Assembly: GCA_001767195.1 (NCBI GenBank) | Contig: MEKU01000020.1 | Coordinates: forward strand, 28,948 to 74,804 | Direction of reading: 5' to 3' | Length of the DNA: 45,857 nucleotides | From: Acidobacteria bacterium RIFCSPLOWO2_02_FULL_67_21 | GTDB lineage: Bacteria; Acidobacteriota; Vicinamibacteria; Vicinamibacterales; UBA2999 | Made by a program: the position numbers and the translations under genes | The notes under the pieces: model-generated | Databases searched by the model: none | What the model saw: the letters and a program-made list of their open reading frames with translations, nothing else | What the model was told of the DNA's origin: nothing | Part shown: in pieces, positions 1 through 45,857 of the stretch | Layout: every line of letters begins with the position of its first letter | Position numbering within the stretch: position 1 is the first letter of the stretch

Positions 1-303
1 CGATCACGGCAGACCCGGCGCATCTCGCGCGCGACCTGCACCGGATCGGGCACGACGCTGATCACATACGGCGCTACAGCGTGGTCCCGATGCCGGTGCC
101 GGTGCCAACCTCGAGCACATGGTGTCCGGGCTGCAGGGCCCATCCGCCCGACTGCAGCGACCCTGCCCGGCTGCAGCGGGGCGCCGAACAGGACATCGTA
201 GACCGGCGACAGCTTCGCGTAGACCCGATCGATGAGCGCGTTGCCGAAGGCGCCCGCCTGGCCCAGCCGCACCTCGGGCGCAAAGTCGTCATACCGATGC
301 GGT
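1..303 (-). pseudogene. Decayed PmtA-like SAM methyltransferase (partial at window edge)
   Basis: Reading leftward, three frame-disrupted pieces match the intact methyltransferase just upstream (347-1039). The first piece reads YDDFAPEVRLGQ...VYAKLSPVYDVLFGAPLQPGR, which parallels NDEFRPDLR...VYDKLASVYDLIFGPILHPGR. A frameshift follows, then LEVGTGTGIG (SAM motif I) in another frame and a TAG stop. The sequence then jumps, with roughly 45 codons missing, to APYVISVVPDPVQVAREMRRVCR, which parallels APYLVNCVPDPVQVVREMRRVCR. The frameshift plus internal deletion show a dead tandem paralogue. Its 3' end lies beyond base 1, so the final domain is not visible. The short open frames here are only fragments. 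Confidence 0.8.
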
Positions 304-334
304 GAGAGAGCCATCCGGCTCTCTCACCGCATCG
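295..334. terminator. Perfect 18-bp hairpin between the two methyltransferase copies
   Basis: CGATGCGGTGAGAGAGCC (295-312), a 4-nt loop ATCC, and its exact reverse complement (317-334) form an uninterrupted 18-bp stem. It lies 12 bases beyond the stop of the intact leftward methyltransferase gene. That position suits a transcript end or RNA-stabilising hairpin. There is no clear T tract on either strand, so classical intrinsic termination is not certain. Confidence 0.55.
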
Positions 335-346
335 TTCGTGCCCGGA

Positions 347-1039
347 TTAGTGGATGTCTTTGCTGGAAATGACGAGGGACCAGAGCGGCGGGATGCTGAC
401 CTTCTCGATCGAGACGGGCCGGAGTTCGGCCTGGGCGAGAAAGCCGGGAAGGTCGAGATCGGACTTGAAGCCGATGTGGACCGTCAGCGGCGAGAGCGCG
501 CGGTCCAGCCGCGAGAGGATGGCGTTGGCGCTGCGGAAGTGGTTCAGGATGACGATCTTTCCGCCGGGCCGGCAGACGCGCCGCATCTCGCGGACCACCT
601 GCACCGGGTCGGGCACGCAGTTGACCAGGTACGGCGCGTACACGACGTCGAACGAGTCGTCTGCGAACTTCAGCGACTGCGCGTCCATCTGCATGAGACG
701 GATGTGCGAGAGCCCTTTGCGGCCGATGCGGGCGCGCGCCTTCTCGAGCATCGAGGACGAAAAATCGATTCCGGTCACATGGCAGTTCTGCGGGTAGAGC
801 GACGCATTGATGCCGGTGCCGACGCCGACTTCGAGCACCCGGTCGCCCGGATTGATGCCGATCCGCTCGAGCGCCACCAGCCGGCCGGGATGGAGGATGG
901 GGCCGAAGATCAGGTCGTACACCGAGGCCAGCTTGTCGTAGACGTTGACGACGAAGTCGTTCTCGATGGCAATGACCGACAGCGCCTGGCTGCGGAGGTC
1001 GGGCCGGAACTCGTCGTTTTCACGCTCGAACAGCGCCAT
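347..1039 (-). CDS. pmtA: PmtA-like class I SAM methyltransferase, probable phosphatidylethanolamine N-methyltransferase
   Basis: This is a 230-residue cytoplasmic protein with a Rossmann methyltransferase fold. Motif I is LEVGVGTGIN (about residues 68-77), followed by VTGIDFSSSMLEKAR, DAQSL and FDVVYAPYLVNCVPDP. The C-terminal signature HIGFKSDLDLPGF...VSIPPLWSLV resembles Rhodobacter-type PmtA enzymes, which methylate phosphatidylethanolamine stepwise toward phosphatidylcholine using SAM. Lipid specificity is inferred from family resemblance; ubiquinone/menaquinone-type methyltransferases are the main alternative. It is transcribed leftward, about 130 bp after the methionine-cycle fusion gene (1171-3027), which would replenish SAM. 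A degraded second copy follows immediately downstream. Confidence 0.75.
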   Translation of the reverse strand: MALFERENDEFRPDLRSQALSVIAIENDFVVNVYDKLASVYDLIFGPILHPGRLVALERIGINPGDRVLEVGVGTGINASLYPQNCHVTGIDFSSSMLEKARARIGRKGLSHIRLMQMDAQSLKFADDSFDVVYAPYLVNCVPDPVQVVREMRRVCRPGGKIVILNHFRSANAILSRLDRALSPLTVHIGFKSDLDLPGFLAQAELRPVSIEKVSIPPLWSLVISSKDIH

Positions 1040-1170
1040 TCAGAAGTCTCCCGACCGTAACCGCTTGATAATGCTGGAGTTCGTGGAAGCCCACGCCGGG
1101 CTGCCGTTGGACCGCCTCGGCACTATACATCGATAAGGGACAAAGCCCAAGCTGCAAGTCGCCCGCGGGT

Positions 1171-3027
1171 TCAGCCGATCCCCTGCAGCACCTCGACCGC
1201 CGCCTCGACGCGCCCCGACGGCGCCGCGACATGGACCCCCTGGACGATCCCCTTCAGCGCGGCGCCCACCTCCCGCGCGATCGCGATCCCCTCGGCCGCC
1301 TCGGCCTCAGGCGTCGGCGCGCGCCGGATACGGTCGAGCACGGCGTCGGGGACGCGCACGCCGGGCACCTCGTTGGCCATGAACTCCGCATTGAGCACGC
1401 TTTCAAACGGCCACAGCCCGAGGATGAGCGGCAGGCGCGACGATTCGACGCGGCGATGGAACCGCTCGAACGTGGCGGCGTCGAAGACCGGCTTGGTCAT
1501 CGCGAACTCCGCCCCGGCGGCCACCTTGTACTCGAAGCGGCGGACCTCGTTATCGAGGTCCTCGGCGCCGGGGTTCACCTGCACGCCGATGTGAAACGCC
1601 GTCGGACTGCCGATCGTCTGGCCGCCGATGTCGAGGCCGTGGTTGAGCCGCGTGACGACGTTGGTCAGCCCGATCGAGTCGACGTCGAACACGGCGGTGG
1701 CGTCGGGATAGTCACCGACCATCCGTGAGTCGCCGGTGACCAGCATCACGTTGCGCAGCCCCATCGCGTGCGCGCCGAGCAGGTCCGACTGCATGCCGAG
1801 CAGGTTGCGGTCGCGGCACGAGTACTGGAGGAGCGTCTCGATGTGCACCTTCTGCTGAATCAGCACGGCCAGCGACAGCGCGCTCATGCGCGCGCCCCCC
1901 TGGCCGTCACGCAGGAGCACGACATCGACGCCGAGCGTCTTGAGCGCCCCCGCCTGCTCGAGCACCGCGTCGCTCAGGTGCCCCTTGGGCAGCGGGAGCT
2001 GCACGATCGTGACGAAGCGCCCCTCGGCCAGCGCATGCGAGAGCTGCGACCGGCCGGCGCGTGGAACGACCGGAACCGATCCGTCTGCGGCGGCCACCGA
2101 CACGTGCGCGGCCGCGTGATGGCTCGAGCGGTCGCGCGCGGCCGCGCGCGCCTCTTCGGGCGCGAGCGCCCTGACGGCGCGGCTGATCAGGCCGATATGC
2201 TCCGGCGTGGTGCCGCAGCAGCCGCCGACGAGCCGGACGCCGTGGCTGATGAACCGGCGGGCGTAGGACGCGACGTACTCGGGCGACGAGAGGTAGATGT
2301 TGCGCCCCTCGATGTCGCGCGGCCGCCCGGCGTTGGGCTGCGCCGCCAGACGCGCGCGGGTCACCGCCGCCATCCGCTCGATCGTCTCGAGCATCGGGGC
2401 GGGGCCGATGCTGCAGTTGACGCCGACCACGTCGGCGTGCGGCTCGAGCGCGGGCGCGAACTGCTCGGGCGGCGTGCCGTCGAGCGTGTTGCCGTCCTCC
2501 TCGATCGTCATCTGCGCCACGACCGGCAGCGCGCACACGCTCCGGACCGCCGCGATGGCCGCAAGCAGCTCGTTGAGGTCGCGGAAGGTCTCCAGGATGA
2601 ACAGGTCGACGCCGCCGGCCAGCAGCGCCGCCGCCTGCTCGCGAAAGAACGCTTCCGCCTCGTCGCGGCCCGTCTTGCCCCACGGCTCGATGCGCACGCC
2701 GAGCGGGCCCATGGCCCCCGCCACGTAGGCCTGCCGGCCGGCCACGCTTCGTGCGAGGCGGACGCCTTCGATGTTGATGTCGCGCAGGCGGTCGGCCAGG
2801 CCGAAGCCGCGAAGCTTGATGCGGTTCGCGCCGAAGGTGTTGGTCTCGAGCACGTCGGCGCCGGCGCGGACGTATCCCTGGTGCACCTCCGCGACGCGGC
2901 CCGGATCGGTGATGTTCAGCGCGTCGAAGCAGTGGTTGATGAAGACGCCCTTGGCGTACAGCATCGTCCCCATCGCGCCGTCGCACACGAGCACCCGCTG
3001 ATCGATGGCTTCGAGAAAAGGCTTCAT
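1171..3027 (-). CDS. yitJ: Bifunctional homocysteine S-methyltransferase / 5,10-methylenetetrahydrofolate reductase
   Basis: This 618-residue fusion has two domains. Residues 1-290 form a zinc-dependent homocysteine methyltransferase: DGAMGTML near the N-terminus, zinc ligands C205 (GVNCSIGP) and C270/C271 (GGCCGTTPEH). Residues about 325-618 are a MetF-type FAD methylene-THF reductase barrel, beginning RFVTIVQLPLPKG and including LVTGDSR and FAMTKPVFD. The same fusion is known as YitJ in Bacillus. It links one-carbon folate reduction to methyl transfer onto homocysteine for methionine synthesis. Length and both active-site sets look complete. It starts at ATG 3027. The 130 bp between its stop and the next leftward gene holds nothing I recognise. 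Confidence 0.93.
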   Translation of the reverse strand: MKPFLEAIDQRVLVCDGAMGTMLYAKGVFINHCFDALNITDPGRVAEVHQGYVRAGADVLETNTFGANRIKLRGFGLADRLRDINIEGVRLARSVAGRQAYVAGAMGPLGVRIEPWGKTGRDEAEAFFREQAAALLAGGVDLFILETFRDLNELLAAIAAVRSVCALPVVAQMTIEEDGNTLDGTPPEQFAPALEPHADVVGVNCSIGPAPMLETIERMAAVTRARLAAQPNAGRPRDIEGRNIYLSSPEYVASYARRFISHGVRLVGGCCGTTPEHIGLISRAVRALAPEEARAAARDRSSHHAAAHVSVAAADGSVPVVPRAGRSQLSHALAEGRFVTIVQLPLPKGHLSDAVLEQAGALKTLGVDVVLLRDGQGGARMSALSLAVLIQQKVHIETLLQYSCRDRNLLGMQSDLLGAHAMGLRNVMLVTGDSRMVGDYPDATAVFDVDSIGLTNVVTRLNHGLDIGGQTIGSPTAFHIGVQVNPGAEDLDNEVRRFEYKVAAGAEFAMTKPVFDAATFERFHRRVESSRLPLILGLWPFESVLNAEFMANEVPGVRVPDAVLDRIRRAPTPEAEAAEGIAIAREVGAALKGIVQGVHVAAPSGRVEAAVEVLQGIG

Positions 3028-3055
3028 GGAGAAGGAATCAAACCATTATCGCATC

Positions 3056-3225
3056 GGCGGGTCCGCCGCCCGATGCGAACGCACCTCGCGCCGGGTCCGC
3101 CGAACGCCAATGATGACGGCGGAACCCGGCCCACGTACCAATGAGTGGGGCGAGTCTCCGCTTATCGAGCCGCCTCATTCGTGGGGCGGATTCCGCCGCG
3201 AGACTCCGACTATCGAGCGGCGGAT
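3056..3225. repeat. Palindromic repeat block (GTGGGGCGGRTTCCGC family)
   Basis: The gap between nuoI and yitJ is filled with stem-loop-rich DNA. CGGAACCCGGCCCACGTAC (about 3120-3138) and GTGGGGCGGATTCCGCC (3182-3198) are related units. Two imperfect copies of GAGWCTCCGMYTATCGAGC occur around 3151 and 3201. Reverse-complement relatives occur at 38573-38626 and inside the OPT gene at 10985-11017. No credible gene lies here. The right end supplies the last codons of nuoI (GGSAAR). Confidence 0.6.
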
Positions 3226-3647
3226 CCGCCGACGCTCGCCGGCACGAGCATGTCCGCCTTGTCCCAGATGAACTCGTCCTTGCTGTAGACGGCGAGCTCG
3301 TAGTCCTTGCCCATGAAGATGGCCGACACGGGACAGGCTTCCTCGCAGTACCCGCAGAAGATGCAGCGCATCTTGTGGATCTGATAGACGCTGGCGTAGC
3401 GCGGGCCCGCCATGACGGTGCCGTCGTTCTCGGCCGCTTCCAGATAGATGGCATCCGCCGGGCACGCCACCGCGCACAGGCCGCACGCCACGCACTTCTC
3501 GAGCCCGTTCTCGTCGCGCATCAGCACCTGCTTGCCCCGGTACTTCGGAAACATCGGCACCTTCTCATCCGGATAGTTCACCGCCACCTTCTTCTTGAAC
3601 ATGTGGCGGAAGGTCGTGGCCAGCCCGACGAGCAGCGGTCGAATCAT
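3210..3647 (-). CDS. nuoI: NADH-quinone oxidoreductase subunit I-like 2x[4Fe-4S] protein (orphan)
   Basis: This 145-residue ferredoxin-type protein has two 8-iron cluster motifs, CVACGLCAVACP and CIFCGYCEEACP, in a NuoI context (RGKQVLMRDENGLEKC upstream, then GKDYELAVYSKDEFIWDK). NuoI carries clusters N6a/N6b in the peripheral arm of complex I and passes electrons toward NuoB. No other nuo gene is in the window, so it stands alone between yitJ and a divergent histidine-kinase gene. It may serve a complex encoded elsewhere. The last residues (GGSAAR) are read from the adjacent palindromic repeat, so the natural C-terminus may have been altered. Confidence 0.85.
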   Translation of the reverse strand: MIRPLLVGLATTFRHMFKKKVAVNYPDEKVPMFPKYRGKQVLMRDENGLEKCVACGLCAVACPADAIYLEAAENDGTVMAGPRYASVYQIHKMRCIFCGYCEEACPVSAIFMGKDYELAVYSKDEFIWDKADMLVPASVGGSAAR

Positions 3648-3660
3648 GAGGCCATGATAT

Positions 3661-3728
3661 CAACTCCCAAAGGCCAACTCCCAACTCCCAACGGTTGGGC
3701 GTTGGCGTCTTGGATGTTGGGAGTTTGC
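3661..3728. repeat. Inverted heptad repeat (CAACTCC / GGGAGTT unit)
   Basis: The left arm has reiterated CAACTCC-type heptads (CAACTCC, CAACTCC, CAACTCC and variants at 3661-3694). The right arm has the reverse complement (TTGGGCG, TTGGATG, TTGGGAG at 3695-3727). The whole gap can fold into a long hairpin. It lies between the divergent nuoI and lytS genes. The same unit recurs at 5074-5149 and 22596-22630. Confidence 0.7.
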
Positions 3729-3741
3729 AGACGTAAGTACA

Positions 3742-5073
3742 ATGGCCTCCGTGTTCCAGGGCCCCGCGTTCCTGACGGCGGATCAGTCGCTGCTGACCAC
3801 GCTCATCGTCAAGCTGGCGGTGGTGGCGGTGCTGGCGACCATGCTCGCGCGGTTCCGGAAGTTCCAGCACATCCTGATCTTCGAGCGGCGCGACTGGACC
3901 GACCGCCTCGTCTTCGCGCTCGCGATCGGCGTTCCGGTCATGGCGGGGGTCACCGCCCGGCTGCTGCTCGGCTACCATGCCGCCGACCTGACGCTCGAAG
4001 GCCCGTTTCTCACCGGGCTGATTGCCGGCCCGTACGCGGGCGCGGTCGTGGGCCTGCTCGGCGGGATTCCCGCCCTCGCGGCCGGCGAGTTCATCGCGCT
4101 GCCCTTCGCGATCGGCTGCGGCTTTGCGGGCGGAGGCCTCCGCGAGGCCTGCCCGAAGGAAGCGATCTGGCAGTTCACGCCGTTCGTCGTCGTCGACCTG
4201 CGGAAGCACCTCTGGCAGGCGCTGCGCCGGCTGGAGCCGAACTGGCAGCTCGTGCTCCTCATCGCCCCGATCGGCCTCGAGCTCCTCCGCCAGGCGCTCG
4301 GCCTCCGGTTCGGCAGCTCGCGCCTGTTCTACCTCAGCTCCACGTCGCCCTGGATGACGGCGCTCGTGGTGCTGGCCGCCGTGCTCGCCGTCGCCACGCC
4401 GATCAAGATCTGGAACAGCGCGCGCATCGAGCACCGGCTGCAGGAACAGGAGAAGCTGCTGCTGGCGGCGAAGATCGAGGCGCTCAAGAGCCAGATCAAT
4501 CCCCACTTTCTGTTCAACACGCTCGCGTCGATCTCGTCGCTCATCCGCTCGAATCCCGAGACCGCACGGACGCTCATCATCCGCCTGTCCGGCCTGTTAC
4601 GCCGGCTGATCCGCAGCCACCAGCACTTCGTCACGCTGCGCGAAGAGCTCGAAGCCGTCGACGAGTACCTCGACATCGAAGTCGTCCGGTTCGGATCCAA
4701 TCTCGGCGTCCGCAAGGAGATCAGCCCCGACACGACGGAGCTGATCGTCCCGAGCATGATCCTGCAGCCGCTCGTCGAGAACTCGATCAAGCACGGGCTC
4801 GCCCGCAAGATCGGGCCTGGATCGATCGTCATCCGCAGCTGGCGCGAGCCGGGCCTCGTCGTCCTCGAGGTCGAAGACGACGGGATGGGCTTCCTGACGG
4901 ACCGGCTGGACGAGCCGATGTCGACCGGGATCGGCCTGGCCAACGTGCGCGAGCGGCTCCGCGTCATCTACGGGGCGACATCCCAGCTCACTCTGACCAG
5001 CGAGCCAGGCGCCGGCACGCGCGTCCGCCTCGAGATCCCCGAGCTCATCGCCGTCGAGCCCATCACGGCATGA
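3742..5073 (+). CDS. lytS: LytS-type sensor histidine kinase with 5TM receptor domain
   Basis: This 443-residue membrane kinase is of the LytS/YehU class. Residues about 1-210 hold several hydrophobic segments matching the 5TM-LYT receptor (LTADQSLLTTLIVKLAVVAVLATML, then TGLIAGPYAGAVVGLLGGIPALAAGEF). A short coiled linker leads to the His-kinase domain: phospho-acceptor H255 in SQINPHFLFNTLASISSL, N box N347 in LVENSIKHG, and G boxes EDDGMGF and STGIGLANVRERL. Members sense cell-envelope or extracellular cues and phosphorylate a LytTR response regulator. The partner follows 79 bp downstream, separated only by an inverted heptad repeat, so the pair is probably co-transcribed. The inducing signal cannot be read from the sequence. 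Confidence 0.92.
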   Translation: MASVFQGPAFLTADQSLLTTLIVKLAVVAVLATMLARFRKFQHILIFERRDWTDRLVFALAIGVPVMAGVTARLLLGYHAADLTLEGPFLTGLIAGPYAGAVVGLLGGIPALAAGEFIALPFAIGCGFAGGGLREACPKEAIWQFTPFVVVDLRKHLWQALRRLEPNWQLVLLIAPIGLELLRQALGLRFGSSRLFYLSSTSPWMTALVVLAAVLAVATPIKIWNSARIEHRLQEQEKLLLAAKIEALKSQINPHFLFNTLASISSLIRSNPETARTLIIRLSGLLRRLIRSHQHFVTLREELEAVDEYLDIEVVRFGSNLGVRKEISPDTTELIVPSMILQPLVENSIKHGLARKIGPGSIVIRSWREPGLVVLEVEDDGMGFLTDRLDEPMSTGIGLANVRERLRVIYGATSQLTLTSEPGAGTRVRLEIPELIAVEPITA

Positions 5074-5149
5074 GAAACTCCCAACAGCCGACTTCCAACT
5101 CCCAATCGGGCCTCGGTTTGGGAGTTGTGGATTTGGAAGTTGGGCGTTG
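5074..5149. repeat. Inverted heptad repeat between lytS and lytTR regulator
   Basis: The left arm AACTCCC AACAGCCG ACTTCC AACTCCC AATCGG is followed by the right arm TTTGGGAGTT, then GGATTTGGAAGTTGGGCGTTG. It is a near-palindrome filling the whole gap between kinase and regulator. It may act as an RNA hairpin that tunes the downstream gene; that is inference. Confidence 0.7.
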
Positions 5150-5152
5150 AAC

Positions 5153-5935
5153 ATGGATACCCCCCTTCGTGTGATGGTCGTCGACGATGAGCAGCTGGCG
5201 CGCGACGAGCTGTGCTATCAGCTCGAGCGCGTCGGCGGCGTGGAGGTGCTGGCGCAGGCCGGCAACGGTCTCGAGGCGCTCACGGCGGCCGCCCGGCACG
5301 AGCTGGACGTCATCTTCCTGGATGTCCAGATGCCCGGCCTGACCGGCTTCGAGGTGGCCCGCCGGCTGCTGGAAGAAGACGAGCAGCCGCCGGCCGTCGT
5401 GTTCGTCACCGCGTTCGACCAGCACGCGGTGGAGGCCTTCGAGGTCAACGCGGTGGACTACCTGCTCAAGCCGGTGGATGCCCCGCGCCTGGAGCAGGCG
5501 CTGGCCCGGGCCCGGCGGCGGCTGAGCCTGGAGCGCCCGGGCGGCATGAACAACCAGCTGGAACGGCTGGTCAGGATGATGGAAAGCCGCCAGATCCGGC
5601 GGGACCAGGTCGCTGTCAAGGTGGGGGAACGATTTCTGCTCGTGCAGGCCGAGGAGATCATCTATGCCTCGCTGGCCGACGAGTCGATTAACATAGTGAC
5701 AGGCCAGGTGTCGGGCACGTCCAACTACCGGACGCTCGACGAGCTGCAGGCGAGGCTGGACCCCGAGGTCTTCTGGAGGGTCCACCGGTCGCATCTGGTC
5801 AACATCAACAAGATCAAGGAGATAGTCCCTTGGTTCAGCAGGAATTACATCCTTCGGATGAAGGACACGAAATCGACGGAGATCCCGGTCAGCCGGGCTC
5901 AGACCAAGCGGCTTCGCGAGTACCTGAAGCTCTAG
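5153..5935 (+). CDS. lytT: LytTR-family DNA-binding response regulator
   Basis: An N-terminal receiver domain is present: VMVVDDEQLARDEL, phospho-acceptor D57 in VIFLDVQMPGL, and a switch Thr and Lys in FVTAFDQHAVEAFEVNAVDYLLKPV. It is joined to a C-terminal LytTR DNA-binding domain (about residues 155-260) ending FWRVHRSHLVNINKI...EIPVSRAQTKRLREYLKL. It is the likely partner of the upstream LytS-like kinase and would bind target promoters when phosphorylated. I chose ATG 5153 rather than TTG 5147, because the TTG sits inside the preceding inverted repeat. Targets are unknown; co-localised signal peptidase and efflux genes suggest envelope functions. Confidence 0.92.
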   Translation: MDTPLRVMVVDDEQLARDELCYQLERVGGVEVLAQAGNGLEALTAAARHELDVIFLDVQMPGLTGFEVARRLLEEDEQPPAVVFVTAFDQHAVEAFEVNAVDYLLKPVDAPRLEQALARARRRLSLERPGGMNNQLERLVRMMESRQIRRDQVAVKVGERFLLVQAEEIIYASLADESINIVTGQVSGTSNYRTLDELQARLDPEVFWRVHRSHLVNINKIKEIVPWFSRNYILRMKDTKSTEIPVSRAQTKRLREYLKL

Positions 5936-6012
5936 GCCCGGCCGAGCCGTTCGAGCCCGTCGCGCAGCCCGTGGAAGCGGCCGCAGCGTTCCCGGAGGCG
6001 GAGGAGGCCGCC

Positions 6013-6609
6013 GTGCTCCCCGTCGGCGCCGAGGCGGCCCCGGACATGCGGCTCATCATCGATTCGCCCTCTGCCGCGCTGATGCACCGGCTGGCGATCT
6101 GGCGCGACGAGGCGGTCGCCTGGTTCAAGACGCTCGCGTCCGCGGCGGTGTACGCCACGCTGATCGTGACGTTCGGCTTCCAGGTGGCGCGCGTGGAAGG
6201 CCAGAGCATGGCCCCGACCCTGTCGGATCAGGACCGCCTGATCGTCAACAAGCTGGCCTACCGGCTGGCGGAACCGCGTCGCGGCGATATCGTGATGCTC
6301 TATTACCCGCTCAATCCCGACAAGTCGTTCGTCAAGCGGGTCATTGCCGAGGAAGGCGACCAGGTCCGCATCGTCGAAGGCCGCGTGTTCGTCAACGACG
6401 TGCCGATGCAGGATGACTTCGTGCCGCCGGAGTACCGCAGCCACGACGACTTCGGGCCGTCAGTGGTGCCGGAAGGCTACTACTTCGTGATGGGCGACCA
6501 CCGGAACAACAGCTCGGACAGCCGGCACTGGGGGTTCGTGCCGAAGAAGTACATCATCGGCAAGGTGCAGCTCCGGTGGTGGCCGATTCCAACGGCGCAC
6601 ATCTTCTGA
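6013..6609 (+). CDS. lepB: Signal peptidase I
   Basis: This type I leader peptidase releases secreted proteins after Sec/Tat translocation. It has one N-terminal transmembrane segment (LASAAVYATLIVTFGF), catalytic Ser65 in VEGQSMAPTL (box B), catalytic Lys108 in SFVKRVIAEEGD (box D) and box E MGDHRNNSSDSRHWG. The open frame reaches back to 5830 inside the regulator gene. GTG 6013 is the best start because AGGAGG (6002-6007) precedes it at 5 nt spacing; ATG 6046 is the alternative. About 198 residues is normal for a single-span LepB. It sits 77 bp after the LytTR gene and overlaps the next gene. Confidence 0.93.
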   Translation: MLPVGAEAAPDMRLIIDSPSAALMHRLAIWRDEAVAWFKTLASAAVYATLIVTFGFQVARVEGQSMAPTLSDQDRLIVNKLAYRLAEPRRGDIVMLYYPLNPDKSFVKRVIAEEGDQVRIVEGRVFVNDVPMQDDFVPPEYRSHDDFGPSVVPEGYYFVMGDHRNNSSDSRHWGFVPKKYIIGKVQLRWWPIPTAHIF

Positions 6610-7559
6610 CCGATCGCTACTCGCACGTCGTTCGCGTCCTCAATCGCGTTCTCGTCCTCAATCTGGCCGTCGCGGCCGCCAAGATCGTCCTCGGGTACAT
6701 GACGGGGGCGGTTTCGATCCTGTCGGACGGCTTTCACTCGCTCACCGATTCCGCCTCGAACGTCGTCGCGCTGGTCGGGGTCTCGATTGCGCGGCGTCCG
6801 CCGGACGAGAACCATCCGTACGGCCATCGCAAGTACGAAACGATGGCCTCGCTCGGCATCCTGATCTTCCTGGTCATCGTTCTGGTCGAGGTGCTCTCCG
6901 CCGCCTACAACCGGTTCATGTACGGCGGCGTGCCGCGGGTCTTCCCCGAAGGGATCGGGATCATGACCACGACGCTCGTCGTCAACCTGTTCGTGGTCTC
7001 GTACGAGCTGCGCGCCGCGCAGCGGCTGAACAGCGAAGTGCTGCGCGCCGACGCCAAGCACACCCGAAGCGACGTCTTCACGTCGGCGGCCGTGCTCGGC
7101 GCGCTCATCGGCGTCTGGTTCGGGTACCCGCTGCTCGATCCGCTGGCGGCGCTCGTCGTGGCCGCCTTCATCGCGCATGCCTGCTGGCAGATCGTGCAGG
7201 AGGCGTCGCGCATCCTGGGCGATGAGATCGTGATGCCGGAAGATGACATCCGCGCGGTGGTGGCATCGGTGCCGGAGGTGCTCGGCTGCCACCACATCAG
7301 GACGCGCGGCTCTTCCGATCACGTCTTCATGGATCTCCACGTCTGGGTCGACGGCGCGACCCCGCTCGAGGCGGCGCACGCCACCTCGCACATGGTCAAG
7401 GATCGACTGATGGCCCGCTTCCCCTCACTCGCCGACGTGGTCATCCATATCGAGCCTCCTTCACCAACAAATCCCAAATCCCAAATCTCCGCCTACGCCA
7501 CAGGCTCCGGCGAGACCTCGCCGAAGCTACGCGAAGGCGGGCCAAATCCCAACGGGTAG
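6576..7559 (+). CDS. Cation diffusion facilitator (CDF) family efflux transporter
   Basis: This roughly 327-residue inner-membrane divalent-cation/proton antiporter has a first half with CDF transmembrane segments. Metal-site motifs are SDGFHSLTDSASN (HxxxD) and, in TM5, AKHTRSDVFTS. The C-terminal cytoplasmic domain (GCHHIRTRGSSDHVFMDLHVWVD) is the usual metal-sensing ferredoxin-like fold. Zn, Fe, Co or Mn are possible substrates. It starts at GTG 6576, overlapping the 3' end of lepB by 34 bp, which suggests translational coupling. The family usually ends near VVIHIEP. The last 30 or so residues (PTNPKSQIS...GGPNPNG) are read from repeat DNA at 7467-7559 and look like an acquired tail. Confidence 0.9.
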   Translation: MVADSNGAHLLTDRYSHVVRVLNRVLVLNLAVAAAKIVLGYMTGAVSILSDGFHSLTDSASNVVALVGVSIARRPPDENHPYGHRKYETMASLGILIFLVIVLVEVLSAAYNRFMYGGVPRVFPEGIGIMTTTLVVNLFVVSYELRAAQRLNSEVLRADAKHTRSDVFTSAAVLGALIGVWFGYPLLDPLAALVVAAFIAHACWQIVQEASRILGDEIVMPEDDIRAVVASVPEVLGCHHIRTRGSSDHVFMDLHVWVDGATPLEAAHATSHMVKDRLMARFPSLADVVIHIEPPSPTNPKSQISAYATGSGETSPKLREGGPNPNG

Positions 7560-7582
7560 CTGCCGTCACTTTGGGATTTGAG
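7467..7582. repeat. Inverted heptad repeat (AAATCCC unit) with nested hairpin insert
   Basis: The left arm AAATCCC AAATCCC AAATCT (7469-7489) pairs with the right arm CAAATCCCAAC...TTTGGGATTTG (7543-7581). Between them is a 50-bp insert, GCCTACGCC...GAAGCTACGCGAAGGCGGG, related to the 75-bp dispersed element at 7731-7805. One repeat family thus appears to sit inside another. The CDF gene reads through most of it. Confidence 0.65.
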
Positions 7583-7599
7583 CATCCGGCCGACGCGAG

Positions 7600-7731
7600 A
7601 TGCGCAAGGTGCACGTGATGCCGGAGGAAGCGGTCTCGACGCTGAAGGAGAATGCGGCATGGATCGCGAAGCGCGTGCCGGTGCTGGCCGGCAGCCTGAT
7701 GGCGTGGAAATCTTATCGAGTTCGTACGTAG
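7600..7731 (+). CDS. Possible small ORF or gene remnant, function unknown
   Basis: A 43-codon frame begins MRKVHVMPEEAVSTLKENA and ends at a TAG formed at the edge of the 75-bp dispersed repeat. Codon third positions are strongly G/C as in neighbouring real genes, and the frame reads like an amphipathic helix plus a hydrophobic stretch. I do not recognise it. It could be the surviving end of a gene truncated by repeat insertion, since the stop lies right at the repeat border. No ribosome binding site is obvious. Confidence 0.3.
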   Translation: MRKVHVMPEEAVSTLKENAAWIAKRVPVLAGSLMAWKSYRVRT

Positions 7732-7805
7732 TGCCGGGCTTCCGCCTTCGCATGAAGCTTCGGCGGACCACCGTAGCCTTGGCGAAGGTGGTCAGCCCGG
7801 CTAAA
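7731..7805 (+). repeat. 75-bp dispersed MITE-like element, copy A
   Basis: This 75-bp sequence (GTGCCGGGCTTCCGCC ... GTCAGCCCGGCTAAA) is identical, in opposite orientation, to 28927-29001. It is full of internal palindromes (TTCGCATGAAGCTTCGGCGG, CTTGGCGAAGGTGG). Its ends form imperfect inverted repeats (GCCGGGCTT / AGCCCGGCTAAA). It encodes no protein. Confidence 0.8.
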
Positions 7806-8130
7806 GTCGATGCCTTTCGGATATTCGGCGCGGGCGGGCAGGGGCAGGGGCCGTGGGGGCGATCCCGTTCGGCGGCGCGGAAAGCACGCGCGTCCGGCCG
7901 GTGGATGGCGGCACACGTTGATCTGCCTGGCCATGTCGGCGGGATCTCGCCAACGGGTGCGTCTCCAAGCGCGTGTTTACCGGCGTCGCCTCATCGCGCC
8001 GCCTCAAGGGCTCCCCCCCACCCGCACCGTCCTCGCCGCGCGGTCCGGCGACCGGAGCCGGATTCGCGGCCCAGGGCCGTCCACACCGCCGCGGTCGGCG
8101 GCGACCTGCGAATATCCGACAGGCATTGGG
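7806..8130. other. Non-coding spacer between repeat copies
   Basis: About 325 bp with no credible gene on either strand. It lies between copy A of the dispersed element and an inverted partial copy at 8107-8153. The partial copy repeats the flank GAATATCCGACAGGCATT...GGCTAAAGCCGGGCACTACG, mirroring TAAAGTCGATGCCTTTCGGATATTC at 7803-7827. The block could be one larger composite element with inverted ends. Confidence 0.5.
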
Positions 8131-8610
8131 CTAAAGCCGGGCACTACGTCGGTAGGGGCCGGACCGGCCGCCGCGCTTCTCCACCAGGCAGATCGCGCCA
8201 ATCACCATCGTCTTGTCGACGGCCTTCACCATGTCGTAGATGGTCAGCGCCGCCACCGAGACGGCGGTGAGCGCTTCCATTTCCACGCCGGTTCGCGCGC
8301 TGGTCCGCACGCGCGCTTCAATCCGGTATCCGCGCGCGGTCGGCGCGAGCTCGACGCTCACATGCGTCAGCGGAAGCGGATGGCAGAGCGGAATCAGGGC
8401 GGATGTCTGCTTGGCGGCCAGGATCCCGGCCAGCCGCGCCGTCTGCAGCGGATCGCCCTTGGCTACGGCGCCGCGGCGAATCGCCCGCAGCGCGGCACCG
8501 CTCATCGTGATTTCGCCGTGCGCCACCGCTTCGCGCACCGTCACGGGCTTGGCGCCCACGTCGACCATCCTGACGCGGCCTTTGCGATCGACGTGCGACA
8601 GCTTAGCCAC
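8131..8610 (-). CDS. moaC: Cyclic pyranopterin monophosphate synthase (MoaC)
   Basis: This 159-residue enzyme of molybdenum-cofactor synthesis converts the MoaA product (3',8-cyclo-dihydro-GTP) to cyclic pyranopterin monophosphate. Family motifs are complete: [29 protein letters not shown] and [28 protein letters not shown]. It starts at GTG 8610, overlapping the stop of rex by 8 bp (GTGGCTAA), so it is translationally coupled. The last dozen residues ([13 protein letters not shown]) are encoded by the inverted partial copy of the dispersed element and are unlike other MoaC tails. A molybdopterin oxidoreductase at 38630-40654 would use the cofactor. Confidence 0.93.
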
Positions 8611-9229
8611 TCTCTTCTCCTTGCGCCAGGTAGAAGGAGAGGCTCTCGAGTGACACGGTCAGGTCCACGCTCTTGAGCTTCACCTCCGCGGGCACCTTGA
8701 GCGTGCCGGGCGAGAAGTTCAGGACCGCCTTGATGCCGGCTTCGACCACCGTATCGACCACGGGCTGGGCGTGCGGTGCCGGCACGGCAATGACGGCGAT
8801 GTCGAACCGATCGCGCCTCGCCAGCCGCTTGAGATCCTTGATGTCGTAGATCGGCACGCCGCCGCGCGACTCGTGGCCGATCTTCTCGTTGGCCACGTCG
8901 AAGAGCGCGGCAATCTCGAACCCTTCCTGCCGGAAGCCCGGGTAATCGGCCAGCGCAAGGCCGAGGTTGCCGGCCCCCATGATGACGACGCGCAGGTGAC
9001 GGTCCAGGCCGAGAATCTGCCGCAGGTGGCGCCGGAGATCCTTGACGTAATAGCCGACGCCGCGAACGCCAAACTCGCCGAAGTACGCCAGGTCCTTGCG
9101 GATCTGGGCGGCATTCAGGTGGAACTGCTCGGCGAGCGCCTGAGAAGAGATCGCCTGGACGCCGGCGGCATCGAGCTCGTTCAGGCAGCGCAGGTAAACC
9201 GAGAGGCGGTTTGTGGTCAGCTCCGACAC
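8603..9229 (-). CDS. rex: Redox-sensing transcriptional repressor Rex
   Basis: Rex binds operators when the NADH/NAD+ ratio is low and releases them when NADH accumulates. The N-terminal winged helix is evident ([22 protein letters not shown], then [32 protein letters not shown]). The NAD-binding Rossmann domain follows with [12 protein letters not shown]. The open frame extends upstream to 9616. GTG 9229 gives 208 residues, the family's usual length, and leaves room for a divergent control region; ATG 9286 and 9295 are alternatives with non-conserved extensions. It forms an operon with moaC and is divergent from the OPT transporter. Confidence 0.92.
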
Positions 9230-9250
9230 CTGTTCGGACGCCTGCCTGCG

Positions 9251-9271
9251 CTTGTTCGGCTGATTCACAAG
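9251..9271. promoter_or_regulatory. Candidate Rex operator in the rex/OPT divergent region
   Basis: The sequence CTTGTTCGGC-TGATTCACAAG has inverted outer halves CTTGT/ACAAG. One half-site, TTCACAA, exactly matches the Rex consensus half (TTGTGAA in reverse); the other is degenerate. It lies 22 bp upstream of the preferred rex start and 23 bp before the OPT gene, as expected for autoregulation and control of the transporter. The call is inference from the half-site and position. Confidence 0.35.
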
Positions 9272-9293
9272 CTCCAATGCTACCATCCGCGCC

Positions 9294-11252
9294 ATGCCGC
9301 CATCCACGCCGTACGTGCCCTCATCGGAATCGCCGGCGGAGTTCACCGCCAAAGCGATCGTGCTCGGCGCCGCCTTCGGCCTGCTCTTCGGCGCCTCGAC
9401 CGTGTACCTCGGCCTTCGCGCGGGGCTCACCGTCAGCGCGTCGATTCCAATCGCCGTGCTGGCGATCTCGGTGCTGAAGCGGCTTGGCGGCTCCACGATT
9501 CTCGAGAACAACATCGTCCAGACCATCGGATCGGCCGGCGAATCGGTGGCCGGCGGCGTGGTGTTCACGATTCCGGCGCTCATCTTCCTGGTGCCGTACG
9601 GCCCCGAGTACTTCAACTACGTGCAGATCACGATGCTGACGCTCGCCGGCGGCATTCTCGGCGTACTGATGATGGTGCCGCTGCGGCGGGCGCTCATCGT
9701 GAAGGAGCACGGCGTGCTTCCGTACCCCGAGGGCACCGCCTGCGCGGAAGTCCTGGTGGCCGGCGAGCGCGGAGGCCGGCTGGCGGCGCTCGTCTTCGGC
9801 GGGCTCGGCATCGGCGCGCTCTGGAAAGCGCTGTCGTGGATCGTCAACCTGTTCCGGACCGAGATCGGCTATGCGATGTCGCGTACGAGCCAGTTTCCCA
9901 ACGCGACGCTGGCGGTCGACATCTCCCCGGAGTACCTGGGCGTCGGCTACGTCATCGGGCCGCGGATTGCGGGCACGATGGTCGCCGGCGGCGTGCTGGC
10001 GTGGCTGGGGCTGCTCCCGCTGCTCTCCATCCTGGGGCAGTTCATCACGGAGCCCTTTCCGCCCATCCATCCGAACTTCGCGGTGAACCCGGCAACCGGC
10101 CGCCCGTTTCTGATTTCCGAAATGGATGCCGGACAGCTCTGGAGCGCCTACATCCGGTACATCGGCGCGGGCGGCGTGCTCGCGGCCGGAATCCTGACGC
10201 TGGTCCGGACGATCCCCACGATCGTGTCGTCGGCGCGCGGCAGCCTCCGTGAGTTCAGAGCCATGGCCGGCGGCGCCGGCCAGAGCCGGACCGAACGCGA
10301 CATTCCCATGCCCGTCGTGCTGGGCGGCTCGCTGCTCCTGGCGCTCTTTCTCGCACTGGCGCCCGGGCTGCCGACGCAGGGCAACTTCTTCGCGGCCGTC
10401 CTCATCCTGATCTTCGGGTTCTTCTTTTCCACCGTGTCGTCGCGCATCACGGGACTCATCGGATCCTCATCCAATCCGATTTCCGGAATGACCATCGCCA
10501 CGCTGATCCTGACCTGCCTGCTCTTTGTGGCGCTCGGATGGACCGGCGACATGTATTCGCCCGTTGCGCTGTGCATCGGCGCGATCGTCTGCATCGCCGC
10601 GGCAAATGCCGGCACGACGTCCCAGGACCTGAAGACCGGCTACATCGTCGGCGCCACGCCGCTCTACCAGCAGCTCGGGCTGATCATCGGCGTCCTGGCC
10701 TCGGGGCTGATCATCGGCATGACGACGCTCTACATGCACCAGGTGTTCGGGATCGGCTCGGCGGCGGTGCCGGCCCCCCAGGCGACGCTGATGTCGACGA
10801 TCATCACCGGGCTGCTCAACCAGAACCTGCCATGGGGCCTGGTGCTCGTCGGCATCTTCATCACGGTGACGCTGGAGCTGTGCGGCGTGCACTCGCTGTC
10901 GTTTGCGGTCGGACTCTACCTTCCCATTGCGACGACGGCGCCGATCTTCGCCGGGGGCCTCGTGCGCGCCTGGGTCGACCGGAACGTGGGGCGGGTTCCG
11001 CGAAGCGGACCCGCCGAGTCTGACGTCGATGCCGGCACGCTGTTCAGCTCGGGGCTGATCGCCGGCGGGTCGATTGCCGGGATTCTGTTCGCCGTGCTGG
11101 TCGGCACGGGCCTGATCGGGCCGTTCGCCGCCATCGGAGCGGCGTTCCCGTTCTTCAACGCGGACTCACTGCTGGGCCAGCTCGCCAGCACCGCGCTCTT
11201 TGCCGGCCTGGCGCTCATCGTCGCCCGGATGGGAATGCGCAAAGTAGAATGA
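9294..11252 (+). CDS. OPT-family oligopeptide/metal-chelate transporter
   Basis: This 652-residue polytopic inner-membrane protein of the oligopeptide-transporter family has many transmembrane helices. The opening matches the family (AKAIVLGAAFGLLFGASTVYLGLRAGLTVSASIPIAVLAISVLK), with ENNIVQTIGSAGESVAGGVVFTIPAL and GSSSNPISGMTIATLI further on. Likely substrates are small peptides or metal-siderophore complexes. A palindromic repeat (10985-11017) is read in frame within a late loop as GRVPRSGPAES. It starts at ATG 9294. The next gene begins 4 bp after its stop, so the two are probably coupled. Confidence 0.92.
   Translation: MPPSTPYVPSSESPAEFTAKAIVLGAAFGLLFGASTVYLGLRAGLTVSASIPIAVLAISVLKRLGGSTILENNIVQTIGSAGESVAGGVVFTIPALIFLVPYGPEYFNYVQITMLTLAGGILGVLMMVPLRRALIVKEHGVLPYPEGTACAEVLVAGERGGRLAALVFGGLGIGALWKALSWIVNLFRTEIGYAMSRTSQFPNATLAVDISPEYLGVGYVIGPRIAGTMVAGGVLAWLGLLPLLSILGQFITEPFPPIHPNFAVNPATGRPFLISEMDAGQLWSAYIRYIGAGGVLAAGILTLVRTIPTIVSSARGSLREFRAMAGGAGQSRTERDIPMPVVLGGSLLLALFLALAPGLPTQGNFFAAVLILIFGFFFSTVSSRITGLIGSSSNPISGMTIATLILTCLLFVALGWTGDMYSPVALCIGAIVCIAAANAGTTSQDLKTGYIVGATPLYQQLGLIIGVLASGLIIGMTTLYMHQVFGIGSAAVPAPQATLMSTIITGLLNQNLPWGLVLVGIFITVTLELCGVHSLSFAVGLYLPIATTAPIFAGGLVRAWVDRNVGRVPRSGPAESDVDAGTLFSSGLIAGGSIAGILFAVLVGTGLIGPFAAIGAAFPFFNADSLLGQLASTALFAGLALIVARMGMRKVE
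10985..11017. repeat. Palindromic repeat inserted in frame in the OPT gene
   Basis: GGCGGGTTCCGC-GAAGC-GGACCCGCC forms a strong hairpin. It belongs to the same family as the intergenic repeats at 3056-3225 and 38573-38626. It keeps the reading frame open and adds about ten residues between transmembrane helices. Confidence 0.6.
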
Positions 11253-11256
11253 TCGG

Positions 11257-12375
11257 GTGAGGCCCGGCCGCAGCCTGATTGTCGCCGCGCTGCTCGCTGC
11301 CGCCGCAGCGCCGCCGGCAAGCTTCGCCGGCGCTCGCCAGAGCGGAGGCGGGGCCCCTCCCCGCCGGCTGACCGCGATTGCGGCGCTCCGCCAGTATCCC
11401 GCGTACTTCCACCTGCAGAACGTGCTCGTGCACGGCGAGTTCGCCGGCGACGAGCCGGCCATCGTGCTGCGGGGCGGCGATCACGAGGTCACCGTCATCC
11501 TCAACGACGCCAGAACGCGCAGTGGGCTTGTCGAGGTGCGCGGGCAGCTGTTCGATCTGGGCCGGATGGATCCCGCCGACCCCCGGCTCGGCGCGTACCA
11601 GCACAAGCCGCGCGCCGAAGACTGGCCGCGGCCCGGCGAGGAGCTGGTGCTGAACGTCACGAGCGTGTCGGAAGGTCAGTACGCCGCGACGCCCTCGATC
11701 CGCGCGCTGGCGCTGCAGCCGTGGCGCTTCGTCGGGCAGAAGGTGACGGTCGCCGGCGAGTTCCGGGGCCGCAACCTGTTCGGCGATCTCCCGAGTGCGC
11801 CCGGGCGGAGCCGCTACGATTTCGTGCTGCGGTCCGCCGACGCGGCGATCTGGGTCACCGACCTGAGGCCTCGAGGCCGCGGCTTCGATCTGTCCGTGGA
11901 TGCGCGTGTCGACACGGGCCGATGGCTCGAGGTGACGGGGACCGTCTCCGAGGATCGGGGCCTTGTGGCGGTGGCGGGGACCGCCCTTGCCGCGACGACC
12001 GCGCCCGAGGCCGAGACGCACGAGGAAGAGCCGCCGGCGCCCCCGCCGCCGCCCGAGCCCGGAGAGGTGGTGTTCAGCTCCCCCACTGAAGGAGAGACCG
12101 ATGTCCCGGTGGCGGGGACCGTGCGCGTCCAGTTTTCGCGGGGGGTGGATCCGGCCTCGCTGCCGGACCGGATCCGTGTGACCTACGTCGGCTCCGCGGA
12201 GCCGCCGCCGCCGTTCACCTACACGTACGACGCCGCCGCCCGGGCGGTCGAGATCCGGTTCGCCAATCCGCTTCAGAGCTTCCGGACGATACGGGTGGAG
12301 ATGCTCGAAGGGATCAGAACCTTCGACGGCGCGCCGGTGCAGCCATGGAATCTTACGTTCTCAGTAGGTGGATGA
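11257..12375 (+). CDS. Secreted protein with C-terminal Ig-like (Big_5/SbsA) domain
   Basis: This 372-residue protein starts at GTG 11257, four bases after the OPT stop. A signal peptide (RSLIVAALLAAAAAPPASFA) leads to a mid-region of two OB-like or jelly-roll-like segments (HLQNVLVHGEFAG..., FVGQKVTVAGEFRGRNLFG). A Pro/Glu-rich linker (EEEPPAPPPPPEPGE) precedes an Ig-like domain with the bacterial SbsA/Big_5 signature (VVFSSPTEGETDVPVAGTVRVQFSRGVDPASL). The function is unknown. Its coupling to a peptide/chelate transporter suggests an envelope role. No enzymatic motif is visible. Confidence 0.8.
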   Translation: MRPGRSLIVAALLAAAAAPPASFAGARQSGGGAPPRRLTAIAALRQYPAYFHLQNVLVHGEFAGDEPAIVLRGGDHEVTVILNDARTRSGLVEVRGQLFDLGRMDPADPRLGAYQHKPRAEDWPRPGEELVLNVTSVSEGQYAATPSIRALALQPWRFVGQKVTVAGEFRGRNLFGDLPSAPGRSRYDFVLRSADAAIWVTDLRPRGRGFDLSVDARVDTGRWLEVTGTVSEDRGLVAVAGTALAATTAPEAETHEEEPPAPPPPPEPGEVVFSSPTEGETDVPVAGTVRVQFSRGVDPASLPDRIRVTYVGSAEPPPPFTYTYDAAARAVEIRFANPLQSFRTIRVEMLEGIRTFDGAPVQPWNLTFSVGG

Positions 12376-12390
12376 CGGCTGCTTGCCGTC

Positions 12391-12407
12391 AAGTCCCAAG
12401 TCCCAAA
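12391..12407. repeat. Heptad-repeat half arm (AAGTCCC)
   Basis: AAGTCCCAAGTCCCAAA is a single arm of the palindromic heptad family. The facing arm (TTTGGGA units) lies 1.58 kb away at 13984-14008, beyond the CPBP pseudogene and the Fic gene. The two look like halves of one element split by, or flanking, inserted DNA. Confidence 0.5.
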
Positions 12408-12414
12408 GCGCGAA

Positions 12415-12647
12415 ATGGCTCAAGAGAAGGTCCTTGTCTTTCTCGTTCTGACCTTCGCACTGAGCACGCCTTTCTACATCGGGATCATCTCTGCCGGCAC
12501 CGTCAATGTCGCGGGTGGCCATCTTCGTAAACAGGTGAGGAGCTCGGATGGCACGGGCTTATTCCTGAACTTTACAAACTGACAGGGTATACGTGGGCCG
12601 CGGTTATCACAGGCCTTGCGTGGGCTCTCTTTCAGGATTTCTCAGGG
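12415..12647 (+). pseudogene. CPBP-family intramembrane metalloprotease, truncated remnant
   Basis: From ATG 12415 the frame reads MAQEKVLVFLVLTFALSTPF..., a typical first transmembrane helix of CPBP (Abi/CAAX-like) proteases. After about 38 codons it runs out of frame. From about 12535 a second frame gives EELGWHGLIPELYKLTGYTW and then AAVITGLAWALFQ, the CPBP catalytic motif 1 (EExxxR-like, here H for R) and following helix. The intervening 80 or so residues and everything after this helix are missing. The right end overlaps the 3' end of the Fic gene. This is a clear internal deletion plus truncation, so not functional. Confidence 0.8.
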
Positions 12648-13864
12648 AACAGTCCCGGCATCCACCGCGGTGCGAGCGCGGCGGGAAATGCCAGGAACAG
12701 TGGCGCGCGCGCGCTGTCCGACACCAGTACCCCGCGCTCCAGAAGCGTCGCGACGACGCGACGGGCTTGGCGATCGCTCATGCCCAGAAGAGCGGAGACA
12801 TCTCCGCGGGGCAACTCACCACGGAACAAGATCGCTTCCAGAACCTGCCCCGCTTTGACCGGCAAGCTGTTCGCCCGCGCTTCTTCCTCGACCCAGAGCA
12901 GAATGCGGTCACGCAGCCGGTTGGGTTGCACCAGTTCCTCCATGAACCGGACCTGATCGAGACAAGTCTCGAGAAAGAAGCGCGTGAAGGCCGCAAGCGC
13001 CTCTTCGCTCAGCGCGCCCCGGCCGTCCAGATCATTGCGGCGCGTCGCATCGCAGGCTGCGAGGTGAGACTTGTAATTGTTTTCGCTTCGCGCGAGTCCA
13101 CGCGCCACCGACCAGATGCCGCCCGTGCCGAGTGCTTCGAGCAAGACGGCATGCGACATCAGCCGCGCCACGCGGCCGTTCCCGTCCAGAAAAGGGTGAA
13201 TCCAAAGCAGCCGGTGGTGAGCGGCGGCGGCGGTGAGAATCGTTTCAGACCGTCCCAATGCGCCGTAGACGTTTTCAAACCGAGCAAGAAAACGCGGGAC
13301 AGCTCCCGGACTGATCGGGATGTGGCGTCCAACCTTCACGTCCCTGTGGCGCAGTTCGCCCGGCATGACAGTACGCTCTTCGCCGCTATCCGGGTCGTTG
13401 ACTTTCAGGAGTTCCGCAGGCAACAGCTCGCCGAACCGCCGGTGGACCTCGACGATCCCTTGTGTGCTGACCGCACGTCCCGCCAGCCCCCCGCCGTCAA
13501 TCCATCCCTGCACCGATACGTGCGCCTTGGCCTCAAGCTGCAGGTTGCGCTTCCCCGCGTCCGCACTGTAGTCGTTCTTCATCGCCCGCTCGATGTCGAC
13601 CGGATGCGTGTCATGGCCTTCGATGAGGTTCGAGTAGTAGCAGTTCATCGCCCGAACGAGATCTGCCAGCGCCTTCACCACGCCCGGCGGGAGGCCCCGG
13701 CGAAAACCCGCGGAGGTGGCTGCTAGCTCAACGGCGAGGTCATTGAGCGCCGGCCGGTGAGGCGACCCCTCGGAGAGCACCAGTGGCTCCATAAGACCCG
13801 TTGTCTCGCCCCGGTCGATGGCCGCTTTGGTGTCCGCTCTGATGTCCGTAGACGAACAATCCAT
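12632..13864 (-). CDS. Fic-domain protein AMPylator with N-terminal inhibitory motif and C-terminal winged helix
   Basis: This 410-residue Fic protein carries the active-site motif HPFLDGNGR at residues 223-231, so AMP transfer from ATP to a target hydroxyl is expected. An N-terminal SNLIEG (S78, E82, G83) fits the class II inhibitory motif [S/T]xxxE[G/N], whose Glu blocks the gamma-phosphate site. After the Fic core comes a winged-helix region (GDVSALLGMSDRQARRVVATLLERGVL), suggesting DNA binding or autoregulation. ATG 13864 lies 8 bp after a candidate -10, so the message could be leaderless; M25 is an alternative start. Its AT-rich upstream region, pseudogene neighbour and flanking repeat arms suggest acquisition by transfer. 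The target is unknown. Confidence 0.9.
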   Translation of the reverse strand: MDCSSTDIRADTKAAIDRGETTGLMEPLVLSEGSPHRPALNDLAVELAATSAGFRRGLPPGVVKALADLVRAMNCYYSNLIEGHDTHPVDIERAMKNDYSADAGKRNLQLEAKAHVSVQGWIDGGGLAGRAVSTQGIVEVHRRFGELLPAELLKVNDPDSGEERTVMPGELRHRDVKVGRHIPISPGAVPRFLARFENVYGALGRSETILTAAAAHHRLLWIHPFLDGNGRVARLMSHAVLLEALGTGGIWSVARGLARSENNYKSHLAACDATRRNDLDGRGALSEEALAAFTRFFLETCLDQVRFMEELVQPNRLRDRILLWVEEEARANSLPVKAGQVLEAILFRGELPRGDVSALLGMSDRQARRVVATLLERGVLVSDSARAPLFLAFPAALAPRWMPGLFPEKS

Positions 13865-13869
13865 AACAC

Positions 13870-13935
13870 ATGTTTTAACAATTATTTACGGGCAATTCAA
13901 CGGCTAATATGTCCGCTTTAATGTCCGCTTACATA
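13870..13935 (-). promoter_or_regulatory. AT-rich Fic promoter with repeated AGCGGACAT operators
   Basis: On the minus strand TTGAAT, a 17-bp spacer and TAAAAC form a plausible sigma-70 promoter ending 7 bp before the fic ATG. Just upstream are two direct repeats of AAGCGGACAT. Related copies (ACGGACATCAGAGCGGACACC) occur in the first codons of fic itself. Repeats on both sides of the promoter look like operators for an autorepressor, possibly the Fic winged helix. Confidence 0.4.
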
Positions 13936-13983
13936 CGGATCGTCAGCACGATCATTCGCAATGCGGGCGGATGACTCAGTCTC

Positions 13984-14008
13984 TTTGGGATTTGGGATTT
14001 GGGATTTG
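13984..14008. repeat. Heptad-repeat half arm (TTTGGGA x3)
   Basis: Three and a half head-to-tail copies of TTTGGGA fill the gap before plsC. No facing arm is present nearby; the candidate partner is at 12391-12407. Confidence 0.6.
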
Positions 14009-14012
14009 ATTC

Positions 14013-14744
14013 CTAGCCCCACAACGATCCCTGTCGCAGCAGCGCTTCCACCTCCTGGCGCACCCGGTCGATGAGCGCGTCGCGATCGTCGGCGGTGAGC
14101 CCGGCCGTCGGAATGGGCCGGCCGATCCGCACGCTGACGCGGACGGGACGGACGATCCGGCTGCCCTTGCGCATGGCCGCTCGCCCTCCCTGCACCGCCA
14201 CCGGGACGATCGGGGCCTGCGCCTCGATCGCCATGATGAAGCCGCCCTTCTTGAAGGGCAGCAGCTCGCCGGTCCGGCTGCGCGTCCCCTCGGGGAATAT
14301 CAGGAACGACCGCCCCGCGCGCAGCAGCGCGGCGCCGCGTGCGATCGATCGCATGGCGCTGTCGCGGTCGCCCCGCTCGATCGGCACGAACTCGCCGACG
14401 TCGAACACCGTCCCCATGATCGGGAACCGGTGCAGCTCCGCCTTATAGAGCACGTGCAGCTGCGGATGGAGCGCCTGGAACAGCACCGGCGGGTCGACGT
14501 TGCTTTCGTGGTTCGAGCAGAACACGACCGCCGAGCGCGGCACCTGACCTCTGCCCGCAACGCGGTACCGGATGCCGACCAGGGTCAGCCCGAGCCAGAC
14601 TCCCGCGTGGCCGAGCGCATAGAGCCCGCGCGTCCACCGCAGCACGACCCCGATAAACAGGCCGATCGGCCCGACCACCGCAATGTAGGCCAGCAGCGCC
14701 ACGTAGGTGACGACCGAACGCACGGCGCCAATGAATTCGGACAT
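14013..14744 (-). CDS. plsC: 1-acyl-sn-glycerol-3-phosphate acyltransferase
   Basis: This 243-residue membrane-associated acyltransferase makes phosphatidic acid from lysophosphatidic acid and acyl-ACP/CoA. It has N-terminal hydrophobic segments (residues 10-60). The catalytic NHxxxxD motif is NHESNVD (N78, H79, D84) and the glycerol-phosphate motif is FPEGTRSRTG (150-159). Both are intact and the length is typical. The gene runs leftward and starts at ATG 14744. It is separated from the upstream carD by a strong terminator, so it needs its own promoter within about 60 bp, where a short reiteration (CTCTGTGAC TCTGTGG, 14773-14789) lies. Confidence 0.92.
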   Translation of the reverse strand: MSEFIGAVRSVVTYVALLAYIAVVGPIGLFIGVVLRWTRGLYALGHAGVWLGLTLVGIRYRVAGRGQVPRSAVVFCSNHESNVDPPVLFQALHPQLHVLYKAELHRFPIMGTVFDVGEFVPIERGDRDSAMRSIARGAALLRAGRSFLIFPEGTRSRTGELLPFKKGGFIMAIEAQAPIVPVAVQGGRAAMRKGSRIVRPVRVSVRIGRPIPTAGLTADDRDALIDRVRQEVEALLRQGSLWG

Positions 14745-14807
14745 CGCCGGAAGATCCTCAGGACCTATTCTGCTCTGTGACTCTGTGGCCCGTCACGGCG
14801 AGGCAGG

Positions 14808-14840
14808 AAAAAAAACGCCCGGGAGATGAACCCCCGGGCG
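14808..14840 (-). terminator. Intrinsic terminator of carD
   Basis: On the minus strand the stem CGCCCGGG (14840-14833), a 9-nt loop and CCCGGGCG (14823-14816) are followed by eight T residues (14815-14808). It lies 45 bp beyond the carD stop: a textbook Rho-independent terminator. Confidence 0.92.
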
Positions 14841-14885
14841 GCGAAGAAGGCTAAGGCAAGAGCGTGGCGAACAGGACGCCGGCGA

Positions 14886-15494
14886 TCACGACGCGCGAGC
14901 GGCGCGCCGCGCCGGAGCAAGCCGCGCCGACGACAGCACGGTCGCCTTTACCGGCCTGGCGATCTTGGCGCGCGCGGAGGCACGGGCCATATTGCGCGCC
15001 TTGACCATGAAGCACTTTTCGAGGGCGTAATCCACTTTCTGTTCGATCTCGAGCGCCTTTTCGCGCAGCACCTCGGAAATCTCGGACACGATGAGCGCCC
15101 TGGCGCGATCGAGCATCCGCTTCTCGCGGAACGACAGGCTCTTCGACTTGCTCAGGAACGTGAGGCTCTTGAGCACGTCGGCCATGTCGTAAATCGAACC
15201 GGTGCGCATCTTGTCGGAGTTGTCCTTGAAGCGGCCCTTCCAGTTCTGGTGGTTGTCGATCCTGCCGTCGCCCAGCAGCCCGAACAGCCGCTCGACCTCT
15301 TCGTCCGTAATGGCCTTGCGAAGGCCCACGTTGTCGACATTCGCGACCGGAACGAGCACCGTAGTGTCATTCGACACGATCCGCAGGTGAAAGAAGCCGC
15401 ATGTGGTCCCCAAAATGGTCTTCTCTTCGATCCGTTCGACGATTCCGAGCCCGTGATTCGGGTAGATGACCTTGTCGCCGATCTGGAATGTCAC
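14886..15494 (-). CDS. carD: CarD-family transcriptional regulator
   Basis: This roughly 202-residue RNA-polymerase-interacting regulator starts at its N-terminal Tudor-like RID domain (TFQIGDKVIYPNHGLGIVERIEEKTI). A helical DNA-interacting domain follows (WKGRFKDNSDKMRTGSIYDMADVLKSLTFLSKSKSLSFREKRMLDRARALIVSEISEV) with a basic Ala/Arg-rich tail. CarD stabilises the open promoter complex, notably at rRNA promoters. GTG 15494 is chosen because GGGGGAA precedes it closely and the promoter at 15551-15579 lies inside the longer frame starting at 15575. Confidence 0.93.
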   Translation of the reverse strand: MTFQIGDKVIYPNHGLGIVERIEEKTILGTTCGFFHLRIVSNDTTVLVPVANVDNVGLRKAITDEEVERLFGLLGDGRIDNHQNWKGRFKDNSDKMRTGSIYDMADVLKSLTFLSKSKSLSFREKRMLDRARALIVSEISEVLREKALEIEQKVDYALEKCFMVKARNMARASARAKIARPVKATVLSSARLAPARRAARAS

Positions 15495-15550
15495 ATTTCC
15501 CCCGTAGGAAGGTTGGTAGGACCGGTCTCGCGCCGGGTACTGCGCCAGTG

Positions 15551-15579
15551 AGTATAGCGCACTGGAAGGGCCCAATCAA
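15551..15579 (-). promoter_or_regulatory. carD sigma-70 promoter
   Basis: Minus strand: TTGATT (15579-15574), a 17-bp spacer, TATACT (15556-15551). Transcription would start near 15544, giving a 50-nt leader before GTG 15494. It is one of the best promoter matches in the window. Confidence 0.75.
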
Positions 15580-15805
15580 CGAAAATTGGCCGAAAAACTG
15601 CCGTTTTGCGCATTTCAACCCGGCGGTTTGACCGTTGGCTGCCGCGCGCCGCCCGCGTGGTTCGACGCGGTAACCCACGGAAAATCGGCCATTTGTGGGC
15701 CGCTGCCGGCGTGCCGGGACCGCACACCGGGCAGGCAATGGATGAGCAGACACATTGAGTCGTGTCATATCAGAGTCTGGCCCCTGGTCGGATAGAATCG
15801 CCCCC
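15580..15805. other. Intergenic region carD / methyltransferase
   Basis: About 225 bp without a gene. Two similar blocks, GAAAATTGGCCGAAAA (15580-15595) and GGAAAATCGGCCATTT (15678-15693), flank a GC-rich centre and might be protein-binding sites upstream of carD. The right end (CATATCAGAGTCTGGCCCC) resembles a REP fragment. Nothing else is recognised. Confidence 0.4.
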
Positions 15806-16339
15806 ATGCCGCCCTGGGTGGCCATGCTTGCCACGGCGAGCTTCGCACTCCAGGCGTCAGCCCCCTTTGTCGCGACGCCGCCCGACGTCATCGAACGGAT
15901 GTTTCAGCTTGCCGGAGTCGGGAGCGGCGATGTCGTGTACGACCTGGGATGCGGCGACGGCCGGATCGTGATCGAGGCGGCCAGGAGATATGGCGCCCGC
16001 GGCGTGGGGGTCGATATCGACCGTGTGCGCATCGACGAGGCGCAGCGGAACGCCAGGCTCGCCGGGGTCGGCCATCTGGTGTCATTCCGGGTCGAGGATG
16101 CGCTCACGACCGACGTATCGGACGCCACCGTGGTGACCCTGTATCTCGTGTCCGCGCTCAACGTGCAGCTGAGGCCGCGGCTGACCGCTCAACTGCGCCC
16201 CGGCGCCCGAGTCGTGTCGCACAACTTCCCCATGGGCGACTGGGACCCCGATCGCGTCGATGTCTTCACGAGCGCGGACGGACAGTCGAGAACGCTGTAT
16301 CTCTGGATCGCCGATGCAAAGGCCGACCCTAGACAGTAG
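15806..16339 (+). CDS. Exported SAM-dependent methyltransferase of the FAM173-like type
   Basis: This 177-residue protein starts at ATG 15806. A short hydrophobic N-terminus (PPWVAMLATASFALQASA) looks like a signal peptide or membrane anchor. A compact class I methyltransferase follows: TPPDVIERMFQLAGVGSGDVVYDLGCGDGRIVIEAA (motif I), VGVDIDRVRIDEA and ATVVTLYLVSALNVQLRP. The pattern, including VVSHNFPMGDWDPD, resembles protein-lysine methyltransferases of the FAM173/ATPSCKMT type. The substrate is unknown. An exported SAM enzyme would be odd unless it is anchored facing the cytoplasm. The next gene follows 9 bp after its stop. Confidence 0.8.
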   Translation: MPPWVAMLATASFALQASAPFVATPPDVIERMFQLAGVGSGDVVYDLGCGDGRIVIEAARRYGARGVGVDIDRVRIDEAQRNARLAGVGHLVSFRVEDALTTDVSDATVVTLYLVSALNVQLRPRLTAQLRPGARVVSHNFPMGDWDPDRVDVFTSADGQSRTLYLWIADAKADPRQ

Positions 16340-16348
16340 AATCCGCCC

Positions 16349-17446
16349 ATGCCATCCCGCACCGCCGCCGTCGTGCTGCTCACCGGTATTGTCTTTGCGG
16401 CGTACGCCGCAGCCCAGGAATCTCGATCACCAGACAGAGTGCCAGCGTTCCGGGTGGACGCCGGGTGGCTGAAGCTTCCGCCGAAGTGGAAGTTCGGCGA
16501 GGTATCGAGCGTCGCCGTCGATGCCCGCGATCACGTGTGGGTGCTGCACCGCCCCCGCAGCGCGCCCGGCGACCCGGTGGCGCTCGCCACGCCGGCGGTT
16601 ATCGAATTCGACCCGTCGGGCAGCGTCGTCCAGGCCTGGGGCGGACCGGGGGCCGGGTACGAGTGGCCGGAACGCGAGCACGGAATCCATGTCGATCACA
16701 AGGGCAACGTCTGGATCGGCGGCAACAACTGCCCCGCCCGCACGCTGCCGCTGCTCAAGACCGTATCCGACGACCAGCTCCTGAAGTTCACGGCCGAAGG
16801 CAAGCTCATTCTGCAGATCGGCCGCAGCAACCAGGGGAGCGGCAACCGCGATCAGCGCAACTTCCGGCAGGCCGCCGATGCCTTCGTCTACGCGAAGACC
16901 AACGAGGTCTTCGTGGCCGACGGCTACGGCAACCACCGGGTCGTCGTGCTCGACGCCGACACCGGCGCGTTCAAGCGGATGTGGGGCGCGTTTGGCAACA
17001 CCTCCGTGGACCGGGAAACGTGCCCTCCGCCGACGGGACCACCCGTCGCCGACAACCGCGGCCCCGGCCCGGCGCAGTTCGCCATCGTCCACGCGGCGCG
17101 AGTGTCCAACGACGGCCGGGTGTACGTGGCAGACCGGGAGAATCGGCGCGTGCAGGTGTTTACGGCCGACGGCAAGTACGTCGCGCAGGTCGTGCTCGGG
17201 CCTGGGGCGCCCTTCATCAAAGGGCAGGTCTCGCCGGGATGCCTCGCCTTTTCCGCAGACCCGCAGCAGCGATTCCTGTATGTCTCCGGCAGTTCACAGA
17301 TTGCCGTGCTGGACCGCCAATCGCTCGAGGTGGTCGGCGCGTTCGGAGGCGCGAACGCGCACCACATCGCCGCCGATTCGAAGGGCAATCTCTACACCGC
17401 CGAGACCGGCACGCGGCGCCTGCAGCGGTTCGTACGGGTGAATTAG
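16349..17446 (+). CDS. Secreted NHL-repeat six-bladed beta-propeller protein
   Basis: This 365-residue protein has a signal peptide (AAVVLLTGIVFAAYAAAQ) followed by repeated NHL-type blades: FGEVSSVAVDARDHVWVLHR, HGIHVDHKGNVWIGG, FVADGYGNHRVVVLD, HAARVSNDGRVYVADRENRRVQVF and AHHIAADSKGNLYTAETGTRRLQRF. Propellers of this type resemble peptidyl-amidoglycolate lyases but commonly act as binding scaffolds. I see no decisive catalytic set. It is probably co-transcribed with the upstream methyltransferase. It converges on the ATP-grasp gene with stop codons overlapping by 3-4 bases. Confidence 0.85.
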   Translation: MPSRTAAVVLLTGIVFAAYAAAQESRSPDRVPAFRVDAGWLKLPPKWKFGEVSSVAVDARDHVWVLHRPRSAPGDPVALATPAVIEFDPSGSVVQAWGGPGAGYEWPEREHGIHVDHKGNVWIGGNNCPARTLPLLKTVSDDQLLKFTAEGKLILQIGRSNQGSGNRDQRNFRQAADAFVYAKTNEVFVADGYGNHRVVVLDADTGAFKRMWGAFGNTSVDRETCPPPTGPPVADNRGPGPAQFAIVHAARVSNDGRVYVADRENRRVQVFTADGKYVAQVVLGPGAPFIKGQVSPGCLAFSADPQQRFLYVSGSSQIAVLDRQSLEVVGAFGGANAHHIAADSKGNLYTAETGTRRLQRFVRVN

Positions 17447-18465
17447 GCGCGGGCGAGCGCCAGGTCGACGATCTCCGCGACGAGCTGGGTGTAGGTGCGG
17501 CCCGACTTGCGGGCCGCCATCGCGAATTCCGCCCGGGAGGCGAGCCAGGGATTGGGGTTGACCTCGATCACCTGAACGCGGCCATCCGGCTGCAGCCGCA
17601 TATCCACACGGCCGTAATCGCGCAGCTCGAGCGCCTGATATGCCGCAATGGCGGTCTGCTGCAGCAGCTGCATGAGGTCATCCGTCAGATCGGTCGCGAC
17701 GGCCGACTTGGTATCGCGGTACGCGCGCGTCCCTTTGCCCCACTTCACCTCGGCGGCGGCAATCCTCGGCGTTCCCTCCGGCAGCTTGGAGAGGTCCAGC
17801 TCGATGATCGGCAGCGCCTCCGGCTTGTCGTTGCCGAGCACGCCGACATACATCTCGCGCCCCTCGATGTACTCCTCGATCAGCACGGGCGAATCGAAAT
17901 TCGCGTGGAGCCAGTCCATGCGTTCCATCAGCTCCCGGATCGAGCTGACGACGGCGCTGAACTCGATGCCGATCGAGCCGTCTTCCCGTGCCGGCTTGAC
18001 GATGACCGGGAACTGCAGGTCGTGGGAGAAGTCGAGCCTGCCTCGATAGCACTTGGCGAAGGTCGGCGTATGGATCCCGTGGAAGGCGAAAATCTTCTTC
18101 GCGACGGCCTTGTCCTGCGCGAGTATCAGCCCGTGGCTGCCCGACCCAGTGTATTTCTTTCCGAGCAGCTCCAGGAATGCCGCGATCTTGAAGTCGGACG
18201 TGTCATCGTCGGCAAACGACTCCGCGAGATTGAACACCAGATCGCCGTCGACGCGTGCCAGCCCCAGCAGGCTCTTCTGCGTACCGTCGAGCTCGTACAT
18301 CACGGGCTCGTGCCCGAGCTTGGCGAGCGCTTCGGCGACCTCCTCCTCCACTTCCTTCTTGTCGAGCGTGCGGACGACCGGCGCCTTGTCGCCTGACGCC
18401 GGCTCCTCGTCGTCATCGACGAGGACGCGATCGTAGAGCACGGCGATCCTGAGTTTGCTCACCAC
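17443..18465 (-). CDS. ATP-grasp ligase, D-alanine-D-alanine ligase-like
   Basis: This 340-residue ATP-grasp enzyme has an N-terminal Ddl-like domain (RIAVLYDRVLVDDDEE, then GDLVFNLAESFADD). A central ATP-binding region follows (FPVIVKPAREDGSIGIEFSAVV, VLIEEYIEGREMYVGVL). The C-terminal Mg-binding motif is RVDMRLQPDGRVQVIEVNPNP. It lacks the strict Ddl serine/tyrosine signatures and has an acidic insert near residues 17-40, so it is more likely an amino-acid or peptide ligase than the cell-wall Ddl. It starts at the tandem GTG codons near 18462-18465, 37 bp after the metallopeptidase gene. The two probably form an operon. Confidence 0.85.
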   Translation of the reverse strand: MVSKLRIAVLYDRVLVDDDEEPASGDKAPVVRTLDKKEVEEEVAEALAKLGHEPVMYELDGTQKSLLGLARVDGDLVFNLAESFADDDTSDFKIAAFLELLGKKYTGSGSHGLILAQDKAVAKKIFAFHGIHTPTFAKCYRGRLDFSHDLQFPVIVKPAREDGSIGIEFSAVVSSIRELMERMDWLHANFDSPVLIEEYIEGREMYVGVLGNDKPEALPIIELDLSKLPEGTPRIAAAEVKWGKGTRAYRDTKSAVATDLTDDLMQLLQQTAIAAYQALELRDYGRVDMRLQPDGRVQVIEVNPNPWLASRAEFAMAARKSGRTYTQLVAEIVDLALARA

Positions 18466-18502
18466 CTCTACGATACCTGTATCCGACGAATTTGTAGAGG
18501 CC

Positions 18503-19507
18503 CTACGTGTCGAATTTCCCGCGCGTCAGAAAATTCATCGCGAGCGTCGTGGTGAGCGCCGTGACCTCGACGAGATAGCGGGCTTCCTCGCCGAGCTCGC
18601 CCCACAGCTTCATCCGCTCGCACGTGCGGCAGATGGAATCGATCGACCCGCGCACGATGGCGCGCGGCACGCCGGTCCAGTACGTGATCTTGTCCACGAG
18701 CTCGGACCGATGCTTGTCCACGAGCGCGGCCGCCGGCTTGGACTCCCGGCGCCGGCGTGTCAGGAAAATCTGCGGCAGGTGGGCGTCGAGCGCGATATCG
18801 ATGCGCGCCTGCCGCTCCTGAGCGGCCTTCTCATAGAACTGCTCGACGGTCACGCCGATGTCCTCGGGCGTGATGTCGACCTCCCCGGTCTTCACGATCG
18901 GCTCAACGTCGGCCAGGGCGCGGGCGACGCGCTCGACGTACCGCAGCTTCTGCAGCACCGGCCACCCCTTGTAGCGCCGTCGCCAGGCGCTGCGGGGCGT
19001 CAGCCACACCGCGAAGGTTTCCGCGAAGTCTTCGTCCGGATGCTTTTGCGCGTACCACCCCTCGATGTGGCGAACGTAGTGGCGGCTGAACGGAACCGGG
19101 CGATAGTCCTCGCGGTACGGACGGAAGAAGGGGCCGAACAGCCGGCGCCACTCCGGCGTCGTGTAGAGCCGGTAGGCATAGTTGAAGACGTGGCCGGCCT
19201 CGTGCCGCATGTACATCATGACCTGCCGGTCGGTTTCGAGGGCGTCGACCGCCTTTTCGATCGTCCGCAGCTTCGGATCGGCCAGGTAGAAGGGGATCCC
19301 GAGCACCGGCTGCTGGTCGGGACAGCCCCACTCATCGGTGAGATAGCAGACCGGCCGGAACTTCTTCAGGACCCGTCGCTCGAGCTCGTGATAGAGCTGG
19401 CGGATATATCCTTCAACCGGAGAGCCTTCGACGCGAAGACCAAGCTCGCTGACCTTCTTCCCCAGCACGCCGCGAATTTCCGGGTCGAGCGACTCGAACT
19501 TGACCAC
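18503..19507 (-). CDS. Putative zinc metallopeptidase (Peptidase_Mx-like)
   Basis: This roughly 334-residue protein has a gluzincin-type motif HEAGH in MMYMRHEAGHVFNYAYRLYTTPEWRRLFG and a downstream acidic motif DEDFAETFAVWL. These fit the putative zinc-binding metallopeptidase family. No signal peptide is apparent. The open frame continues to 19597 through a reiterated repeat (TSYRRPPTTYRPPATDYHPG), so GTG 19507 (VVKFESLDPEIRGVLG) is the better start. The C-terminus is helical, with a Cys pair (SICRTCERMK). It is the first gene of a pair with the ATP-grasp ligase, suggesting one adds and the other trims residues on a peptide or protein. Substrate unknown. Confidence 0.8.
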   Translation of the reverse strand: MVKFESLDPEIRGVLGKKVSELGLRVEGSPVEGYIRQLYHELERRVLKKFRPVCYLTDEWGCPDQQPVLGIPFYLADPKLRTIEKAVDALETDRQVMMYMRHEAGHVFNYAYRLYTTPEWRRLFGPFFRPYREDYRPVPFSRHYVRHIEGWYAQKHPDEDFAETFAVWLTPRSAWRRRYKGWPVLQKLRYVERVARALADVEPIVKTGEVDITPEDIGVTVEQFYEKAAQERQARIDIALDAHLPQIFLTRRRRESKPAAALVDKHRSELVDKITYWTGVPRAIVRGSIDSICRTCERMKLWGELGEEARYLVEVTALTTTLAMNFLTRGKFDT

Positions 19508-19508
19508 A

Positions 19509-19578
19509 CCTGGATGATAGTCGGTAGCTGGTGGCCGGTAGGTGGTAGGTGGACGCCGGTAGCTGGTAGGTCGCTGAG
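19509..19578. repeat. Reiterated heptad repeat (GGTAGCT/GGTAGGT unit), one arm
   Basis: The repeated units GGTAGCT GGTGGCC GGTAGGT GGTAGGT GGACGCC GGTAGCT GGTAGGT lie immediately upstream of the metallopeptidase start. They follow the same design as the other gap repeats but have a different unit. No facing arm is evident. Confidence 0.65.
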
Positions 19579-19614
19579 GTTGGCGCGGTCGATGCAACGA
19601 ACGGTTCAGGTTCT

Positions 19615-19797
19615 ATGCCGGAAGTACCCCGATCGCCCGAACCGGTCACGCCGCGGAAGTCGACGCCTCCGTCACCGCACCCGTCGCCGCACCCGCCGGA
19701 GCGGCGCGCCACGGATGAGGACGGCCGCGGCGCCCGGCCGGAGGAGGCGCCGCAGCCCGAAGAGGAAAAGCGGATCGAACGGTTCGCCGAGCGCTAG
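19615..19797 (+). CDS. Small Pro/Glu-rich hypothetical protein
   Basis: This 60-codon frame starts at ATG 19615 and has strongly G/C third positions. It opens with a proline-rich half (PEVPRSPEPVTPRKSTPPSP, then HPSPHPP) and ends acidic-basic (EEAPQPEEEKRIERFAER). It is likely disordered, with no known domain. No good ribosome binding site is seen. It lies alone between the divergent metallopeptidase and the reductase 3' end, so it may be a chance frame. Confidence 0.35.
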   Translation: MPEVPRSPEPVTPRKSTPPSPHPSPHPPERRATDEDGRGARPEEAPQPEEEKRIERFAER

Positions 19798-19924
19798 CGG
19801 CTTGACTTGTGGCCCACCTCCCGCCGCACCTGCGGGTCCTTCTTGAGCTCCTTGCTTTCACCTCGTCGGCGCTCGTTGATACGCATGAGAACAAGGCGTC
19901 CAAGACACGTACCACCGACCCCAT

Positions 19925-21754
19925 TTACGACGCGCATTCGCCGTCCATCACCTCTGGCGCAAACACCTGGCTCTCGCCGAGGTCGATGAAGTCGTCTGCG
20001 GTGGTCCGGTCGGGGCTCAGGTCGGCGAGGTCTCTCAGCGCCTCCGTCACCGCGGCCGGGTCGAGCCTTCGGAAGAACGCGCCGAGCGGCTCCTGCTCGC
20101 TGTCGCGCTGCTCGCGGTACAGCGCAACCAGACGGTCGACCGCGTCGGTCAGACGATGGACCGGAATCTTCGAGACGACCTTGCCGAAGTGAGCGCGGTC
20201 ACGTGATACCCCGCCGCCCACGAGAACGAAGTACTGCGGCACGGCTTTCCCCGCCAGCTTGCGCACGCTGCCCTGGAAACCGAGCGCGGCAATGTGGTGC
20301 TGGCCGCAGCCGTTCGGGCACCCGCTGATCTTGATATCGCCGGACGGGACGGCCGCCACGAGCTCGGGATGCGCATCGAGGTGCTCGGTGAGCACGCGGC
20401 CGAGGCCGCGCGACTGGGTCACGGCGAGGCGGCACGTCTCTGCCCCGGGGCAACTCGTCACATCGGCAATCGTGCCCGCCTGTGCTGCGCCGACCCCCGC
20501 GGCCTTCAGCCGCTCGTACAGCGGCAGAACGGCGGCGGCCGGCACCCATCGGAACACGACATTCTGGTCGATCGTGAGCCGGACGGTGCCGTCCGAGTAC
20601 GCCTCGGCAAGGTCGGCAAACACCTGGGCCTGGCCGGCCGTGAAGTCGCCAAGAGGGAGCCGGGCGGTGACATACGCATACCCGGACTGACGCTGGCGGC
20701 GAACGTTGCTCCGTGCCCACGTCGCATATCCGTCCGGCAGCGTCTGCAGCCGCACGGTGCCCGGTACGATCCCCGGCCCTTTGACCGGCGTCTGCGCCAG
20801 CGTGGCGGCGGCCTGCGGGCTGAGTGGCGACGGTTTGGGCCAGTCCGGCGCCTGCTCCACCGGTGGGGCGTCCACCGGGAACGGAAGCCGCGCGCCTCCC
20901 TCGGCACGGAATTCGGTCAGCGCCTCTTCGAATCTGGCGCGGTACCCATCCCAGCCGAGCGATCGGATGAGGAACTTCATCCGGTTCCGCTGCATGTGCT
21001 TGCGGTCGCCGAAACGATGGAACACCCGGACGACCGCCTCGGCGACATTGAGCATCTCCTCAGCGGGCAGGAAGTCGTACAGGAGCGCGCCCGTGTTCAC
21101 GAGGATTGCCGTGCCGCCGCCGACCGTCACGCGGAACCCGCGCCGGCCGCCGACAATGCGTGCCTGCCACCCGATGTCGTGGATCGCCGCCACCGCATGG
21201 TCCTCGGGGCAGCCCTCGAAGGCGATCTTGAACTTGCGCGGGAGCGAGGCCGACAGCGGATGCCGGAGGAAGTAGCGCGTCATCGCCTCTGCGTACGGGG
21301 TCACGTCGAAGATCTCGTCCTCGGCGACTCCCGCATAGGGGCAGGCCGTGATATTCCGCACGGAGTTGCCGCACGCCTCGCGCGTGGTCAAGCCGGTGTC
21401 GGCGAGCGCCCGCATGGCGGCCTCGACGTCAGGGAGCGGCACGAAATGAAGCTGGACGTTCTGCCGGGTGGTGACATGCCCGAAGCCGCGCGAGTAGCTC
21501 GTCGAGACGCCGGCGACGGCGCGCAGCTGCGCGGACGTCAGGATTCCCTGCGGCACCTTGATCCGCAGCATGTGAACCGCCTCGGGCTGCCGCTGGCCGT
21601 AGGTGCCGCGCACGAGGCGGAACTTCCGCCAGTCTTCCGCCGAAATCTCGCCGCGCTCGTATTTGCCGAGCACATCGACGAACTCGTCGATGTCGTGTTC
21701 TTCGGCAAACGACAGGCGGCCGCGGCCGACGGTGGTTTGATCAAGGACGCCCAT
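19925..21754 (-). CDS. Siroheme/[4Fe-4S] sulfite or nitrite reductase (ferredoxin-type)
   Basis: This 609-residue reductase has two repeated ferredoxin-like NIR/SIR halves. The siroheme-cluster cysteines are C435 and C441 (TSCPGAETC) and C479 and C483 (SGCPNGC), the classic Cx5C...Cx3C set. Upstream motifs RGTYGQRQPEAVHMLRIKVPQG and GFGHVTTRQNVQLHF are conserved. Such enzymes reduce sulfite to sulfide (or nitrite to ammonia) with six electrons from ferredoxin. The upstream Cys-rich leader and the siroheme-synthase partner favour assimilatory sulfite reduction. It starts at ATG 21754, 47 bp after the siroheme-synthase stop, the gap being palindromic repeat. Confidence 0.88.
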   Translation of the reverse strand: MGVLDQTTVGRGRLSFAEEHDIDEFVDVLGKYERGEISAEDWRKFRLVRGTYGQRQPEAVHMLRIKVPQGILTSAQLRAVAGVSTSYSRGFGHVTTRQNVQLHFVPLPDVEAAMRALADTGLTTREACGNSVRNITACPYAGVAEDEIFDVTPYAEAMTRYFLRHPLSASLPRKFKIAFEGCPEDHAVAAIHDIGWQARIVGGRRGFRVTVGGGTAILVNTGALLYDFLPAEEMLNVAEAVVRVFHRFGDRKHMQRNRMKFLIRSLGWDGYRARFEEALTEFRAEGGARLPFPVDAPPVEQAPDWPKPSPLSPQAAATLAQTPVKGPGIVPGTVRLQTLPDGYATWARSNVRRQRQSGYAYVTARLPLGDFTAGQAQVFADLAEAYSDGTVRLTIDQNVVFRWVPAAAVLPLYERLKAAGVGAAQAGTIADVTSCPGAETCRLAVTQSRGLGRVLTEHLDAHPELVAAVPSGDIKISGCPNGCGQHHIAALGFQGSVRKLAGKAVPQYFVLVGGGVSRDRAHFGKVVSKIPVHRLTDAVDRLVALYREQRDSEQEPLGAFFRRLDPAAVTEALRDLADLSPDRTTADDFIDLGESQVFAPEVMDGECAS

Positions 21755-21767
21755 ACTTCACCTCTCC

Positions 21768-21886
21768 AAGAATGGGGTCGGCCTGAAAATGGGGTCGGGA
21801 GTCATTCTTCGAGAGCAGCACCGTCTCCCTCCGTGCCCGTCTTCGAAGAACGACTCCCGACCCCATTCTTGACGACCCCATTTTTC
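21768..21886. repeat. AATGGGGTCG palindromic REP-like element
   Basis: AATGGGGTCGGGAGTC followed by WTTCTTCGA at 21788-21812 and its reverse complement at 21843-21867 match at 24 of 25 positions around a 30-bp centre. An extra AATGGGGTCG unit lies outside each arm (21770-21779; 21870-21879 region). A further single unit (AAATGGGGTCGGTGGTACGTG, minus strand) is at about 19906-19926. The design resembles REP/BIME sequences. The left arm lies in the gap; the rest encodes the siroheme-synthase C-terminus. Confidence 0.75.
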
Positions 21887-23169
21887 AGCGCTGCCTGAAT
21901 CCTGACGACCTCGCCAATCACGAGCACGCCGGCGGCCCCGGCCGGCGGCGCCGCGCCGCCCATCTCATCGAGCCTGCCGATCCATGTCCACTCGCGCGGC
22001 GTTGACGCGTCGCAGATGATGGCCGCCGGCGTGTCAGAACGCCATCCGTGAGCCATGAGCTGATCCGCCAGCCGGCTGCGCGCATCCAGGCCCATCATCA
22101 TCACCACCGAAAGGGCGTTCGGCTGAACCGATTCGAGCGCACGGTTCACCGACTCGACCGTATGTCCCGCCAGCACGAGGAACCCCGAGGCGACGCCCCG
22201 ATGCGTGAGCGGGATGCCGGCCAGCTCCGGCGCCGCCACCGCGGTCGTCACGCCCGGCACCACTTCGAACGGGACCCCGGCTTTCGCGAGCGCCAGCGCC
22301 TCCTCGCCCCCGCGGCCGAAGACGAACGGATCGCCCCCCTTGAGCCGTACCACGTGCTTGCCGCGGCGCGCCGCCCGGATCATCAGGCGATGAATCGTCT
22401 CCTGCGGCACGCTGTCACGGCGCGCGCGCTTGCCGACACAGAAGCACTGCGCGCGGCTGCGCGCCCGCAGCGCGGCGGCATCGACCAGCGCGTCGTAGAG
22501 GACGAGGTCCGCGTCCTCGATCAACCGCAGCGCGCGTCTGGTCCAGAGTTCCGGGTCTCCCGGACCAGCCCCGACCAACGACACAACACCCACGCGGTTG
22601 GGAGTTGGGAGTTGGGAGCTGGGAGTTAGGTAGATCCTGTTCAGGATCTCGAGCAGCTGCGGGCGCCGCTGTTCCATCGGCACCTGCTGCTCCTTCCAGG
22701 TGCGCCGGGCTGCATCCGCCGCGGTCAGCCATTCGTCGAGGTCCGCGGGGAGCCATGCCTCCAGCGCCTCGCGAAGCAGGCCGGCGAGCGCGGGCGCGCG
22801 GCCATCGGTCGAGATCGCGACCGTGACACCGTGGCGGCGCACAACGCCGCCGAGGTACGCCGTCGCATGCTGCGGATCGTCGACGGCGTTGACGAAGATG
22901 CGCCGCTCGTCCGCGGCGGCGCGTGCCCGGGCGTTGATCTCAGGCGTCGCCGCGGCCACCACCCACCACGCACCGTCGAGGTCGCGCTCCTCAAAGGGGC
23001 GGCGCAGGATCGTGACCGGGCGCTCCTCGATCGTCGGCACGACGTCCGGCGCGACCACGGTCACATCGGCGCCGGCAGCGATGAGGGCGTCGAGCTTGGC
23101 GGCGGCCACAGGACCACCGCCCACCACGACGACGCGCCGCGAGGCGAGACTCAAAAAGGCTGGAAACAT
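21802..23169 (-). CDS. cysG: Siroheme synthase: precorrin-2 dehydrogenase/ferrochelatase fused to uroporphyrinogen-III methyltransferase
   Basis: This 455-residue bifunctional protein supplies siroheme to the downstream reductase. Residues 1-175 are the SirC/CysG-N NAD-binding dehydrogenase (RRVVVVGGGPVAAAKLDALIAAGADVTVVAP; AVDDPQHATAYLGGVV). Residues about 194-428 are the SAM-dependent SUMT/CobA domain (VVSLVGAGPGDPELWT; YDALVD; VRLKGGDPFVFGRGGEE; VPGVTTA). The linker, residues 181-192 (LTPSSQLPTPNR), is encoded by a GGGAGTT heptad repeat. The last 27 residues are encoded by the REP-like element. Start ATG 23169 is five bases past the attenuator U tract. Confidence 0.92.
   Translation of the reverse strand: MFPAFLSLASRRVVVVGGGPVAAAKLDALIAAGADVTVVAPDVVPTIEERPVTILRRPFEERDLDGAWWVVAAATPEINARARAAADERRIFVNAVDDPQHATAYLGGVVRRHGVTVAISTDGRAPALAGLLREALEAWLPADLDEWLTAADAARRTWKEQQVPMEQRRPQLLEILNRIYLTPSSQLPTPNRVGVVSLVGAGPGDPELWTRRALRLIEDADLVLYDALVDAAALRARSRAQCFCVGKRARRDSVPQETIHRLMIRAARRGKHVVRLKGGDPFVFGRGGEEALALAKAGVPFEVVPGVTTAVAAPELAGIPLTHRGVASGFLVLAGHTVESVNRALESVQPNALSVVMMMGLDARSRLADQLMAHGWRSDTPAAIICDASTPREWTWIGRLDEMGGAAPPAGAAGVLVIGEVVRIQAALKNGVVKNGVGSRSSKTGTEGDGAALEE
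22596..22630. repeat. Heptad repeat (GGGAGTT unit) inside the siroheme-synthase gene
   Basis: GGTTGGGAGTTGGGAGTTGG continues as GAGCTGGGAGTT: four to five copies of TTGGGAG, the same unit found in the intergenic elements at 3661 and 5074. It is read in frame as the interdomain linker. Confidence 0.8.
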
Positions 23170-23175
23170 CGCTCA

Positions 23176-23204
23176 AAAACAAAACCCGGGACGGGGGTCC
23201 CGGG
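23176..23204 (-). terminator. Attenuator terminator upstream of siroheme synthase
   Basis: Minus strand: CCCGGGA (23204-23198), loop CCCCCG, TCCCGGG (23191-23185), then TTTTGTTTTTG. The U tract ends about five bases before the cysG ATG. It lies downstream of the Cys-rich leader, so it would cut the siroheme/sulfite-reductase transcript unless the 5' arm is captured by the leader segment GGTCCCGG. Confidence 0.85.
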
Positions 23205-23283
23205 CTTTCGATCTGCTCGTGTTGTCGGGCCGTCTTACGCGGGACCCGCACGGCGGACCGAGAGCGCCGGGACCGAAGTCCCC
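23196..23283 (-). promoter_or_regulatory. Attenuator with mutually exclusive hairpins
   Basis: Segments in transcript order: (1) GGGGAC at 23283-23278, directly after the Cys codons; (2) GGTCCCGG at 23274-23267, which closes a UUCG-loop hairpin with segment 1 (GGGAC-TTCG-GTCCC); (3) CCGGGACC at 23203-23196, the 5' arm of the terminator, perfectly complementary to segment 2 over 8 nt; (4) the terminator 3' arm. A ribosome stalled on Cys codons would cover segment 1, free segment 2 to pair with 3, and let polymerase read on. Confidence 0.75.
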
Positions 23284-23318
23284 GTACAACAACAGGCGCA
23301 CGCACAGCCGCACCGCAT
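23235..23318 (-). CDS. Cysteine-rich leader peptide of the siroheme/sulfite-reductase operon
   Basis: The 27-codon frame starts MRCGCACACCCTGTS and ends RRAGPA before TAA 23237-23235. Cys occupies positions 3, 5, 7, 9, 10 and 11 (TGC, TGT, TGC, TGT, TGT, TGT), an extreme density in a GC-rich genome. It lies between thrC and cysG, just before a UUCG hairpin, an antiterminator segment and an intrinsic terminator. Known attenuation leaders are rich in the amino acid made by the operon, and Cys is the end product of sulfite reduction. Two GTG codons directly precede the ATG and could be the true start of a leaderless message. It is probably not a functional protein. Confidence 0.8.
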   Translation of the reverse strand: MRCGCACACCCTGTSVPALSVRRAGPA

Positions 23319-23331
23319 CACCACGTGGGGA

Positions 23332-23361
23332 ATTTTACAGGTAGAGGGGGCAAGGGGGCAA
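23332..23361 (-). promoter_or_regulatory. Candidate promoter of the Cys leader transcript
   Basis: Minus strand: TTGCCC (23361-23356), an 18-bp spacer, TAAAAT (23337-23332). Initiation 6-8 bp on would fall at or beside GTG 23324, so the leader ORF could be leaderless. The -35 match is weak and lies in repeat sequence. Confidence 0.45.
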
Positions 23362-23386
23362 GGGCCTAACCCCTGTCCCCTACCCC
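23341..23386. repeat. Inverted reiterated repeat (GGGGGCAA unit) between thrC and the Cys leader
   Basis: GGGGGCAAGGGGGCAAGGGCC faces CCCCTGTCCCCTACCCC, giving an imperfect palindrome that overlaps the last thrC codons. Same design as other gap repeats, with an 8-bp unit. Confidence 0.55.
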
Positions 23387-24616
23387 GATCGCCGCCTCCC
23401 CGAAGACCCGCTCGAAATCGGCCAGGCTGCGTCCGATGCGCGTCGGCCGCGCGACGCGGTCGGACATCACCTCTGCCGTCTTGTACCCGTTGCCGGTAAT
23501 GCACACGACGACAGACTGGTCGGGCTTGATGACGCCGCGCTTGATCAGCGTTCGTGTGACCGCGAGCGTCGTGCCGCCCGCGGGCTCCGTGAAGATGCCC
23601 TCGGTTCTGGCCAGCAGCTGGATCGCGTCGAGAATCTCCTCGTCGCTCGCCATCGCCCCCGCGCCTCCGGTCTCGGTGACCACCCTCACGACCTGGAACC
23701 CGTCGGCCGGATTGCCGATGGCCAGCGACTTCGCGATTGTGTGGGGCTTCACCGGCTCGGGGAACTCGAGACCCGCCTCGAGCGCGCGGATGACCGGCGC
23801 CGACCCTTCCGGCTGCGCCGCGTGAATTCGCGGAAGCGCGCCGCTCACCAGCCCGACTTCGCGCAGCTCACGGAAGCCTTTGTAGATGCGCGGCAGCAGC
23901 GTGCCTCCGGCGACAGGCGAGACGACATGATCCGGGAAGCGCCAGCCGAGCTGCTCCGCAATCTCGAACCCCATCGTCTTGGCGCCTTCGGCGTAGTACG
24001 CGCGGAGGTTGATGTTGGCAAAGCCCCACCCGTACCGATCCACAATCTGCGTGCACAGCCGGTTGACGTCGTCGTAGTTCCCTTCGACGGCCACAACCTG
24101 CGGACCGTAGATGGCGGCGCCGAGGATCTTGTTGGGCTCGAGATCGTGGGGAATGAACACGTAGCACGAGAGGCCGAGACGTGCGGCGTGCGCCGAGACG
24201 CTGCCGGCCAGATTGCCCGTCGACGCGCACCCGAACACCTGAAACCCGAGCTCCACGGCGCGCGTGGCGGCAATCGAGACGACCCGATCCTTGTACGAGA
24301 ACGTCGGATGATTGACCGAATCATCTTTGAGGTACAGCTCGTCGACGCCCAGCTCGCGCGCCAGGCGTGTGGCGCGCACGAGCGGCGTGAAGCCCGAGCT
24401 GAAGCCGGTCCGCGGCTCCTTGACGGGCAGCAGCTCCAGATACCGCCAGAGCGAAGGCGGCCGCGCCTCGATGACCGCGCGCGTCAGCACACCGCGGATC
24501 GCGGCGTAATCGTAGGAGACCTCGAGCGGCCCCAGACACTCGGCACATACCCACGAGGCTTCGGCCGGATACGTCGCCCCACAGAGATGGCACGTCAGAC
24601 CGGCGACGTACTTCAT
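23366..24616 (-). CDS. thrC: Threonine synthase
   Basis: This 416-residue PLP enzyme converts O-phosphohomoserine to threonine. An N-terminal zinc ribbon has four Cys (C9, C12, C24, C27: CHLC...CAEC). The PLP lysine is K109 in NHPTFSYKDRVVS. The phosphate-binding loop is in GCASTGNLAGSVSAHAA. The C-terminus has VVCITGNGYKTAEV. ATG 24616 overlaps the thrB stop (ATGA), so translation is coupled. A much longer open frame upstream is only the shadow of thrB. The final residues (GVGDRG) come from the adjoining repeat. Confidence 0.95.
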   Translation of the reverse strand: MKYVAGLTCHLCGATYPAEASWVCAECLGPLEVSYDYAAIRGVLTRAVIEARPPSLWRYLELLPVKEPRTGFSSGFTPLVRATRLARELGVDELYLKDDSVNHPTFSYKDRVVSIAATRAVELGFQVFGCASTGNLAGSVSAHAARLGLSCYVFIPHDLEPNKILGAAIYGPQVVAVEGNYDDVNRLCTQIVDRYGWGFANINLRAYYAEGAKTMGFEIAEQLGWRFPDHVVSPVAGGTLLPRIYKGFRELREVGLVSGALPRIHAAQPEGSAPVIRALEAGLEFPEPVKPHTIAKSLAIGNPADGFQVVRVVTETGGAGAMASDEEILDAIQLLARTEGIFTEPAGGTTLAVTRTLIKRGVIKPDQSVVVCITGNGYKTAEVMSDRVARPTRIGRSLADFERVFGEAAIGVGDRG

Positions 24617-25545
24617 ACCGTTCTCCCATGGCCGGCGAAGGCCTCCTTCGCCGCATGCGCCGGCTGGTGCACGCGGAGCGTCCGGACAGTTGCCGGACAT
24701 CCGGCCCTCTGATAGGTCGCCCCGACCACCTGCTCCAGCCGATCGAAATCCCGTCGAGCCAGGATCGCCGTCGACGGCCCGGCGCCCGACAGAAACGCGC
24801 CGAGGATCTCGGGATCGTCCAGCGCCAGAACCGCGGCAAGCTGCGGCACCAGCGCCGCCCGGGCGGGCTGGTGCCAGCGGTCCTGCGCGGCCTCGCGCAG
24901 CCGGCCGTACTCGCCGCTCTGCAGCGCGTGCACGAGCGCCAGCACGCGCTGGAGGTTGAATACGGCATCGGCCCGCGGAATGACGTCCGACAGCGCCGCG
25001 CGCGCTTTCGAAGTCGACAGGCCGGCGGCCGGCGTCGCCACGATCAGCCGCAGCTCGTCGGGCCAGTCCCAGCGCAGCGCCTCCGGCTCCTGCCCCTGGC
25101 GCTCGATAACCGAGGTCAGCCCGCCCAGCAGCGCCGCCGCGGCGTTGTCCGCGTGCCCTTCGAGCGACGCGGCAATCGCGAGCAGCACGCCGTCGGGCAG
25201 CGGCCGGGTCACGCGCTCGAACACTCTGAGACCGGCCACCACAGCCGCCGCGCTGCTCCCGAGCCCCGCCGCCATCGGAATGTCGCTCTCGACGGTCACC
25301 GTCACCGACGGCACCTTGAGGCCCGTCCATCTGGCCGCGGCCTCAAACGCCCGCTCGACGGCGTTCCGGCCACGAACCGGAGGCGAGCTCTCAGATACCG
25401 ATAGCGCCGTTCCCCCATCCGCTCGCACGTCCACGATGCGGACGCGCAGATAGAGCTGCACCGCCACAGCGAGCGTGTCGAACCCGCCTCCAAGATTGGC
25501 GACGGAGGCGGGAACACTGATGTCTGAAATGCTCTTAAATGACAC
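24613..25545 (-). CDS. thrB: Homoserine kinase
   Basis: This 310-residue GHMP-family kinase phosphorylates homoserine with ATP to give O-phosphohomoserine. The ATP loop PMAAGLGSSAAA (residues 90-101) is intact. The N-terminal motif VPASVANLGGGFDTLAVAV and the C-terminal FLSGAGPSTAIL are also family-typical. It lies 21 bp after hom and overlaps thrC by 4 bp, forming the threonine operon hom-thrB-thrC. Confidence 0.95.
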   Translation of the reverse strand: MSFKSISDISVPASVANLGGGFDTLAVAVQLYLRVRIVDVRADGGTALSVSESSPPVRGRNAVERAFEAAARWTGLKVPSVTVTVESDIPMAAGLGSSAAAVVAGLRVFERVTRPLPDGVLLAIAASLEGHADNAAAALLGGLTSVIERQGQEPEALRWDWPDELRLIVATPAAGLSTSKARAALSDVIPRADAVFNLQRVLALVHALQSGEYGRLREAAQDRWHQPARAALVPQLAAVLALDDPEILGAFLSGAGPSTAILARRDFDRLEQVVGATYQRAGCPATVRTLRVHQPAHAAKEAFAGHGRTV

Positions 25546-25566
25546 GAACTACAGAAGATACCACGA

Positions 25567-26826
25567 TCAGTCGCCCAGCAGCATGGGGAGGGCCAGCGGC
25601 GGCTCGGCGTTGAAATCTGAGCGGCCGATCTCGTGCAGCGCCGTTTTCAGCGGGGCCTCCTGGCAGGCCTCCACCGTAATCACGAACGGAAGCGCGTCCT
25701 TGGGATACCCGGGCTCCTGCAGCACGGCATCCAGGTTGATGCCCTGCCGGGCGAGCGCGGCGGCAATCGACGCCAGAATGCCCGGCCGGTCCCGCACGAC
25801 GAACCGGAGGTAGTAGGGACGCGCCGGAGGCGGCGTGATCGTTCCGGCGGGCCATTCTTCGCTCCGCTCGTGGGTGCGCTGCGTCAGCGAGAGCAGGTCC
25901 GAGACGACCGCGACCGCGGTGGCCGGCCCGCCGGCGCCGGCGCCGCTGAAGCTGTTCTCGCCGCCGTAGTGGCCGGCGATCGTCACGACGTTGTTGGCGC
26001 CCATGTTCAGGCCGAAGTTGGAGCCGCGAAGCACCAGCGCCGGACCCACGAATGCATGGAACCCCCCGTCACTGGTCCCGACCATCGCGATCTGTCGTAT
26101 GGTGCACCCGAGCTGACGGGCGTACCGGAAGTCGGCGGCGGAAATGGACCGGATCGACTGACGCGGGATGTCGGCCAGCCGCAGGTGGCGCCGGAACGCA
26201 ATCCCGGCCAGCACCACGATCTTGGCGCCCGCGTCGTCACCGTCGATGTCGGCGCTTGGATCCGCCTCGGCGTATCCCAGACGCCGGGCGTCGTCCAGGA
26301 CGGCGCTCATCGGCTCGTCGCCGGCCGCCATGCGGCTGAGCACGTAATTCGACGTGCCATTCAGAATGCCGGCCACGCGCAGCAGGCGATCGCCCGCGAG
26401 CCCTTCGCGGACGCCATGGATCAGCGGGACGCCGCCGGCGACGGCCGCCTCGAACCGGAGCTGCGTCCCTTTGGTCGCGGCCAGATGCAGCAGCTCGGGC
26501 GCGTGTGCCGCCAGCAGCATTTTGTTGGCCGTCACGACCGCCACGCCCTGTGTCAGGGCGCGGCGCACCCAGGTGCCGGCCGGCTCAAGACCGCCGATGA
26601 CCTCGACGACCGCATCGGGCTTCGAGGCAAATACGTCGTCCACGCTCTCGGTCCATGTCACCGAGGGCGGCACCCACGCGCTTCGCTTGCGGGCGACATC
26701 GCGGTTGAAGATGTGCGTCAGCTGAACGCGGTCGGCGAGGTCGGGTCGGTCAACGAGAATCCGGGCGACGGCAGCGCCGACGGTCCCGAACCCCAGGAGG
26801 GCGGCGCGGAGCGGTTGTGCGGTCAT
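25567..26826 (-). CDS. hom: Homoserine dehydrogenase with C-terminal ACT domain
   Basis: This 419-residue enzyme reduces aspartate semialdehyde to homoserine with NAD(P)H. The Rossmann motif is LGFGTVGAAVARIL. The catalytic region has VTANKMLLA, EAAVAGGVPLI, GILNGTSNYVLSRM and AEADPSADIDGDDAGAKI. The last 75 or so residues (YYLRFVVRDRPGILASIAAALARQGINLDAV) form an ACT domain, usually for threonine feedback. It starts at ATG 26826; the open frame beyond it is a shadow of the divergent amidohydrolase. Only 24 bp separate the two divergent starts, so promoters must overlap coding sequence or leaders must be very short. Confidence 0.95.
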   Translation of the reverse strand: MTAQPLRAALLGFGTVGAAVARILVDRPDLADRVQLTHIFNRDVARKRSAWVPPSVTWTESVDDVFASKPDAVVEVIGGLEPAGTWVRRALTQGVAVVTANKMLLAAHAPELLHLAATKGTQLRFEAAVAGGVPLIHGVREGLAGDRLLRVAGILNGTSNYVLSRMAAGDEPMSAVLDDARRLGYAEADPSADIDGDDAGAKIVVLAGIAFRRHLRLADIPRQSIRSISAADFRYARQLGCTIRQIAMVGTSDGGFHAFVGPALVLRGSNFGLNMGANNVVTIAGHYGGENSFSGAGAGGPATAVAVVSDLLSLTQRTHERSEEWPAGTITPPPARPYYLRFVVRDRPGILASIAAALARQGINLDAVLQEPGYPKDALPFVITVEACQEAPLKTALHEIGRSDFNAEPPLALPMLLGD

Positions 26827-26850
26827 CGTGAAGGCGAAATCAAGGCTACC

Positions 26851-27795
26851 ATGGCTACTGGCATGTTCACGGTTGGAGTCATCCAGGACCACGCCGACGC
26901 GGACGTTCCGGGCAACGTCCGGCGTGCCGAACGCCTTGTCCGTGAAGCCGCGCGGCGCGGCGCGCAGATTGTGTGCCTCAAAGAGCTGTTCAACGCACCG
27001 TACTTCTGCAAGTCCCAGCAGTGCGATCGGTTCGACCTCGCCGAACCGATTCCGGGGCCGACGACCGACGCCATGCAGGCGGTTGCCCGCGAGCTGGCCG
27101 TCGTCGTGATCGCGCCGATCTTCGAGCGTGAGGCAGCGGGCCTCTACCGCAATTCCGCGGCCGTGATCGACGCCGACGGAAGCCTCCTCGGGGTCTATCG
27201 GAAGATGCACATTCCAGACGACCCGCTCTACTACGAGAAGTACTACTTCACGCCGGGCGACGGCCACTTCGACTACCACGGCGAGCAGGCGGGCGAAAGC
27301 GGCGGGTTCAAGGTCTGGAAGACGCGCTATGCGACGATCGGCGTGCTGATCTGCTGGGATCAGTGGTTCCCCGAAGCGGCGCGCATCACGGCGCTGATGG
27401 GCGCCCAGGTGCTGTTCTATCCGACCGCGATCGGGTGGCATCCTGCTGAGAAGGATGCATGGGGCCAGGCACAGGTCGACGCCTGGCGGACGATCCAGCG
27501 GGCGCACGCGATTGCCAACGGCGTCTACGTCGCCTCGCCGAACCGGATCGGCCACGAGGCGGAGCCGGGCACCAACGGCATCACGTTCTTCGGCCACTCC
27601 TTCATTGCGGACCCGTTCGGCCGGTATGTCGCCGAAGCGGGTGCCGACGAGGAGATCGTCATCGCCCGGTGCGATCCGGCGCTCATCGAGAGCGTGCGGC
27701 GCAACTGGCCGTTCATGCGCGACCGCCGGGTAGACGCCTACGGCCCGATTCTGAAGCGGTACCTCGGAACGGACGAACCACGAAGCTCACGATGA
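26851..27795 (+). CDS. aguB: N-carbamoylputrescine amidase
   Basis: This roughly 314-residue nitrilase-superfamily enzyme hydrolyses N-carbamoylputrescine to putrescine, CO2 and ammonia. The catalytic triad is complete: E45 (CLKELFN), K118 (VYRKMHIP) and C168 (LICWDQWFPEA). The AguB signature DPLYYEKYYFTPGDG is present. ATG 26851 or 26863 could be the start. It is followed by agmatine deiminase, its pathway partner. The last residues (EPRSSR) are encoded by the left arm of an ACGAAG repeat. Confidence 0.94.
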   Translation: MATGMFTVGVIQDHADADVPGNVRRAERLVREAARRGAQIVCLKELFNAPYFCKSQQCDRFDLAEPIPGPTTDAMQAVARELAVVVIAPIFEREAAGLYRNSAAVIDADGSLLGVYRKMHIPDDPLYYEKYYFTPGDGHFDYHGEQAGESGGFKVWKTRYATIGVLICWDQWFPEAARITALMGAQVLFYPTAIGWHPAEKDAWGQAQVDAWRTIQRAHAIANGVYVASPNRIGHEAEPGTNGITFFGHSFIADPFGRYVAEAGADEEIVIARCDPALIESVRRNWPFMRDRRVDAYGPILKRYLGTDEPRSSR

Positions 27796-27863
27796 TCACG
27801 GAGAACACGAAGGTGGTTGATCAGGGTTCGTGCCCTTCGCGATCTTCGTGACCTTCGTGGTTT
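27777..27863. repeat. Inverted nonamer repeat (ACCACGAAG / CTTCGTGGT unit)
   Basis: Left arm: ACCACGAAG CTCACGATG ATCACGGAG AACACGAAG. Right arm: CCCTTCGCGAT CTTCGTGAC CTTCGTGGT. The palindrome spans the whole aguB-aguA gap and the last aguB codons. The 9-bp period contrasts with the 7-bp units elsewhere. Confidence 0.75.
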
Positions 27864-27874
27864 GATTCACGCCC

Positions 27875-28918
27875 ATGCGCATGCCCGCGGAGTGGGAGCC
27901 GCACCGCGCCACCTGGATTGCCTGGCCGCACCATGAGCCCGACTGGCCCGGCAAGCTTGCCGCGATTCCCTGGGTGTACGCGGAAATTGCCCGCGTGCTC
28001 GCAGAGCACGAACCGCTCGAGATCCTCTGCCACAGCCGCGATGTCATGGCCGGAGCGCGCGTGTCGCTCGAGGCGCACGGCGTTCGCCGCGACCGGCTGA
28101 CGCTGCACGTGGTGCCGACCGACCGCGTCTGGCTGCGCGACTCGGCGCCCATCGGCGTCATCGGCGACAACGGCGATGTCGTGCTCCTCGACTGGGCGTT
28201 CAACGCCTGGGCGAAGTACCCCAACTGGCAGCAGGACATGGAAGTGGGCACCGCCATGGCGCGATTCACCCGCCTGCGGCTCGAGACGCCGGCACGCGCC
28301 GACACCGGCGAGCGGATTGTGCTCGAAGGAGGTGGCATCGACGTGAACGGGCAGGGGCTCCTCCTCGTGACGGAGGAGTGGCTCCTGAGCGACGTCCAGG
28401 TCCGGAACCCCGGCCTCACGCGCGCCGGCTACGAACAGATCTTCAGGGAGTGGCTCGGCATCCGGCAGACGATCTGGCTCGGCGAAGGGTGCGTCGGCGA
28501 CGACACACACGGGCATGTCGACGACGTGGCGAGATTCGTGGCGCCGGATATCGTGGTGGTCGCCGTCGAAGACGATCCGTCAGACGAGAACCATCGCCGG
28601 ACAATGGACAACCTGCGGCGTCTGCAACATGCGTCGGAGACGTCCGGTGCCGGTCCGCTGCGCCTGGTGAAGCTGCCGTTCCCGCGTCCCGTCATCATGG
28701 ACGGGATGCGGCTGCCGGCCAGCTACTGCAACTTCTATGTCGCCAACGGGCTCGTGCTCGTCCCGACCTTCAACGATCCGCAGGACCGGATCGCGCTCAA
28801 CACGCTGGCCGAGCTCATGCCGCGCCACCGCGTCATCGGCATTCATGCCGTGGACCTGGTGTGGGGCCTCGGCACGATCCACTGCCTCACGCAGCAGGAG
28901 CCGGCGCGACAGTCGTAG
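27875..28918 (+). CDS. aguA: Agmatine deiminase
   Basis: This 347-residue guanidino-modifying enzyme (pentein fold) converts agmatine to N-carbamoylputrescine and ammonia, the step before AguB. Signature motifs are MPAEWEPHRATWIAWPH, DRVWLRDSAPI, LEGGGIDVNGQG, WLGEGCVGDDTHGHVDDVARF and the catalytic C337 in GTIHCLTQQEPA. It starts at ATG 27875, 80 bp after aguB across the nonamer palindrome. Together they give putrescine from arginine-derived agmatine. Confidence 0.95.
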   Translation: MRMPAEWEPHRATWIAWPHHEPDWPGKLAAIPWVYAEIARVLAEHEPLEILCHSRDVMAGARVSLEAHGVRRDRLTLHVVPTDRVWLRDSAPIGVIGDNGDVVLLDWAFNAWAKYPNWQQDMEVGTAMARFTRLRLETPARADTGERIVLEGGGIDVNGQGLLLVTEEWLLSDVQVRNPGLTRAGYEQIFREWLGIRQTIWLGEGCVGDDTHGHVDDVARFVAPDIVVVAVEDDPSDENHRRTMDNLRRLQHASETSGAGPLRLVKLPFPRPVIMDGMRLPASYCNFYVANGLVLVPTFNDPQDRIALNTLAELMPRHRVIGIHAVDLVWGLGTIHCLTQQEPARQS

Positions 28919-29003
28919 TGCCTGGCTTTAGCCGGGCTGACCACCTTCGCCAAGGCTACGGTGGTCCGCCGAAGCTTCATGCGAAGGCGGAAGCCCGGCA
29001 CTC
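28917..29003 (-). repeat. 75-bp dispersed MITE-like element, copy B, with terminal inverted repeats
   Basis: Bases 28927-29001 are the exact reverse complement of 7731-7805. Here the ends are fuller: AGTGCCTGGCTT (28918-28929) and AAGCCCGGCACT (28992-29003) form a near-perfect 12-bp terminal inverted repeat. It sits between the convergent aguA and TonB-receptor genes. Confidence 0.8.
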
Positions 29004-29015
29004 CGTACGGACCGA

Positions 29016-30797
29016 TTACGGTCGAATCGCGAGCGACACCGCGACCGCACGCCCGGGCATGGCAACGCCCAGCACCTCCTGATAGGACGCGTCGGTGAGG
29101 TTGGTGCCTTCGATGCCGACCTCGTAGACGCCGAACCGCTTGCTCACGCGCACGTCCGCCACGAGATAGTCGGATTCGCCGGTCGATCTCGTCCGGTGCT
29201 TGTACTCGAGCCGTGGACCGACGCGCAGGCCGATAGGGGCCGGTATCGACGCGGCGACCGCCAGACTGTGCGGCGCATAGTCGAGCACGTACTTCGACAA
29301 CTGCGTCACTGCCGCGGCGCGGACATCGAGCCTCGTGTAGCCGGCCTGGACGAACGAGCCGTCCGCCAGCGTCCGGCGCATCGTCACTTCTACGCCGATC
29401 GTGTCGACGTCGCGCACGTTGTACGTACGCCAGCGCTCGGACGTGTTCGGCCGCAGCCAGTCGATCACGTCCTCGTCGAGGCGGCCGAAGATCGTGCCGG
29501 AGAGCATCCACCGCTCGTCGAGCAGGATGTCGGCGCCGGTCTCGCCCGCCCAGGACGTTTCGGGCCCGACCTCGGGACGCGCCCAGTTCGCAGGATCCGA
29601 GTAGAAGCGCTCGGTGAACGTCGGAACGCGGAAGGCGCGCCCCGCCGACGCGCGCAGCCGGAGGGCACGCCCGGGCCACCAGCCCACGCCGACCGAGGGG
29701 CTCCAGGCCGTCCCGAACTCCGTGTAGCGATCGACGCGGACGCTGGCGTCGACCTGCGTGCTGGCACCCGCCGTCACGCGCCACTCCCCGAACGCGCTCA
29801 CGCGGCGCGTGTCGTGGTCGCCGAGGTTGGTGGAGCGCAGCCAGTCCGACCCGGCCTCGATGCCGGCCGTCAGGGACCCTCGGCTGCCGGTGCTGCGGGA
29901 GCCGCGAACGGCGCCCAGGACCGCATGCGTACGGTGGCGGTTTTCGGCGACGCCCGGCCGGCGGACATCGAACAGGAAGTGATCGCCGTGGGTGCGATAC
30001 GACAGATTGCCGCCGACCTGCCACCGGCCCCACATGCCGAAGCGCCGATCGGCGGCGACGAGCGTCTGATTGGTCCATTCGTGTGAAGGCGCATTGCCGT
30101 AGAACCCGTTCGCACCGAAGTCCTTCCACAGGTACGACGCGAGGATCTGCCCTTCGCCTCCAAACGACGTTCGCGAGCTGAGTCCCGCCACTGCGTAGTC
30201 GCGCTCGAACATGAACCCGCCGGAACGCTCCGCCGAAGCGGCCAGTACCTGCCGGATGGCGCCCCGCGCGGCGCCGACCTGCCCGCGTGCGCTGGCCAGC
30301 CCGAAGCTGCCGGCAGCGGCCGATGCCGAGAAGGCCGGCGCGCTCGATCGCGTAATCACGTTGATCGTGCCGCCGAACGCGTCGGCGCCGAAGAGCGACG
30401 ACCCCGGACCGTGCAGCACTTCGATGCGCTCGACGGCATCGAGCGGGATCGGAATGTCGCCGTTGTGGTGCCCCGACTGCGCGTCGTTCAGGCGCACCCC
30501 GTCGACGAGCACGAGCATCTGGCCGAACCCGGCGCCACGGACGGCGAAGTCGGTCTGAATGCCCCGTTCGCCGCGCGCGCGCACGTCGACCGATCCGGCG
30601 ATCCGCAGCACGTCCGCGATGCTGTGAACCGGTAGTCGCTCGATCTGGTCACGCGTAATCACCGTGACGGTGCGCGTGATCGAGCCGAGCTCGACCGGCA
30701 CCGCGGCGGCGGTCACCACCACATCCTGCCGGTACGGTCCCTGCGCGGCCGCCGGCGCCGCCAGAAGGACACTGAAGATGAGAACGGATTTGCGCAT
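29016..30797 (-). CDS. TonB-dependent outer-membrane receptor (BtuB/vitamin- or siderophore-type)
   Basis: This 593-residue protein has a signal peptide (MRKSVLIFSVLLAAPAAAQ), a plug domain (IADVLRIAGSVDVRARGERGIQTDFAVRGAG, VDGVRLNDAQSGHHNGDIPIPLDAVERIEVLHGPGSSLFG) and a beta-barrel. It ends with alternating residues and AVAVSLAIRP. The small size and QTDFAVRGAGFGQMLVLVDG style resemble BtuB-like receptors, but no cobalamin riboswitch box is seen upstream, so the ligand is unknown. It starts at ATG 30797, 20 bp after a DMT-family gene. The 2.4-kb open frame continuing upstream is a shadow. Confidence 0.9.
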   Translation of the reverse strand: MRKSVLIFSVLLAAPAAAQGPYRQDVVVTAAAVPVELGSITRTVTVITRDQIERLPVHSIADVLRIAGSVDVRARGERGIQTDFAVRGAGFGQMLVLVDGVRLNDAQSGHHNGDIPIPLDAVERIEVLHGPGSSLFGADAFGGTINVITRSSAPAFSASAAAGSFGLASARGQVGAARGAIRQVLAASAERSGGFMFERDYAVAGLSSRTSFGGEGQILASYLWKDFGANGFYGNAPSHEWTNQTLVAADRRFGMWGRWQVGGNLSYRTHGDHFLFDVRRPGVAENRHRTHAVLGAVRGSRSTGSRGSLTAGIEAGSDWLRSTNLGDHDTRRVSAFGEWRVTAGASTQVDASVRVDRYTEFGTAWSPSVGVGWWPGRALRLRASAGRAFRVPTFTERFYSDPANWARPEVGPETSWAGETGADILLDERWMLSGTIFGRLDEDVIDWLRPNTSERWRTYNVRDVDTIGVEVTMRRTLADGSFVQAGYTRLDVRAAAVTQLSKYVLDYAPHSLAVAASIPAPIGLRVGPRLEYKHRTRSTGESDYLVADVRVSKRFGVYEVGIEGTNLTDASYQEVLGVAMPGRAVAVSLAIRP

Positions 30798-30817
30798 GGT
30801 GTGTCCGGGTCGCGGTC

Positions 30818-31273
30818 TTACCGCCAACGGATCAGCGCCAACCCCGCTGCCACGAGTGTGAGCCCGGCGATGCGGATCGCAGACACCCGCTGCACCGGCA
30901 TGCCGAGCCAGCCGTAATGGTCGATCAGCACGGAAGCGAAGATCTGTCCCAGGATCCCGGCGGTCGCCACCAGGGCCGCGCCCAGCCGATGGGCTGACAG
31001 CAGCGCCAGGAAGACATAGGCGAAACCGCCGAACCCGCCGAGCCATACCCACCACGGCGCGCCGGCCATTGCAGCGGTCGACGGCAGAGGGGCGCGGCCG
31101 GCCGCGATCCCGAGCAGGAGCGCCGTCAGTCCCGTCGCGGTCGTCACCGCGAAGGAAATGTTGGTGGCCCACAGGCCGCTGCCCGTCACCAGGCGGAGCT
31201 GTGCATTCATCGCCACCTGCGCCGCGACCGCGGCGCCGGCGGCAATCATCAGAAAGACGTACACGCTGGTCAT
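30818..31273 (-). CDS. Small DMT-superfamily (YdcZ/DUF606) transporter
   Basis: This 151-residue protein has five predicted transmembrane helices and the DUF606 pattern: YVFLMIAAGAAVAAQVAMNAQLR, NISFAVTTATGLTALLL, WWVWLGGFGGFAYVFLALLSAHRLGAALVATAGILGQIFASVLIDHYGWLG. Such half-size proteins probably dimerise to export small metabolites. It precedes the TonB receptor by 20 bp and is probably in the same operon. Substrate unknown. Confidence 0.85.
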   Translation of the reverse strand: MTSVYVFLMIAAGAAVAAQVAMNAQLRLVTGSGLWATNISFAVTTATGLTALLLGIAAGRAPLPSTAAMAGAPWWVWLGGFGGFAYVFLALLSAHRLGAALVATAGILGQIFASVLIDHYGWLGMPVQRVSAIRIAGLTLVAAGLALIRWR

Positions 31274-31316
31274 TGGCCCGATGATCGCATGGATAGGCGG
31301 CGTGTACGCCCGTCAT

Positions 31317-31735
31317 GACGCTCTCGCGCCTCCCCGGTGTCGACGAGGCAAGCGGGGTCGCGGTGAGCGGGTGGACAGCTCTTTGTCGTGTCGAAGGAGA
31401 ACGCGGGCACGACCGCGCTCTATCGTGCACCGCTCGGTGCGAACGCCGCACGGCTCGAAGCCGTGGCAAGGCTGCCGGTGGGGCGCATCACCGGTGGGGA
31501 CGTGTCGCCGGACGGTGACTGGGTCGCCATGCGAACGAATCAGGAACTGCTGCTCTACCGAACGGCCAGCTTGACGGGCGGAAAGCGGGCCGAACCGCGT
31601 CGCTTCGAGCTGGCATCGGTCGCAGAACCGCAGAGAGAAGGGGTGGCGATCGGAGCCGACGGACTGATCTACCTGGTGGGCGAAGGGGGTGGCGGCGGCG
31701 GTACGCTGGCCACGATCCGGTGCTCGCTCCGCTAG
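31317..31735 (+). pseudogene. C-terminal remnant of a beta-propeller-like protein
   Basis: LSRLPGVDEASGVAVSGWTAL (from about 31320) is followed, after a frameshift near 31380, by VSKENAGTTALYRAPL and VGRITGGDVSPDGDWVAMRTNQELLLYR, ending GEGVAIGADGLIYLVGE-like (31388-31735). The segments read like consecutive blades of an esterase-like/SdiA-type propeller. No start or N-terminal half remains, so I read it as a broken gene. It converges on nhaA with a 2-bp gap. Confidence 0.5.
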
Positions 31736-31737
31736 AG

Positions 31738-32856
31738 CTAGTGCCGGCGGAACCGGCCCACCCCCATCGCGGCCGCCGCCCCCACCGCCAGCAGCGACCC
31801 CGAAAAGCTGAGCAGTGCGCCCATCTTGGTCTGATCGAGCAGATTTCCAGGCGGGAAGGCGGCGGTGGCAAAGAAGAGGGCCACGGTAAAGCCGATGCCG
31901 GCGATGAGGCCAACCACCGTCATGTCACGCCAGGTCACACCGGCCGGCCGGCGCAGCCCGCCCGCCACGCACAGCGCGGTGAACAGCACGATGCCGATCG
32001 GCTTGCCGAGCAGAATGGCGGCCAGGACGATCCATGTCCCGGGCCCCACACTCGTGATCCCGACACCTGCGTTCACGAGGCCGAAGAAGAAGAGGATCAG
32101 CTGCACCGGCAGCTTCCACCAGTGCTCGAACTGGTTGAGCGTGTCGTGCAGGTAGGGCGCGTCGACGAACAGGCCGGGGTCACGCCTGGCGTGCGGGAGG
32201 AACGGGATGATCGGCACAAGGGCGAGCGCCGGGTGCAGCCCGCCCAGATAGAACGCCACCCACGATACGAGGCCGGCGCCCGCCACGTACGGCCAGAAAT
32301 TCTTCGTACGCCCGCGCTTCAGCCAGTGGGCGAACCCCATCGCCATCGCGAGCAGCACACCAAATTCGAGGGGACGGAGCGCCCCTGTCGGATAGAAGAC
32401 CGCCAGGATGATCAGCCCGAGCGCATCATCGGCAATCGCGAGCAGGAGCAGGAATGGGATGCCAGGATGGCTGGGACCGAGCACCACGCGCGCGACCAGA
32501 TAGCTGAACGCGATGTCGGTGGCGGACGGAATGGCCCAGCCCCGCATCAGCTCGGGGACGCCCGTCGCGACGACCAGCGCAATGTAGATGGCCGCAGGCC
32601 CGACCATGCCGCCGACGGCGGCCAGCATCGGCACCGACGCGCGCCTCGGGGAGTGAAGCGCGCCGCCGGGAGCGGTCGCTTCGACGACCTCCTTGGTGGC
32701 CAGGGCAAAGAAGAACACCATCGCGACGTCGTTCACGACGAAGTGCAGCGCGTGCGCGAATTGTTCGTAACTGTCGTGGGCGAGGTTGGCCCAGACGAGC
32801 GCGGCAGTGGCGCCCGCGATCAGCAGGCCGGAGTTGTCGATGAATCGTCGCAGCAC
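31738..32856 (-). CDS. nhaA: Na+/H+ antiporter NhaA
   Basis: This roughly 372-residue inner-membrane protein exchanges internal Na+ (or Li+) for protons. Key residues are visible: SATDIAFS (equivalent of E. coli D133) and LLAIADDALGLIIL (the D163/D164 pair). The N-terminal DNSGLLIAGATAALVWANL and FFALATKEVVEA are family-typical. The frame extends upstream through repeat DNA (ALSERSESKG) and into the tRNA. GTG 32856 is preferred because GAAGG lies 8 nt upstream; ATG 32910 is possible. Confidence 0.93.
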   Translation of the reverse strand: MLRRFIDNSGLLIAGATAALVWANLAHDSYEQFAHALHFVVNDVAMVFFFALATKEVVEATAPGGALHSPRRASVPMLAAVGGMVGPAAIYIALVVATGVPELMRGWAIPSATDIAFSYLVARVVLGPSHPGIPFLLLLAIADDALGLIILAVFYPTGALRPLEFGVLLAMAMGFAHWLKRGRTKNFWPYVAGAGLVSWVAFYLGGLHPALALVPIIPFLPHARRDPGLFVDAPYLHDTLNQFEHWWKLPVQLILFFFGLVNAGVGITSVGPGTWIVLAAILLGKPIGIVLFTALCVAGGLRRPAGVTWRDMTVVGLIAGIGFTVALFFATAAFPPGNLLDQTKMGALLSFSGSLLAVGAAAAMGVGRFRRH

Positions 32857-32866
32857 GGCGTGGCCC

Positions 32867-32948
32867 TTCGACTCGCTTCGCTCGCTCAAGGCATTCGACT
32901 CGGCCTCCATGAGCGAGGCGCATTGCGACAAGCGTGGGCCGAGTCGAA
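32867..32948. repeat. TTCGACTCG palindromic repeat between nhaA and tRNA-Leu
   Basis: CTTCGACTCGCTTCGCTCGC, then ATTCGACTCGGCC (32892-32904) and its exact reverse complement GGCCGAGTCGAAT (32936-32948), form a 13-bp inverted repeat touching the 3' end of the tRNA. In frame it gives the peptide LSERSESKG, which I recognise as a frequent spurious translation of this repeat class. Confidence 0.65.
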
Positions 32949-33037
32949 TGGTGCCGGAGGTGGGACTCGAACCCACACGGGGGGTGAACCCCACCGGATT
33001 TTGAGTCCGGCGCGTCTGCCAGTTTCACCACTCCGGC
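32949..33037 (-). tRNA. tRNA-Leu (CAA anticodon), CCA encoded
   Basis: On the minus strand the acceptor GCCGGAG pairs with CTCCGGC. The anticodon stem CCGGA/TCCGG encloses CTCAAAA, anticodon CAA, reading UUG. A long variable arm (TGGGGTTCACCCCCC region) is class II, as expected for Leu. The T arm GTGGGTTCGAGTCCCAC is intact. A73 is followed by CCA in the DNA (32951-32949). Confidence 0.95.
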
Positions 33038-33056
33038 GGCAGTGTGGAAACGCTTC

Positions 33057-33062
33057 AGTATA
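33057..33062 (-). promoter_or_regulatory. -10 box of tRNA-Leu
   Basis: TATACT on the minus strand lies 19 bp upstream of the mature tRNA 5' end. A -35 at the right spacing (TGCGGT) is weak. It sits in the short palindrome CAGTATACTG. Confidence 0.5.
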
Positions 33063-33243
33063 CTGTGCGCCCCTCCTGCACCGCAGAGTTTCCCTCCTTC
33101 CTTCCGCTCAGCTGGATAACGGCCGCGCTCGGCGAGGCACACAAGATGCACCGCTCATCACAGCGGCCGAGGCCGCCGCCAGCGAACCCTACGCTGCGCA
33201 GCGCCCCAGATCATCTGCGGGCGCATCGAAGGAGGACCGAAGC

Positions 33244-34017
33244 ATGACACGCATCAAGATAATGGTGACCGCGGTGGCGTTGACGCTCTTTGCGGCGTCG
33301 GCGCCGAATGTCGCGGCACAGATGCCCGACACGCTCGACAAGACGTTCATGACGTTCAGCAATACCGTCGAGCTCCCCGGGCTGCAGCTCCCCGCCGGAA
33401 CCTACATCTTCCGGCTCGCCGACACGCCGTCGCGCGGCGTCGTACAGGTACTGTCCCAGGACGGAAAGGAAATGCTCGGCCAGTGGCTCTTCATTCCGGC
33501 TGAGCGGCAGGAGGCGACGGGCGACACCGTCGTGACGTTCCGGGAGACCGCGGCCGGAACCATGCCGGCCGTTCAGTACTGGTTCTATCCTGGCGAGAGG
33601 ACCGGCAAGGAGTTCATCTATCCGAAGGACCAGGCGACGCAGATTGCGCAGCGCACCGGCGCCACGGTCATGACGGAAGAGGGCCCGGTCGGCACCAACG
33701 CGCAGGCATCGGCGCGGAGCGACGCGCAGATCGCGCCGGCGCAGGAACAGGGCGCCGTGGCGGTACAGAGCCAGACGCAGAACCAGCCGGTCGGCACGGC
33801 TGGACGCCAAGACCGGAACCCGCCGTCGGGTGTGACCAGCTCGCAGCAGGAAGGGATGCCGGCCACGCGCGGGCAGACCACGATGAGCGGCGACCAGCAG
33901 ACCGGTCAGACGGCGCGCGCCGAGCTGCCACAGACCGCCAGCCCCCTGGCGTTCGCCGGGCTGCTCGGGCTGCTGATGCTTGCCGGCGCCGCAGGGTTGC
34001 GCGCGTTCCGGAGCTAA
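33244..34017 (+). CDS. Secreted protein with C-terminal LPQTA sortase-type sorting signal
   Basis: This 257-residue protein starts at ATG 33244, preceded by GAAGGAGG. It has a signal peptide (VTAVALTLFAASAPNVAAQ). The domain that follows (LDKTFMTFSNTVELPGLQLPAGTYIFRLADTPSRGVVQVLSQDGKEMLGQWLFIPAER) is a small beta-rich acidobacterial family. A long Gln/Thr-rich disordered stretch comes next (about residues 140-225). The C-terminus is LPQTA (228-232), a hydrophobic span (FAGLLGLLMLAGAAGL) and RAFRS, which is the layout of an LPXTG-type cell-surface sorting signal. A sortase is encoded two genes downstream. Confidence 0.82.
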   Translation: MTRIKIMVTAVALTLFAASAPNVAAQMPDTLDKTFMTFSNTVELPGLQLPAGTYIFRLADTPSRGVVQVLSQDGKEMLGQWLFIPAERQEATGDTVVTFRETAAGTMPAVQYWFYPGERTGKEFIYPKDQATQIAQRTGATVMTEEGPVGTNAQASARSDAQIAPAQEQGAVAVQSQTQNQPVGTAGRQDRNPPSGVTSSQQEGMPATRGQTTMSGDQQTGQTARAELPQTASPLAFAGLLGLLMLAGAAGLRAFRS

Positions 34018-34032
34018 CGCAGAGTACCTATA

Positions 34033-34119
34033 GGAGTGCTTAGAGTGCCAAAAGTGCCTGGAGTGCCTGAAATGCACGAGCTCCAGCACTTTAGGCACTT
34101 CAGGCACCTCAGGCATTGC
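34033..34119. repeat. Inverted nonamer repeat (AGAGTGCCT / AGGCACTTC unit)
   Basis: Left arm: AGAGTGCCA AAAGTGCCT GGAGTGCCT GAAATGCAC. Right arm: AGCACTTT AGGCACTTC AGGCACCTC AGGCATTGC. It is a very clear palindrome with a 9-bp period, filling the gap between the LPQTA-protein gene and the VWA gene. It could form a 35-bp imperfect RNA stem. Confidence 0.8.
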
Positions 34120-34124
34120 TATCC

Positions 34125-35039
34125 GTGCGACTGACGTCTTCGCTGCTCCTCGTCGTGTGCGCCGCGTCTCCCGGCGTTACGCAGGAACCGGAGCCCGTTT
34201 TCCGTTCCGAATCGGATCTCGTGGTGCTTCACGTCAACGTGTTCGACGGCCGGTCGGATGCCGTTCCCGGTCTCGGACAGAACGTGTTCCGGGTTGTCGA
34301 TAACGACGAGCCGCAGCAGATTACGTTCTTCACGGCGGCCGATCTCCCGGTCGCGGCGGGGCTGATTCTCGACAGCAGCTCGTCGATGATCACGCGCCAG
34401 CGGCTTGTGACCGCGGGGGCGACTGCGTTCGTGCAGGCCAGCCATCCTGAAGACGCGCTTTTCACGATCCATTTCAACGAGCACGTGGAGTTCGGGCTGC
34501 CGCCGGCACTGCCCTTCACCAGCCGCGCGACGATCCTGCAGGCCGCCATGGCACGCTATCACGCCGGCGGGATGACGGCACTCTACGACGCGGTGATCGC
34601 AGGCCTCGAGCATCTCGAGCGCGCCGACTCCGACAAACGCGTGCTCGTCGTCCTCTCCGATGGCGAAGATAACGCGAGCCGCCAGTCGGAGCGCGCCATG
34701 CTCGACCGGGCGCAGCGCAGCAACGCCATCGTGTACACCGTATCGAACGCCGATCGACGTTCTGGAGCGGCCGGCGATCCTGCTGTCCTGAGGCGGCTGG
34801 CCGAAGCCACCGGCGGGATCGCCTACTTCCCGAACTCGGACGACCAGGCCGTCGAGAGCTTTGAAACGATCGCCGCCAATATCCGGCGCGGGTACACGAT
34901 TGGGTACACGCCGAACCATGCCGACCACGACGGCAGCTTTCGCCGTGTGAAGGTCGCCGTGGACGTGCCAGGCCGCCGCAACCTGCGGATACGCAGTCGG
35001 CCGGGCTACTGGACGCCGTACCATGCTGATGGACGCTGA
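34125..35039 (+). CDS. VWFA-related acidobacterial secreted protein
   Basis: This 304-residue protein has a signal peptide (RLTSSLLLVVCAASPGVTQ), an N-terminal beta domain (DLVVLHVNVFDGRSDAVPGLGQNVFRVVDNDEPQQITFF) and a von Willebrand factor A domain. The MIDAS residues look complete: DSSSS, the Thr in GGMTALYDAV and SDGEDN. The layout matches the VWFA-related family expanded in Acidobacteriota, of unknown role. I take GTG 34125; TTG 34116 is inside the upstream palindrome. It overlaps the sortase gene by 17 bp, so the two are translationally coupled. Confidence 0.88.
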   Translation: MRLTSSLLLVVCAASPGVTQEPEPVFRSESDLVVLHVNVFDGRSDAVPGLGQNVFRVVDNDEPQQITFFTAADLPVAAGLILDSSSSMITRQRLVTAGATAFVQASHPEDALFTIHFNEHVEFGLPPALPFTSRATILQAAMARYHAGGMTALYDAVIAGLEHLERADSDKRVLVVLSDGEDNASRQSERAMLDRAQRSNAIVYTVSNADRRSGAAGDPAVLRRLAEATGGIAYFPNSDDQAVESFETIAANIRRGYTIGYTPNHADHDGSFRRVKVAVDVPGRRNLRIRSRPGYWTPYHADGR

Positions 35040-35655
35040 TCGGCCTGCGGAGGAGACCCCGCAAACGCGGCGGCGCGTCCTGCGCTGGCTGGAGCGAATG
35101 CTCGTTGTGGTCGGTGTGGTGTTGCTTGGGTACTGCGGCTACGTCTCCCTGGAATCCTGGCTTTACCAGAGGGTCGCGAACCGCGAGCTCGAGGTGGCCA
35201 TGGTGGGCCCTCCGGCGGCAGTACCGAGCCCGTCCAGGGCGCTGCCCCGGATTCCTCAACAGGGCGAGCTGATCGGCCGGATTGAGATTCCACGGCTGGG
35301 ATTGTCGGCGGTCATCCGGGCCGGAACGGACGACCGGACACTGCGGCTCGCCGTCGGGCACATCTCCGGCACGGCGCTTCCAGAGGACGGGGGCAACATC
35401 GGCCTTGCCGCCCATCGCGACACGTTCTTCCGGCCGCTGCGCGATATCCGGATCGCCGACGAGATCCGGCTGGTAACGCCGACCGGCACGTTCACATTCC
35501 TCGTTGCCGACACGAGCATCGTCAAGCCGACCGACACGTGGGTGCTCGACCCTACCCGCGGCATGACGCTGACGCTGGTGACTTGCTACCCGTTCAGCTA
35601 CGTCGGCGCCGCACCCGATCGCTTCATCGTGCGCGCCGTCCCGACGCACGGCTGA
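35023..35655 (+). CDS. Class D-like sortase
   Basis: This 210-residue membrane-anchored transpeptidase has one N-terminal transmembrane helix (MLVVVGVVLLGYCGYVSL) facing the catalytic domain outward. The catalytic triad is H131 (GLAAHRDTFF), C188 (LVTCYPF) and R200 (APDRFIVRA). IGRIEIPRLGLSAVI and GHISGTALP are typical of sortases. Sortases cut LPXTG-type signals and join proteins to an amine acceptor. A likely substrate with LPQTA is encoded 1.8 kb upstream in the same direction. The acceptor in a diderm envelope is unknown. Confidence 0.92.
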   Translation: MLMDADRPAEETPQTRRRVLRWLERMLVVVGVVLLGYCGYVSLESWLYQRVANRELEVAMVGPPAAVPSPSRALPRIPQQGELIGRIEIPRLGLSAVIRAGTDDRTLRLAVGHISGTALPEDGGNIGLAAHRDTFFRPLRDIRIADEIRLVTPTGTFTFLVADTSIVKPTDTWVLDPTRGMTLTLVTCYPFSYVGAAPDRFIVRAVPTHG

Positions 35656-35723
35656 GCTCAACGTTGGAAGCGATGCTCCTCTAATGGGACGGAATTCAGT
35701 CCGCAACTGTCGCGCTTCGTTTC

Positions 35724-35917
35724 ATGACTATTGCGGCGTACAACCCGAAGGACGAGGTCGGCAAGACCACGACCGCCGTGAATGTGGCAGCCGCACGCAC
35801 GTGATCCGCGCGCCGATCGACGCGCTCAGCGAATCGGACCTGGATCTGACCGGCACGCGGTCGGAAGCCGACCTTCGCGCGATCCTGACGGCGCGGCTCG
35901 GACAGTATCGCTCCTAG
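35724..35917 (+). pseudogene. ParA/MinD-type ATPase remnant
   Basis: From ATG 35724, MTIAAYNPKDEVGKTTTAVN keeps a recognisable but damaged deviant Walker A (normal: NPKGGVGKTTTAVN) and stops at TGA near 35803. Another frame (about 35800-35917) gives ALSESDLDLTGTRSEADLRA and then ILTARLGQYRS, which could be the C-terminal tail of the same gene. The middle, some 180 residues, is gone. Confidence 0.6.
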
Positions 35918-35918
35918 T

Positions 35919-35968
35919 ACGTTCGGGGCGTTCGAGTCGTTCGAATCGTTCCGGACGTTCAGAGTCCC
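35919..35968. repeat. Reiterated nonamer (CGTTCGAGT unit)
   Basis: ACGTTCGGG GCGTTCGAG TCGTTCGAA TCGTTCCGG ACGTTCAGA lie between the ParA remnant and ispG. This is one arm only. Antisense translation gives ERPERFERLERPER, a typical spurious peptide. Confidence 0.7.
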
Positions 35969-36053
35969 GACACACCTTGAATCGAGCGCGCTCGCGCTCC
36001 GTGCGTTCGGCCCACGAGACGCTGACGATGTTCATCGCGAGCCGACGTGTATC

Positions 36054-37304
36054 ATGGATGCGATGACGGTCGCAAAACTGCACAGGACGGTCGGCGTCCG
36101 CGTGGGCGGCGTGCAGATTGGCGGGGGCGCCCCGGTCGCCGTGCAGTCCATGACGATGACCGAGACTGCGGATGCCGCTGCGACCGCCCGGCAGTGCGTG
36201 GATCTGGCGGAAGCCGGGTCGGAGCTCGTTCGCGTCACCGTCAACACCGCCGGCGCAGCGGCGGCCGTGCCCGAGATCAAGCGGCGCATGCTCGACGCCG
36301 GCTGCACGGCGCCGCTCATCGGGGATTTTCACTACAACGGGCACCTGCTGCTGACCCGCCATCCCTCCTGCGCCGCTGCGCTCGACAAGTACCGCATCAA
36401 CCCGGGGAACGTCGGCACCGGCACCCGGCGTGACGAGCAGTTCGCCACCATCTGCAAGGTGGCCGTCGAGCACAACAGGCCCGTCCGCATCGGCGTCAAT
36501 GGCGGCTCGCTCAACCAGGAGCTCGTCGTCGCGAAGATGCAGGAGAACAGCGTCCGGAACCAGGGCCGCAGCTCGGAAGAGATCCTGAACGAGTGCATGC
36601 TCATCTCCGCGGTCGAATCAACACAGCTCGCGCTCGATGCCGGCCTGCGCAAGGACCAGATCATCATCTCGTGCAAGGTGTCCCGTCCGCGCGACCTGAT
36701 TGCCGTCTACCGGGAGCTGGCCCTCCACACGGACCAGCCGCTTCACCTCGGGCTGACGGAAGCAGGCATGGGGATCAGAGGGCTCGTCTGGTCGGCGTCG
36801 GCCATCGGCGTCCTGCTCCACGAAGGCATCGGCGACACGATCCGCGTTTCGCTCACGCCGCGGCCGGGCGGGGATCGGCGCGAGGAGGTGTATGCGGCCT
36901 GCGAGGTCCTCCAGGCGCTGGGGCTGCGCTCGTTTGCGCCGAGCGTGACCGCGTGTCCCGGCTGCGGCCGCACGACGAGCACGACGTTTCAGGAGCTTGC
37001 CGAACGAACCCAGGAGTACATCCGGCAGCGGATGCCTGACTGGAAGAAGCAGTACGACGGCGTCGAGACGCTCACGCTCGCCGTCATGGGCTGTGTCGTC
37101 AACGGCCCCGGAGAATCAAAGGCCGCCAATATCGGCATCAGCCTGCCGGGAACCGGCGAAGCCCCCCAGTGCCCCGTGTACGTCGACGGCGAGCACGTCA
37201 CCACGCTGCGGGGGACCTACGACGAGCTTGCCGACGGCTTCCGCTCGCTCGTCGACCACTACGTCGCGTCGCACTACCCCGTCCGTTCGTCGCGGTCCTC
37301 GTGA
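36054..37304 (+). CDS. ispG: 4-hydroxy-3-methylbut-2-en-1-yl diphosphate synthase
   Basis: This 416-residue MEP-pathway enzyme reduces MEcPP to HMBPP using a [4Fe-4S] cluster. Cluster ligands are C301, C304 (TACPGCGRTT) and C347 with E354 (MGCVVNGPGES). The N-terminal TIM barrel carries VQSMTMTETADAAATARQ and YRINPGNVGT. Isoprenoids made here feed quinone and undecaprenyl-phosphate synthesis. The start is ATG 36054 (or 36063). The 3' end overlaps the convergent dehydrogenase gene by 31 bp. Confidence 0.95.
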   Translation: MDAMTVAKLHRTVGVRVGGVQIGGGAPVAVQSMTMTETADAAATARQCVDLAEAGSELVRVTVNTAGAAAAVPEIKRRMLDAGCTAPLIGDFHYNGHLLLTRHPSCAAALDKYRINPGNVGTGTRRDEQFATICKVAVEHNRPVRIGVNGGSLNQELVVAKMQENSVRNQGRSSEEILNECMLISAVESTQLALDAGLRKDQIIISCKVSRPRDLIAVYRELALHTDQPLHLGLTEAGMGIRGLVWSASAIGVLLHEGIGDTIRVSLTPRPGGDRREEVYAACEVLQALGLRSFAPSVTACPGCGRTTSTTFQELAERTQEYIRQRMPDWKKQYDGVETLTLAVMGCVVNGPGESKAANIGISLPGTGEAPQCPVYVDGEHVTTLRGTYDELADGFRSLVDHYVASHYPVRSSRSS

Positions 37305-38548
37305 CGCTCAACGTTCGTAATCAGCCGCACGCTGCGCTGCAGGGTGACGTACGCCATCGCCCACTGGACGAGCACGACCAGGCGGTTGCGGAAGCCGACG
37401 AGCATCACGATGTGGAGAAACAGCCACGCCAGCCACGCCGCGAAGCCGGAGAACCGGATCCAGCCGAGGTCGGCGATCGCGGCGCCGCGTCCGACGATCG
37501 CCATGCTGCCCTTGTCGCGATAGACGAACCGGGATGACGGCCGGCCGTCGATCCGCCGCAGGATCGCGCGCGCGGCATGACGGGCCTGCTGCATCGCGAC
37601 CTGTGCGACCCCGGGAAGCGGATGTCCGGCCTCATCCACGAACGCCGCGGCGTCCCCGACGACGAAGATCTCCGGGTGCCCGGGAATCGACAGGTCCGGC
37701 GCCACGAGCACCCGGCCGGCCCGGTCGAGCGGCGCGCCGATCGACCGGACGAGCGGCGAGGCGGCGACGCCGGCCGTCCAGAGAACCGTCCCGGCGGTCA
37801 GGCGCTGCGATCCGAGCATCACGCCTGCCCCATCGATGCCCGTCACCGCCGTGGCCTCGCGCACGTCGACCCGCAGCCGCCGCAGCGAGGCCCGGGCCGT
37901 GTGTCGGAGCGCTTCGGGAAATGCCGGCAGGATCGTCGGCCCCGCCTCGACGAGCACGACCTTCGCCTGCGCGGGATCGATTGAGCGGAACTCGTGCCGC
38001 AGCGTCTGCCGGGCGATCTCCGCGAGGGTTCCGGCGAGCTCGACGCCTGTGGGGCCGCCGCCCACAAGCACGAACGTCAGCAGTGTCTGACGCTCCACGG
38101 GGTCGGATTCGCGTTCCGCGCGCTCGAACGCCAGCAGCACCCGTCGGCGTATGTCGAGCGCGTCCTCCAGCGTCTTGAGCCCTGGAGCGTAGGCGGACCA
38201 GCCGTCGTGCCCGAAATAGGTATGGCTCGCGCCGGTGGCGACGATGAGGAAGTCGAACGCGAGATCGGCGCCGTCGCGAAGCACGACGCGCCGCCGATCG
38301 GCCTCGATCGAGGCCGCCTCAGCCAGCAGCACTCGAATATTCGGCGAACGTCTGAAGATCCATCGAATCGGCGACGCGATATCGCCGGGCGACAATGCCG
38401 CCGTCGCGACCTGGTAGAGCAGCGGCTGAAACAGGTGGTAGTTGTGGCGGTCGACGAGCGTGACCTGAACCGGCCGGCGCCGGAGTGCCTTGGCGGCAGA
38501 CAGGCCACCGAAGCCGCCGCCGAGGATGAGGACGTGCGGGGATGACAT
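37274..38548 (-). CDS. ndh: Type II NADH dehydrogenase-like FAD oxidoreductase
   Basis: This 424-residue NDH-2-type flavoprotein passes electrons from NAD(P)H to quinone without proton pumping. The FAD motif is LILGGGFGGLSAAKAL. The quinone-side signature is NYHLFQPLLYQVATAALSPGDIASPIR, the NADH motif is FVLVGGGPTGVELAGTLAEIAR, and the second FAD motif is IFVVGDAAAF. The C-terminal hydrophobic helices (FSGFAAWLAWLFLHIVMLVGF) attach it to the membrane. Start ATG 38548; the longer frame to 38758 overlaps the divergent molybdoenzyme. Confidence 0.92.
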   Translation of the reverse strand: MSSPHVLILGGGFGGLSAAKALRRRPVQVTLVDRHNYHLFQPLLYQVATAALSPGDIASPIRWIFRRSPNIRVLLAEAASIEADRRRVVLRDGADLAFDFLIVATGASHTYFGHDGWSAYAPGLKTLEDALDIRRRVLLAFERAERESDPVERQTLLTFVLVGGGPTGVELAGTLAEIARQTLRHEFRSIDPAQAKVVLVEAGPTILPAFPEALRHTARASLRRLRVDVREATAVTGIDGAGVMLGSQRLTAGTVLWTAGVAASPLVRSIGAPLDRAGRVLVAPDLSIPGHPEIFVVGDAAAFVDEAGHPLPGVAQVAMQQARHAARAILRRIDGRPSSRFVYRDKGSMAIVGRGAAIADLGWIRFSGFAAWLAWLFLHIVMLVGFRNRLVVLVQWAMAYVTLQRSVRLITNVERHEDRDERTG

Positions 38549-38572
38549 GATTCCGCGCCAATGTACACTGAT

Positions 38573-38626
38573 GGCGGGTCCGCGGCTCGATGAGCGCGGC
38601 TCGCCGCGGCACCCGCCCCACGTACC
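38573..38626. repeat. Palindromic repeat (GTACGTGGGGCGGGT family)
   Basis: GGCGGGTCCGCGGCTCGATG pairs with CGCCGCGGCACCCGCCCCAC around a GAGCGCGGCTC loop region. It abuts ATG 38630 of the molybdoenzyme and fills most of the divergent gap. It is related to 3056-3225 and 10985-11017. Confidence 0.6.
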
Positions 38627-38629
38627 CCT

Positions 38630-40654
38630 ATGAAGACCGCTACCACCGTTGTCACCGAGCGCACGGTCGCGACGGCCTGTCCGCTCGACTGTCCCGACTC
38701 GTGCAGCCTCGACGTCACCGTGCAGGACGGCCGGGTGACCGCGATCGACGGCTCGCACGCCAATCCGGTCACCGGCGGCTACATCTGCGCCAAGGTGCGG
38801 AGGTTCGGCGAGCGTCTGTACAGCGCAGACCGCGTGCTGTACCCTGGCGTCCGCAAGGGCCCGAAGGGACAGGGCGCCTTTACCCGCGTCTCATGGGACG
38901 AGGCGCTGGCCACGATTGCCGCGCAGATGCGGCAGGCGCGCGATCGCTGGGGCGGCGAATCGATCCTTCCGTACTCGTATGGCGGCTCCAACGGCCTGCT
39001 CACGCAGGACACGAGCGACGCCACGCTGTTTCGGCGGCTCGGGGCCTCGCGCCTCGCGCGGACCGTGTGCGCCGCGCCGACGGGCGCGGCGAATCTGGCC
39101 CTCTACGGCAAGATGCCATCGATCGCCTACGAGGACGTGCCCGAGGCCAGAGCCATCGTCGTCTGGGGCGCCAATCCGTCCGCCTCGGGCATCCACATCG
39201 TGCCCTACATCCGCGAGGCGCAGCGGCGCGGGGCCACGCTGATCGTCGTCGATCCGCGCACCACCCCGCTCGCCAGGCAGGCCGACATCCATCTGGCGGT
39301 CAGGCCGGGGACCGACCTGCCGGTGGCGCTGGCGATTCACCGGTACCTCTTCGAGGACGGGCGCGCGGACCAGGCGTTTCTGGCCGCGCAGACGCGCGGC
39401 GCGGAGCGGCTGCGCGAGCGCGCGATGCCATGGACGTTCGAGCGCGCCGCCGGCGAGGCCGGGATCGATCCGCGCGCGCTGCAGGCCGCGGCAGAAGCGT
39501 ACGCCGGCGCGACACCTGCGCTCATCCGCTGCGGCTGGGGACAGGAGCGCAACCGGAACGGCGGCAGCGCGTCGATGGCGGTCCTGGCATTGCCGGCCGT
39601 CGCCGGGAAGTTCGGCGTGCGGGGCGGTGGGTACATGATGAGCAACTCGGCCACCTGGGGAATCGAGCGCACCTGGATCGGCAGCCAGGAGCCGCCCACA
39701 CGTCTCGTCAACATGAACCAGCTCGGGCGCGTGCTCGAGACCGCCGATCCGCCCGTGAAGGTCCTGTTCGTCTACAACAACAATGCGGCTGCGACGACAC
39801 CCGATCAGCACCGCGTGCTGCGCGGCCTGGAGCGCGAGGATCTCTTCACCGTGGTGTTCGAGCAGGTCATGACCGATACCGCCCGCTATGCCGACGTCGT
39901 GCTGCCGGCGACGACCTTCCTGGAGGGGTACGACATCGCCCGTGCGTACGGGCCGATCAGCCTGCGGCTGGCGCAGCCGGTCGTCGAGACGGCCGGGGAA
40001 GCGCGATCGAACGCCGAGGTGTTCGGCGATCTGATCGGGCTGGTCGGGCTGCGGCACGCGACTGACCCGGTCGGCGAACTGGAAGAGATGCTCGACGTGC
40101 TCTCCAGGCTCCCCGATCCCGTCGGATCCGACCTGCGCAACCGGGGCACCGTGACCCCGCCGTTCGGCGGCCGGCCGATCCAGTTCGTGGATGTCTGGCC
40201 GCGCACGCCCGACCGCAAAGTCAACCTGTGTGCGGAGGATCTCGACGCCGCGGCGCCGGCCGGCCTGTATGGGTATCAGCGCGATCCCTCGACGAGGGCG
40301 TTCCCGCTTGCGCTGATCTCGCCAGCCAGCGAACGGAGCGTCAGCTCGACACTGGCCGAGCTGCCGCGGCCGGAGGTGCGGCTGCAGATGCACCCTGACG
40401 ACGCGGCGGCGCGAGGGCTGAGCGACGGCGATGCCGTGCGGGTGTTCAACGCGCAGGGCGAGGTGCGCTGCAACGTCACCGTCGGACCGTGGATACGTCC
40501 GGGGACGGTGTCGCTGCCCAAAGGGCTCTGGCGGAGGCACACAGCCAACGGGTTCACCGTCAATGCCCTGGTGCCGGACGCGCTGACGGATCTCGGAGGG
40601 GGCGCATGCTTCAACGATGCGCGCGTGCAGGTGGAGAAGACGATTAAAAGCTGA
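38630..40654 (+). CDS. Molybdopterin-dependent oxidoreductase (formate-dehydrogenase/DMSO-reductase superfamily)
   Basis: This 674-residue enzyme has an N-terminal [4Fe-4S] motif C17-x3-C21-x3-C25...C53 (ACPLDCPDSC; GGYICAK) that relays electrons to bis-MGD molybdenum. The Mo ligand may be C147 (RTVCAAPTGAANLALYGKM). Further motifs are VVWGANPSASGIHIV, DPRTTPLARQADIHLAVRPGTD and YADVVLPATTFLE. The C-terminal MGD-binding domain starts near residue 560 (PLALISPASERSVSSTLAE). There is no Tat signal, so it is cytoplasmic. No partner subunit is adjacent, and the substrate is unknown. The 5' region overlaps the repeat above. Confidence 0.9.
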   Translation: MKTATTVVTERTVATACPLDCPDSCSLDVTVQDGRVTAIDGSHANPVTGGYICAKVRRFGERLYSADRVLYPGVRKGPKGQGAFTRVSWDEALATIAAQMRQARDRWGGESILPYSYGGSNGLLTQDTSDATLFRRLGASRLARTVCAAPTGAANLALYGKMPSIAYEDVPEARAIVVWGANPSASGIHIVPYIREAQRRGATLIVVDPRTTPLARQADIHLAVRPGTDLPVALAIHRYLFEDGRADQAFLAAQTRGAERLRERAMPWTFERAAGEAGIDPRALQAAAEAYAGATPALIRCGWGQERNRNGGSASMAVLALPAVAGKFGVRGGGYMMSNSATWGIERTWIGSQEPPTRLVNMNQLGRVLETADPPVKVLFVYNNNAAATTPDQHRVLRGLEREDLFTVVFEQVMTDTARYADVVLPATTFLEGYDIARAYGPISLRLAQPVVETAGEARSNAEVFGDLIGLVGLRHATDPVGELEEMLDVLSRLPDPVGSDLRNRGTVTPPFGGRPIQFVDVWPRTPDRKVNLCAEDLDAAAPAGLYGYQRDPSTRAFPLALISPASERSVSSTLAELPRPEVRLQMHPDDAAARGLSDGDAVRVFNAQGEVRCNVTVGPWIRPGTVSLPKGLWRRHTANGFTVNALVPDALTDLGGGACFNDARVQVEKTIKS

Positions 40655-43600
40655 AGAAGAAGATCAGATCGATCCCCGCGCGCTCGATCCGCCGGAAGGT
40701 GACTCGCTGCGTGCCGCCTGACGTCTCCGCCACCGCGCCCTGCAGCCGCAGGAAATCGGCAATCTGATACTCTAGAATCAGCTCGGTCGCCTCGGCGGCT
40801 CCGAAGCCCTGGCGGACCCTCACGAACAGCCGCTCGCCGACCTGCTCGCCGATGCTGAGGCTCGGCCCGAGGCCCTCTTCGCCCTGCGCCTGAAGCTCCA
40901 GCTCGTCGATCTCGAGCGCTTCCGCAATCGATCGCGTCAGGCCGGAGACGAGGTAGGCGCCGGCCAGGGCGCCCGCGCGCTCGGCCAGCGAAATCTGCTG
41001 CCCTTCACCGAGCTCGTTGGCCGGCATGTTGAAGACAATCAGCGACAGGATGTCCGCCTGATCCTGGGGCGGGTTGCTGCTGAACGAGAGTTCCGGCTGC
41101 CGCATGGTCCCCTGCACCCGCACGAAGGTCTCAACGCCGGAAATGACGCGTCGCGCACGAAGATCGACGAGCGGATCGAGCTCCTCCGTTCCGGCAAAAC
41201 GGATCCGTCCGCCGCGCACGATCTCGAACCGGCGGCCCTGAAACGTGTAGCTGCCGCGGATCGTGTTGACCTCACCCGTCAGCTGCGGCCGCTCACCGGG
41301 CGCCTTGCGCACCTGCACCGCGCCGCCGACCGTCAGGTTCATATCGCCGATATCGATCGGCGCGTGGGCCGGGCGGAGATCGTTGCCGCGCAGAACCAGG
41401 TTTCCGGGCACCGCGATACCAAGATTCAGCTCGAGGGCGTCGAAGATACTGGCGCCGATCGGGGCCGCCTCGCCATCGGTCGCCCCTGTGGCGTCGGTCC
41501 CAGCCGGCTCCGGCGCATACGGGTCGGCGGTCGTCTCCTCCAGCACCCGGGCCACGTCCACGGATCCGGTCTCGAGCTCGACGAACCCCTCGACGCGCGG
41601 TGCCCGGAGCTCACCCGTCACGCGAACGTCGGTGTCGAGCTTCAGGTCGGCCAGGTCGTTGTCGATGACCTCGAAGTTCTCGGACTGCACCCGCACATCG
41701 ACGGCGCCGACCTCGCGTTCGTGCACCGCGAGCGTGCCGCCGATCGTCATGACCCGCTGATGCTCGTCAACGATCCGCATTTCGCTGATGGTGACCGCGT
41801 CGGGCTTGAGGTCGATTCTCGTGTCCAGGCCCGTATACGCAGTGCCGAGATCCGGAATGGCGAAGCGGCCTCCGCGGATGTCGATGACGCCGTCGAGATG
41901 CGGGTCATGGCCGGTGCCGGTCACCCGCACATTGGCCTGGAGCGCCCCGGTCACGTCGGTGACGTACGTCGTAAACCCCTGGATGACGCCGAGATCGATC
42001 TGACTGCTCGCAATCTGCAAATTAATAGCATCCCCTTCGGCCGGCGTCTCATGGCCGGTGGTGCCGGGCAGGTTGCGGTGGAAGAGCGACAACGGCGCAA
42101 ACCCGGTCGCCGTCAGCCAGGCGCCCGGTGACTGCTCCAGCCGCACGTCGACGTTGAAGCCGCGCGCCTCGTAGTCCACGGTTCCGGCCAGCGAGCCGAA
42201 CACGAACTGCCGGAACGCGCCCTGGGTCAGCGAGAACGTGCCCTCGGCGCGCAGCGCCTGCAGCGTCCCTCGCACGGCCACGTCTGCGGTCAGACGACCG
42301 GCAAGCCGCTGGTCGCCCAGCAGGAGCCGATCGATCTGCGTTACGTCGACGTTCTCGGCCTGGACCTGGAGGGCTTCCGTGGACGATCCGATCACGCCAT
42401 TCGCGGTGATGCGCTGATCGCCGCTCTGCAGCTGCACATTGTCGACCGCAATCCGATTGTCGCCGTAGCGGATTGCCACTTCGCGTCCCGGCACGGATCG
42501 CCACTCGATGTCTTCGGACTTCAGCGCCAGACTGGCGAGATGCCCTTCCTGATGGTCGGGATGCAGCACCACCGTCCCATCGGCAGCGAGCTGTCGCAGG
42601 CCCTCCTGGGCGACCGCCTGGAATTCGAGCTGGTGCTGCGAGTACGTCGTCTCGGCCGTCAGCTGACGGATACTCTGGCCTGCGACTTCGACGAACGTGC
42701 CTGTGCTGTTTGCCTTGATCGTTGCAGCTTCCGGCGCAAGGTCGGGCATTGCGATGTCGAAGGTGCTCGAGAGACTGAGCGCCCGGCTGTCGCCATATCC
42801 GATATGGCTGCCCTGGAGCGCGCCCTGCGCACGCAGTTCGCGCGCGTTGCCGGTCAGGGTGGCATCGACAACGGCCCCGCCCGTGAGCGGCCGGCCGATG
42901 ATCTCGCCAATCCGTTCGAGCGACGGGGTCTCGACATGGGCGGTCAGGGCGGACGACCCCGTCTCGTTGAGCGCGAGCACACCCTCTCCGCTGACGGTGA
43001 GATCCGAGCCCGCGATCTCGAGCTGCTCGAGGCGGCCTTCGCGATCCGCATACGTCCCCTGAATATCCGCCGTGTCGATCTCCAGGCCGGCGACAGTCGA
43101 CCGGTCCAGATGCACGCGTCCCGACACGTCGATCGAGTCCACCGTGCTGCCAGCCGCATAGTCTCGAATCGTGGTCTGGACGTCGGCCGATCCGCTGACC
43201 TCTCCCGCCAGCTGCGTCCGCCCCGAAACGACGGCCGGGTCCAGGCCCGAGAAGCTGCCTGCAGCTTTGACGGCTGCATTTCCGCCCTTCAGAGACGTTT
43301 CGAACGTCAGATGCGGGAAGGCCGCGCCGAACATCGCCGTATCGACCAGAACGCCGGCAATTTCGAGCGCCAGCGGATACCGGCCGCCGCCAGTGCCGCT
43401 GAGGGTGAAGGTGCCGTTGACGCGGCTCTTGAACCGATCGTCCGCGATGGCGCGGATGCCGAAGCCGCGGCCGACCTCCTGCACGTCGAGGCCCGTCACT
43501 TCCCCGTTCGCGGCGTACGCCGGCGCGCCCTTGCCGGCGCTGAACTGCACGGTGGTCCCCGGCGCAATGGCGGCGCCAGCCAGCGTCGAGGCCTCGAGTC

Positions 43601-45005
43601 GCGCCTCGCCGGAGTACACCCCGTCGCGGCTCGTCAGCGTGTAGCCGAAATGGAGATCGCTTGGCACGCCGGGCACCCGGAATACCGGCGGCAGGTTCCG
43701 AAGATCGATGCCGGCGGCGCGGCCGGCGAGGTCAAGCGCGATCGGCTGCCGGGTGTCGATGGTTCCCGATGCCGTGGCATGTCCGCCGTAGGCGTCGGCC
43801 GCGCCATCGACCTGAACCGTCCGTCCATCGAACCGCCCCCTGGCCCGGACGTTCCGGGCCTCATAGCCAGCCACCTGGGCACGGTCGGCATCGATCGAGT
43901 AGGTGCCGCGCAATTGCTCGCCGCGGGCCGGCAGGGCAAGATCGATGTGGGCGTCGCCGGTGATGTCGCTCGAGACGGCGCTTCCCGGCGCGTGCGCAGA
44001 GACGATCGGCGCGATGTTGAAGTGCTCGAGTGAGAGGCGGCCGCCGATCCGGCGCTCCGGGCCGGCCGCATCTATCACGAGGTCGCCCCTCGCACGGCCC
44101 AGCGTCGCCTCCCGCGCGTTCATCTCCACGGCAAGCGCGTCGAGCGACCCATGAGCCGCGATCTCGAACGCCGGCTGCAGCGTGTATCCCCGCAGGGCCG
44201 GGATCACCCGCGCGATTTCCTCGATCGCGAACTTATCGGACGAGGCGGTCAGGTCCAGCACGCGCGGCCCGTCCTCGGGCGTCGTCAGCGTACCGTCGAT
44301 CGCGATCGAGGTCTCCTCGGTGCGCAGCGCCACGTTCTCGAAGATCACACCGGTGTCCGTCCGCCTGATCACGCCGGACAGGGCGTTGACGCCGAGCTCC
44401 GGTCCTGTCGCGCGCATCGACAGATGCGCGATATCAATCGTCAGTGCGTCCTCATCGCTCGTCACGCCAATCGACGCGTCGAGCCGATCGATCCTCTCCG
44501 GAACGACCACCCCGCTCGTTCCAACGGGGCCGCCTTCGACGTAGAGCGTTCCGTCAGAAATACCGATCTCGCCGACTGCAATCGGCCGGCGGCCGCGTTC
44601 GGCGTCGGGCGTGCGCGCCCGGAACAGCTGCGCGAGGTTCCACCCGTCTTCGCCCTTCTTGACGCGGAAGACCGGGCGGTTCAGCCGGATGTCATCGATG
44701 ACCGCGTCTCCGGTGAGGAACGTGAACACGTTGTAGTCGAGGCCGACGTCCTGGATATTCACGACGGGCACCCCGTCCATCGTCACGTCGATGTCTTCGA
44801 GCTCGACGCCGAAGAGCAGGTTGCCGTCGAGCCGGCCGATCGAGAGCCGCCCGTTCACGTAGTCGGCCGCCTGACCGACGATGAAGCGTCGCGCCCACTC
44901 CTTGAACCAGGGCGTCTGGGCGACAAGCAGCGCCATCGCGGCGGCTCCCACGACCAGCGTGCAGATGAACGCGAGCACCTGAAGGGAACGGCGGCTGGCG
45001 GACAT
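40644..45005 (-). CDS. tamB: Translocation and assembly module subunit TamB (AsmA-like bridge protein)
   Basis: This 1453-residue protein starts at ATG 45005. An N-terminal membrane anchor (SLQVLAFICTLVVGAAAMALLVAQTPWFKEWARRFI) is followed by a very long series of beta-strand repeats. These form a periplasm-spanning groove (VNGRLSIGRLDGNLLFGVELEDIDVTMDG and many ADIRG/VRVTGELRAPRVEG-type strands). The DUF490/TamB C-terminal domain begins near residue 1130 (LELNLGIAVPGNLVLRGNDLRPAHAPIDIGDMNLTVGGAVQVRKAPG), and the protein ends IERAGIDLIFFFSF. It works with TamA in outer-membrane protein assembly or phospholipid transport. The tamA stop is 18 bp upstream. Its last codons overlap the convergent molybdoenzyme by 11 bp. 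Confidence 0.93.
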   Translation of the reverse strand: MSASRRSLQVLAFICTLVVGAAAMALLVAQTPWFKEWARRFIVGQAADYVNGRLSIGRLDGNLLFGVELEDIDVTMDGVPVVNIQDVGLDYNVFTFLTGDAVIDDIRLNRPVFRVKKGEDGWNLAQLFRARTPDAERGRRPIAVGEIGISDGTLYVEGGPVGTSGVVVPERIDRLDASIGVTSDEDALTIDIAHLSMRATGPELGVNALSGVIRRTDTGVIFENVALRTEETSIAIDGTLTTPEDGPRVLDLTASSDKFAIEEIARVIPALRGYTLQPAFEIAAHGSLDALAVEMNAREATLGRARGDLVIDAAGPERRIGGRLSLEHFNIAPIVSAHAPGSAVSSDITGDAHIDLALPARGEQLRGTYSIDADRAQVAGYEARNVRARGRFDGRTVQVDGAADAYGGHATASGTIDTRQPIALDLAGRAAGIDLRNLPPVFRVPGVPSDLHFGYTLTSRDGVYSGEARLEASTLAGAAIAPGTTVQFSAGKGAPAYAANGEVTGLDVQEVGRGFGIRAIADDRFKSRVNGTFTLSGTGGGRYPLALEIAGVLVDTAMFGAAFPHLTFETSLKGGNAAVKAAGSFSGLDPAVVSGRTQLAGEVSGSADVQTTIRDYAAGSTVDSIDVSGRVHLDRSTVAGLEIDTADIQGTYADREGRLEQLEIAGSDLTVSGEGVLALNETGSSALTAHVETPSLERIGEIIGRPLTGGAVVDATLTGNARELRAQGALQGSHIGYGDSRALSLSSTFDIAMPDLAPEAATIKANSTGTFVEVAGQSIRQLTAETTYSQHQLEFQAVAQEGLRQLAADGTVVLHPDHQEGHLASLALKSEDIEWRSVPGREVAIRYGDNRIAVDNVQLQSGDQRITANGVIGSSTEALQVQAENVDVTQIDRLLLGDQRLAGRLTADVAVRGTLQALRAEGTFSLTQGAFRQFVFGSLAGTVDYEARGFNVDVRLEQSPGAWLTATGFAPLSLFHRNLPGTTGHETPAEGDAINLQIASSQIDLGVIQGFTTYVTDVTGALQANVRVTGTGHDPHLDGVIDIRGGRFAIPDLGTAYTGLDTRIDLKPDAVTISEMRIVDEHQRVMTIGGTLAVHEREVGAVDVRVQSENFEVIDNDLADLKLDTDVRVTGELRAPRVEGFVELETGSVDVARVLEETTADPYAPEPAGTDATGATDGEAAPIGASIFDALELNLGIAVPGNLVLRGNDLRPAHAPIDIGDMNLTVGGAVQVRKAPGERPQLTGEVNTIRGSYTFQGRRFEIVRGGRIRFAGTEELDPLVDLRARRVISGVETFVRVQGTMRQPELSFSSNPPQDQADILSLIVFNMPANELGEGQQISLAERAGALAGAYLVSGLTRSIAEALEIDELELQAQGEEGLGPSLSIGEQVGERLFVRVRQGFGAAEATELILEYQIADFLRLQGAVAETSGGTQRVTFRRIERAGIDLIFFFSF

Positions 45006-45023
45006 GACTACCGGTCCATTTCG

Positions 45024-45857
45024 TTAGAATGCCTGGCCGATGCTGAAGTGGAGCCGCCAGCGGCGGCGTTCGGGCTCGCCGTTCACCCGCAGGCCGGCAA
45101 TCGGATTCAGCTGGTAGCCGAAATCGGCCCGCACGGGCCCGATGGGCGTGACGTACCGGAGACCTGGGCCGGCGGCGTACCGGAGATCGTTCAGGTTGAA
45201 GTCCCAGGACTTCGCCCAGACATTGCCGTAATCGACAAAGGCCACGGCGCCGAACTGGCCCCACAGCGGGAGCCGAAGCTCGGATGATCCTTCGAGCAAC
45301 GTATGCCCGCCGATCGGCAGGCCGAATCCGCTGATCGGACCGACCTCGAACCGGCCCCACCCACGGATGCTGGACGACCCGCCCAGAAAATAGCGCCTGT
45401 GAAACGGCACGTTCTGCTCCAGCGGACCCAGCGCGTCGATGCTTCCGGCCTGCACCCGGCTGGCGACGACGAGCCGCCTGGCCACCGACAGGTAGTGCCG
45501 GCCGCCGGCCGCGAGCGACCAGTAGTCATAGGCGCCGGGCAGCCACCGGCCGGCCTGCTCGACGCGGCCGTTGAGCACGTAGCCGGTCCGCGCGTCGAGC
45601 AGGTTGTCGGCGGTGTTGCGGTTGACCTCGAAGGCAACCGCCGACAGGGTTCCGGCCGCCTGGCCGTCGCGCGGGTCCAGGCCGAGCGCGATGAGCTCGT
45701 CGCGAATCGTGAAGTCCTCGAGCGCTTCGGGCGTGATCGTACTGCGCTGATACTCATTCCGGAGCGAGACGGTCCAGACGTCGTGGGGGTTCGGCTGATG
45801 TCGCAGCGTGATGCGCCCGCCGAGCGAGTTGAGCGAGTACACCGGCTCGGCGGCCTG
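45024..45857 (-). CDS. tamA: TamA/BamA-family outer-membrane barrel (3' part; 5' end outside window)
   Basis: Visible are 277 C-terminal residues of an Omp85-type beta-barrel. Typical strands are LDARTGYVLNGRVEQAGRWLPGAYDYW and RLVVASRVQAGSIDALG. The Omp85 signature loop is RRYFLGGSSSIRGWGRFEVGP (the RGW/VRG-like motif). The last strand ends in Phe (RWRLHFSIGQAF), the outer-membrane insertion signal. The frame is open to the window edge, so POTRA domains lie outside. With tamB 18 bp downstream it forms the translocation and assembly module. Confidence 0.92.
   Translation of the reverse strand, partial: QAAEPVYSLNSLGGRITLRHQPNPHDVWTVSLRNEYQRSTITPEALEDFTIRDELIALGLDPRDGQAAGTLSAVAFEVNRNTADNLLDARTGYVLNGRVEQAGRWLPGAYDYWSLAAGGRHYLSVARRLVVASRVQAGSIDALGPLEQNVPFHRRYFLGGSSSIRGWGRFEVGPISGFGLPIGGHTLLEGSSELRLPLWGQFGAVAFVDYGNVWAKSWDFNLNDLRYAAGPGLRYVTPIGPVRADFGYQLNPIAGLRVNGEPERRRWRLHFSIGQAF

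Follow-up and report, generated by a model that had tools for sequence, protein, structure and literature searches.

The 200-nt gap between a threonine-synthase-like gene (thrC) and a cysG-like siroheme synthase gene, on the minus strand of the 45,857-nt stretch of DNA from Acidobacteria bacterium RIFCSPLOWO2_02_FULL_67_21 analyzed here (hereafter, the window), raises the question of how the cysG-sir operon that follows it is controlled. The gap holds, in this order, a promoter-like site, a Cys-rich open reading frame (ORF), a hairpin and a terminator. This leader very probably acts as a ribosome-mediated transcription attenuator, responding to cysteinyl-tRNA and regulating cysG-sir as one member of a cysteine regulon. 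The elements of the locus, all on the minus strand, are the following.

23366-25330, minus strand: threonine-synthase-like gene (thrC) with a PALP domain, the upstream neighbour of the gap
23332-23361, minus strand: sigma-70-type promoter-like site, with -35 TTGCCC (23361-23356), an 18-nt spacer and -10 TAAAAT (23337-23332)
23235-23324, minus strand: putative leader-peptide ORF of 27-29 codons, start GTG 23324 (probable) or ATG 23318, stop TAA 23237-23235
23286-23312, minus strand: Cys-codon control region, TGC GGC TGT GCG TGC GCC TGT TGT TGT (C3, C5, C7 and C9-C11, counted from the ATG)
23278-23283, minus strand: segment 1 (GGGGAC), 5' arm of the 1:2 hairpin, expected to be covered when the ribosome stalls at the last Cys codons
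23256-23274, minus strand: segment 2, GGUCCCGGCGCUCUCGGUC, alternative pairing partner of segments 1 and 3; within the ORF, at codons SVPALSV
23196-23213, minus strand: segment 3, GAUCGAAAGCCCGGGACC, shared by the antiterminator (as its 3' arm) and the terminator (as its 5' arm)
23181-23192, minus strand: segment 4, GUCCCGGGUUUU, 3' arm of the terminator
23175-23184, minus strand: U tract of the intrinsic terminator, UUUUGUUUUU, where premature 3' ends would be expected
21802-23169, minus strand: cysG-like siroheme synthase, the first controlled gene (NAD_binding_7 and TP_methylase; PF00590 E 8e-46, PF13241 E 1e-24)
19925-21754, minus strand: assimilatory sulfite reductase (sir), the second controlled gene (NIR_SIR domains; PF01077 E 8e-54, PF03460 E 2e-42)

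The thrC-cysG leader

Read from ATG 23318 to TAA 23235, the leader ORF encodes MRCGCACACCCTGTSVPALSVRRAGPA, with Cys at codons 3, 5, 7, 9, 10 and 11. The six Cys codons that a first-pass annotation of this DNA had placed at positions 3-11 of a short minus-strand ORF are thus present as read, with GTG 23324 a likelier start than ATG 23318 because it lies 7 nt from the -10 element, as in relatives. A simple promoter and start scan of the related leaders described below placed the first in-frame start, mostly GTG, 7-10 nt after the -10 element in 35 of the 53 leaders with a detectable promoter, and made no promoter or start call in 34 further leaders. This -10-to-start spacing suggests that translation of the leader ORF is leaderless or nearly so. 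Downstream, the GC-rich terminator ends in a U tract separated by five bases (GAGCG) from the cysG ATG at 23169, just as first described. The linker between the two domains of cysG (22600-22635 in the window) carries a short repeat of GGGAGTT type, with near-identical copies dispersed elsewhere in the genome.

One promoter-like site was found in the region, against 0.0 expected in shuffles, together with four terminator-like matches, two of them being the thrC-cysG hairpin, against 0.4 expected. Across both strands of the window there is a single ORF of 14-54 codons in which 12 codons include 5 or more Cys, and its place is just 5' of a terminator whose perfect stem measures 8 bp; 20 Markov-1 windows yielded neither such a poly-Cys ORF nor such a terminator. 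No curated Rfam riboswitch or leader family matched the window leader at or above its gathering score, and riboswitch explanations were rejected because of this absence. A subthreshold match to rnk_pseudo, the Pseudomonas rnk leader (window 23173-23275; 27.3 bits versus a cut-off of 55), is probably due to chance, through the hairpins.

Alternative pairings of the leader RNA

Immediately after the Cys run, as the first-pass annotation had noted, GGGGAC-UUCG-GUCCC can be read in the sequence, and a GGGAC-UUCG-GUCCC hairpin forms at 23282-23269. The terminator stem occupies 23208-23181. Between these two structures, the 8-nt complementarity initially proposed is indeed perfect, pairing GGUCCCGG (23274-23267) with CCGGGACC (23203-23196), but its extent had been underestimated: the antiterminator joins 23274-23256 with 23213-23196 and is about twice as long, at approximately 17 bp with one bulge and one mismatch. 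This 2:3 antiterminator is present in the minimum-free-energy fold of the whole leader and is computed to be incompatible with both the 1:2 hairpin and the terminator. The stop codon of the ORF lies about 18 nt 3' of segment 2, which is therefore expected to be translated. Between the ORF stop and the terminator, positions 23225-23217 of the window (ACAACACGA) show good conservation, and they complement part of the Cys-codon run or of the 5' end.

Leaders in related genomes

For comparison, 80 sulfite-reductase loci were fetched from a named genome collection and the 280 bases before cysG were read. The closest loci are mostly titled Acidobacteria, one being Luteitalea, and many of the 80 present a poly-Cys ORF and a terminator before cysG. 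Some relatives have no leader there, with cysG abutting thrC or none being visible in the 280 bases read; the two genes adjoin directly, with no gap, in L041, L042, L043, L080 and L036. Poly-Cys leaders that also contain Met and Thr codons were observed before thrB in three of these loci (L042:1098-1270, L043:1400-1560 and L080:2040-2240), and in the first two of them Pfam identifies thrB as a GHMP kinase. Given a leader before thrB and a gapless thrC-cysG junction, cysteine may govern the threonine genes. Comparable terminators stand directly before cysG with no visible Cys-rich ORF at L055:3380-3482 and L068:2080-2177, and are possibly degenerate leaders. At L167 (G004:C5) and L049, a leader directly precedes a gene for the methylase half of CysG and the first half lies upstream beside thrC, so that cysG appears to be split.

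A covariance model was built from nine leaders; downstream genes were not used by the model and were identified independently. In the genome of the window it detected a second leader, on another contig, before cysD-cysN-cysH (E 2e-20, versus 3e-30 for the query leader); its other matches there were the opposite strand of both leaders and one place at E 2.8 only. At E <= 0.01 the model matched 29 of the family's 43 genomes; within the order, which comprises Vicinamibacterales-like Acidobacteriota, 63 of the 162 genomes held copies at E <= 1e-3. The genes following confident matches are almost all related to sulfur: cysD(N,H), cysG-sir, and TauE/SafE (PF01925) and PF03601 transporters. The original proposal that the operon serves synthesis of the sensed amino acid is hence borne out, by cysG-sir here and by cysDNH and sulfur-type transporters elsewhere. 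Several weak matches (L228, L230, L231, L239 and L243-L247) were rejected as chance, as they lack Cys codons and a sulfur context, and most of them have E > 1e-4. A phylum sample of 396 genomes gave no convincing match outside the order, which reflects the reach of the model and leaves other versions possible; the two candidates outside the order, L251 and L252, were set aside as chance, one having no Cys-rich ORF and the other only weak ones.

Leaders of similar layout and unrelated sequence were also detected in a second phylum. A locus titled Gemmatimonadetes (L109) presents a Cys-rich ORF and a terminator before cysG, and in 8 of 14 sulfite-reductase loci from genomes of its order a short ORF with 3 or more Cys in 10 codons is followed, within 110 nt of its stop, by a terminator-like hairpin. 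At L262, which is the same place as L299, the leader precedes an operon with sulfite reductase and, by eye, a cysteine-synthase-like protein. GCGGCCGG recurs in the ORF region of four leaders from this order and CCGGCCGC in their terminator arm, and these four outperform shuffles in pairing (p <= 0.007); pairing in the remaining leaders of the order is individually not significant versus shuffles. Poly-Cys ORFs near sulfite reductase were noted at L299, L300, L304-L307, L309 and L312, most with a clear terminator, and the hairpin at L309 has no clear U tract. The predicted leaders form a multi-operon regulon, and similar predicted leaders reach a Gemmatimonadetes lineage.

Conservation and co-variation

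The number of Cys codons among leaders ranges from 3 to 8 in 12 codons and their spacing is also variable, the last three control codons in relatives being almost exclusively TGT or TGC. Most leaders have the terminator 76-92 nt beyond the last Cys codon, and a median of 29 nt separates it from the stop codon, which lies 3' of segment 2; across leaders, the strong stem and the U-rich tract behind it are kept. In an alignment-free comparison (n=88), cognate segments 2 and 3 pair with a mean of -31.3 kcal/mol, versus -25.8 kcal/mol when segments are swapped between leaders. Against dinucleotide shuffles the 2:3 energy has a mean z of -2.5, with p <= 0.05 individually in 68% of the 88 leaders. 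When 85 leaders were aligned, 72.8% of cells were canonical in the 2:3 register, compared to 24-57% when it was slid, and 93.6% in the terminator.

Two-sided changes in 2:3 affect 76 cells of this alignment, and columns 71/172/203 (segments 2/3/4) read T-A-T in 39 leaders and C-G-C in 20, these being counts of sequences and not of independent events. Both states occur inside families f1, f5 and f8. The comparative check initially suggested, conserved Cys codons and compensatory changes in segments 2 and 3 of homologous gaps, is therefore passed across tens of genomes. Free energy does not set the 1:2 hairpin apart from shuffles (mean z -0.2 across leaders); by stem length, 61% of leaders have a perfect 1:2 stem of 5 bp or more versus 26% of shuffles, in many different sequences, with stems likewise counted as sequences. 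The parts of the putative attenuator, their conservation, mutual exclusivity and co-variation, and the sulfur-gene context are all features of the sequences themselves.

A model of cysteine-dependent attenuation

In the proposed mechanism, the transcript would start a few bases before the leader ORF and the ribosome would load almost at its 5' end. Under scarcity of Cys-tRNA, the ribosome would stall on the Cys codons and cover segment 1, the 2:3 antiterminator would form in place of the terminator, and the polymerase would enter cysG-sir. With ample Cys-tRNA, the ribosome would travel across segment 2 as far as the stop codon, with the 1:2 hairpin re-forming behind it; segment 3 would pair with segment 4 and transcription would stop at the U tract. 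The leaderless start, the stalling, termination in vivo and the cysteine signal are the steps that we infer.

Using a static equilibrium folding model with a simple ribosome footprint, the terminator of the window leader had a probability of 0.0 with the A site at any Cys codon after the first (2-6), and of at least 0.94 once the ribosome was two codons past the last Cys. Equilibrium folding reproduced this switch in few leaders, the window's among them; in most other leaders it gave no switch, and the terminator was favoured despite the stalled ribosome (median P 1.00), so that kinetic, co-transcriptional trapping of 2:3 would be needed there. In transcripts cut before segment 4, as in co-transcriptional folding, the share of leaders whose segment 3 was mostly paired to segment 2 was 98% when the ribosome sat on the last Cys codon and 17% when it had passed segment 2. 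Without a ribosome, 2:3 pairing was obtained in 58% of leaders, and termination hence seems to need translation in many of them.

The same arrangement could in principle operate at the level of translation, as in mycobacteria, with the poly-Cys ORF governing translation of cysG through coupling or occlusion and the hairpin not acting as a transcription terminator. The mycobacterial poly-Cys leaderless small ORFs (sORFs) are credited with translational action in later papers that cite them, and in several loci (L046, L064 and L073) the U tract abuts the start codon and no clear Shine-Dalgarno sequence is found. The conserved strong stem and U-rich tract speak against this reading, which we consider very unlikely. 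Moreover, the distance from hairpin to first gene varies from under 20 nt to over 100 nt, and occlusion of the ribosome site cannot therefore be general; the whole terminator also lies between the ORF stop and the gene, its hairpin a median of 29 nt from the stop, which precludes coupling by overlap.

It is a shade less plausible that the nascent poly-Cys peptide responds to something other than tRNA, such as a thiophilic metal or thiol redox state. Metal binding by consecutive Cys residues is conceivable, and some leaders have Met between their Cys codons (CMCSCCCC), but the regulon comprises sulfur assimilation and sulfur-type transporters rather than metal handling. The wide variation in Cys count and spacing fits codon reading and not a binding motif, and the distance from the antiterminator to the last Cys codons is fairly fixed. 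Being 3' of thrC on the same strand, the terminator could also end thrC read-through transcripts; even so, a chance Cys-rich frame before an ordinary thrC terminator is hardly credible in view of what tens of genomes conserve (Cys codons, spacing, pairing and downstream function), the second copy before cysD on another contig, and the chance test on the window. Cysteinyl-tRNA-dependent transcription attenuation is thus the reading retained here.

Comparison with known systems

In the literature searched, which included few subscription papers, no report was found of Cys-codon leaders in Acidobacteriota or Gemmatimonadota; any novelty is provisional because subscription papers lay mostly outside that search. 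A broad survey of attenuators lists almost no predicted Acidobacteriota attenuator with an assigned function (PMC2965389). The leader described here provides a concrete, testable candidate regulator of sulfate assimilation for this phylum and marks likely members of its sulfur regulon, such as the TauE/SafE and PF03601 transporters. It also suggests that many operons read cysteine, an amino acid rarely reported for attenuators, through a full terminator/antiterminator switch.

The predicted leader shares with E. coli trpL and hisL its control codons, 1:2 hairpin, 2:3 antiterminator and 3:4 terminator with a U tract, and differs from classical attenuators in that the amino acid is cysteine. It combines clustered Cys codons, an intrinsic terminator, an antiterminator computed to be exclusive with it and an operon for the sensed amino acid. 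In trpL, the ribosome parks next to segment 2; here, segment 2 would be translated, with the stop codon about 18 nt beyond it, and the ribosome would cross segment 2 instead of parking beside it. The designation as a classic four-segment attenuator has comparative support, save that segment 2 is inside the ORF.

Poly-Cys leaderless sORFs upstream of mycobacterial cysteine operons were reportedly described by Canestrari et al. in 2020. The present leader resembles them in being a short, probably leaderless ORF with a Cys run before sulfur or cysteine operons, for which induction by cysteine shortage would be expected. The poly-Cys run and sulfur-operon context match, and a leaderless start is suggested here by the 7-10 nt gap between the -10 element and the start codon. 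The likeness is one of layout. The mycobacterial sORFs have no conserved terminator; the Acidobacteriota leader has an intrinsic terminator and a co-varying antiterminator, and in the window this terminator is strong and conserved, which departs from the mycobacterial pattern of translational control with no terminator. Candidate Cys-codon leader peptides of mycobacteria and Actinobacteria had been listed earlier, with no conserved terminator hairpin found (Seliverstov et al. 2005, PMC1262725), and later work attributes translation attenuation to the mycobacterial poly-Cys leaderless sORFs before cysteine operons (PMC13236596; also cited in PMC9094748).

Another parallel is uORFC-8-2, located before cysS in Rhodobacterales, which is likewise a predicted Cys-codon ribosome-mediated attenuator with an intrinsic-terminator stem (RNA Biol 2021, PMC8632094). 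That element has two tandem Cys codons, usually at positions 14-15, and is found exclusively before cysteinyl-tRNA synthetase in Alphaproteobacteria. The leaders reported here differ in having 3-8 Cys codons, in preceding sulfate-assimilation genes and in belonging to Acidobacteriota and a Gemmatimonadetes order; that of the window precedes cysG-sir, with Cys at codons 3-11.

On balance, we lean slightly towards Cys-codon attenuation being a principal control of sulfate assimilation in Acidobacteriota (Vicinamibacteria) and Gemmatimonadota, acting on several operons through leaderless peptides, independent of or parallel to the terminator-less mycobacterial version, and in some genomes moved before thrB to place threonine genes under cysteine control. 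The proposed mechanism is of an already known kind. What is provisionally new is the combination of a poly-Cys run, a probable leaderless start, a translated segment 2, a terminator, multi-operon reach and similar leaders in a second phylum.
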